A stretch of 40,642 nt of DNA. Source: Comamonadaceae bacterium. GTDB taxonomy: Bacteria; Pseudomonadota; Gammaproteobacteria; Burkholderiales; Burkholderiaceae_C. Positions 1-40,642 of this stretch are shown piece by piece. Numbering within the stretch: position 1 is the first letter of the stretch; every line of letters starts with the position of its first letter. A program made the position numbers and the translations under genes. The notes below the pieces were generated by a model, which saw only the letters and a list, made by a program, of their open reading frames with translations, ran no database searches and was not told the DNA's origin. The stretch lies in the NCBI GenBank assembly GCA_947378785.1, contig CANCLK010000024.1:1-40642 (forward strand), read 5' to 3'.

Positions 1-143
1 GAAAAATCCTTCACAGCGCGCTAGGTCATCACCACGCTTGCGGCGATGTGACTGCTGGCTGAGGCGGAGTCACTCAACTGACTTCACTACACTTGACTCC
101 TTTTTCGCCCCATCACTCCCTTGGCACCGTACCCACTTTATTC

Positions 144-1235
144 ATGCGCCACGACCTTCCTCCCACGCCCGATGATTCGCCTGTTGATATCGTCTATCTT
201 TGGGTCGATGGGCAAGACTTGAGCTGGCGCGCTAAGCGTCGCCATGCACTCCGGCAACTCAGTGCCGATGGCAGCGAAGCCATCGCCAAGTTCGGCAACG
301 TCGAAGGGCGTTTTCGTGACAACGATGAACTTCTCTATAGCTTGCGGGCGCTCGAGAAATTTTTTCCAGGGCATGGTCACATCTACCTTGTCACTGATGG
401 GCAGACGCCTGATTGGTTGAATAAATCGGATCGAATGACGCTGGTCGACCATCGGGAACTTATTCCAGAAGCCTCCCTGCCGACCTTCGACTCGAGCAAT
501 ATTGAGTCTTACATTCACCGCATTCCCGGTCTCTCTGAACGTTATTTTTATTTCAACGATGACGTGTTCTTTGGCGCGCCCGTCAGCGTTGACGATTGGT
601 TCTGGCCCGGTGGTTTTTACGTGACGTGGTCTGACGACCCTGAAGTGTCAGATGAAGTGTTGAGGACCGATGCGACGGCGCCTGAGAACGCCTGCCGGCT
701 TTCTAATCAGTGGTTGGCCAGAAAATCTGCTGCCCAGATGCTGCCGGTCACTGATTCAATGGCTAGGCCGATGCGGGGGATGGATCCGCTTTACAAAAGT
801 ACCTTTCGAACTTTTGCGCATTCGCCGCGGCCGATGCTCAAGTCGTTGCTGTGGGAACTTGAAGAGGAGGCCGCCGAACTCTTTGATGGCGTCCGGTCGA
901 CCGTGTTTCGGATCTGGGACAAGCCGACCATTGTTTCCGACTTCGTGTTGCGCTGGGCGCTGGCCCATGGTTTGGCTCGCGTCAAAAACTACCGGCATCG
1001 CTATGTGTCTACGGGCGATATGGATCAGGCAACGGAACTCAAGCTGTTGGCTGATCAGTTTGGCAGGCTTGATTTTTTCTGTATCAATGACACCACCGAC
1101 GATGCGCACGCTGAAGATCCGCGTTTGGAAAATGTCCGAGCCTCTTTGCGGTTGATGCTTTTCAAACCCTCTGAATTTGAACGGACTCGGTATGCTGATG
1201 CCTCAGCTGAGCCCCGTCCAGCGACCGTTGCTTGA
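144..1235 (+). CDS. Stealth family sugar-phosphate transferase
   Basis: The product (363 aa from the ATG at 144) carries the conserved blocks of the Stealth family, whose members transfer hexose-1-phosphate units to build phosphodiester-linked exopolysaccharide or capsule chains. Block CR1 is seen as DIVYLWVDGQD near the N-terminus. CR2 follows as RFRDNDELLYSLRALEKF...IYLVTDG, and CR3 as YFYFNDDVFFG. A frame-consistent TTG at 93 would add 17 residues, but they are unlike the family and neither start has a clear Shine-Dalgarno, so I prefer the ATG. No other polysaccharide gene lies nearby, so donor and acceptor are unknown. The last 33 bases overlap the 3' end of the convergent IclR gene. Family call confident; substrate unknown. 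Confidence 0.85.
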   Translation: MRHDLPPTPDDSPVDIVYLWVDGQDLSWRAKRRHALRQLSADGSEAIAKFGNVEGRFRDNDELLYSLRALEKFFPGHGHIYLVTDGQTPDWLNKSDRMTLVDHRELIPEASLPTFDSSNIESYIHRIPGLSERYFYFNDDVFFGAPVSVDDWFWPGGFYVTWSDDPEVSDEVLRTDATAPENACRLSNQWLARKSAAQMLPVTDSMARPMRGMDPLYKSTFRTFAHSPRPMLKSLLWELEEEAAELFDGVRSTVFRIWDKPTIVSDFVLRWALAHGLARVKNYRHRYVSTGDMDQATELKLLADQFGRLDFFCINDTTDDAHAEDPRLENVRASLRLMLFKPSEFERTRYADASAEPRPATVA

Positions 1236-2003
1236 GCGAAGTGCCTGGCCAATCTCCTGCGTACTCCGGGCCAAAAGCGTTGCCATCGTTTTGATGCGGG
1301 CCGGCGTCATGCGTTCATTGATGGCGGCCACACTCAATGACGCGATGGGTCGTCCCGTGGCGTCGGTGAAATGCCGGCCCATCGCGCTGACGCCTGCGTT
1401 CACCCGGTTCCTGATCAAGGTGTAGCCCTTGCGGTGAGTCTCCTCGATGGAGGATGTCAGGAACTCCCGCGACATGCCCCAGTCTGAATCAAGCTGTGGT
1501 TGGATGGCATCCAGAACGTCTTCTCGCTCCATCGCCGGCAGGGCGGCCAGCAGTGCCATGCCACCTGCGCCCACACCGAGCGGGCGTCTACTTCCGACTT
1601 GGAGTGTGATGACTCGGATGGGCGAGGGCCCTTCTTGCAAGTCGATGCAAACGGCTTCATGGCCGCTGCGCAGCACCAGATAGGCCGTGTCGCCAGCGTC
1701 CAGCGCCAAGCGCTGAAGTATCGGCCGGCACAGGCCACGGATGTCGAACTGTTGCGCCGCAGACAGTCCCAGTTCAAAGGCCAATGAACCCAGTGAGTAG
1801 CGGCGTTCATTGTCGAGTTGCGTGACCATTCCTTCCGCTATGAGTTGATGTAGCAATCGGTGGGTGGTGGGGTGCGGAAGTTCCGCGTGCCGTGCGATTT
1901 CCGTGAGCGCGCCGCCGCGACTGCCCTTGGTGGCGAGGAAGCGCATGATGGCAAAGGCCCGCTGCAACAGGCCCGGACGTTCAACAGATGTTTCAGAGAG
2001 CAT
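1203..2003 (-). CDS. IclR family transcriptional regulator
   Basis: Layout is that of an IclR regulator: an N-terminal winged helix-turn-helix (AFAIMRFLATKGSRGGALTEIA...HPTTHRLLHQL) followed by the effector domain (LRPILQRLAL-type helix, YLVLRSGHEAVCID, GSRRPLGVGAGGMALLAALP). Such proteins bind small carboxylates or aromatics and act as repressor or activator. It is divergent from the binding-protein/VOC gene pair starting at 2142, which is its probable target. The frame stays open to an ATG at 2069, but I place the start at the internal ATG near 2003 (MLSETSVERPG), because the extra 22 residues are lysine/asparagine-rich, unlike the family, and cover a perfect palindrome in the intergenic region. 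Effector unknown. Confidence 0.9.
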   Translation of the reverse strand: MLSETSVERPGLLQRAFAIMRFLATKGSRGGALTEIARHAELPHPTTHRLLHQLIAEGMVTQLDNERRYSLGSLAFELGLSAAQQFDIRGLCRPILQRLALDAGDTAYLVLRSGHEAVCIDLQEGPSPIRVITLQVGSRRPLGVGAGGMALLAALPAMEREDVLDAIQPQLDSDWGMSREFLTSSIEETHRKGYTLIRNRVNAGVSAMGRHFTDATGRPIASLSVAAINERMTPARIKTMATLLARSTQEIGQALRSSNGRWTGLS

Positions 2004-2050
2004 GGACTTGTGGGGCTCGAGTTTTCTGGATTTGTTTTTTTGGCAATTGT

Positions 2051-2069
2051 ATGTCCGCTGAATGGACAT
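2051..2069. promoter_or_regulatory. Palindrome in the IclR/binding-protein divergent region
   Basis: Perfect inverted repeat ATGTCC-N7-GGACAT between the divergent IclR gene and the binding-protein gene. Adding two bases on each side gives one mismatch. Position and symmetry fit an operator for the IclR protein; this is inference from placement only. Confidence 0.4.
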
Positions 2070-2141
2070 GCCGACCCACTCGACCGTGGGCGCGCCAAAA
2101 TCGCCGTCAAAGAGTTGAGCACCTTCAACGGAGACATTCAG

Positions 2142-3095
2142 ATGATTCGACGCGCCCTGATTTCAATCGCTGCGGCTTTGCCTGTTTTCACCTACGCGGC
2201 ATTTCCGGACAAGCCGATCACGCTGATTCAGGGCTTTGCCGCGGGTGGCAATGCCGACGTGATTGCGCGCATCGTGGCGGCCGGGATGGCCAAGGAACTG
2301 GGGCAGCCTGTGGTGGTGGAAGCCAAACTCGGTGCTGGCGGCAATGTGGCTTCGGGCTTGGTGGCCAAGGCTCCAGCCGATGGCTACACGCTGATCTTGC
2401 TCACCGGTGGTCATGCCGTGTCCAGCGCGGTCTACAAAAAGCTGCCCTTCGATCCGGTCGATGACTTTGACTGGTTGTCGGTGGTGAGCAAGTTTCCGTT
2501 TGTTATTTCCGTGAGTTCTGCCAGCAAGTTCAACAACTTGCGTGACGTCATGGCGGCCGCTAAAGCAGCCCCTGACACCGTCTCCTACAGTTCGGTTGGC
2601 ATCGGCTCAACGCAGCATTTGTCAGGCGAATTGTTCCAAGCGATGTCGGGTACCAAGCTGATTCATGTCCCTTACAAAGGTGGTGCAGGCCCCTTGCAGG
2701 ATGTGCTGGGTGGACGCGTCGACATGATGTTTGACTCCGTCACGGTGACCCGCTCGCAGGTCGAGGGTGGCAAGCTGCGGGCGCTGGGGGTGACGTCTAC
2801 GCAGCCGGTACCTTTGCTCCCTGGCATCGCACCGGTAGCCGACAGCGTGCCAGGTTTTGAAGTGACGTCGTGGACGGGTATAGCGGCCCCGAAAGGCCTG
2901 CCACCAGCGATTGCCCAGCGTCTTCAAGCCGCCATCCTCGCCGCCTTGGCCGACCCTGAAACCAAGCGCCGACTTGAAGCCACGGGCGGTGCGGTCACGC
3001 CTTCAGCATCGGGTGCGGAGATGAAGAGCTACGTGGCCAATCAGGTCATCAAGTGGAAAAAGGTCGTGATCGACTCCGCTATTCCGCAGCAATAA
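2142..3095 (+). CDS. Bug/TctC-type tripartite tricarboxylate transporter substrate-binding protein
   Basis: A 317-residue periplasmic binding protein of the Bug family, which captures organic acids for TctAB-type transporters. A signal peptide (MIRRALISIAAALPVFTYA) leads into the mature start FPDKPITLIQGFAAGG. Other family hallmarks are ADVIARIVA, GAGGNVASGLVAKAPADGYTL, and VPYKGGAGPLQDVLGGRVDMMFD. The frame is open back to 1860, but the ATG at 2142 has a signal peptide directly behind it and a GGAGAC ribosome site nine bases upstream. No TctA/TctB membrane genes lie in the window, so it is an orphan as is common for Bug proteins in Burkholderiales. It is 22 bases from the VOC gene and probably co-transcribed, under the divergent IclR regulator. 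Ligand unknown. Confidence 0.93.
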   Translation: MIRRALISIAAALPVFTYAAFPDKPITLIQGFAAGGNADVIARIVAAGMAKELGQPVVVEAKLGAGGNVASGLVAKAPADGYTLILLTGGHAVSSAVYKKLPFDPVDDFDWLSVVSKFPFVISVSSASKFNNLRDVMAAAKAAPDTVSYSSVGIGSTQHLSGELFQAMSGTKLIHVPYKGGAGPLQDVLGGRVDMMFDSVTVTRSQVEGGKLRALGVTSTQPVPLLPGIAPVADSVPGFEVTSWTGIAAPKGLPPAIAQRLQAAILAALADPETKRRLEATGGAVTPSASGAEMKSYVANQVIKWKKVVIDSAIPQQ

Positions 3096-3117
3096 TCGAG
3101 TCCACTGAAAGGCTTTC

Positions 3118-3675
3118 ATGCTCTGCAAAAAACTTCACCATGCCGCGTTCCGTTGCAAAGATGCGCACGAGACCGTGACTTTTTACACCCAGGTTTTGGG
3201 ACTCAAGTTCTCGCATGCCATGGGCGAAGACCACGTGCCGTCAACGGGTAAATACAGCCCGCACATTCATATTTTCCTGGAGATGGAAGACGGCAGTTCG
3301 ATCGCCTTTTTTGAATGCCCTAACGATCCCGGCAACATGAAGGATCTGGCGTCACCAGACTGGATCCAGCACTTTGCTTTTGAAGTGGACAGCGTGGAAA
3401 CGGTGTTGAAGGCGAAGGCCGATTTGATCGCCAAAGGCGTCAGCGTGGTCGGACCAACCAACCACGACGACTTCATCACGTCGATCTATTTCTTTGACCC
3501 GTCCGGGCACCGGTTGGAATTGACAACGCGCACTTGCCCGCCGGCGCGCTATCGGATTTTTGAATCTGAGGCCCAAGGTGTGCTGGAGCTCTGGAACAAG
3601 ACGCATGACTGGTCCCAGCGTGAAAAGTTGTACGGCGCCCAGACCGGCTACGCCCGCAGCGCTGACAAGGTTTAG
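3118..3675 (+). CDS. VOC family (glyoxalase/dioxygenase fold) protein
   Basis: 185 residues with two vicinal-oxygen-chelate half-modules: LHHAAFRCKDAHETVTFYTQVLGLKF with FLEMEDGSSIAFFECP in the first, and IQHFAFEVDSVETVLKAKADL with YFFDPSGHRLELTTRT in the second. Likely metal ligands are the early His (LHHAAF), the Glu of the first half, His of IQHFAF and Glu of HRLELT. Family members include glyoxalase I, extradiol dioxygenases and epimerases; the sequence alone does not decide the reaction. Lying 22 bases after the Bug binding protein, it probably acts on the acid that protein imports. The C-terminal 40 residues extend past the usual fold. Confidence 0.85.
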   Translation: MLCKKLHHAAFRCKDAHETVTFYTQVLGLKFSHAMGEDHVPSTGKYSPHIHIFLEMEDGSSIAFFECPNDPGNMKDLASPDWIQHFAFEVDSVETVLKAKADLIAKGVSVVGPTNHDDFITSIYFFDPSGHRLELTTRTCPPARYRIFESEAQGVLELWNKTHDWSQREKLYGAQTGYARSADKV

Positions 3676-3705
3676 TGCAGCGCTAGCTTGGCGTTCAGCC
3701 CCGAA

Positions 3706-4032
3706 TCAGGGCGTCTTCCACGTCGGTTCAAAAAACGGCGCTGGAATCATGATCTTCGAGGTTTGGCTTTGAAGCAGGGGCAACATTTTGGCGGCATAGG
3801 CGCGCCAGTTTGCGTCTTTCATCAGCTCAGCGCGGCGGTGCGTGCGGTCTGCCAGATCTTCATAAGCCCACATATGGACGATCTGGTTCAGCTCGCCGAT
3901 GTCGGTGTAGTAGTAGCCCACCATACGGCCTAGAACGCGCAGCTGAATTTGCAGGCCTTCTTGTTCATACAGGCTCAGATAGTCCCGCCATTTTCCGGGG
4001 TGGGTGGTGTAAGTGCGTTGTTCGACGAGCAT
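3706..4032 (-). CDS. NIPSNAP family protein
   Basis: 108 residues matching the NIPSNAP ferredoxin-like fold: MLVEQRTYTTHPGKWRDYL at the start, LGRMVGYYYTDIGELNQIVHMWAYEDLADRTHRR in the middle and SKIMIPAPF near the end. Small NIPSNAP proteins often sit in catabolic gene clusters; their biochemical role is not settled. It converges on the VOC gene (gap about 30 bases) and lies 85 bases after the SDR gene on the same strand, so the two may form a transcript. Confidence 0.85.
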   Translation of the reverse strand: MLVEQRTYTTHPGKWRDYLSLYEQEGLQIQLRVLGRMVGYYYTDIGELNQIVHMWAYEDLADRTHRRAELMKDANWRAYAAKMLPLLQSQTSKIMIPAPFFEPTWKTP

Positions 4033-4117
4033 GGTTTTCAGTCTTTCGCGAAGTTGTCAATGATGGGTAAATAGGTCGGCTGCAGAACGTCGGCCAGGAC
4101 GTGCACGCGTGCTGCGA

Positions 4118-4885
4118 TCACAGTTGATACCCGCCGTCAATGATGATACGTGTGCCTGTGGCTGTGCGCAGGTGCGTGATGCAGGCGAGCACCGAACGGG
4201 CGACGTCCTCTGGTGTCACGGCCCGGCCAATAGGCGTGGCGGCGCCCCTTTTGTGAATGTCGTCGCGCGAGCGTCCGGGCACAAAACCCGTGTCGACCGA
4301 GGCCGGGGAGACGCATAAAAAACGCACTGCTGGCCCGAACACGCGTGCCAGTGACATGGTCATGGTGTCTAGCGCGGCCTTGGCTGCGCAGTAGGCGATG
4401 TTGCTGCCCGAACCGGTGAAGGCTGAGATAGAGGAGACCGAGACGACTGTGGCGTCGCCGGATTTTTGTAGCAAGGGGATGAGCGCGCGGGTGATGGAAA
4501 AAGTGCCACCCGCATTGGTCAGCAAAATTTCGTTGAACAGTGCGCTGTCGAGCGTCGTCAGATCGGTGTGCGGTATGCGACTGGTGTAGCCCGCTGCATT
4601 CACCAGAATGTCGACTGCGCCGACCAAGCTCTCCAGTTGGCTGGCCACTGCGGTGTGTACCGAGGCGTCTCCGAGCGGGAGGTGGACTGCCAGATGGCCA
4701 GTGCCTGGCAAGGTGGCCCGCAAAGACTCTGCCCTATCTGAGCCATGGTTGAAGCCGATGACGACCCGGGCCCCTTCGGCTGCAAGCAGTTGGACAACAG
4801 CGGCACCGATGCCGCCACTGCCCCCTGTGACGACGGCGGTTTTGCCCTGAAGGGCCGGGGCGGAAGAGGCTGGGTACATGGTCAA
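4118..4885 (-). CDS. SDR family NAD(P)-dependent oxidoreductase
   Basis: Classical short-chain dehydrogenase/reductase of 255 aa. The dinucleotide motif TGGSGGIG lies at residues 20-27, NAAG at 97-100, the catalytic serine within SVSSIS around 151-152, and Tyr165/Lys169 in YCAAK. The end (TGTRIIIDGGYQL) is the usual SDR tail. It would oxidise an alcohol or reduce a ketone with NAD(P); the residue after the second strand (FNHGSDR) does not clearly fix the cofactor. A second ATG two codons in is equally possible as start. It lies downstream of the GltI-like gene on the same strand (135-base gap) and upstream of NIPSNAP. Substrate unknown. Confidence 0.9.
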   Translation of the reverse strand: MTMYPASSAPALQGKTAVVTGGSGGIGAAVVQLLAAEGARVVIGFNHGSDRAESLRATLPGTGHLAVHLPLGDASVHTAVASQLESLVGAVDILVNAAGYTSRIPHTDLTTLDSALFNEILLTNAGGTFSITRALIPLLQKSGDATVVSVSSISAFTGSGSNIAYCAAKAALDTMTMSLARVFGPAVRFLCVSPASVDTGFVPGRSRDDIHKRGAATPIGRAVTPEDVARSVLACITHLRTATGTRIIIDGGYQL

Positions 4886-5020
4886 TTTTTGAATCCGGTA
4901 CGGTCGCAGGACGCAACCGTTTGCGGATCATTATTGGCCGGCAGTCACATCAGCGGCGGTCCTTTTTCCGTTGAGTGAACATGCACTTCCGTCATTCAAA
5001 CCCGGCACAGGCCGCTCGGT

Positions 5021-5905
5021 TTACATCGCGGGCTTGTCGCTCATGGCTTTGATATTGTCTTTCAGTGGTTGGCTCATAGGCAGGCCTAGATTGGTGCCTT
5101 TGGGTGGCATGGGTGACTCGAACCACTTGCTGTACATCTTGGCAAATTCACCCGATTTCATGAGACGTGCAATCGCACCGTCCACCAGCTCCTTGAACTC
5201 TGGGTCGTCTTTGCGCAGCATGCAGGCATAGGGTTCAACTTGCAGTGAGTCACCCACCACCTGGAGTGACGCTGGGTTCTTAGAGTTGGCCATCAGTCCA
5301 AACAGCAAAATATCGTCCATGGCAAAGGCGGTTGCGCGGTCGTTTTCAACCAGTAGCAAGGAATCATCGTGGTCTTTGCCGAGGATGACCTGCATGTCCA
5401 AGTTTTTATCCGCGTTGTACTTGCGGATGACTTGGGCGTTGGTGGTGCCAGTCGTGCTGGCGACAGTTTTCTTGGCGAGGTCCGCGTAGTTTTTGACACC
5501 CGAGGACTTCTTGGTCAGAAGACGCGTACCGGTATAAAACATGTTGATGGAAAAGGCGACGTCTTTGCCTCGCGCGGAATTGTTGGTGGTGGAACCGCAC
5601 TCCAAGTCGTAAGTGCCGTTGACCAGCAGGGGGATACGATTTTGCGAAGTGACCGGCATGGTGGCTACTTCAAGATTGGGCTTTTGCAGTTTTTTGCGCA
5701 CGTCATCAACGATAACGTCGGTGAGCTCCACCGAAAATCCGACGGCTTTGTTTGAGCCAACCAAATAACTGAAAGGGATCGATGCCTCTCGGTAAGACAC
5801 TGTGATCTTGTTGCTGTCGGCTACTTTTTTGAGTGTTTGCGCACTGACGCTGGTGGTCAGGCCTGCTGCGAGGAGCGCCGCGGTCATGAGAATTGAGAAT
5901 TGCAT
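5021..5905 (-). CDS. GltI-like glutamate/aspartate ABC transporter substrate-binding protein
   Basis: A periplasmic amino-acid binding protein (294 aa). The signal peptide MQFSILMTAALLAAGLTTSVSA precedes the mature protein. Motifs VGFSVELTDVIVDDV, NGTYDLECGSTTNN and GTRLLTKK closely resemble E. coli GltI, pointing to acidic amino acids or related dicarboxylates. An ATG at 5929 is in frame, but the ATG at 5905 has AAAGGA five bases upstream and gives a normal signal peptide, so I use it. No permease or ATPase gene is adjacent, so it must share a transporter encoded elsewhere or serve another role. Confidence 0.9.
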   Translation of the reverse strand: MQFSILMTAALLAAGLTTSVSAQTLKKVADSNKITVSYREASIPFSYLVGSNKAVGFSVELTDVIVDDVRKKLQKPNLEVATMPVTSQNRIPLLVNGTYDLECGSTTNNSARGKDVAFSINMFYTGTRLLTKKSSGVKNYADLAKKTVASTTGTTNAQVIRKYNADKNLDMQVILGKDHDDSLLLVENDRATAFAMDDILLFGLMANSKNPASLQVVGDSLQVEPYACMLRKDDPEFKELVDGAIARLMKSGEFAKMYSKWFESPMPPKGTNLGLPMSQPLKDNIKAMSDKPAM

Positions 5906-6120
5906 GCAAGTCCTTTGTGGGGTGAACATTGGGGCCGGGCAGCGCTGAATGGCGAAACCGGTTCTGCCTGAGCGTTATTTTGAGCCAAGATCCTGACAAC
6001 AACCATGGTCAGCTCAGAAAAACAATTCTGTCAGTCTGAGGAAACCTGGGTCCCGCGATGACCCCCGCGATAGGGTTGTTCTAGAATTCTTATCTATTCA
6101 ACATTTTAAAAGAGCACCCC

Positions 6121-6429
6121 ATGAAAAGCACAAGCCGTCGAGTATTCATGATGCAAGTCGCTGTCGGCACGACCGCAGTGATGGCATCGCAAGCCATGGC
6201 CCAAGCCAAGGTTGACGAAAAAGACCCACAAGCCGTGGCTTTGGGTTATTTGGCTGACACCACCAAGGTGGATGCTAAAAAGTTCCCAAAGCACGCAGCC
6301 GCTCAGAAGTGCTCGAATTGCCAGCTGTACACCGGCAAGGCCACTGACGCAAATGGTGGTTGCGCCCTGTTTGCCGGCAAACTGGTGGCTGGCAACGGCT
6401 GGTGCAGCGCCTACGTTAAAAAGGCCTGA
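6121..6429 (+). CDS. High-potential iron-sulfur protein (HiPIP)
   Basis: 102-residue precursor of a periplasmic HiPIP, a soluble 4Fe-4S electron carrier cycling between +2 and +3. A twin-arginine signal (TSRRVFMM) is cleaved near AMAQA. Four cluster cysteines are visible at C64, C67, C81 and C95 (CSNC, GGCALF, GWCSAY), with the aromatic Tyr70 typical of the cluster pocket. HiPIPs donate electrons to photosynthetic reaction centres or to terminal oxidases; no reaction-centre or oxidase gene is in the window. The stop codon abuts the stop of the convergent tspO within one TGATCA hexamer. The 215 bases upstream (5906-6120) are AT-rich near the gene and must hold its promoter, but I cannot assign boxes. 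Confidence 0.93.
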   Translation: MKSTSRRVFMMQVAVGTTAVMASQAMAQAKVDEKDPQAVALGYLADTTKVDAKKFPKHAAAQKCSNCQLYTGKATDANGGCALFAGKLVAGNGWCSAYVKKA

Positions 6430-6936
6430 TCAAAAAGGCGTGCTGAACGGCCCGTTGAGTTGCACTGTGGCGTAGTTGATCGCGATCGCGAAAGACACCC
6501 ACAACAGATAGGGTAACAAGAGGGCGCTGGATCGGCGTGAGTAGGCCTTCATCGACCATATCAAGGCGGCGATGGAGAGCCATAAAAATCCAACTTCAAG
6601 CAACGCCCAGTCGGGACGTTGTAGCTTGAAGAACAGCAAGCTCCAAAGCGTGTTCAAACTTGCATTCAGTGCAAAAAGACCGATCAGCCAATAGCGGCTG
6701 GCTCGGTCAGGCGTTTGCTTCCAAGCCGTGGCCCCTGCTGTGGCTGCCAACATAAAAATCAGTGTCCAAACTGGGCCAAACCAAGCGTCTGGTGGTTTGA
6801 AGGCGGGTTGCATCAAGCTTTTCTACCAGGGGCCTATCTCGGTCAGCAGACCACCCAATACTGCCACCCCCAGCGCTGCCAGCCCTGCAATCAAAAGGGG
6901 GCTCAGAGCGGTTGGATTTGGGACTTTTGGGGTCAT
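6430..6936 (-). pseudogene. tspO: TspO/MBR family protein interrupted by an in-frame TAG
   Basis: Reading from the ATG at 6936 gives 37 residues of a first TspO segment (SPLLIAGLAALGVAVLGGLLTEIGPW), then a TAG stop at 6823-6825. The same frame continues with KSLMQPAFKPPDAWFGPVWTLIFML and the remaining four membrane segments to 6430. In the family this spot reads W-Y-x-x-L-x-x-P-x-F/W-x-P-P, so the stop replaces the tyrosine codon: one base change from TAC or TAT. Total length (168 codons) matches TspO, an outer-membrane or cytoplasmic-membrane tetrapyrrole/cholesterol-binding translocator-like protein. The rest of the frame is intact, suggesting a recent lesion, a sequencing error or read-through. 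Re-initiation at TTG 6816 or ATG 6813 would give only helices 2-5. It starts 8 bases after the garD stop. Confidence 0.85.
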
Positions 6937-6944
6937 TGCGTTCT

Positions 6945-8531
6945 TCAGGTGATGGGTGCCGGGTTGAACAGCACCAGTGCGTTGTGCAGTTTCCAGTGTT
7001 CGGCCCAGGTTTTCTTGCGGCCGCTGGCGACTTCCAACATCATCTCAAAGAGTTCCCACCCGACGTTTTCAATGGTCTTTTCGCCGGTGGCGATGGTGCC
7101 TGCGTTGATGTCCATCAGGTCATGCCAGCGCCGGGCCAAGTCGCTGCGCGTGGCCACTTTGATGACCGGAACCGCCGCCAAACCGTAGGGTGTACCACGT
7201 CCTGTGGTGAAAACATGTAAATTCATCCCGCCGGCCAATTGCAGGGTTCCGCAGATGAAGTCGCTGGCGGGCGTGGCGGCGTAGGTCAGCCCCTTGGCTT
7301 TGAGTTTTTCGCCCGGGGACAACACATTAGCGATGGGCGCAGTACCCGACTTGACGATGGAGCCCATGGCTTTTTCGACGATGTTCGACAAGCCGCCTTT
7401 TTTGTTGCCGGGCGTCGTGTTGGCGCTGCGGTCTGCACCACCGCGCTGCAGGTAGGCGTCATACCAGGCCATCTCGCGGATCATCGCTTGCGCGACCTCA
7501 GGGGTTGTGGCGCGTGACGTCAGTTGGTCGATGCCATCGCGGACTTCTGTGGTTTCTGAAAACATCACACTGGCACCGGCACGGACCAACAAGTCGGTGC
7601 AATACCCCACTGCCGGGTTGGCCGTGACGCCGGAGAATGCATCGCTGCCGCCACACTGCACGCCGACCACCAGTTCAGACGCCGACACGGTTTCACGGCG
7701 ACGGGCGTTCAGACGTTGCAGATGTTGCTCGGCCTGACGCATGATGGAGTCGACCATTGACATGAAGCCCACATGCGCGTCGTCTTGCAAGCAGACCACG
7801 TCCAGCGGTGTTTCTGTGTTCAGGCTAGTTCCGCTGCGCACGTCGATCAACGGGATGCTGCCGGGTGGCAACAGGCGCTCCGGTTGGAGTTTTTCGCAGC
7901 CTAGGCTGACCACCATGACTTCGCCACCAAAGTTGGGGTTCAGGCTGATGTTGCGCAGGGTGCGAATCGGGATGATCGCGTCTGGCGCGTCAATCGCTAC
8001 GCCGCAGCCGTAGCCGTGCTCCAGCGCCACCACGTCGTCGACGTTGGGAAAGCGGGGCAGCAACTCGGACTTGATGCGTTGCACGGCAAAGTCGGTGACA
8101 CCGGCGACGCACTGCACGGTTTGGGTGATGGCCAGAATGTTGCGGGTACCGACTGATCCATCGGTGTTGCGAAAGCCTTCAAAGGTATAGCCCTCCAGCG
8201 GAGCCATCGTTGGCGGCTTGACTGTGGCGATGGGCAGGTTGTCGAGCCCGCATGCCGACGGCATCTCCAACAGCCGCTCGTGGACCCAGCTACCGGCCGG
8301 AATGTCTTTCAATGCGTAGCCGATGGGGATGCCGTAGCGCAGTACTGGCGCTGCGGCTTTCAGGTCGACCAGCGCGACCTTGTGGCCTTGGGGAACACGG
8401 TCTATCAACACCAGACCGTCAGGCAGTCTCGCCCCAAGTGGCAGGCCACCGTCATTGGCCACGATCGCCACGTTGTCGCGTTCGTGCATGCGGATGATGA
8501 TGGGATCGGTGCTTGGGGTTGAGGTTGGCAT
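6945..8531 (-). CDS. garD: Galactarate dehydratase
   Basis: 528-residue UxaA/GarD family dehydratase removing water from galactarate to give 5-dehydro-4-deoxy-D-glucarate. An N-terminal SAF-like domain ([51 protein letters not shown]) is followed by the catalytic part ([113 protein letters not shown]). Along its length it reads like E. coli GarD rather than the shorter altronate dehydratase, which lacks several of these blocks. Preceded by a strong promoter with an embedded palindrome (8573-8600) and followed directly by the broken tspO. It supplies the galactarate entry to the cluster; GudD supplies the glucarate entry. Confidence 0.92.
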
Positions 8532-8572
8532 GGCGTCTTTTCATGATGGCGGCGCAGTGGCGTGACCTTCAA

Positions 8573-8600
8573 ATTATCTGACAACTACAAAAGTTGTCAA
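8573..8600 (-). promoter_or_regulatory. garD promoter with embedded palindromic operator
   Basis: On the minus strand, a perfect -35 TTGACA (8600-8595), a 16-base spacer and -10 GATAAT (8578-8573, 5 of 6). The spacer is filled by a perfect inverted repeat TGACAACT-N5-AGTTGTCA (8579-8599) that shares five bases with the -35. This is the layout of a repressor-controlled promoter; the GntR protein encoded just upstream is the obvious candidate. A second TTGACAA lies further upstream (about 8606-8612). Confidence 0.7.
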
Positions 8601-8637
8601 GCAACTTTGTCAACGCCGTGAGCGCTTGACGCTAGGT

Positions 8638-9354
8638 TCAAGGCGCTGGTGTACTCTCAAAAATGCGTCGCTTGGCGTTCAGTACGTGCATGCGGATGGC
8701 GTCTGCGGCATCGGCAGGCGAGCGGCGAACGATGGCGTCAATGATCTCCTGATGCTCTGCTTGGGTGGTTCGCACCCGTTCAGCACTTTTTTTATCAGTG
8801 ACGTGGCGGGCCAGTTCAATGAACTGCCGAATCGGTGCGACGCTGGTCTCAATAGCGGTCACAAAAAACGGGTTGTGCGAGGCTTGTGCGATGGCCAAAT
8901 GAAACTGAACATCTTCGTCAGCGCCGGACTTGCCGTTCCCCATGGCGGTGTTCAACGCGTCGAATGCTGCCCGCAGCGCGTCCAGATCAGCAGAGTCGCG
9001 AAACTCCGCAGCGCCCGCCGCAGCGCCCATTTCGACGCAACTTCGGTAGGCGTAGTAACGCTCTATATCGGCCCAGCTCTTGATCGGTGTGGGTGGCGCG
9101 GCTGGTGTGCCGGGTGAGCGGATCACAAAGCTGCCAGAGCCGCGTTTGGACTCGATGATGCCGTCTGAGCGCAAGCGCGACAGGGCTTCTCGCACCGTGG
9201 GTCGGGACACGCTGAATTGGTTGGAGAGTTCGCCTTCGGTCGGTAGTTTGCCTCTGGGTGCGTAGTCGCCGCGCAGTATGGCCTCGACAACGCGAGCATA
9301 AATACGCTCCGGCAACGTGCCGGTACTGTCGTATTGAAGCAGGGGTTGGTTCAT
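8638..9354 (-). CDS. GntR family (FadR/FCD subfamily) regulator of the hexarate cluster
   Basis: 238 residues. The winged helix-turn-helix covers about residues 15-78 (KLPTEGELSNQFSVSRPTVREALSRLRSDGIIESKRGSGSFV). An all-helical FCD ligand domain runs from about 95 on, with likely metal-ligand residues in DEDVQFHLAIAQASHNPFF and later histidines in EHQEIIDAI and RMHVLNAKRRI. FCD regulators bind carboxylic acids, usually releasing DNA on binding. It sits between garD and the divergent kdgD-gudD set, so it most likely senses a hexarate or 5-dehydro-4-deoxyglucarate and controls both arms. Ligand and sign of regulation are inferred. Confidence 0.9.
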   Translation of the reverse strand: MNQPLLQYDSTGTLPERIYARVVEAILRGDYAPRGKLPTEGELSNQFSVSRPTVREALSRLRSDGIIESKRGSGSFVIRSPGTPAAPPTPIKSWADIERYYAYRSCVEMGAAAGAAEFRDSADLDALRAAFDALNTAMGNGKSGADEDVQFHLAIAQASHNPFFVTAIETSVAPIRQFIELARHVTDKKSAERVRTTQAEHQEIIDAIVRRSPADAADAIRMHVLNAKRRIFESTPAP

Positions 9355-9441
9355 GTGCAGCAGTGTCCTGTGAAACTGCTTTGTAGTTTAAGGCTGTAGC
9401 TTGACATCTTGGGTAGTTACCCGTGTTTGCTCAATATTTGC

Positions 9442-9469
9442 TTGACAGGGCCCGAGCCAAAGATAAGAT
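9442..9469 (+). promoter_or_regulatory. kdgD promoter candidate
   Basis: Perfect -35 TTGACA (9442-9447), 16-base spacer, -10 TAAGAT (9464-9469, 4 of 6), about 85 bases before the kdgD ATG. The spacing equals that of the garD promoter. A TTGTATGATGACTTG stretch just downstream (9474-9488), near the expected start point, may be a GntR site, but its symmetry is poor. Confidence 0.5.
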
Positions 9470-9552
9470 ATCGGTTGTATGATGACTTGAAATTAATCTC
9501 ATTTCTTTGTCACGCTCACGCAACTCACACCAAACACTGAAAGAAGCATTTC

Positions 9553-10464
9553 ATGAATCCGCAAGAACTCAAAACCATCATGTCCAGCGGTTTACTGTCG
9601 TTTCCTGTGACGGACTTTGATGCGCAGGGCGACTTCAACGCCAAAAGTTACGCGGCACGTCTGGAGTGGTTGGCGCCTTACGGTGCATCGGCCTTGTTCG
9701 CGGCCGGCGGCACGGGCGAATTTTTCTCCCTGACAGGACACGAATATCCAACGGTCATCAAAACTGCGGTGGAGACTTGCAAGGGCATCGTGCCTATCAT
9801 TGCTGGCGCAGGCGGCCCAACGCGTTTTGCCATTGAATGCGCGCAAGAAGCTGAGCGCCAAGGCGCACACGGCATTTTGTTGATGCCGCATTACCTGACC
9901 GAAGCGGGTCAAGAGGGCTTGATCGCCCATGTCGAGCAGGTCTGCAAAAGCGTCAAGTTCGGCGTGATTGTTTACAACCGCAATGTGTGCAAACTGACCC
10001 CTGCATCGCTGGCTATTTTGGCCGACCGTTGCCCGAACCTGATTGGCTTCAAAGACGGTGTTGGCGATATTGAAACCATGTCTTCGATCTACATGAAGAT
10101 GGGCGACCGCTTTGCCTACCTAGGCGGTTTGCCCACAGCGGAGGTTTACGCAGCTGCCTACAAAGCGCTCGGCACGCCCGTGTATTCTTCGGCAGTCTTC
10201 AACTTCATTCCAAAGACGGCGATGGATTTTTATCACGCCGTTGCGAAAGACGATTTGGCAACACAGCACCATTTGCTACGTGAGTTTTTCATGCCTTACT
10301 TGGATATCCGCAACAAGGTTGCAGGCTACGGCGTGAGCATCATCAAAGCCGGCGCCAAGCTCGTCGGACACGACGCTGGCCCGGTGCGCGCGCCGCTGAC
10401 GGACTTGAAGCCTGCAGAGATGGATGCCTTGGCGGCACTGATCAAAAAGCTCGGCCCACAGTGA
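9553..10464 (+). CDS. kdgD: 5-dehydro-4-deoxyglucarate dehydratase
   Basis: 303-residue DapA/NAL superfamily TIM barrel that dehydrates and decarboxylates 5-dehydro-4-deoxy-D-glucarate to 2,5-dioxopentanoate (2-oxoglutarate semialdehyde) and CO2. Visible motifs are the substrate-carboxylate loop [11 protein letters not shown] (about 50-60), the catalytic Tyr141 in VYNRN and the Schiff-base Lys167 in GFKDGVGD. The combination [11 protein letters not shown]...GGTGEFFSL...YNR is specific for this enzyme rather than dihydrodipicolinate synthase. It joins the products of GarD and GudD to the semialdehyde dehydrogenase at 14057. Its stop overlaps the gudD start by four bases (GTGA), so the two are translationally coupled. 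Confidence 0.95.
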
Positions 10465-11807
10465 GCGCGAACTTGTCTAAACACACCACGCCCGTCATCA
10501 CCGCTTTGCGCGTGATTCCAGTTGCAGGGCGCGACAGCATGTTGCTGAATTTGAGCGGGGCACATGGCCCGTTCTTCACCCGTAACCTGTTGATCCTGAC
10601 CGACAGCGATGGTCGCACGGGCGTGGGCGAAGTGCCCGGTGGCCAGAAGATCACGCAGACGCTTGAGGACGCCGCGCAACTCGTCGTCGGCCAAGCTATC
10701 GGCGCGCACCAGCGCATCTTGCAGCAGGTGCAGCAGCAGTTCGCAGACCGTGACAGCGGAGGGCGCGGCCAGCAGACCTTTGACCTGCGCACCACGATTC
10801 ACGCCGTCACCGCGATTGAATCAGCCTTGCTTGACCTGCTGGGGCAGCACTTGGGGGTGCCGGTGGCAGCCTTGCTGGGTGAAGGCCAGCAGCGCGAGTC
10901 AGTGGAAATGCTCGGCTATCTGTTTTATGTCGGTGACCGCAGTCAGACCGATCTGGATTACGTGAGCGACCCTAGCGCAGACAACGACTGGTTCCGCTTG
11001 CGCCACGAGAAAACCATGGACGCCAAGGCTGTGGTCCGGCAGGCAGAGGCGGCACGCGAACGCTATGGTTTCAACGACTTCAAACTCAAAGGCGGCGTGT
11101 TGCGCGGAGCCGAAGAAATTGAAGCCGTGTGCGCCTTGCACGAGCGCTTTCCAGACGCCCGTGTCACGCTAGACCCGAATGGCGGTTGGTTGCTGAAAGA
11201 CGCGATTACGCTGATGCGCGACCTGCGCGGTGTGGTGGCTTACGCCGAAGACCCTTGCGGCGCTGAAGACGGTTTTTCAGGTCGCGAGGTCATGGCCGAA
11301 TTCAGGCGGGCCACAGGCCTGCCGACTGCAACGAACATGATTGCCACCGACTGGCGGCAATTGACGCATGCACTGTCACTGCAATCGGTCGACATTCCGC
11401 TGGCTGACCCGCATTTTTGGACCATGGCCGGCTCGGTCCGCGTGGCGCAGACCTGCCGCGACTGGGGCCTGACTTGGGGCTCGCATTCGAACAATCACTT
11501 TGACGTCTCATTGGCCATGTTCACGCAGGTGGGCGCGGCTGCACCGGGTCGGGTGACGGCGATCGACACGCACTGGATCTGGCAAGACGGTCAGCGCCTG
11601 ACCAAAGAGCCCTTGCAAATCATCGGTGGTCACGTGCAAGTGCCTAAAAAGCCGGGGCTGGGTGTTGAGATCGACATGGTCGAGGTTGAAAAAGCCCACC
11701 GCTTGTACAAGCAACACGGCTTGGGTGCACGTGATGACGCCATGGCCATGCAAAGCCTGATTCCTGGCTGGACCTTCAATCCAAAACGACCCGCATTAGA
11801 CCGCTGA
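10461..11807 (+). CDS. gudD: Glucarate dehydratase
   Basis: 448-residue enolase-superfamily acid-sugar dehydratase converting D-glucarate (and L-idarate) to 5-dehydro-4-deoxy-D-glucarate. Catalytic pattern: K208-L-K210 in NDFKLKGG, metal ligands D238-P-N240 and E263 in YAEDP, N292 in ATNM, D316 in LADPHFW, and the base His342 in [10 protein letters not shown]. These keep the spacing of E. coli GudD with a shift of about three residues. The start is GTG overlapping the kdgD stop, which explains the lack of a separate ribosome site. With garD, the cell has separate dehydratases for both hexarates. Confidence 0.95.
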
Positions 11808-11819
11808 AAATTTAATCAA

Positions 11820-11836
11820 TTGACAAATACTTGTCC
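11820..11836. promoter_or_regulatory. TTGACAA dyad upstream of the lactonase gene
   Basis: GACAA-ATAC-TTGTC, an interrupted palindrome inside TTGACAAATACTTGTC, 13 bases after gudD and about 70 before the lactonase ATG. Its half-site (TTGACAA) equals that of the garD operator but the spacing is five bases shorter. Possible second site for the cluster's GntR regulator. A small GC-rich hairpin followed by ATTTTT (about 11855-11880) lies between it and the gene and may trim read-through from gudD. Confidence 0.35.
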
Positions 11837-11905
11837 GGGGCGGCCCGGTGTACCGTGCGGCCGGTTGCCGATTTTTAAATCACTAACGACATCGGAGACA
11901 AAGAC

Positions 11906-13024
11906 ATGACGAACAACAACATCAAACCCCGCCGCGACTTTCTTGTTGCCGCTGCCAGCACGGGCTTAGCCGCCCTGAGTGGTTCGGCGTTAGCACAATC
12001 ATTCGACTTCAAACCCAACCAGCGTTACCCCGACCCATCGGTGCTGATACTGGATCCGAGCTTTGGCAAATACCGCATTTACAGCAGCACCGTTGAACAA
12101 GTCGGAACCGGTATGCGCTGGGCTGAAGGTCCGGTGTATTTCCCCAATGAAAAAGCCGGTAAGCCTGGCTATTTGCTGGTGAGTGACATTCCAAACAATC
12201 GCCTGATGAAGTTTGACGAAGCCACCAACAAGTTCTCGGTGCACAAAGAAAATGTCAACTACGCCAACGGCAACACGCGCGACCGCCAAGGCCGTTTGAT
12301 CAGCTGCGAACACTCGGTGACACGCCGCGTTGTACGCACCGAGAAAAACGGCAAGATGACGGTGCTGGCAGACAACTACGAAGGGAAAAAACTCAATGCA
12401 CCGAACGATATCGTGGTCAAGTCTGATGACACGATTTGGTTCACTGATCCCATCTTCGGTATCAATGGAGAGTGGGAAGGTTCGCGCGCCAAGCCAGAGC
12501 AAGCCACCACCAATGTCTACCGGATCGCCAAAGATGGCAAGCTCACCGCGGTCATCACTGACCTCGTTAACCCGAACGGTTTGGCTTTTTCGCCGGACGA
12601 GAAAAAACTCTATGTCGTGGAGTGGAAGGGCACACCTAACCGCAGCATCTGGAGCTACGACGTGGCCGCCGATGGCACTTGCTCAAACAAGACCAAATTG
12701 ATTGACGCTAACGGCCCAGGAGCTTTTGACGGTTTTCGTGTTGACCGCGATGGCAACCTCTGGTGCGGCTGGGGCTTCAGCGGCGCATTCGCGCCCGAAG
12801 CCACTGACGTTGCTGGCGGCATGAAGGCTCACTTGCCCGTGGCCAAGTCGGAAGACATGGACGGCGTCAAAATTTTCAACTCAGCCGGCAAGCCGATCGG
12901 ATTTATTCGCCTGCCAGAACGCTGCGCCAACCTTGAATTCGGTGGACCTAAACGCAACCGCCTCTACATGACCAGCTCGCATTCTCTCTACGCGCTGTAT
13001 GTCGAAACGCATGCTGCGGTGTAA
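11906..13024 (+). CDS. SMP-30/gluconolactonase family protein, Tat-exported
   Basis: 372 residues. A twin-arginine signal (PRRDFLVAAASTGLAALSGSALAQ) directs export to the periplasm. The rest is a six-bladed SMP-30/LRE propeller: GMRWAEGPVYFP (metal-ligand Glu of blade 1), LVSDIPNNRLMKFD, NGNTRDRQGRLISCEH, LNAPNDIVVKSDDTIWFTDPIFG (metal-ligand Asn), LVNPNGLAFSPDEKKLYVVEW, and DGFRVDRDGNLWCGWG (metal-ligand Asp). In this cluster it most likely opens glucaro- or galactaro-lactones, or an aldonolactone, in the periplasm before uptake by the neighbouring binding protein. The lactone specificity is inferred from neighbours. A GGAGA ribosome site precedes the ATG. Confidence 0.9.
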   Translation: MTNNNIKPRRDFLVAAASTGLAALSGSALAQSFDFKPNQRYPDPSVLILDPSFGKYRIYSSTVEQVGTGMRWAEGPVYFPNEKAGKPGYLLVSDIPNNRLMKFDEATNKFSVHKENVNYANGNTRDRQGRLISCEHSVTRRVVRTEKNGKMTVLADNYEGKKLNAPNDIVVKSDDTIWFTDPIFGINGEWEGSRAKPEQATTNVYRIAKDGKLTAVITDLVNPNGLAFSPDEKKLYVVEWKGTPNRSIWSYDVAADGTCSNKTKLIDANGPGAFDGFRVDRDGNLWCGWGFSGAFAPEATDVAGGMKAHLPVAKSEDMDGVKIFNSAGKPIGFIRLPERCANLEFGGPKRNRLYMTSSHSLYALYVETHAAV

Positions 13025-13052
13025 TTTTTAAATTTTTTCAGCCGGAGATTTC

Positions 13053-14036
13053 ATGTCTACAAGACGATTCACCTTGGCCACCCTGGCCTGTGCAACCATC
13101 GGTTTTTTGGCTAGCGGCAGCGCCGTCTTGGCTCAGTCGGACTACCCCACCAAACCGGTGAAAATTATTGTGCCGTTCCCACCGGGTGGCACCAGTGATG
13201 TGATGGGGCGCATGGTGGCTGATGAACTCAGCAAGATACTCAAGCAGCCCTTTATCGTTGAGAACATCGCTGGTGCAGGCGGTATCGTTGGGACAGACCG
13301 AGCGACCAAGATGACCCCGGATGGTTACACCTTGATCCAGACCGGTGTTGGTCAAAGTGCCGTGGCGCATGGTCTGGATCCGAACCTCAAGTACAACTCG
13401 ATGACGGATTTCATCCACATCTCGCAAGTGAACTCCGGCCCCAATGTGCTGGTGGTCAACCCAGCCACACCTTACAAGACAGTCAAAGACATCGTCGACT
13501 ACGCCAAAGCCAACCCAGGCAAGCTGGATTACGGCTTCACCCACGCGGCCTCTGGTCACATGGCGATGGAGTTGTTCAAGCAAACCACCGGCATTCAATT
13601 GACAGGTATTTCGTACCGGGGCGGTGGTCCGATGTTGACCGATTTGTTGGGCGGCACGATTCCGATGATGTTCATCAACCAAGACGCGGCCTTGCCACAC
13701 GTCCGGGCTGGCAAGATGAGGGCGATTGCCGTTTCCAGCGCGCAGCGAAATCCGCTGTACCCCGATGTGCCGACGATTGCCGAGTCGGGTTACAAAGGCT
13801 TTGAAGCGCTGTCTTGGTCGGGCATTTCAGCCATCAAAGGAACCCCGCAACCGATTGTTGATAAGCTCGAAGCGGCTATCGCACAGGCGATGAAGTCTGA
13901 CGCTATCAAACAGCGTATGGGCTCGGTCGGTTTCGTTATTCCGGAACAGGGATCGAAACCCTATACCGCCTTCGTGAAGAAGGAAATTGACACTTGGACG
14001 CGCGTCATCAAAACCGCTGGCATCAAGCCTGAATAA
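13053..14036 (+). CDS. Bug/TctC-type substrate-binding protein of the hexarate cluster
   Basis: 327-residue periplasmic binding protein with a signal peptide ending SGSAVLAQS, then SDYPTKPVKIIVPFPPGGTSDVMGRMVADELSK, GAGGIVGTDRATKMTPDGYTL, GISYRGGGPMLTDLLGGTIPMMF and YPDVPTIAESGYKGFEALSW. All are Bug hallmarks, including the aspartate of PDGYTL that contacts bound carboxylates through water. Located between the lactonase and the semialdehyde dehydrogenase (28 and 20 base gaps), it most likely binds glucarate or galactarate. The TctA/TctB membrane proteins are not in the window and must be supplied from elsewhere. Confidence 0.93.
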   Translation: MSTRRFTLATLACATIGFLASGSAVLAQSDYPTKPVKIIVPFPPGGTSDVMGRMVADELSKILKQPFIVENIAGAGGIVGTDRATKMTPDGYTLIQTGVGQSAVAHGLDPNLKYNSMTDFIHISQVNSGPNVLVVNPATPYKTVKDIVDYAKANPGKLDYGFTHAASGHMAMELFKQTTGIQLTGISYRGGGPMLTDLLGGTIPMMFINQDAALPHVRAGKMRAIAVSSAQRNPLYPDVPTIAESGYKGFEALSWSGISAIKGTPQPIVDKLEAAIAQAMKSDAIKQRMGSVGFVIPEQGSKPYTAFVKKEIDTWTRVIKTAGIKPE

Positions 14037-14056
14037 CTTAACTGGACACACGCTGC

Positions 14057-15529
14057 ATGAAAACTCTCCAATCTATCCAAGCCCGCACGGGCGAAGCGCT
14101 CGGTGCGCCCTTACTGGCGACCACCTCCGCCCAAGTAGACGCAGCCGCCAACGCTGCGGCTCAAGCCTTTGAGGTCTGGGCTACCAGCACAGGCGAGGCG
14201 CGTGGCAACTTGTTGCGCGGGCTGGCCAGCGCACTTGAAGCCGACCGTGAGGGGTTGGTGAGCTTGGCTGATGTGGAAACCGGGTTGGGTCCGGTGCGGC
14301 TGAATGGTGAGTTGGACCGCACCGCATTTCAGCTGCGTCGCTTTGCCGACATCGCTGAGAAAGGCCTTGCCTTTGAGCGCTTGGACGACCCGGCTGTGGC
14401 CGGTCCGCCGCCTGCAGGGCATCCGGCGATGGTGCGTCAGCGCGTGCCGCTTGGCCCTGTGGCGATGTTTTCTGCGAGCAATTTTCCGTTCGCCTTTTCT
14501 GTCTTGGGTGGCGACACCGCTTCAGCCTTGGCGGCTGGTTGCCCAGTGGTGATCAAGGCCCATTCCGGCCATTTGCTGTTGTCCAACCGCGTCTTCGGTT
14601 TGGTGCAAAAGGTGCTGAGTGCTCAGAAGTTGCCGGCCGGTCTGATGGGTTTTATTCAGGGCGGTGGCTCGGACGTCGGTGTGCGTTTGGTACAGCACCC
14701 CGCCATGGCTGCCGGTGCTTTCACGGGCTCGACGCGGGGTGGCGCGGCGCTGCAGGCGGTGGCCAACGCACGGCCACGGCCGATTCCGTTTTATGGAGAA
14801 CTCGGGTCTATCAACCCAGTGGTGGCGATGCCGTCACTGTTGGCCGAAAAAGGTGCTGAGTTGGCTGCTTTGTTGGCCGGTTCGATCAGCCTGGGGTGCG
14901 GTCAGTTTTGCACCAGCCCGGGCGTGATCGTCTTGATCAAGGACGCGGCCTCCGATGCTTTCGTATCCCAACTGGTCACCGCATTGGCCGCCCAAAATCC
15001 GCATGCCATGTTGACGCCGGGCATGCGCCAGGCCTTTGACTCGGGTGTGGCTCACATGCTGTCTGCGGGTGCCAAGCCTTTGCTGCACGAAGCGGGAAAA
15101 GCGGAGGCACCACGGCCGTTTTTGGCTGAGGTGGATGCGCCTAACTTCATCGCCAAGGCTGAGTTGCGGGAAGAGTTGTTTGGCCCGGCCAGCCTGATCG
15201 TGCGTGCCGCTTCTGTGCGCGAGGCGCTGGAGGTGTTGAATGCCGTGGGCGGGAGCCTGACGGTGACGTTGTGGGGCGTTGATGCGCCAACTGAAGATAA
15301 CCAGGCCTTGGTACGTGCAGCGATGGCGATAGCCGGTCGGGTTCTGTTTGCGGGGGTTCCCACTGGTGTCGCTGTGACAGCAGCGCAGCAGCACGGTGGC
15401 CCGTGGCCGTCGTCCACACAGCCTATGACGACCTCCGTCGGCGATGCGGCGATGGAGCGCTTCTTGCGCCCGGTGGCTTTGCAAGATGCCCCCGCATGGC
15501 TGTTGGCCCGCAACGGCCGACCTTGTTGA
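14057..15529 (+). CDS. 2-oxoglutarate semialdehyde dehydrogenase (NADP+)
   Basis: 490-residue aldehyde dehydrogenase. The nucleotide-binding part shows FSASNFPFAFSVLGGDTASALAAGCPVVIKAH, the general base is Glu248 in FYGELGSINPV and the nucleophile is Cys285 in GCGQFCTSPG. FSASNFPF and the FYGELGSINPV block are typical of alpha-ketoglutaric semialdehyde dehydrogenases acting after KdgD-type dehydratases. It would oxidise 2,5-dioxopentanoate to 2-oxoglutarate, finishing the pathway into the TCA cycle. Last gene of the plus-strand run, 20 bases after the Bug gene; it converges on pldA with four bases between, with no terminator visible. Confidence 0.92.
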   Translation: MKTLQSIQARTGEALGAPLLATTSAQVDAAANAAAQAFEVWATSTGEARGNLLRGLASALEADREGLVSLADVETGLGPVRLNGELDRTAFQLRRFADIAEKGLAFERLDDPAVAGPPPAGHPAMVRQRVPLGPVAMFSASNFPFAFSVLGGDTASALAAGCPVVIKAHSGHLLLSNRVFGLVQKVLSAQKLPAGLMGFIQGGGSDVGVRLVQHPAMAAGAFTGSTRGGAALQAVANARPRPIPFYGELGSINPVVAMPSLLAEKGAELAALLAGSISLGCGQFCTSPGVIVLIKDAASDAFVSQLVTALAAQNPHAMLTPGMRQAFDSGVAHMLSAGAKPLLHEAGKAEAPRPFLAEVDAPNFIAKAELREELFGPASLIVRAASVREALEVLNAVGGSLTVTLWGVDAPTEDNQALVRAAMAIAGRVLFAGVPTGVAVTAAQQHGGPWPSSTQPMTTSVGDAAMERFLRPVALQDAPAWLLARNGRPC

Positions 15530-15533
15530 TCTC

Positions 15534-16658
15534 TTAAAAATCGAGCAGGCTCAGCCCGACACTGAAGACAGTCCGCTTGCGGTTGTAGTCAATCAGGCTG
15601 TCGCCATAGCCGCTGAAAAGCTGCGTGTGCAGGCGCAGGTTGCTCTTGCCGCCATCGTCGCGTGTGCCTATGGTGCGCAGCCACTCTAGGCGGGTTGAGC
15701 CGTTGCCAGCTTGCCGCAAAGAATGCAACCATGTCAGCCCGATGGTGTGTTGCTGATTGACGTTCCACATCGTTTTCAGCTCGCCACGACCTATGGTGTT
15801 TTCAATCCCCGGGTTGTCGTCGCTGCCAGCGTTTTCTGAGAGGCGCTTCCAGACCCGTGCCTGCACCATCCAGCGCTTGTCTAACTCAGCGCCCGCCATC
15901 AGGTAGACCCGGTTCCAGCTGCGCGACAGCGGCAGGCTTTGCCCGTTGGATTGATGGACCAAGCCCACACCGCTGTAACGCAAACGCCAGTCAAACGGCA
16001 GCTTCGCATCGGTCGGGTAGACGTAGATCACCTCGGGTTCATGGTCAGTGGTCCGAAAAGGGCGTGAGATGTTGCCGCTCAACACTTGCCAGTACGACTG
16101 CTGTGAGTAGGCGAACCACAGCGAGTCTTGGCGTTTGGAATTGGCTGGCATGAACAGACCCTGCGCCAGCTTGGTTCGCATCGACAGCTGCAGCCTAGCT
16201 TCGGTGTTGTTGTAGTTGATTGGCGAAGCCGCCGTGCGATTGTCTGCACTCGAACTGGGTTGCTGGTTCACCGTGTCAGCGCCAACGGCTGAGAACGACA
16301 GAGGCCGGTAACCACGAAAGCGGAACGTCCCGCAATCCGTGTCAGTTTCAAGCTCCCAAAAACGCGACAACGCGCTGTACTGCCCATCGTGACAGGCATC
16401 GGTGCGGGCTATCTCTGTGCTGCTTGTCTGCTCGGGTAGTACGGACGTTACCGGCTGTACGGCCTTCACGGCTTGCGCTGACTGTCTGCTCGTCCATTGG
16501 TCGTAGCAGTCGAGGCGGGCCGCATTGTCTGAAGTGGCTGCGCACATTTGTAAAGTTCTGACACGGTCTGGGGCGGAGAGTTGCCCTTGCGCCGAGACGT
16601 GACCGATGTTCAAAAAAAGGGCGGCGAGAGCAAGTGAGTTTGAATTGAGGGCGGTCAT
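15534..16658 (-). CDS. pldA: Outer membrane phospholipase A
   Basis: 374 residues from the ATG at 16658, with a signal peptide (MTALNSNSLALAALFLNIGHVSAQ). The OMPLA beta-barrel covers the C-terminal two thirds. The catalytic motif is plain: GLVHQSNGQSLPLSRSWNRVY, giving His235, Ser237 and Asn249 with the same spacing as E. coli PldA (H142, S144, N156). The enzyme hydrolyses phospholipids in the outer leaflet of the outer membrane, dimerising with calcium. It ends in SLLDF, a terminal aromatic suited to barrel assembly. The frame is open to a TTG at 16691, but that would put 11 residues before the signal peptide. The roughly 90 residues between signal and barrel, with four cysteines, are longer than in E. 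coli. Confidence 0.92.
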   Translation of the reverse strand: MTALNSNSLALAALFLNIGHVSAQGQLSAPDRVRTLQMCAATSDNAARLDCYDQWTSRQSAQAVKAVQPVTSVLPEQTSSTEIARTDACHDGQYSALSRFWELETDTDCGTFRFRGYRPLSFSAVGADTVNQQPSSSADNRTAASPINYNNTEARLQLSMRTKLAQGLFMPANSKRQDSLWFAYSQQSYWQVLSGNISRPFRTTDHEPEVIYVYPTDAKLPFDWRLRYSGVGLVHQSNGQSLPLSRSWNRVYLMAGAELDKRWMVQARVWKRLSENAGSDDNPGIENTIGRGELKTMWNVNQQHTIGLTWLHSLRQAGNGSTRLEWLRTIGTRDDGGKSNLRLHTQLFSGYGDSLIDYNRKRTVFSVGLSLLDF

Positions 16659-16774
16659 GGTGGGGCATTTAACAAAGCTCGAACTTGCCAAGCGACGGTC
16701 GCATCAAGTGACTGAATGTCTTTGGGCCGCCTTGTTGAGTGTAGGGGCCGGCTGGAATACCTCACAATCTGCCC

Positions 16775-18121
16775 ATGAGTTCATCCTTGATTCCTTCCGC
16801 CTTCAGCACGACGGCGTCGTTGCTGCCGCCAGATGATCCGCATCGCCAAGTGCTGCACAACGAAGTGCACGCCCGACCGACGGCACGTATTCGTCTGCCG
16901 GCGCTGGTGGTCTATGTGGCGGTGCTCAACGAAGGGATCAACCGCGACCAAGAGTGCGAGCACCTGCGCCGGTTGCCAGGTCAGACAGCATTGACGACGG
17001 AGCAGTTGACGGCCAATTTCTTGCGAATCCGTCTCGACGGTTACACCGTCAAATGGGAGCGCCACACCGAGTTCACGCGCTATTCCATCGTGCAACCTTT
17101 GCCAGATAACGCTTTGCTGGGTGCGGTCAGTCCTGACTTGCTGCCAGCTTTGGCGGTGACACCTGAATGGCTGCGCGAGATTCCTGGACGCACTATTTCG
17201 GCCATCATGTTGTCGATGGTTTATGGTGATTTGGAAACCGTGGAGGAGACGCTGGTCAAAGCCAAAGTGTGGCTCGGCGAGACGCCTGTGATGGCCTCCG
17301 TGCTGGGGCAAAACGGTCACTCTTGGGCGGTGAGCGACTTCTTGCTGAGGCCCGATGGCTTTGAACGCATGTTGGTGGTGGCGCCCGCTGACATGAGCGC
17401 AACGCGCGCTGGGCGTGTGTCTCAGCGGCTGTTGGAACTCGAAACATACCGACTGATGGCGCTGCGCGGTTTGCCGGTGGCGAAACAACTCGGACCGATG
17501 CTGACGCAATCTGAAACCGCGTTGGCCGACATCATGGCGAGCCTCGAAAACAAGGCCGCAGCAGATCAGGCGCTGCTGGATACCTTGGTGTCGTTGGCGG
17601 CGCGGGTCGAGCGCGCCACTGCCGAGCATGTGTACCGCTTTGCTGCCACACGGGCCTACGACGGATTGGTGGCCCAGCGCATCTCGGAGCTGCGCGAAAA
17701 AGCCATTCCAGGCACGCAGACCATGGGCGATTTCATGCAGCGCCGTCTGTCGCCTGCAATTGCCACAGTGGCTGCCACGGCGCAGCGCTTGGCATCGTTG
17801 TCCGAACGGGTGGCTCGCACCAGCGCGCTGCTACGAACCCGGGTCGACATTGCCACGGAGACGCAAAACCAGCAGTTACTTGAAAAGCTCACGCGTGGGC
17901 AAGAGCTGCAGCTGCGTCTGCAAGCCACCGTTGAAGGCTTGTCGATTGCGGCCATTTCTTATTACGTGGTCAGCCTGCTGTTGTACGGCGCCAAGGCACT
18001 GAAGGCCATGGGTTTGCCGATCAATCCCGAGATGGCGGCCGGTGCATCGGTGCCGCTGGTGTTGTGGGCGTCATGGGCAACGATTCGGCGCATTCACAAG
18101 ACGTTGCGGCCAAATTTGTAA
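16775..18121 (+). CDS. DUF3422 family membrane protein
   Basis: 448 residues beginning with the family signature HRQVLHNEVHARPTARI (about 23-39). The middle is helical with heptad-like stretches (about 230-380). Two hydrophobic segments near the C-terminus (LSIAAISYYVVSLLLYGA and SVPLVLWASWATI) would anchor it in the inner membrane with the bulk in the cytoplasm, recalling the general plan of CorA-like proteins, although I see no GMN motif. Function is not known. Divergent from pldA; it converges on the unknown gene at 18141 with a 19-base gap. Confidence 0.85.
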   Translation: MSSSLIPSAFSTTASLLPPDDPHRQVLHNEVHARPTARIRLPALVVYVAVLNEGINRDQECEHLRRLPGQTALTTEQLTANFLRIRLDGYTVKWERHTEFTRYSIVQPLPDNALLGAVSPDLLPALAVTPEWLREIPGRTISAIMLSMVYGDLETVEETLVKAKVWLGETPVMASVLGQNGHSWAVSDFLLRPDGFERMLVVAPADMSATRAGRVSQRLLELETYRLMALRGLPVAKQLGPMLTQSETALADIMASLENKAAADQALLDTLVSLAARVERATAEHVYRFAATRAYDGLVAQRISELREKAIPGTQTMGDFMQRRLSPAIATVAATAQRLASLSERVARTSALLRTRVDIATETQNQQLLEKLTRGQELQLRLQATVEGLSIAAISYYVVSLLLYGAKALKAMGLPINPEMAAGASVPLVLWASWATIRRIHKTLRPNL

Positions 18122-18140
18122 AGCTGATCCGTCTGGGCTT

Positions 18141-18440
18141 CTATTCAACCGCGTCATCATGCTGATTGATGATTCGTTTTGGGCACAAACGGTCGTCGTA
18201 TTGGACTTGTCCTTTGTAGGTAAAACGAACATTCAATTTTTCAAAATCAGTGACGCTGAACTTGTCGACGAACAGGTTGGCGAGTTGCAAGCGGTTGTCT
18301 CTGATTTTCTTTTTTAGATCGGCCAATACCGCATTGGCTTGCGCCTCGTCTTCGACAAAGTGATGCCACTGCCAAGACTCGCCGATTGGAATTTTTCTTG
18401 ACTTGCCAGCATGGTTGCGCAGGACGTAACTGACCTTCAT
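18141..18440 (-). CDS. Hypothetical protein downstream of Rrf2-type regulator
   Basis: About 99 residues from the ATG at 18440 (MKVSYVLRNHAGKSRKIPIG), preceded by GAGGTA at a suitable distance; an upstream in-frame start would overlap the regulator and lacks a ribosome site. I recognise no family. Visible features: a basic N-terminal strand (RNHAGKSRKIPIG), an aromatic patch WQWHHFVED, a charged helix DEAQANAVLADLKKKIRDNRLQLANLF, a strand-rich end (VRFTYKGQVQYDDR), one cysteine and no signal or membrane segment. It starts 10 bases after the Rrf2-type gene and is almost surely co-transcribed with it, so it may act with or be controlled by that regulator. Confidence 0.7.
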   Translation of the reverse strand: MKVSYVLRNHAGKSRKIPIGESWQWHHFVEDEAQANAVLADLKKKIRDNRLQLANLFVDKFSVTDFEKLNVRFTYKGQVQYDDRLCPKRIINQHDDAVE

Positions 18441-18450
18441 ACCGTGTACC

Positions 18451-18951
18451 TCAGGCGAGCGCCGACATCTTCCAGTCAAAAACCGAATTCACCACGCGCA
18501 GGGCAACGCGCTGAGGCAAAGGCTTGAGTTTGAAAATACTTCGCACTTCGGTTTTCTCTCTTGCCGGCAAATTGGTCTGGCGTGCCAGATCGGTGAGGCT
18601 GCGGGATTCAAAAAATGCTTGAATTCGTTGACGCATCTCCCTTTCCATCTCGGCCAGCGGTGTTGCCTCTTGCGTGGACTCTTGTGAGGGGGAGACGTGA
18701 GGTTCAAAGATTTTCACGATGTCCCACAAAGTGATAAGGCGATTTTTTTCATCCAACTGATAGCCGCCGCCAGGGCCTTTATAGGCCCGCACGATGCCGT
18801 GGTTCTTGAGGTCACTCAAGGTCACTTCTATGTACGAAATCGACAGGCCGAGCAGCGCAGAAATTTCATGCGCCGGAACGGGCTGCCCGGGGCTGTAACG
18901 GGCGACGACTGTGGCGATATCGATGGCCTTGGCTGTTTTTTTAGAAATCAT
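18451..18951 (-). CDS. Rrf2-type transcriptional regulator lacking cysteines
   Basis: 166 residues from the ATG at 18951. The winged helix-turn-helix is the Rrf2 type: AIDIATVVARY...VPAHEISALLGLSISYIEVTLSDLKNHGIVRAYKGPGGGYQL, with the wing motif GPGGGY. Most Rrf2 proteins (IscR, NsrR, RsrR) hold an Fe-S cluster through three cysteines after the wing; this protein has no cysteine at all, so it must sense otherwise or respond to protein level. The second half (EMEREMRQRIQAFFESRSLTDLARQTNLP...) is longer than in IscR and not recognised. The frame is open to an ATG at 19002, which lacks a ribosome site. Divergent from the MerR-type gene, with shared repeats between them. Confidence 0.85.
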   Translation of the reverse strand: MISKKTAKAIDIATVVARYSPGQPVPAHEISALLGLSISYIEVTLSDLKNHGIVRAYKGPGGGYQLDEKNRLITLWDIVKIFEPHVSPSQESTQEATPLAEMEREMRQRIQAFFESRSLTDLARQTNLPAREKTEVRSIFKLKPLPQRVALRVVNSVFDWKMSALA

Positions 18952-19007
18952 GGACTTTTTGCGGTTTGTTTGGTTGAGTAGACTATTCCACAAATTTCCC
19001 ATTAAAA

Positions 19008-19076
19008 CTACGCAAATTTAAATAATTCACAATTTTTTCTTGATTTACAGGTATTTTAACTGTAAATTCTACGCAA
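19008..19076. repeat. Two direct copies of CTACGCAA in the Rrf2/MerR intergenic region
   Basis: CTACGCAA occurs at 19008-19015 and 19069-19076, 61 bases apart, close to six helical turns. On the minus strand the copies extend as TTGCGTAG followed by a similar T/A-rich tail (AATTTA and TTTTAA). In such a short AT-rich divergent region this suggests a protein site placed on one DNA face. Confidence 0.4.
19040..19068 (+). promoter_or_regulatory. Candidate merR-type gene promoter with TTTACA/TGTAAA dyad in the spacer
   Basis: -35 TTGATT (19040-19045), 17-base spacer, -10 TAAATT (19063-19068), each 4 of 6. Overlapping it is a perfect inverted repeat TTTACAG-N9-CTGTAAA (19044-19066), equal to TTTACA-N11-TGTAAA. 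As I recall it, the LitR/CarH-type operator of Pseudomonas putida is TRTACA-N12-TGTAYA, close in sequence and one base different in spacing. The likely ligand is the adjacent MerR-type protein (autoregulation). Confidence 0.45.
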
Positions 19077-19092
19077 TAGCTACTCAAAATAT

Positions 19093-20130
19093 ATGAACCA
19101 AGCACAATCAACAGACGCTGACAACCAAAGTCCGCACTACAGAATCGGCGCTGTGGCTACGCTGTCGGGGGTTCCTGTAACGACCTTGCGGGTATGGGAA
19201 ATTCGCTATGGCGCGTTCTCGCCAACCAAAAGTGCGGGTCAACATCGGCTTTACACCCAAGCCGATGCCTTGAAGGCCGGCCAGCTCAAGCAGCTCTGCG
19301 ATGCCGGGCATGGCATCAGCGCTATTGCCAATCTGGACGCTGACAGTTTGAGTCGGATGCTGGTGCAGCAGCGCTCGTCAACCATGGCGAGTGTGAACGA
19401 CAGATCCGATGGTCACAAGGTCGCCATGGCGGTAGTGGGTCAAGCCATGGCCAATCGCATCAGCTCGCCAAAATTCACGCTTCAATTTCTGACGCATTCG
19501 ATCCAAGTTTCAGACGTTTTTTTTGATCTGACCGAAGCCGCACTGGCGGCCTTCAACGATCAACCAAAGATCTTGCTGATCAAGGTCAGTACGCTGAATG
19601 ACAGTGCGCGCGTGCAGATAGAAAGTCTCGTGTCGCGTCACCCGATCCTCAAGGCCATCGTCGTTTACAACTATGGGCAAGAAGGCGTGGTCGAGGCGCT
19701 CAAAGTGTTGGGTATGTTGGTGCGTCGGGAGCCGATGTCTGACTATGAATTGTCCGATCTCATCAGCTCCGTGCTGTTGGTGGATGCGTCAACATCGATG
19801 GGAACCTCTGGCCCCACTGCGCTGATCCCAGCGCGCAAGTATTCGGACGCCACGCTGACCCGAGTCGCGGGCATTTCGAGCAGTATCTTGTGCGAATGTC
19901 CGAGGCATGTCGCCGAACTGATTGGCCAGTTGGCCAGTTTCGAGCAATACAGCCAAGAGTGCCTGAACAACAGCACAGAAGATGCGCACTTGCACGGCTA
20001 CCTGCGTGCGGTTTCAGGCTCAGCTCGAGCCATGTTTGAGCGCGCTCTTGAAATGGTTGCCGTGCACGAGGGTATTTCATTGAGTGATAGTGCGCCAGTT
20101 GTAGCGGCCTCGTTCCCGTCACAGGGCTGA
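19093..20130 (+). CDS. MerR family regulator, LitR/CarH-like without cobalamin motif
   Basis: 345 residues. A MerR winged helix-turn-helix lies near residues 15-85 ([53 protein letters not shown]), with the W-E-x-R-Y/G motif typical of the CarH/LitR branch. A middle region (about 110-235) resembles a Rossmann-type B12-binding fold ([36 protein letters not shown]) but lacks the D/E-x-H-x-x-G cobalamin-ligand motif. A helical C-terminal region ([25 protein letters not shown]...[10 protein letters not shown]) follows. LitR/CarH proteins are light- or B12-responsive repressors; the signal here is unknown. There is no Shine-Dalgarno before the ATG. Only 16 bases separate it from surE, so read-through is likely. 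Confidence 0.85.
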
Positions 20131-20146
20131 CCGTAGAATCATCCGC

Positions 20147-20935
20147 ATGAAAATACTCATCTGTAATGACGACGGCTACCAAGCGCCCGGTATCGTGGCG
20201 TTGTACGAAGCCCTGAAGACCATTGCAGACGTGGAGGTTGTTGCACCCGAGCAAAACAACAGCGCCAAGTCGAACGCGCTGACCTTGCACTCGCCGATGT
20301 ATGTGCAGACGGCGGCCAATGGTTTTCGCTATGTGAATGGCACGCCGGCGGATTGCGTGCACATCGCACTGACCGGTCTTTTGGGCTACCGGCCCGACCT
20401 CGTGGTCTCCGGCATCAACAACGGTGCCAACATGGGCGACGACACGATTTACTCCGGCACGGTGGGCGCGGCCATGGAGGGCTATCTGTTCGGCATTCCG
20501 GCGATCGCCTTTTCCCAAACAGAAAAAGGCTGGGCGCACATTGACGTGGCAGCTCAGCGGGCGCGCGACTTGGTGTTGCAACTCGCGCCATCGATTGAAG
20601 TGCTGGCTGATGGCGCGCTGCCGATGGTGGCCCCTTGGCTGCTGAATGTGAATATTCCGAACCTGCCCAACGATCAAATCAAGGGCGTCAAGGTGGCCCG
20701 GCTCGGGCGCCGTCATGCGGCTGAGCGTGTCATCACACAAATCAGCCCACGCGGCGAAACCATGTACTGGATCGGCAGCGCCGGGCCCGCCAAGGACGAC
20801 GGTGACGGGACGGACTTTCATGCGACCAAGCAGGGTTGCGTGTGTATCACGCCCTTGCAGGTAGACCTGACAGACCATGAGCGTTTGCCGTATTGGGCGC
20901 AAACGGCTGCCCGCTTGACCCAGGCCCAGTCATGA
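20147..20935 (+). CDS. surE: 5'/3'-nucleotidase SurE
   Basis: 262-residue SurE, a metal-dependent phosphatase on nucleoside 5'- and 3'-monophosphates linked to stationary-phase survival. Metal and active-site motifs: [15 protein letters not shown] (Asp8, Asp9), [17 protein letters not shown] with the conserved serine, [39 protein letters not shown] with the conserved asparagine, and the C-terminal [22 protein letters not shown]. Length is normal. Its stop overlaps the pcm start (ATGA), so the pair is coupled as in many proteobacteria. Confidence 0.97.
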
Positions 20936-21804
20936 GCCTGACAGACCACAGGGTCAGCTGCGCAAGCCGTACCACGCGAGAGCGACCGGAAGCGGCGACG
21001 GGTGACAAGCGGCCCGGGTTTCCGGTGCGACTGTCGCCCAACGCGGGTGTGCCATCAGCAAGCAAAAGGAGTATTGGCTCTCATGCGTCCGACGTGTTCA
21101 AACCGCAGCCGCTGAAACAGGCTGTCCAAGGCGTGCAAAAACCCTTGCCGGCAGGTGTGGGTCTGGACTCCCAGACCGTGCGCAGTCGAATGGTGGACAA
21201 GCTGGCCAAGCAAGGCGTGCAGGACGTTGCGGTGTTGGCCGCGATGGGGCAGGTTGAGCGGCATCGTTTTGTCGATACCGCCTTGGCGAATCAGGCTTAT
21301 GAAGACACCAGCCTGCCGATTGGCCTCGGGCAAACCATCTCAAAACCCAATGTGGTGGCGCGCATGCTCGAGTTACTCCGTGAGGGCAAGGGTGAGAGGC
21401 TGGGTCGAGTGCTTGAAATCGGCACCGGTTGTGGCTACCAGGCGGCGGTGCTGAGTCACTTGGCCAGCGAGGTGTACAGCATTGAGCGCTTGCGCGGGTT
21501 GCATGAAAAAGCCCGCGAAAACTTGCGTCATTTTCGCCTTGCCAATGTGCATCTTTTGTTTGGCGATGGCATGGAAGGCTTTGCCAAGGGCGCACCCTAT
21601 GCTGCCATCATTGCGGCTGCAGGTGGTGATGCCATTCCATCAGCTTGGATTGAGCAATTGGCGGTGGGTGGACGGTTGGTCGCCCCCATGCAAACAGCCA
21701 GTGGGCAGCAAGCGCTGGTCGTCATAGACAAAACGGCGCAAGGGATTCGCCAGACTGTCCTTGAAGCTGTTCACTTTGTGCCTCTAAAATCAGGAACCAA
21801 CTGA
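20932..21804 (+). CDS. pcm: Protein-L-isoaspartate O-methyltransferase
   Basis: 290 residues from the ATG at 20932, which overlaps the surE stop. The enzyme methylates L-isoaspartyl residues in aged proteins with S-adenosylmethionine. The family core begins near residue 80: [54 protein letters not shown], then SAM motif [22 protein letters not shown], and [20 protein letters not shown]. The first 75 or so residues (arginine-, serine- and proline-rich, apparently disordered) are extra compared with the usual 208-residue enzyme. In-frame codons allow a longer start at 20893 but the coupling supports 20932. Confidence 0.95.
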
Positions 21805-21898
21805 TCTGGCTGTTAGGCGTTTTCCTGAAGCGTTGTGTCGCAATGGTCGAGTTGTAACTGAGTCCTTGTCGGGCTCCGAAGATTGAGGACAAGAATTG

Positions 21899-22783
21899 AT
21901 GAATCATCCTGCACGTGCTGGCCGTTTGAATGGCTTGATGGCCGTCTCCCTCACGCTCTTGTTGACGTTGTTGGTGGGCTGCTCATCGCGCTCGCTGACC
22001 AACGCCCCGGTGGAAGACCGCGGCACCGCTCGGTCTGCGGTGAGTACGCCTTCTGCAAGCGCTCCTGCCAAGCCAATTGTCCTGATGCCAGGCTCAGAGA
22101 ACGCTGGAAAACCCGGGTTTTATACCGTTAAACCCGGCGATACGATGATTCGCATTGGTCTTGATTCCGGACAAAACTGGCGCGACATCACGCGCTGGAA
22201 CACCATTGACAACCCGAACCAGATTGAGGTTGGTCAGGTTTTGCGAGTCTCACCACCGCCTAGTGCTCCGGGCGTCGTGGCCCGGCCTGTGGCCAGCCAG
22301 TCACCGGTGTCGACAGCGTTGCCTGCGCAAGGCCTCGGTACTGCCAAGCCGGTTGCAAACGCTGCCCCGCAAGCCGGTACGGAACCACCCCCACCGGCAC
22401 CGAGTGGTGGCGAAGACGATTTAGCTTGGATTTGGCCAGCCCAAGGCGCTCAACTTGCCGGCTTTGATGAAATCAAGAACAAGGGTATCGACATTGCCGG
22501 CCGTGCTGGTGAGTCCGTGCTGGCTTCGGCTGATGGTCGCGTCGTCTATTCCGGTGCCGGTTTACGTGGTTACGGCAACCTGATCATCCTTAAGCACAAC
22601 AACACTTACCTCACGGCTTACGCGCACAACCAGACGCTGCTGGTGAAAGAAGACCAGTCAGTTCGCAAGGGTCAGAGAATCGCCGAGATGGGTAACAGCG
22701 ACGCTGACCGGGTCAAGTTGCATTTCGAGATTCGTCGGCAAGGCAAGCCCGTTGATCCATTGAAATATCTGCCAGCGCGCTGA
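21899..22783 (+). CDS. nlpD: NlpD-like LysM/M23 lipoprotein, degenerate peptidase
   Basis: 294 residues. The signal ends in the lipobox LVGC with acylated Cys28, so it is a lipoprotein. A LysM peptidoglycan-binding module follows (GFYTVKPGDTMIRIGLDSGQNWRDITRWNTIDNPNQIEVGQVLRV, about 64-112), then a proline/alanine-rich linker and a C-terminal M23/LytM domain. The first zinc ligand is lost: where catalytic members read H-x-G-I-D, this one reads NKGIDIAG. The YAHN and LHFEIR motifs remain. This matches NlpD, which activates the amidase AmiC at division without cutting peptidoglycan itself. GAGGAC lies ahead of the ATG. It follows pcm as in E. coli, but rpoS does not follow. Confidence 0.9.
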   Translation: MNHPARAGRLNGLMAVSLTLLLTLLVGCSSRSLTNAPVEDRGTARSAVSTPSASAPAKPIVLMPGSENAGKPGFYTVKPGDTMIRIGLDSGQNWRDITRWNTIDNPNQIEVGQVLRVSPPPSAPGVVARPVASQSPVSTALPAQGLGTAKPVANAAPQAGTEPPPPAPSGGEDDLAWIWPAQGAQLAGFDEIKNKGIDIAGRAGESVLASADGRVVYSGAGLRGYGNLIILKHNNTYLTAYAHNQTLLVKEDQSVRKGQRIAEMGNSDADRVKLHFEIRRQGKPVDPLKYLPAR

Positions 22784-22791
22784 GCTGACGC

Positions 22792-23598
22792 ATGGCCTGG
22801 CCGGTTCTGGTTTTTGACATTGAGTCAATTCCCGACGTTGCCGGCCTGCGTGCGCTACGCGGCGACCCACCTGCGAGCAGTGACGCCGAGGTCTATGCCG
22901 ACTACCTGAGTGAGCGCAAGGAACGCGGGCAGAGCGACTTCATGCCGCTGCACTTGCAGCGCATTCTTGTCATCAGCTGCGTTTTTCGCAACGCCGAAGG
23001 CTTGCGTGTTCATTCCTTTGTCGACCGCGAGCCAGAGGGCGTGAGTCAGGAAGGCAAGGTCATCCAGACTTTTTTCAACACGGTTGAAAGGCATCTGCCG
23101 CAGTTAGTCAGCTGGAATGGCGGCGGTTTTGATTTACCTGTGTTGCATTACCGCGGCCTGAAGCACGGTGTGGTGGCCAGTAAATATTGGGACATGGGTG
23201 AGGGCGGTGACCATGACAGCCGCGAGTTCAAGTGGAACAACTTCATCAGCCGGTACCACATGCGGCACCTCGACCTGATGGATTTGCTGGCGATGTATCA
23301 GCCCAAAAACAATGCCCCGCTCGACGCCATGGCCAAACTCTGCGGCTTTCCGGGCAAGCTCGGGATGGACGGCTCTGCGGTGTACCCGGCCTATCTGGAC
23401 GGTCAACTGGAAGAGATTCGTCGTTACTGCGAAACGGATGTAATGAATACATATTTGCTGTATTGCCGGTTCCAAAAAATGCGCGGCGGTCTGCTCGAAG
23501 CTGAGTACGAGCAGGAGATCGCGATGGTCAAGGAGAGCTTGCATCAACTCGTACCGGCAGAGCCGCATTGGCAGGCTTACCTAGATGCTTGGAACTGA
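22792..23598 (+). CDS. PolB-like 3'-5' exonuclease (DEDD superfamily)
   Basis: 268-residue predicted 3'-5' exonuclease of the DNA-polymerase-B-exonuclease-like family. DEDD residues are visible: Asp9 and Glu11 in VFDIESIPD, Asp114 in SWNGGGFDLPVLHYRG, and Asp216 in RYCETDVMNTYLLYCRF with Tyr212 completing a Y-x-x-x-D motif. No polymerase domain is attached, so it is a stand-alone nuclease; its substrate and role are not established. It starts 8 bases after nlpD and 59 bases before rlmD, suggesting one transcript. Confidence 0.9.
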   Translation: MAWPVLVFDIESIPDVAGLRALRGDPPASSDAEVYADYLSERKERGQSDFMPLHLQRILVISCVFRNAEGLRVHSFVDREPEGVSQEGKVIQTFFNTVERHLPQLVSWNGGGFDLPVLHYRGLKHGVVASKYWDMGEGGDHDSREFKWNNFISRYHMRHLDLMDLLAMYQPKNNAPLDAMAKLCGFPGKLGMDGSAVYPAYLDGQLEEIRRYCETDVMNTYLLYCRFQKMRGGLLEAEYEQEIAMVKESLHQLVPAEPHWQAYLDAWN

Positions 23599-23657
23599 AT
23601 TTCTCGTTTGAATGTGCCGCGTATCGAGGCGGCTCCTGTACCTGAGACAATTCAGGC

Positions 23658-25175
23658 ATGACGGAAGAAAAAAAGATACTCGCTTGGGCCTTGCCGCCCG
23701 AATACCCCCCCGATTTCCTAGACGTAGAGTCGCTTGACATGGAGGCCCAGGGCATTGCCCACCGGGCCGACGGCAAGGTGGTTTTCATTGAAGGTGCCTT
23801 GCCTTTTGAGCGGGTCACTGCGAATGTTTTTCGCAAGAAAACCAGCTTTGAAAAAGCCACGCTGACGGAAGTTCATCGCGAGTCATCACAGCGGGTCGCG
23901 CCCGGTTGCCCGCACTTTGGCATGCACGTGGGCGCTTGCGGCGGCTGCAAGATGCAGCACTTGCACGTCGGCGCGCAAGTGGCCGTGAAGCAGCGCGTGC
24001 TGGAAGACAACCTGTGGCACATCGGCAAGGTTCACGCCGAGAGCATTCTGCGGGCTATTGAAGGCCCGGCTTGGAATTACCGCTACCGCGCTCGCTTGTC
24101 GGTGCGTTACGTGCGCAAAAAAGGCACGGTGCTGGTTGGTTTTCATGAGCGCAAGAGCACGTATGTGGCTGACATTCGTGAGTGCCATGTGTTGCCCAAG
24201 CATGTCAGCGCGATGCTGCTGCCGCTGCGCGAGCTCATCGGCAGCATGGAAGCGCGCGAAACCTTGCCGCAAATTGAACTTGCTTGCGGTGACGCGCCGG
24301 GCGATGGCACACCGGCTATTACCGCGATGGTGCTGCGCCACATGGAGCCGCTGAGCGACGCTGACTTGGCGCGCCTGCGGGCCTTTGCCGCTGAGCGGCC
24401 GGGGCTGCAGTGGTGGCTGCAATCAAAGGGGCCGGACACCGTCAAGCTGCTTGACCCCTTGCAAGAGGGCGAGGTGCAACTCGCGTATGCCCTGCCGGAC
24501 TACGGCGTCAGCATGCCCTTCAAGCCGACTGACTTCACGCAGGTCAATCCGTACATCAACCGCGTCTTGGTGGCTCGGGCTTTGCGCTTGCTGGAAGTGC
24601 AAAAAACTGAGCGCGTGATCGACTGGTTTTGCGGACTTGGCAACTTCACCTTGCCGCTCGCAACCTATGCGGCAGAGGTGTTGGGCATTGAAGGCAGCGA
24701 AGTGCTGGTCGCCCGTTCGCAGGCCAATTACGCCTTGAACCAAACCACACGACCAGCGGCCGGTTTGGCCCCGCTAGCGCCGACCCGCTTTGTGGCGCGC
24801 AATCTGTTTGAGATGACGCCGGCTCTGCTGGTGCAAGACGGACAAGCCGACAAGTGGTTGGTCGACCCACCGCGCGAAGGTGCGTTTGAGCTGTTCAAAG
24901 CCTTGGTGGCGCTGCACCCATTCGGGCCTGTCCGGGCCACGGTGTACGAAGACGGCGTCGACACGGGCGTGCATGCTATTCCCGCGGTCACGCCGCCTGC
25001 CGGTTGGTCAGCGCCGAAACGAATTGTCTATGTCAGTTGCAACCCAGCGACATTGGCGCGCGATGCGGGCCTGCTGGTCAATGAAGCCGGCTACCGCTGC
25101 GTCTCTGCGGGCGTGGTGAACATGTTCCCGCACACGGCACACGTGGAGTCTATGGCGGTTTTCGAACGGCCTTGA
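23658..25175 (+). CDS. rlmD: 23S rRNA (uracil-1939-C5)-methyltransferase RlmD
   Basis: 505 residues. An N-terminal TRAM-type RNA-binding domain ([30 protein letters not shown], about 24-53) is followed by the Fe-S cysteines C84, C94 and C97 in [14 protein letters not shown] and a fourth in ECHVLPK. The SAM-binding methyltransferase domain shows [24 protein letters not shown] and VDPPREGAF. The catalytic cysteine lies in [12 protein letters not shown]. The enzyme makes m5U at position 1939 of 23S rRNA. It is about 70 residues longer than E. coli RlmD (433 aa), with extra sequence in the middle and near the C-terminus. Last gene before the strong terminator at 25195. Confidence 0.95.
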
Positions 25176-25194
25176 GGGACAACATATGCCCATG

Positions 25195-25224
25195 AAAAAA
25201 GGGACCCCGAGGGGTCCCTTTTTT
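25195..25224 (+). terminator. Rho-independent terminator, bidirectional
   Basis: Perfect 8-bp stem GGGACCCC-GA-GGGGTCCC (25201-25218) flanked by A6 and T6, so it can act on both strands. It ends the rlmD transcript and also lies just after the stop of the convergent Bax-inhibitor gene. Confidence 0.93.
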
Positions 25225-25256
25225 CGTCAGCTTAAGCCAGCTTGTTGGAGAGGTCG

Positions 25257-25946
25257 TCAGTCGCGCTCGCCACCGAAGATGCCGAGCAGTGCCAGCAAAC
25301 TTTGAAAGACGTTGAAAATGCTCAGGTACAGACCCATGGTGGCGGTGATGTAGTTGGTCTCGCCGCCATCGATGATGCGCTTCAAGTCGTACAAGATGAA
25401 CGCGCTGAAGATACCAATCGCCAACATGCTGATGACCAGCATGCCGGCCGACGATGCGACGAACATGTTGATGACTGCACCAACCATCAGTACCACTGCA
25501 CCCACGGTGAGCCATTTACCCATGCCGGAGAGGTCACGCTTGATGACGGTCGACAGGCTGGCCATGAGGAAGAACACACCGGCCGTTCCGCCAAAAGCGG
25601 TCATGATCAGATCCGTGCCGTTCCTGAAGCCCAGCACCATGGCAATCATGCGCGACAGCATCAGGCCCATGAAGAAAGTGAAGGCCAGTAACACCGGTAC
25701 GCCGGCCGCTGAATTCTTTGTTTTCTCAATGGCGTACATGAAGCCAAAAGCGCCGCCCAAGAAAACCACCAATCCTAAGCCGCCTCCTAAGTTGGCAGTG
25801 ATGCCGGTGGCAACGCCCATCCATGCACCCAGCACGGTTGGCAGCATGCTCAGAGCGAGCAGCCAATAAGTGTTGCGCAATACACGGTTCCGCTCCAGAC
25901 TCGTTGTCTGGTAGCCGTAGCTAAAGTCTTGAGTGTTGTCGTTCAT
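25257..25946 (-). CDS. Bax inhibitor-1/YccA family membrane protein
   Basis: 229 residues with about seven hydrophobic segments (TYWLLALSMLPTVLGAWMGV, LGLVVFLGGAFGFMYAIE, GVPVLLAFTFFMGLMLSRMIAMVLG, IMTAFGGTAGVFFLMASLSTV, WLTVGAVVLMVGAVINMFV, MLVISMLAIGIFSAFILYDLKRII, and the last ending FNVFQSLLALLGIFGGERD). The acidic pair near the end (YDLKRIIDGGE) fits the conserved pH-sensing aspartates of the BI-1/TMBIM family, which form a calcium-leak channel in the bacterial homologue YetJ. E. coli relatives are YccA and YbhL; YccA binds FtsH. The ribosome site GAGGAGAA precedes the ATG. No operon partner. Confidence 0.93.
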   Translation of the reverse strand: MNDNTQDFSYGYQTTSLERNRVLRNTYWLLALSMLPTVLGAWMGVATGITANLGGGLGLVVFLGGAFGFMYAIEKTKNSAAGVPVLLAFTFFMGLMLSRMIAMVLGFRNGTDLIMTAFGGTAGVFFLMASLSTVIKRDLSGMGKWLTVGAVVLMVGAVINMFVASSAGMLVISMLAIGIFSAFILYDLKRIIDGGETNYITATMGLYLSIFNVFQSLLALLGIFGGERD

Positions 25947-26152
25947 AACGTGTTCTCCTCGTTTAATGACAGAAGGCTCTGAAAAGAGCAGACCTGCCTC
26001 ATTCTAAAGACTTCGGCTGCTTATTGACAATTTTCTGAGACTCACTGCCTACTATTTGTAAGGGCTCTTTCAGCCACGACAGGTGGAATCCCCCTCTTAT
26101 CGACTCAAAAACCTGCGTATGCTTGGGCTTTTCGAATATCAGGGAGAACCTT

Positions 26153-26560
26153 ATGCAAACCAAGTCATTCCTAGAGCTCGCAGACGTCAAGAAAATTGCT
26201 GCAGGTGCGGAAGCCGAAGCTCTAAAGAACAATTGGGCGGTGACCATTGCCATCGTCGATGACGGCGGGCATTTGTTGCATCTGGCCCGTCTGGATGGCG
26301 CGCCGCCGATTTCTGCGCACATCGCCCCGGCCAAAGCCAATACTGCCGCCATGGGTCGGCGTGAGAGCAAGGTTTATGAAGATGTGATCAACGGCGGCCG
26401 AATCTCATTTTTGAGCGCACCGTACCTGAAGGGTTTCCTCGAAGGTGGCGTACCCATCATGAAAGACGGCGCTTGCCTGGGGGCCGTTGGCGTCAGTGGC
26501 GTCAAGTCGAATGAAGATGCGCAAGTGGCGAGGGCCGGCATCGCTGCCATCGGTCTTTGA
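26153..26560 (+). CDS. HbpS/GlcG-like (heme-binding fold) protein
   Basis: 135 residues from the ATG at 26153, chosen for GGGAGAA seven bases upstream rather than an in-frame ATG at 26123. The sequence is typical of the GlcG/HbpS family (VTIAIVDDGGHLLHLARLDGAPPISAHIAPAKANTAA, SFLSAPYLKGFLEGGVPIMKDGACLGAVGVSGVKSNEDAQVARAGIAAI). HbpS of Streptomyces binds haem, while GlcG-type members lie in glycolate or diol loci with unknown function. It has no signal peptide. It converges on exbD with a 16-base gap; the 206 bases upstream include a perfect TTGACA (26024-26029) but no good -10. Confidence 0.88.
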   Translation: MQTKSFLELADVKKIAAGAEAEALKNNWAVTIAIVDDGGHLLHLARLDGAPPISAHIAPAKANTAAMGRRESKVYEDVINGGRISFLSAPYLKGFLEGGVPIMKDGACLGAVGVSGVKSNEDAQVARAGIAAIGL

Positions 26561-26576
26561 CGGTAACTTCTACCGC

Positions 26577-26987
26577 TTAATTCTTCGGCTCGGTGATGAA
26601 GCCGATCTTGCGCAGCCCCGCCTGCTGGGCCGTGGCCATGGCTTGGGCCACGCGCTCGTAGCGCACGGCCTTGTCACCGCGAATGTGCAAGTCGGGCTGC
26701 GGATTTTTTGCCGCGGCCGCTTGGAGTTGGGGCGCAAGGGCATCGTCGGCGACCGGCATCTCATTGAGAAAATAGTGACCTTGCGCATCAACGCTGAGTC
26801 GCAGTGTTTCGGGCTTGGTGATTTGCACCTCGTTGCTGGCGATCGGCAAATCAATGTTCACTGAATGCTTCATGACCGGCACTGTGATGATGAAGATGAT
26901 GAGCAGCACCAACATCACATCGACCAGCGGCGTCATGTTGATTTCGTTCATCACCTCGTCGGTGTCGTCTTGGGTTCCAAAGGCCAT
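26577..26987 (-). CDS. exbD: Biopolymer transport protein ExbD
   Basis: 136 residues with the ExbD plan: a short cytoplasmic N-terminus, one membrane helix (MTPLVDVMLVLLIIFIITVPVM) with the essential Asp in PLVDVML, and a periplasmic domain ending LRKIGFITEPKN. It forms the proton-driven stator with ExbB that energises TonB. It follows exbB by 11 bases and completes the tonB-exbB-exbD set, read in that order on the minus strand. Confidence 0.95.
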   Translation of the reverse strand: MAFGTQDDTDEVMNEINMTPLVDVMLVLLIIFIITVPVMKHSVNIDLPIASNEVQITKPETLRLSVDAQGHYFLNEMPVADDALAPQLQAAAAKNPQPDLHIRGDKAVRYERVAQAMATAQQAGLRKIGFITEPKN

Positions 26988-26998
26988 GGTGTTCTCGC

Positions 26999-27721
26999 TC
27001 AGACTTTTGTCCGGGGCGCTTGACGAGCCATCTCGCTTGGGCTCCCGGCACTGACACGTGCTCCGGTCACAAAGTAGGCGTGCAGGTCATGCGCAAAGCG
27101 ATTCACTTTGTGCAGCACGCTCTTGTTACCTCGAACCAAAGCGTTGTAGCCCAGTACCGCGGGAATAGCAACGGCCAGCCCTAATGCTGTCATGATCAGC
27201 GATTCACCAACCGGGCCGGCCACTTTGTCGATGGTGGCTGCACCTGCTGCACCGATCGACAGCAACGCGTGGTAAATCCCCCAGACCGTACCGAACAAAC
27301 CGACAAAGGGTGCGGTGGAACCGACCGAGGCCAGTACCGCCATGCCCGACTGCAAATGGGTGGTGAAATCGTCGATGGCGTGACGCAGGCTGCGCGTGAC
27401 CCAGTCGCTCATGTCCAGCGTGTCGCGTAGCTGGGTTTGGGTCTCGCGGTGGTGGGCGGTGGCTTCGCAACCTTGTTCAACCAACTGGCGATAAGGGTTG
27501 CTCGGGTCTGATCCCAAACTGTCCAATCCTGCAGCCAAGTCTTTGGTGTGCCAGAAACCATCTGCATTGCGAGCGATTTTTTTGTAGCGCAGCAGGTCCA
27601 GCGTCTTGATGATGATGACCATCCAAGACGCCAGTGACATCAGCAGAAGCAGGACAGCGACCGATCGGATGACGATGTCACCTTGCGACCAGACGCTGGC
27701 CAAGCCAAATTGGGAATTCAT
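26999..27721 (-). CDS. exbB: Biopolymer transport protein ExbB (MotA/TolQ/ExbB proton channel)
   Basis: 240 residues from the ATG at 27721, which has GGAGAA eight bases upstream; longer in-frame starts would overlap tonB. Three membrane segments are visible: RSVAVLLLLMSLASWMVIIIKTL, then VLASVGSTAPFVGLFGTVWGIYHALLSI and VGESLIMTALGLAVAIPAVLGYNALV. The stretch GSTAPFVGLFGTVWGI is the family signature. The large cytoplasmic loop (about 45-120) matches ExbB rather than TolQ. It lies between tonB (about 56 bases upstream) and exbD. Confidence 0.95.
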   Translation of the reverse strand: MNSQFGLASVWSQGDIVIRSVAVLLLLMSLASWMVIIIKTLDLLRYKKIARNADGFWHTKDLAAGLDSLGSDPSNPYRQLVEQGCEATAHHRETQTQLRDTLDMSDWVTRSLRHAIDDFTTHLQSGMAVLASVGSTAPFVGLFGTVWGIYHALLSIGAAGAATIDKVAGPVGESLIMTALGLAVAIPAVLGYNALVRGNKSVLHKVNRFAHDLHAYFVTGARVSAGSPSEMARQAPRTKV

Positions 27722-27777
27722 GAAGCAGTTCTCCGGGTTGCGTAATTTTAAATTTTTAAAGGCACTGCGCGAATCGG

Positions 27778-28479
27778 TTAATTCCGCAGTTCCCAATGGA
27801 TCGGCACGTTGAAGGCCATGGTTTCGGCAACGCCATTGCGCTTGCCCGGCACATAGCGCCAAGACATGACGGTGTCGTATGCGGCTTTGTCCAGACGTGG
27901 AAAGCCGCTGGAGCTGACCAGCTCGGCGCGCTGCGGTTTGCCATCAACACCAATCCAGACCTTGTAAACGGTTTTACCGGTTTCACCCAAACGGGCGCTC
28001 AGCGAAGGGTAGGGCGGTTTCGGATTCTGCAGATAGTCTGCGCTGCTGGAAGGCTGTTGCACCACAGCTGCCGCAGTTGGCGCTGGAGGGGCATGCGGTG
28101 CTTGGACGGGTGCTGTTGACTGGGCCGGTGCTGTCGGCGCTGTGACTGTCGCTACTGGCACAGTAGCCTGCGCGGCTGGTGCCGCAACGGCCAAGGGCTG
28201 AGGTGCTTGAACTGGCGGCAGCGTTTGCTTGATCGGCTCAGGCGGCTTTGTGGGGAGTTTGTGTACCACTGGCGGCGGTTTTTTGGCTTGGATGGGCGCT
28301 GGTGGATCGATCAATTCCGACAACACTTCGGCTGGTATCAGAATTTCTGCTGCCCGGATTAACAGCCCGCTTTGTAATGCCCAGATCAGGCCGGCGTGAA
28401 GCAAAACGACGCTCAGCGCAATCGTCAGATGACGGCTGAGCAGGGGTTTAGCGGGCATGAAAGAGGACAGAGATGACAT
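27778..28479 (-). CDS. tonB: Energy transducer TonB
   Basis: 233 residues: an N-terminal membrane anchor (HLTIALSVVLLHAGLIWALQSGLL) including the S/H-x motif that contacts ExbB/ExbD, then a long proline/alanine/lysine-rich periplasmic spacer (about 55-150), then the C-terminal TonB domain (PPYPSLSARLGETGKTVYKVWIGVDGKPQ...SGFPRLDKAAYDTVMSWRYVPGKRNG). It spans the periplasm to open outer-membrane receptors such as the one at 29280. An alternative start seven codons in is possible. Confidence 0.94.
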   Translation of the reverse strand: MSSLSSFMPAKPLLSRHLTIALSVVLLHAGLIWALQSGLLIRAAEILIPAEVLSELIDPPAPIQAKKPPPVVHKLPTKPPEPIKQTLPPVQAPQPLAVAAPAAQATVPVATVTAPTAPAQSTAPVQAPHAPPAPTAAAVVQQPSSSADYLQNPKPPYPSLSARLGETGKTVYKVWIGVDGKPQRAELVSSSGFPRLDKAAYDTVMSWRYVPGKRNGVAETMAFNVPIHWELRN

Positions 28480-28542
28480 CAGGGCGGGTCAGCGTTCAGT
28501 TCAGGTCGAGTGCTTGAGTTTATAGATTCGAAGAGGGGGTCC

Positions 28543-29265
28543 TCAGACATCCGCCCACATGCGAAGCAGATTGTGATAGCAGCCTGTGAGCTTCACCACT
28601 TCTGACCTCTCACTGTTCAATGGGCTCTGACTGAGCTCGCTATTTTGTGCCAAATCTGCCTGTCTCAAGGCTGTGATGGCCATGTCCATGTCATACAGCA
28701 GGCTGCGCTGGGCGGCAGACCGGACCATGCTTTCGACCCAGAAAAAACAAGCCAACCGTTCGCCGCGGGTCACGGGCTCGACCCGGTGGAGCGACGTGCC
28801 GGGATACATCACGAGGTCGCCGGCTGCGAATTTGAGGCGCTGCTCGCCATAGGTGTCTTGCACCACCAGTTCGCCGCCGTCGTAGCTGTCGGCATCGCTC
28901 AAAAACAAAGTGCATGAAATATCGGTCCGCACATGGCGGGCGGTGGCCGCGTGCGTGCGTACGGCGTTGTCGATGTGGTTGCCAAAGGAATTGGCGTCGC
29001 CGCTGTAGCGGTTGAACAGCGGCGGGTAGACCGACTTCGGCAGGGCGCCGGTAACAAACAGCGGGTTGCGCGCTAGTGCGACAGAGACGATGTGTCGCGC
29101 TTGCTGGGCGGCCGGCAATTCTTCAGGCAACTGCCGGTTGTTTTTCACGCTGCCGCTTTGGCGGCCCGCCGTGATGCGGCCGTCGGCCCAGTCGGCAACG
29201 AGGATGAGTTGGCGCACTTGCGCCAGTTCTTCGGGCGTCAAGACGTGTGGAATACGCAGCAGCAT
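28543..29265 (-). CDS. piuC: PiuC-type Fe2+/2-oxoglutarate dioxygenase (PKHD hydroxylase)
   Basis: 240 residues. The iron facial triad is H97-x-D99 in GNHIDN and H160 in LHRVEPV; Arg170 (RGERLACFFW) should bind 2-oxoglutarate. SVKNNRQLP and FNRYSGDANSFGNHIDNAVR match PiuC/YbiX, a Fe2+-dependent hydroxylase repeatedly found beside Fiu/PiuA siderophore receptors. It begins 14 bases after the receptor gene and is surely in its operon. Its physiological substrate is not established. About 14 residues longer than the usual 226, at the C-terminus. Confidence 0.93.
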   Translation of the reverse strand: MLLRIPHVLTPEELAQVRQLILVADWADGRITAGRQSGSVKNNRQLPEELPAAQQARHIVSVALARNPLFVTGALPKSVYPPLFNRYSGDANSFGNHIDNAVRTHAATARHVRTDISCTLFLSDADSYDGGELVVQDTYGEQRLKFAAGDLVMYPGTSLHRVEPVTRGERLACFFWVESMVRSAAQRSLLYDMDMAITALRQADLAQNSELSQSPLNSERSEVVKLTGCYHNLLRMWADV

Positions 29266-29279
29266 GGAAGTGTCCTGTT

Positions 29280-31478
29280 TTAAAACTTGCTGGTCAGTGT
29301 CACATGCACCGAGCGCGCGAGCCCCGGTGCAGCAAAGCCGCGGTACAAGGTGTTGTAGTAAACCTTGTCGAACAGATTGTCGATGTTGAACTTGATCGCG
29401 TTGGACTGGTTGATGCGGTATTCCACCAGTGCGTCAGCCTTCACATAGCCTGGCGCGCGGTTCAGCGAGGTGACACTGTTGGCCGGTTTGTTTTGGCTGA
29501 CAGCGGTCATGCCGCCGCCGATACGCCACGTTGGGTTGATGCGGTAAGTGGTGAACAGCGTGGCTTGGCGGCTCGGGCTCAAACCCGGGTTTTGGCCAAC
29601 TTCGGCCTGACCGGCGACGTTTGAGCCGGCTTGGTCGATCACCGCACGCAAGAAGCCCAGCCCGGCGAACACATCCCACTGCGGGTTGATGCGGCCAGCC
29701 ACTTCGAATTCCAGCGCGTCGGTGTGCCGTTTGCCAGACAACAAGTAGGAGTTGGTCGCGGTGTCGATGTCGGTGTTGCGCTCGTTGTATTTGTCGGTGC
29801 GCGCAAGTGCCGTGCGCAGCGACAAATCGCCTTCGTACAGCTCCCACTTGGCGCCGATCTCGATGTTTCGACTGCTTTCTGCAGGTGTGTTGGCGGATTG
29901 AGGGTCGTATTGGTAGAGGTCGCCCGAGGTGTTGAAGGAGGTGCCGTAGGCCGCGTAGTAACTGACTTCGTCGGTGGGTTGGTACATCAAGCCCAGACGC
30001 TTGCTCATCAGTGTGTCTGTGCGCGATAGCGACGCCAGGCTCTGACCCGATCGGTCGTAATCACCGGTGAAATTGTCGATTCGCAAGCCGCCCACCAGCT
30101 TCCATTGCGGTGTCAGGTCCAGCGTGTCTTGCAAGTACAGACCCAGCGTGGTGGCTTTGAATTGGGTGGCGACTTGCTGCGTCAGGTTGCCGCTGATCGC
30201 CGTGCTGTCCGGATTGCCGACGGTGGTGCTGCTTTTGGTAGATATAAGGTACGGATAGGTTGAACGGCTGGAGTTTTCGACAGCGTATTCTGCACCGATC
30301 AAAATATTGTTCTTAAGACCCAGCCATTGGGTGCTTGTCAGGTAATCGGTCTGCAAAAAGGTGTGGTGCTCTTCGCCGGCTTTGGCGTTTGTCCTTCGAT
30401 TCACCACGGTCGAAGGGCCGAAGTTGTCTGCTGTGGTGCCGCTGGCGAAACTCGACTGTGTCGCCCACATGGAGCGTGTGTAATAGCCGTCGCGCACGCT
30501 GCTCTTCAGGCTGCTGCCGTCGTTCCAGCGGTGAATGTGTGTCAGCGTCACTGCGTCGGCCTGGTCTTTTTGGAAGTCTGAATCCAGTCCGTACCAATAG
30601 CGGTTGGTCGGCGCCGGGGCAGGCCGGTTGTTCAGCCAAGATATGCCCCAGTCGGGCTTGTCGTTGTAGTCGAGGTGGTAGTAGCTGAACTGGAACTCAT
30701 TGGCCGTGCCAACGCCTAGGCGGTAGTCGATCGCTAGCCCTTGCCGTTGCGTGCTGGCGCTGGCCTTGTCACCGCGGCCGTTTGCATCGGTGCTCATAGC
30801 GTTGATGCGTAGCGCGGCATCGTCGTCCAGTTTGAAGTTGAAATCGCCTTGATAGCGCTGGTAACCCTGTGTGCCAACGGTGGCACTGACTTCATGCTCG
30901 GTCATCAGGCGCGGTTGCTTGCTAACTTGGTTGACGATGCCACCGGTGGAACCCCGTCCAAAGAGCATAGAGGCCGCACCGCGCAAAACTTCAATACGCT
31001 CGACATGGAAGGTGTCGCGGTTGTACTGCGCAATGTCGCGCATACCGTCTTGGTAAATATCGCCAGCTGCACTGAAACCGCGCAGGCGGATGTTGTCACC
31101 CACGCGGCCGCCTTCGCCGGCTTCAAAGGTGATGCCGATGACGTTTTCCAGCGCCGTCTTGAAGCTGTCTTTCCCCTGGTCGTGGAGCAGTTTTTCGCTC
31201 ACAACTGTCAGCGACTGCGGAATGTCTTTCGCCAAGACGGGGACTTTGCCAGAACTGGTGATGCCGCTTTGGTAGGTCTGCTGATCGCGTTCACGCGCGC
31301 CTGTGACAACAACCGGCGCCAAGGTCTTGCCTTCAACCTTGGCAGCCTCTGTTTCGGGCAAGGTGCTTTGGGCCCAGCTTGAAACCGACATGGCCAGCAT
31401 CAGGGCACCCATAGGGAGAAGCGCTTTTTCAGATGCAAGGGCTGCTTCGGCAGTTTTGGGTTGTGGGTGATGTGTCAA
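29280..31478 (-). CDS. Fiu/PiuA-like TonB-dependent siderophore receptor
   Basis: About 732 residues from a TTG at 31478, with a signal peptide (LLPMGALMLAMSVSSWAQ) and mature start STLPETEA. A plug domain follows (KDIPQSLTVVSEKLLHDQGKDSFKTALENVIGITF, GDNIRLRGFSA, IYQDGMRDIAQYNRDTFHVERIEVLRGAASMLFGRGSTGGIVNQVSKQP), then a 22-strand barrel ending ARSVHVTLTSKF with the terminal Phe. The plug closely resembles E. coli Fiu and Pseudomonas PiuA, catecholate receptors. The frame is open to a TTG at 31547, but that would run through the Fur-type palindrome, so a start inside the mRNA at TTG 31478 (GAGAA five bases upstream) is preferred. Operon with piuC. Confidence 0.92.
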   Translation of the reverse strand: MTHHPQPKTAEAALASEKALLPMGALMLAMSVSSWAQSTLPETEAAKVEGKTLAPVVVTGARERDQQTYQSGITSSGKVPVLAKDIPQSLTVVSEKLLHDQGKDSFKTALENVIGITFEAGEGGRVGDNIRLRGFSAAGDIYQDGMRDIAQYNRDTFHVERIEVLRGAASMLFGRGSTGGIVNQVSKQPRLMTEHEVSATVGTQGYQRYQGDFNFKLDDDAALRINAMSTDANGRGDKASASTQRQGLAIDYRLGVGTANEFQFSYYHLDYNDKPDWGISWLNNRPAPAPTNRYWYGLDSDFQKDQADAVTLTHIHRWNDGSSLKSSVRDGYYTRSMWATQSSFASGTTADNFGPSTVVNRRTNAKAGEEHHTFLQTDYLTSTQWLGLKNNILIGAEYAVENSSRSTYPYLISTKSSTTVGNPDSTAISGNLTQQVATQFKATTLGLYLQDTLDLTPQWKLVGGLRIDNFTGDYDRSGQSLASLSRTDTLMSKRLGLMYQPTDEVSYYAAYGTSFNTSGDLYQYDPQSANTPAESSRNIEIGAKWELYEGDLSLRTALARTDKYNERNTDIDTATNSYLLSGKRHTDALEFEVAGRINPQWDVFAGLGFLRAVIDQAGSNVAGQAEVGQNPGLSPSRQATLFTTYRINPTWRIGGGMTAVSQNKPANSVTSLNRAPGYVKADALVEYRINQSNAIKFNIDNLFDKVYYNTLYRGFAAPGLARSVHVTLTSKF

Positions 31479-31531
31479 TGTGTTCTCGGCGTCTACGGTT
31501 TGTGGGCTGTGAGCGGCGAGTCTACATTGAA

Positions 31532-31546
31532 TGCGAATGATTCGCA
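31532..31546. promoter_or_regulatory. Fur box upstream of the siderophore receptor
   Basis: Perfect 7-1-7 palindrome TGCGAAT-G-ATTCGCA, about 55 bases before the chosen receptor start. The 7-1-7 symmetry and the GAAT-n-ATTC core are those of Fur operators. Predicts iron repression of the receptor-piuC operon. Confidence 0.8.
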
Positions 31547-31569
31547 ATTAGATTTAATGCGCAGGCATG

Positions 31570-31590
31570 AAAAAAGGGCCGAAGCCCTTT
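31570..31590 (-). terminator. Rho-independent terminator after ahpF
   Basis: Read on the minus strand: AAAGGGC, a TTCG tetraloop, GCCCTTT and a run of six T. It lies 30 bases after the ahpF stop and ahead of the receptor's Fur box, insulating the iron operon from ahp transcription. Confidence 0.9.
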
Positions 31591-31619
31591 CCCATTCTCA
31601 AACCAGACGGTTCGGAGCT

Positions 31620-33188
31620 CTAAGCCGGCGCAGACGAGCGGATCAGGTGGTCAAAAGCACCCAATGCTGCCTTGGCACCATCGCCAGCGGCAATGATGAT
31701 CTGCTTAAAAGGCACGGTGGTGGCGTCGCCTGCGGCGAAGACGCCCGGCACCGAGGTTTGTCCCTTGGCGTCGACCACGATTTCGCCGTGCTTGGACAAC
31801 TCGACCACGCCTTTGAGCCAGTCGGTGTTTGGCACCAGTCCGATTTGGATGAACACACCATCGAGCGCGACCGTGTGGAGCTCGTTGCTGGCGCGGTCTT
31901 TGTAGATCAGACCGTTAACGGTTTGTTCGCCAGTGATCTCGGTGGTTTGCGCGTTGGTGAGCACCGTCACGTTTTTCAAGCTGTGGAGTTTGCGTTGCAG
32001 AACGGCATCGGCGCGCAGTGCTTTGTCGAACTCGATCAGCGTCACATGGCCAACCACTCCGGCCAAATCAATCGCGGCTTCAACGCCAGAATTACCACCG
32101 CCCACCACCGCCACGTGTTTGCCTTTGAAGAGCGGGCCATCGCAATGCGGGCAGTACGCCACGCCCTTGTTTTTGAACTCTGCTTCACCGGGCACATTGA
32201 TGTTGCGCCAGCGTGCACCGGTCGAAATGATGATGGCTTTGCTCTTCAGCGAGGCGCCGCTTTCGAGTTGAACTTCGATCAAATCATTGCTTGGGCCGCT
32301 GTTCGGAATCAGCGCCTTGGCGCGTTGCATGTTCATGATGTCGACGTCATAGGCGCGGACGTGTTCTTCAAGCGCCATGGCGAACTTCGGGCCTTCGGTT
32401 TCTTTGACCGAAATGAAGTTTTCGATGCCCAGCGTGTCGAGCGTTTGGCCGCCAAATTTCTCTGACGCGATGCCAGTGCGTATGCCTTTTCGTGCGGCAT
32501 ACACCGCAGCGGCTGCGCCGGCAGGTCCACCGCCAATGATCAGGACGTCAAAGGGTGCTTTGGCCGCAATTTTGGTGGCTTCCCGTTCGACGCCGCTGGT
32601 ATCAATTTTGGCGAGGATTTCTTCCAAACTGGTACGACCTTGGCTGAATTCGGTGCCATTCAAAAAGACGGTGGGCACCGCCATGATCTGGCGCGCTTTG
32701 ACTTCGTCCTGAAACAGGCTACCGTCGATCATGGTGGTGCGAATACGTGGGTTTTGTACCGCCATCAGGTTCAGCGCCTGAACTACATCGGGACAACTGT
32801 GGCAGCTGAGCGAGACGTAAATTTCAAATTCAAAGTCGCCTTCAAGGGCGCGAATTTGTTGGAGGACTTCTTCTTCGACTTTCGGCGGGTAGCCACCGAT
32901 CTGCAACAAGGCCAAGATCAGTGACGTGAATTCGTGGCCCATGGGGAGTCCGGCAAAGCGCGGACCGTGGTTTTCGCTGGGGCGGTTGATCGAAAACGAG
33001 GGCTTGCGTAAGTTGTCGTCGCGGCTTTCCGTGACGCTGACCAAGGCTGAGGAATCGGTGATGTCTTTGAGCAACGACTGCAGCTCAACCGAGGCCTTGC
33101 TGTCGTCGAGCGAAGCGACGATTTCGATCGGCTGCGTGGCGCGTTCGAGGTAACTCTTGAGTTGGGCTTTGGTGGCGGCGTCGAGCAT
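31620..33188 (-). CDS. ahpF: Alkyl hydroperoxide reductase subunit F
   Basis: 522-residue flavoprotein passing electrons from NAD(P)H to AhpC. The N-terminal double-thioredoxin-like domain carries the redox pair C-H-S-C (SLSCHSCPD, about residue 130). The thioredoxin-reductase-like part has FAD motif [19 protein letters not shown], the second redox pair CPHC ([13 protein letters not shown]), NAD(P) motif [16 protein letters not shown] and [26 protein letters not shown]. It is full length and complete. It lies 108 bases after ahpC with a strong hairpin terminator between, so expression below ahpC is expected. Confidence 0.97.
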
Positions 33189-33250
33189 GAAGACTCACTT
33201 TGAAAATAGGGGAACAGGGAAGCAGGCGGTTCTAAAAAGCCTGCGCCAAT

Positions 33251-33278
33251 AAAAAAGCCCGGACGCAAGCGCCCGGGC
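33251..33278 (-). terminator. Intergenic terminator/attenuator between ahpC and ahpF
   Basis: Minus-strand reading: GCCCGGGCGC-TT-GCGTCCGGGC followed by six T. Ten base pairs with one G-T wobble. It lies within 20 bases of the ahpC stop and 60 bases before ahpF, so it should lower ahpF relative to ahpC. Confidence 0.9.
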
Positions 33279-33295
33279 TGGGCGCAGGCCGGCGC

Positions 33296-33868
33296 TTAGA
33301 TCTTGCCGACGAGGTCGAAAGAAGGCTTCAGCGTTTCAGCGCCTTCAGTCCATTTGGCGGGGCAAACTTCACCTGGGTGGGCTGCCACGTATTGCGCAGC
33401 TTTGACGCGGCGGATCAGTTCGGCTGCATCGCGGCCGATGCCGTTGTCGTGCACTTCGATGGTCTTGATCTTGCCGGCTGGGTCGATCACAAAGGTACCG
33501 CGGTAAGCCAAACCAGCGTCTTCACCTTCTTCGATCATCACTTCGAAGGCGCGGGCCAGTTGGCCGCTGGGGTCGCCGATCATCGGGTACGTGATCTTGC
33601 CGATGGTGTCCGACGTGTCGTGCCATGCCTTGTGGGTGAAGTGGGTGTCCGTTGACACGCTGTAGACCTCAACGCCCATTTTTTGGAATTCAGCGTAGTG
33701 GTCGGCCAAATCGCCGAGTTCAGTTGGGCAGACAAAGGTGAAGTCGGCCGGGTAGAACACCACGACAGACCATTTGCCTTTGAAGTTGTCGCTGCTGACG
33801 GGGACAAATTTACCGTTGTGGTAGGCGGTTGCTTTGAATGGAATGATTTCTGTATTGATTAAGGACAT
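33296..33868 (-). CDS. ahpC: Alkyl hydroperoxide reductase subunit C (typical 2-Cys peroxiredoxin)
   Basis: 190 residues. Peroxidatic Cys47 is in [17 protein letters not shown] and resolving Cys169 in [13 protein letters not shown]. The Arg of the active site lies in [11 protein letters not shown]. It reduces hydrogen peroxide and organic peroxides as a decamer, then is re-reduced by AhpF. The sequence is of the AhpC1 type, and the GG-L/I-G and C-terminal helix of sensitive peroxiredoxins are approximated by [12 protein letters not shown]. Transcribed from the OxyR-type promoter upstream (33905-33975). Confidence 0.97.
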
Positions 33869-33904
33869 GATTGCTTTTAGAGGGTTACTATCGAATTTCG
33901 ACAG

Positions 33905-33933
33905 TTAATAGTTTAACTATGTACATTGCGAAA
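33905..33933 (-). promoter_or_regulatory. ahpC promoter candidate
   Basis: Minus strand: poor -35 TTTCGC (33933-33928), 17-base spacer, -10 TATTAA (33910-33905). A weak -35 directly downstream of the OxyR-type site is the pattern of an activator-dependent promoter. A further ATAG-N5-CTAT palindrome (33908-33920) overlaps the -10. Confidence 0.5.
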
Positions 33934-33938
33934 TATTT

Positions 33939-33975
33939 ATAGTTTTTAGCTATTTAAAGGGTTAACCCTATCTAT
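33939..33975. promoter_or_regulatory. OxyR binding site upstream of ahpC
   Basis: ATAGTTTTTAGCTAT (33939-33953) fits the OxyR half-site consensus ATAG-n-T-nnn-A-n-CTAT at every fixed base. After a 7-base spacer the second half-site (33961-33975) keeps A-n-CTAT but has lost most of the ATAG arm. The 37-base tetramer layout is that of classical OxyR sites. Confidence 0.8.
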
Positions 33976-34060
33976 TGAAAGCCTCGGCAATTCACGGCTG
34001 CCGTCCGCTTGCGCCCTTTATCAACGTCAGTCTGGAGCGCTTTCCGCGCAGGGCGCGTTC

Positions 34061-34882
34061 TCAGTACTCCAGCCGCTCGGGCCTGACTTCTTGCAAGATC
34101 GTCGTGGCGATCTCTTCAATGGATTTGGTGGTGGTCGACAACCAGCGAATCCCTTCCCGGCGCATCATCGCCTCGGCCTCATGGATCTCATGGTTGCAGT
34201 TCGCCATGCTGGCGTAGGTGGAGTTGGGGCGTCGTTCGTTGCGAATTTGGCTCAGCCGCTCGGGCGCGATGGTCAGTCCGAATATTTTTTTGCGGTGCGG
34301 CACCAGCGCGGGGGGCAATTGGCGTCGCTCAAAATCTTCTGGAATCAAGGGGTAGTTCGAGGCCTTCACGCCGTATTGCATGGCTAAGTACAGCGAGGTG
34401 GGCGTTTTTCCGCTGCGACTCACGCCCACCAAAATTACATCCGAGCCAGCCAAATCGCGGTTGCTCTGCCCATCGTCATGTGCCAATGAAAAGTTGATGG
34501 CCTCAATCCGGTCGTCGTAGGCCTTGCTTTTGGATGCGTCCGAAAAGCGTCCCACGCGGTGGTTGGACTTCAGACCCAGTTCGCTTTCCAGTGGGGCCAC
34601 AAACATGCCAAACATGTCCAGCAGCATGCCGTTGCACTGAGCCTTGATGACCGATAGGATTTCCATATTCACCAGCGTGGTGAAGACGATCGGGCGCAGA
34701 CCTTCTGATACACCCGTGTGGTTGATTTGTCGGACGGCCTGATGCGCTTTTTCCACACTGTCAATGAACGGCAGGCGGACATGCCGTGCATTGATCTCGA
34801 ACTGGGCCAAGATGGCGTTACCGAAGGTCTCGGCCGTGATACCGGTGCCGTCTGAAATGAAAAATACAGTGCGATTGGGCAT
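34061..34882 (-). CDS. ppsR: PEP synthase regulatory protein (bifunctional kinase/pyrophosphorylase)
   Basis: 273-residue DUF299 protein. It inactivates PEP synthase by ADP-dependent phosphorylation of a threonine next to the catalytic His and reverses this with phosphate. N-terminal [25 protein letters not shown] is the family signature, and the P-loop-like [20 protein letters not shown] binds the nucleotide. The end ([26 protein letters not shown]) is also characteristic. It is divergent from its target ppsA, the common arrangement. The 192 bases between it and ahpC are mainly the ahpC regulatory region. Confidence 0.96.
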
Positions 34883-34938
34883 GGGTGGATCTTGGGATGT
34901 GTTTTAAAGGGCGCAGTGTGATGGGGTTCTGAAAATTC

Positions 34939-34961
34939 AGCGGCCATCTACAATTGCCGCT
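34939..34961 (+). promoter_or_regulatory. Dyad and -10-like box between ppsR and ppsA
   Basis: AGCGGC-N11-GCCGCT (34939-34944, 34956-34961) flanks a TACAAT box (34949-34954), 118 bases before ppsA. No good -35 is present at 16-18 bases. Could be an operator around a ppsA start point; weak evidence. Confidence 0.3.
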
Positions 34962-35071
34962 AATTATCCAGATTCTGTCGCCATGTCTAGCAACAACCCC
35001 TTCAAACTACAACAAGGTTGGCTGCCGCCTATGGGGGCTCTCACGTTTTTAAAACCTCCCGGAGTATTTTC

Positions 35072-37471
35072 ATGTCCAACTTGTTTGAGGCGACCGCCCT
35101 GGTCGTACCGTTCGAAAACCTAAGGATGACCGACGTCGACTCGGTCGGCGGTAAAAACGCCAGCCTTGGCGAGATGATTTCCCAATTACCGACAGGGCCT
35201 AAAGGGGTTCGCGTGCCAACGGGCTTCGCCACCACGGCGCATGCTTTCCGTGTTTTTCTGGCACATGCCGGCTTAGACAAAAAAATCAACGGCGTCCTCG
35301 ACAAGCTCGACACCGAAGATGTTCGGGCCTTGGCCGCGGCCGGCGCACAGATTCGTGCCCTGGTGGAAGCACAGCCTTTTCCGGCTGACTTTGAAGCCGC
35401 TATTCGCCAGAGCTTTGCCGCCTTGAGGGCCGGTAATCCGCAAGCCAGCTTTGCAGTGCGTTCTTCGGCTACCGCTGAAGACTTGCCCGATGCCTCTTTT
35501 GCCGGTCAGCAGGAAACCTTTTTGAACGTGGTTGGCGTTGAAGACGTGCTGCACAAAATGAAGGAAGTTTTTGGCTCCTTGTACAACGACCGCGCTATCA
35601 GCTACCGCGTTCACAAAGGCTTTGCACACGCTGACGTCGCGCTGTCTGCCGGTGTTCAGCGCATGGTGCGCAGTGACTTGGGGGCTGCGGGTGTCATGTT
35701 CACCATCGACACCGAGAGCGGCTTTGAGGACGTGGTCTTCATCACCTCCAGCTACGGCTTGGGTGAAACGGTGGTTCAAGGTGCAGTCAATCCGGATGAG
35801 TTTTATGTGCACAAGCCGATGCTACGGGCGGGTAACCGCGCGGTGATCCGCCGTAATCTGGGTTCCAAACTGTTGCAGATGGAATTCACCAGCACCGACG
35901 AGAAAAAAGCCACGGGACAGCTGGTCAAGACGACGGATGTGCCGGTCGAACTGCGCAACCGTTACTCGCTGACGGATGCTGACGTTGAACAACTCGCCCG
36001 TTACGCCTTGATCATTGAAGATCACTACGGTCGTGCGATGGATGTGGAGTGGGGCAAAGACGGCACCGATGGCGAAATTTATATTTTGCAAGCCCGTCCA
36101 GAAACCGTCAAAAGTCAGTCCAAGGGCAAGCCCGAGCAGCGCTACAAACTCAAGGCCACAGGCACCGTGCTGACAGAAGGTCGCGCGATCGGTCAGAAGA
36201 TCGGTACGGGCCCTGTGCGCATCGTGCGTCACATCAGCGAAATGGACCAAGTCCAAGCCGGCGACGTGTTGGTGACTGACATGACCGACCCGAACTGGGA
36301 GCCGGTCATGAAGCGTGCTTCTGCCATCGTCACTAACCGCGGCGGCCGTACTTGCCACGCGGCCATCATTGCGCGCGAGCTGGGTATTCCGGCGGTGGTC
36401 GGCTGCGGCGACGCGACCGAGCTGCTGAAAGACGGCATGCTGGTGACGGTGAGTTGCGCGGAAGGTGACACTGGCAATATTTACGACGGTCTGTTAGAGA
36501 CTGAAGTCACTGAAGTCATGCGCGGCGAAATGCCGCCGATTGACGTCAAGATCACGATGAACATTGGCAATCCGCAATTGGCTTTTGACTTCTGCCAGAT
36601 TCCGAACCACGGCGTCGGTTTGGCGCGGCTGGAATTCATCATCAACAACAACATTGGCGTTCACCCGAAAGCCATTCTCGACTACCCGAATGTCGATGCC
36701 GACTTGAAAAAGGCTGTTGAGAGCGTGGCCCGTGGCCATGCTTCGCCCCGCGCTTTTTACGTCGACAAAGTGACTGAAGGCATCGCCACCATTGGTGCTG
36801 CGTTCTGGCCAAAACCGGTCATCGTGCGACTGTCTGACTTCAAGTCCAACGAGTACCGCAAGCTGATTGGCGGCTCACGTTATGAACCTGAAGAAGAGAA
36901 CCCAATGCTGGGTTTCCGCGGTGCTGCGCGTTACCTGAGCGCTGACTTTGCCGGTGCTTTTGCCATGGAGTGCGAGGCCTTCAAACGCGTGCGCAACGAC
37001 ATGGGCTTGGTCAACGTCGAGGTCATGGTGCCATTTGTCCGTACCCTCGGCCAAGCCAAGGCCGTCATCGAGTTGCTGGGCCAGCATGGACTGAAGCGTG
37101 GCGAAAATGGCTTGCGCATCATCATGATGTGCGAGGTCCCGAGCAACGCCGTGTTGGCCGATGAGTTCCTTGAATACTTTGATGGATTTTCAATCGGATC
37201 TAACGACTTGACCCAGCTGACGCTGGGTCTGGACCGCGATTCCGGCCTTGAAATTCTGGCCAAAGATTTCGACGAGCGCGACCCTGCGGTCAAAGCGCTG
37301 TTGAGCTTGGCCATCAAAGCCTGCCTGCGCCAAGGCAAATACGTCGGTATTTGTGGTCAAGGCCCTAGCGATCACCCTGACTTTGCGCAGTGGCTGAAAG
37401 AGCAGGGCATTGGCTCGATGTCGTTGAACCCGGACACGGTCATCGACACATGGAAAAAGCTCGCCAGCTGA
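35072..37471 (+). CDS. ppsA: Phosphoenolpyruvate synthase
   Basis: 799 residues from the ATG at 35072, which has GGAG upstream and matches the family start (a longer frame to 35018 does not). It converts pyruvate, ATP and water to PEP, AMP and phosphate. The ATP-grasp domain is N-terminal ([64 protein letters not shown]). The swivelling domain carries catalytic His429 in [17 protein letters not shown], with the adjacent Thr427 as the PpsR target. The C-terminal TIM barrel contains the catalytic Cys in GICGQGPSD. Full length. Serves gluconeogenesis from acids such as those produced by the hexarate cluster. Confidence 0.97.
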
Positions 37472-37493
37472 CCGGGCGCCGGGCCGCTTGTTC

Positions 37494-38063
37494 ATGATTG
37501 CCATCGCTTATTGGATGCAGCGCGGGCTGGCCATGGCCTTGCTGTCCGCTGACTGGTCTCGTCTGGCCTTGGTTGTTTTGAATCGTTTGCTGGTCTTACG
37601 GCCAAGCGATTTATACGCTGGGGTCAGTCGTGCCAAAGTGCTGGCTGACTTGGGCCAGAAGAATGCTGCTATCAAGAGCTTGCAGCAATTGCTGGTTGTT
37701 CATACCGCCCATGCGGCGAGTTGGTACCAACTGGCGTATTTGTTGGAAACCACGGCACGCCACGCAGAATCAGAGCCGGCCTTTCGGTCTGCCCTGGGCA
37801 TCAAGCCAGAGATGGACGAGGCTTGGTATGGCTTGGCCATGCTACTGGTGCGTGAAGAGCGACTGGACGAAGCCGTCACAGCACTTGAACACACAACCCG
37901 TCTTCAACCTCTGAGTCCGCACGGTTGGTACCAATTAGGCAAAACCCATGCGAAACTCGCGCAACCCGAACAAGCGCTGGATGTGATTCGGCGTCTGCGT
38001 AGCTTTGAACCGCAAGTGGCCACCCGTTTGGCCAGTGAGATCGGGCTGAGTGGTTTGAAATAA
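37494..38063 (+). CDS. Tetratricopeptide repeat protein
   Basis: About 189 residues of tandem helix pairs with TPR spacing: DWSRLALVVLNRLLVLRPSD, NAAIKSLQQLLVVHTAHAASWYQLAYLLETTARHAESEPAFRSALGIKPEMDEAWYGLAMLLVREERLDEAVTALEHTTRLQPLSPHGWYQLGKTHAKLAQPEQALDVIRRLRSFEP is the region, positions about 18-178. Three repeats keep the W-Y-x-L/G-x-x and A-x-x-x-P consensus. No signal peptide; the extreme N-terminus (MIAIAYWMQRGLAMALL) is hydrophobic but may be the first TPR helix. TPR proteins are protein-interaction scaffolds; the partner is unknown. It follows ppsA by 22 bases with no terminator. The precise start is uncertain (ATGs at 37494, 37515, 37533). Confidence 0.75.
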   Translation: MIAIAYWMQRGLAMALLSADWSRLALVVLNRLLVLRPSDLYAGVSRAKVLADLGQKNAAIKSLQQLLVVHTAHAASWYQLAYLLETTARHAESEPAFRSALGIKPEMDEAWYGLAMLLVREERLDEAVTALEHTTRLQPLSPHGWYQLGKTHAKLAQPEQALDVIRRLRSFEPQVATRLASEIGLSGLK

Positions 38064-38095
38064 GCCAATACGGCTGATGTTTGGAGACAAGCGAG

Positions 38096-38356
38096 ATGCA
38101 GGACAACAGCAATCGCCGCGCTTATTGGCGCAAAAGCTTCCGGCTCACTGGCCTGTTGATGCTGCTTTGGTTTGGCGTCACCTTTGGTGTGAGCTATTAC
38201 GCCCGCGAGCTGAGTTTTGATTTTTTCGGTTGGCCCTTCAGCTTCTGGATGGCGGCGCAGGGCTCGCCTCTGGTTTATGTCGTGATCATCGCGATCTATG
38301 CGCGTTACATGGAGCGGCTAGATGTCGCTCATGGCTTCGAAGAAAGCGAGGACTAG
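38096..38356 (+). CDS. DUF4212 domain protein, small symporter subunit
   Basis: 86 residues from the ATG at 38096 (GGAGAC upstream). Two membrane segments: SFRLTGLLMLLWFGVTFGVSYY and FWMAAQGSPLVYVVIIAIYARYM, separated by the F-x-F-x-G-x-P-x-x-F-W motif (FDFFGWPFSFW) of the DUF4212 family. These small proteins are always paired with a sodium:solute symporter and are thought to be its accessory subunit. Its stop lies one base before the symporter ATG, so the two are translationally linked. Confidence 0.92.
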   Translation: MQDNSNRRAYWRKSFRLTGLLMLLWFGVTFGVSYYARELSFDFFGWPFSFWMAAQGSPLVYVVIIAIYARYMERLDVAHGFEESED

Positions 38357-38357
38357 C

Positions 38358-40508
38358 ATGCCTGCCAACGCAAATTCGGGTGAAGGTCTGGGGCAGGGCG
38401 CGGAATCTAGGGCGGCATTCAAAACGGCGCTGAACCACGTTTACAAGTGGTATGCGGCCGGTTTTCTGGCCTTTGTGTTGGCGCTGGCCGTGTTAGAGCA
38501 GATGGGCCTGTCGCGTCAATGGATCGGGCTGATTTTTCTTTTAGCCACTATCGGCTTGTATGCCGGTATTGGCATCATGTGCCGAACCACCGATGCCTCA
38601 GAATATTACGTTGCGGGTCGCCGGGTGCCTGCGGTTTACAACGGGATGGCCACCGGCGCTGACTGGATGTCGGCTGCATCGTTCATCGGATTGGCTGGCA
38701 CGCTCTACCTGACGGGCTACAGCGGTCTTGCTTTCATCATGGGGTGGACTGGCGGCTATTGTCTGGTGGCCTTTTTCCTGGCGCCTTATTTGCGCAAATT
38801 TGGACAGTTCACCATTCCTGACTTTTTGGGCGAACGCTATGGCGGCAACATTCCGAGATTGCTGGGGGTGATCGCTGCCATCTTTTGCTCTTTCACTTAT
38901 GTGGTGGCGCAGATTTACGGCGTTGGCATCATCACCGCACGGCTGACAGGCGTTGCGTTTGAGTTGGGTATTTTTCTGGGCCTTGGCGGGATCCTGCTTT
39001 GCTCGTTTTTGGGGGGCATGCGCGCCGTCACGTGGACACAAGTGGCTCAATATTTGGTGTTGATCGTGGCTTACCTGCTGCCTGTGGTGTGGTTGTCAGT
39101 CAAGCAGACGGGCATCCCCGTGCCGCAGGTCATCTATGGCTATCAGTTGCAAAAAGTCACGGATCGTGAAAAAGAGTTGAGCCACGATTCGAGAGAGTTG
39201 GAAGTGCAGCAAATTTTCAGGGAGCGCGCGGCAGAACTGGCGGCCAAACTACTTGACCCCCATGCTGCGTTGTTGGCAGATCGGGTTCGTGCGACCAAAG
39301 TGCTGGCAGAGCTGAAGGCAACGGATGCGCCCTTGGCGTCTATTTATGCGGCCGATCGTGCGCTGTCCAACTTACCCAAAACGACCGATGTCGCGCTCAA
39401 AGCATGGATGATCGAGAAAGCCGAAGCGGATGCCAAATCGCGCCCACTCAACGGTATGCCGCCGCATGCGCAGCAATTCGCTGGCGACCCGACCGGCGAC
39501 GCCAAGACGCGCGATGAGTTTGATGTGTCACGGCGAAATTTTTTGGCGCTGGTCTTTTGCCTGATGGTGGGAACGGCTGCCTTGCCGCACATCCTGATTC
39601 GCTACTACACCGTGCCGAGTGTCAAAGAAGCCCGCCAATCGGTGACTTGGTCGCTGCTGTTTATCGTGCTGCTCTACATCACTGCGCCGGCCTTGGCGGT
39701 ACTGGTGAAGTACGAGGTATTCACGTTGGTGGTAGGGACGCCTTTTGATCAGTTGCCCGACTGGATCACCGCATGGAACAAAGTCGATCCAAGTCTGTTG
39801 TCGGTGGTAGATGTCAATCATGATGGCCTCTTGCAGCTCAATGAAATGTCCATTGGCGGCGACATCATCATGCTGGCGGCCCCCGCCATTGGTGGCTTGC
39901 CTTATGTAGTTTCTGGGCTGGTGGCCGCCGGCGGTTTGGCGGCAGCCTTGTCGACCGCGGATGGCCTGCTGCTAACCATTGCCAGTTCGCTCAGTCATGA
40001 CGTTTACTACAAGATGATTGACCCGAACGCATCGACCGCCCGCCGGGTGACTTTGTCCAAGGTGCTGTTGCTGGTGGTCGCTTTGGGGGCTGCGTACGTG
40101 GCTTCTCACAAGCCCGCTGACATCCTGTTCTTGGTGTCTGCTGCATTTTCGTTTGCAGCGGCGGCTTTTTTCCCGGCCTTGTCGTTGGGTATTTTCTGGA
40201 AACGGGCCACCGGAATCGCTGCCTCTTTGGGCATGGTAGCGGGGCTCGGAACCACGCTGTATTACATGGTGTTGACCCAGCCTTGGATGCGCAGCCTGTT
40301 TAACGTCACCCGGCCGATTGAGCTCTGGTGGGGGATTCAGCCGATCTCGGCCGGCGTTTTCGGGGTGCCGGTTGGCTTTGCGGTGATTATTGTGGTCAGC
40401 CTGCTGACCAAGCGGCCTGACCCCGCTGTGCAAGATTTGGTTGAATACGTGCGCTACCCAAGCTTGGGTGCCTCAGAAAAACGTCAGGGTGGAATTGGCG
40501 GGCTATAA
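38358..40508 (+). CDS. Sodium:solute symporter (VC_2705/ActP-like) with cytosolic insertion and EF-hand loop
   Basis: 716 residues from the ATG at 38358. It has the LeuT-fold core of the SSS family: YYVAGRRVPAVYNGMATGADWMSAASFIGLAG, FTIPDFLGERYGG, then later helices including DIIMLAAPAIGGLPYVVSGLVAAGGLAAALSTADGLLLTIASSLSHD. The family usually has about 550-590 residues. The excess is mainly a charged, helical, hydrophilic insertion near residues 258-391 (QLQKVTDREKELSHDSREL... to DEFDVSRRNF). Residues 485-496 (DVNHDGLLQLNE) form a canonical EF-hand loop between two membrane segments. Relatives transport acetate or other short carboxylates with sodium; substrate here unknown. Pairs with DUF4212. 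The frame also opens at 38322 but overlaps DUF4212. Confidence 0.9.
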   Translation: MPANANSGEGLGQGAESRAAFKTALNHVYKWYAAGFLAFVLALAVLEQMGLSRQWIGLIFLLATIGLYAGIGIMCRTTDASEYYVAGRRVPAVYNGMATGADWMSAASFIGLAGTLYLTGYSGLAFIMGWTGGYCLVAFFLAPYLRKFGQFTIPDFLGERYGGNIPRLLGVIAAIFCSFTYVVAQIYGVGIITARLTGVAFELGIFLGLGGILLCSFLGGMRAVTWTQVAQYLVLIVAYLLPVVWLSVKQTGIPVPQVIYGYQLQKVTDREKELSHDSRELEVQQIFRERAAELAAKLLDPHAALLADRVRATKVLAELKATDAPLASIYAADRALSNLPKTTDVALKAWMIEKAEADAKSRPLNGMPPHAQQFAGDPTGDAKTRDEFDVSRRNFLALVFCLMVGTAALPHILIRYYTVPSVKEARQSVTWSLLFIVLLYITAPALAVLVKYEVFTLVVGTPFDQLPDWITAWNKVDPSLLSVVDVNHDGLLQLNEMSIGGDIIMLAAPAIGGLPYVVSGLVAAGGLAAALSTADGLLLTIASSLSHDVYYKMIDPNASTARRVTLSKVLLLVVALGAAYVASHKPADILFLVSAAFSFAAAAFFPALSLGIFWKRATGIAASLGMVAGLGTTLYYMVLTQPWMRSLFNVTRPIELWWGIQPISAGVFGVPVGFAVIIVVSLLTKRPDPAVQDLVEYVRYPSLGASEKRQGGIGGL

Positions 40509-40509
40509 T
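40504..40509 (+). promoter_or_regulatory. rpsF promoter -10 candidate
   Basis: Perfect TATAAT overlapping the symporter stop codon, about 67 bases before the rpsF ATG. No recognisable -35 at 16-18 bases (ACGTCA region), so strength is uncertain. Confidence 0.4.
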
Positions 40510-40524
40510 CATGGGCTTCGCCTT

Positions 40525-40552
40525 GCTGCACCCTTAACGACGCTGGGGCAGC
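40525..40552 (+). promoter_or_regulatory. rpsF leader hairpin
   Basis: GCTGC-A-CCC, an 11-base loop, then GGG-GCAGC: an 8-bp stem with one bulged A in the 5' untranslated region, 24 bases before the start codon. Ribosomal protein S6 operons are often autoregulated by an S6:S18-binding leader hairpin; whether this is one cannot be decided by eye. Confidence 0.35.
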
Positions 40553-40576
40553 TTTCATCAACCAAAAGGAGAGTTT

Positions 40577-40642
40577 ATGCGTCATTACGAAATCATCTTG
40601 CTGATCCATCCGGATCAAAGCGAGCAGGTCCCGGCCATGCTG
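40577..40642 (+). CDS. rpsF: 30S ribosomal protein S6 (partial, runs off the window)
   Basis: The 22 visible residues ([20 protein letters not shown]...) match the N-terminus of S6: the [21 protein letters not shown] pattern is characteristic of betaproteobacterial S6. AAAAGGAGAG precedes the ATG. S6 binds 16S rRNA with S18 in the small-subunit platform. The rest of the gene and the usual partners (priB, rpsR, rplI) lie beyond the end. Confidence 0.93.

What the first reader, a model, noticed from the sequence alone, without database searches (positions are those of the whole stretch)
6430..6936. tspO interrupted by a single in-frame amber codon at an almost invariant tyrosine
Seen directly: from ATG 6936 the minus-strand frame reads a normal TspO first helix ending EIGPW, then TAG (6825-6823), then KSLMQPAFKPPDAW and an otherwise intact TspO to 6430. 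The family has W-Y at this point, so one base (TAC or TAT to TAG) explains it. No other stop or frameshift is present. Options: recent pseudogene, sequencing error, strain-specific null, amber read-through, or re-initiation making a four-helix protein lacking helix 1.
Basis: partly seen in the sequence, partly recalled or inferred. Interest (0 to 1): 0.7.

Follow-up and report, generated by a model that had tools for sequence, protein, structure and literature searches.

The report
Recent stop codon in tspO
One draft bacterial genome has a stop codon early in an otherwise intact and conserved membrane-protein gene (tspO), while the same protein without the stop is listed on 16 public contigs, so this is likely a very recent gene knock-out, or possibly an assembly error, and not a new mechanism.

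Summary
A minus-strand TspO/MBR gene (6936-6430) carries one in-frame TAG at 6825-6823, where 83 of 84 other loci have tyrosine and one has phenylalanine. The stop looks very recent and private to this assembly. A database protein (P0001), identical at the other 167 of 167 residues, has the tyrosine and is listed on 16 contigs. Helix 1, upstream of the stop, is strongly conserved against the three nearest orthologues (14-17 synonymous to 1 nonsynonymous difference), and the downstream part is as constrained as in intact pairs. None of 48 other TspO matches in the genus has a TAG. None of 37 tRNAs has a CTA anticodon, although tRNA-Tyr was not recovered. No stop lies inside 234 other domain matches in this genome. 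The gene looks dispensable: 38 of 87 congeners show no match, and two hold only pieces. A recent null allele is most likely. A consensus error is a close second that only reads can separate. Read-through is unlikely. Re-initiation at ATG 6813 remains possible, but that methionine is also in the intact protein. Ordinary.

The parts
6430..6936 (-). tspO frame (TspO/MBR family), 168 codons plus TGA, one internal TAG
6826..6936 (-). 5' piece, 37 codons: N-terminus and helix 1, ending EIGPW
   Evidence: hydropathy
6823..6825 (-). in-frame TAG where 83 of 84 other loci have Tyr and 1 has Phe
6433..6822 (-). 3' piece, 130 codons: helices 2-5
   Evidence: Pfam PF03073, 110.3 bits; hydropathy
6811..6813 (-). 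in-frame ATG 9 bases after the TAG: possible re-initiation start (127 codons, no helix 1); untested
   Evidence: the Met is also in intact P0001
6121..6429 (+). HiPIP gene, convergent with tspO, stop codons abutting; a HiPIP hit lies beside tspO in all 10 closest orthologous genomes
6945..8531 (-). galactarate/altronate dehydratase-type gene just upstream of tspO on the same strand
   Evidence: synteny

Best explanation
A single in-frame TAG interrupts an otherwise intact and conserved five-helix tspO gene, and it is likely a very recent nonsense allele that would end translation after helix 1 and leave this strain without working TspO. Shown: the stop, the otherwise identical intact protein in public data, constraint on both sides of the stop, and a patchy presence of tspO in the genus. 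Inferred: that the base is real in the organism, that the 37-residue product has no function, and that no useful second product is made.
For: P0001 (168 aa, Tyr at the site) is identical to the window frame at the other 167 of 167 residues and is listed on 16 contigs, the longest 26,883 bases, shorter than the window's own 40,642. Helix 1 against the three nearest orthologues (L010, L013, L015): 17, 14 and 14 synonymous versus 1 nonsynonymous difference each over 25 codons; against five more distant ones 13.5-14.5 versus 3.5-7.3. Downstream dN/dS is 0.087-0.152 against eight orthologues, matching 0.077-0.153 among 15 intact pairs. None of 48 other matches in the genus (44 strong, 4 weak at 24-29 bits) has a TAG. 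No match in 38 of 87 congeners, including 21 of 49 that are at least 90% complete and at most 5% contaminated. G047 and G016 gave only pieces of a tspO. No other TspO match lies in this genome.
Against: The genome is a draft of 117 contigs, 85.25% complete and 6.48% contaminated. No reads are available, and the otherwise identical intact protein on 16 contigs fits a consensus error equally well. P0001 is listed with blank sources, which the tool reserves for proteins of the window itself, so some of those contigs may come from the same organism or sample. No second sequence with the TAG was found. An in-frame ATG 9 bases downstream leaves a re-initiated four-helix product possible.
Confidence: 0.5

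Rival explanations
1. Consensus error, or mixing of strains, in this draft assembly: the organism's tspO is plainly intact.
For: Fragmented draft with 6.48% contamination. An otherwise identical intact protein is listed on 16 contigs. No match in a congener has the TAG. No sign of decay elsewhere in the gene.
Against: No stop inside 234 domain matches of this genome, so the assembly is not visibly error-ridden. This bound is weak, because only a small share of random substitutions make stops.
Confidence: 0.36
2. Termination-re-initiation: ribosomes stop at TAG and would restart at ATG 6813 (or TTG 6816), giving a four-helix TspO without helix 1.
For: The ATG lies 9 bases after the TAG. The genus has a second TspO type without a hydrophobic segment before the Tyr in 10 of 10 loci examined. 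Predicted anti-Shine-Dalgarno pairing at ATG 6813 (-2.9 kcal/mol) lies in the middle of 24 other window starts (-8.9 to +1.3) and is stronger than at the annotated start (-1.0).
Against: The Met is already in the intact P0001. Helix 1 was under strong constraint. The product would lack the W-Y that the helix-1-less type keeps. -2.9 is also no better than random 20-mers (median -3.0). No 127- or 128-residue form appears among the 120 best of 4085 hits, although clustering could hide one.
Confidence: 0.1
3. Amber read-through: TAG is decoded as an amino acid and full-length TspO is made.
For: The downstream frame is intact and conserved.
Against: 37 tRNAs, none with a CTA anticodon. TAG is the terminal stop in 3 of 39 window frames. 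No TAG inside 84 ABC_tran and 150 TctC matches. All 10 closest orthologous genomes have Tyr here. Caveat: tRNA-Tyr itself was not recovered in this incomplete assembly.
Confidence: 0.03

Closest known systems
Bacterial TspO/MBR (PF03073), e.g. Rhodobacter sphaeroides TspO (PDB 4uc1)
   Same: Five hydrophobic segments, the WY motif and a near full-length profile match. The site corresponds to chain position 31 of 4uc1 by the alignment.
   Different: One in-frame TAG at the Tyr. No reaction-centre gene (PF00124) was found in this genome, so the photosynthesis-regulation role reported for Rhodobacter (titles in the reference list of PMC8243069) need not apply.
Helix-1-lacking TspO type of the same genus (L021-L030)
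   Same: Would resemble the re-initiated product of the window gene in lacking helix 1.
   Different: Its last ATG lies 9-11 codons before the conserved Tyr and it keeps W-Y. It is 29-33% identical to the window over the downstream part.
Ordinary nonsense alleles / young pseudogenes
   Same: Single stop, no other decay, otherwise identical intact protein elsewhere.
   Different: Nothing distinctive.

Membership tests
TspO/MBR (PF03073) | Profile match over the curated cut-off | tested here: met
   121.9 bits against a cut-off of 24, positions 4-143 of 145, stop read through by the tool; 110.3 bits for the 3' piece alone
TspO/MBR (PF03073) | Five transmembrane helices in one open frame | tested here: not met
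   Five hydrophobic segments, but the TAG separates helix 1 from helices 2-5
TspO/MBR (PF03073) | Porphyrin/ligand binding and photo-oxidative activity | not testable with these tools
   needs protein
Recent pseudogene / null allele | Disabling lesion absent from close relatives | tested here: met
   0 of 48 other matches in the genus with TAG; otherwise identical intact protein
Recent pseudogene / null allele | Lesion present in reads or independent assemblies | not tested
Amber read-through gene | Suppressor tRNA, or TAG reassigned | tested here: not met
   No CTA anticodon in the 37 tRNAs found, assembly 85% complete; TAG ends 3 of 39 window frames
Re-initiated split gene | Stop shared by relatives, with relaxed constraint upstream of it | tested here: not met
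   Upstream helix strongly constrained; stop in none of 48 other matches in the genus. The restart itself was not tested.

The most novel reading that the evidence does not exclude
The stop is a real allele that turns a five-helix TspO into a four-helix one by re-initiation at ATG 6813. It would reproduce in one step the helix-1-less TspO type that exists as a separate type in the same genus, and so show how that type could arise.
Probability: 0.05. Interest if true: 0.5.

Novelty: new member of a known kind. Interest (0 to 1): 0.12.

Why it matters
It matters little. It shows that a stop in one draft assembly should be checked against otherwise identical proteins elsewhere before read-through or recoding is invoked. 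If the allele is real, it is one more tspO loss in a genus where the gene is already patchy, and a natural null for asking what TspO does in bacteria without a photosynthetic reaction centre.

Tried and rejected
Amber suppression or recoding: rejected on tRNAs, TAG usage and absence of internal stops elsewhere. A second TspO gene covering for this one: none found in the genome. Photosynthesis link: no PF00124 match in this genome. Compensatory new start codon: not supported, because the Met is also in the intact protein. The fact that 38 other window frames have no internal stop is no control, because they were taken from an ORF list; I do not count it as evidence. NCBIfam gives only a sub-threshold match to a TspO equivalog (92.3 against a cut-off of 180 bits), so no finer family name.

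Literature: searches (9 papers, 8 listed; 77 papers, 10 listed) were seen as listings. I saw only found passages of PMC8243069 (Tyr32, Y32, Tyr34 and Y34 occur 0 times in its main text) and of PMC4237140 (the word tyrosine once, about another matter). One search (TspO with Tyr32) listed 3 papers that I did not open. One search (stop codons in metagenome-assembled genomes) found none.

Full report
What is there. The minus-strand frame from ATG 6936 to TGA 6430 encodes a TspO/MBR protein with one in-frame TAG at 6825-6823. The 3' piece alone matches PF03073 at 110.3 bits. The whole frame, read through by the search tool, matches at 121.9 bits over profile positions 4-143 of 145. It is the only TspO match in this genome, a draft of 3,138,314 bases in 117 contigs, 85.25% complete and 6.48% contaminated. 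The nine closest loci are labelled Comamonadaceae (5), Polaromonas (2), Burkholderiales (1) and Rhodoferax (1), all as MAGs, so a Polaromonas/Rhodoferax-like Comamonadaceae is an inference.

The site. I aligned all 84 other loci held (29; 55) at this codon. Tyr occurs in 83 and Phe in 1; no stop occurs. Seven genomes occur twice, giving 77 distinct sequences (76 Tyr, 1 Phe). Fifteen further matches had no locus and were not aligned. In R. sphaeroides TspO (PDB 4uc1) the residue is chain position 31 by the ungapped start of the alignment.

Age of the stop. The protein search with the 127-residue downstream piece lists P0001 first: 168 residues, 100% identical over the query, 6 member sequences, 16 contigs, longest 26,883 bases. 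Its sequence has Tyr at the stop and matches the window frame at all 167 other residues. I read '16 contigs' as contigs of the representative, because other rows show many members on one contig (for example 144 members on 1 contig). The window is 40,642 bases, so its contig is not among them. The sources and name of P0001 are blank, which the tool reserves for proteins of the window itself, although the window has a stop there; so I cannot say whether any of the 16 come from the same sample. No 127- or 128-residue form appears among the 120 listed of 4085 hits, but clustering could hide one.

Constraint. Over 25 codons before the stop (the script's label says 18, which is wrong), the window differs from L010, L013 and L015 by 17, 14 and 14 synonymous and 1, 1 and 1 nonsynonymous changes; from five more distant orthologues by 13.5-14.5 synonymous and 3.5-7.3 nonsynonymous. 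Synonymous sites are near saturation there. Downstream dN/dS is 0.087-0.152 against eight orthologues, and 0.077-0.153 for 15 pairs of intact orthologues. Both sides of the stop were therefore maintained as one protein until recently, which speaks against an old split gene in this lineage.

Relatives. In the genus, 49 of 87 genomes have a TspO match. Of the 48 other than the window's (44 strong, 4 weak at 24-29 bits), none has a TAG and one (G047) has a TGA. For G047 and G016, BLAST found only pieces of the second TspO type. 38 of 87 have no match, including 21 of 49 genomes at least 90% complete and at most 5% contaminated. Loss or absence of tspO is thus common, which makes a null allele plausible.

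Decoding. 37 tRNA genes were found and all were typed by ARAGORN (30, 7); none has anticodon CTA. tRNA-Tyr, tRNA-Trp and tRNA-Ile (GAT) were not among them, so a suppressor in the missing part is not strictly excluded. 39 gene frames chosen by eye end in TGA 24, TAA 12 and TAG 3 times. No stop lies inside 84 ABC_tran and 150 TctC matches (150 scored of 176 candidates). The stop is exceptional in this sample of the genome.

Re-initiation. An ATG lies 9 bases after the TAG. Its predicted pairing with the anti-Shine-Dalgarno sequence (-2.9 kcal/mol) is in the middle of 24 other window starts (-8.9 to +1.3), about the median of random 20-mers (-3.0), and stronger than at the annotated start (-1.0), so this test says little. 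The Met is in P0001 as well, so it need not be a response to the stop. The genus does have a TspO type whose last ATG is 9-11 codons before the Tyr and that shows no hydrophobic segment before it (10 of 10 loci; best 19-residue hydropathy 1.05 or less, against 2.34 in the window). The hydropathy rule found four segments in 6 of the 10, five in 3 and three in 1. That is a precedent for a helix-1-less TspO, but those proteins keep W-Y, which the restarted product would lack.

Verdict. This is a very recent, apparently private stop in a maintained but dispensable gene. I put 0.50 on a real null allele, 0.36 on a consensus error, 0.10 on a restarted product and 0.03 on read-through. Reads decide between the first two.

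Noticed in passing
L021-L030 (congeners of the window's genome): A second TspO type, 134-138 aa from its last ATG, has no hydrophobic segment before the conserved W-Y in 10 of 10 loci examined. By profile coverage it may be the commoner type: 31 of 45 strong matches in the genus start at profile position 9-18, against 14 at 2-4.
   Followed up: partly
genomes: Each listed genome with a TspO match has exactly one; the five-helix and the helix-1-less type were not seen together in one genome.
   Followed up: no
congeners G001-G060: Reaction-centre genes (PF00124) and TspO tend to exclude each other: TspO match in 3 of 14 congeners with PF00124 (one of them weak) against 32 of 46 without (Fisher p = 0.002; kinship and incomplete genomes not controlled).
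   Followed up: partly
window 6121-6432; L008, L010-L015, L018, L035, L036: A HiPIP gene lies convergent with five-helix tspO in the window (stop codons abutting), and a HiPIP hit lies beside tspO in all 10 closest orthologous genomes, including three where the galactarate gene was not hit. In the more distant L020 a HiPIP hit lies on the same strand instead.
   Followed up: partly
L125 (G047), L126 (G016): Only pieces of the second TspO type were found; one search reports one TGA in the G047 match, which the BLAST piece does not include. Possible independent decay of tspO.
   Followed up: partly
G000: 150 TctC (Bug-type) solute-binding matches in a 3.1-Mb draft genome; 176 candidates, 150 scored, so the true number may be higher.
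   Followed up: no
window 6945-15529: Genes that look like a sugar-acid (glucarate/galactarate) catabolism cluster: dehydratase, GntR regulator, dihydrodipicolinate-synthase-like, enolase-like, SMP-30-like, Bug receptor, aldehyde dehydrogenase. Only the first (Pfam) and the Bug receptor (TctC) were tested; the rest are named from recall.
   Followed up: no
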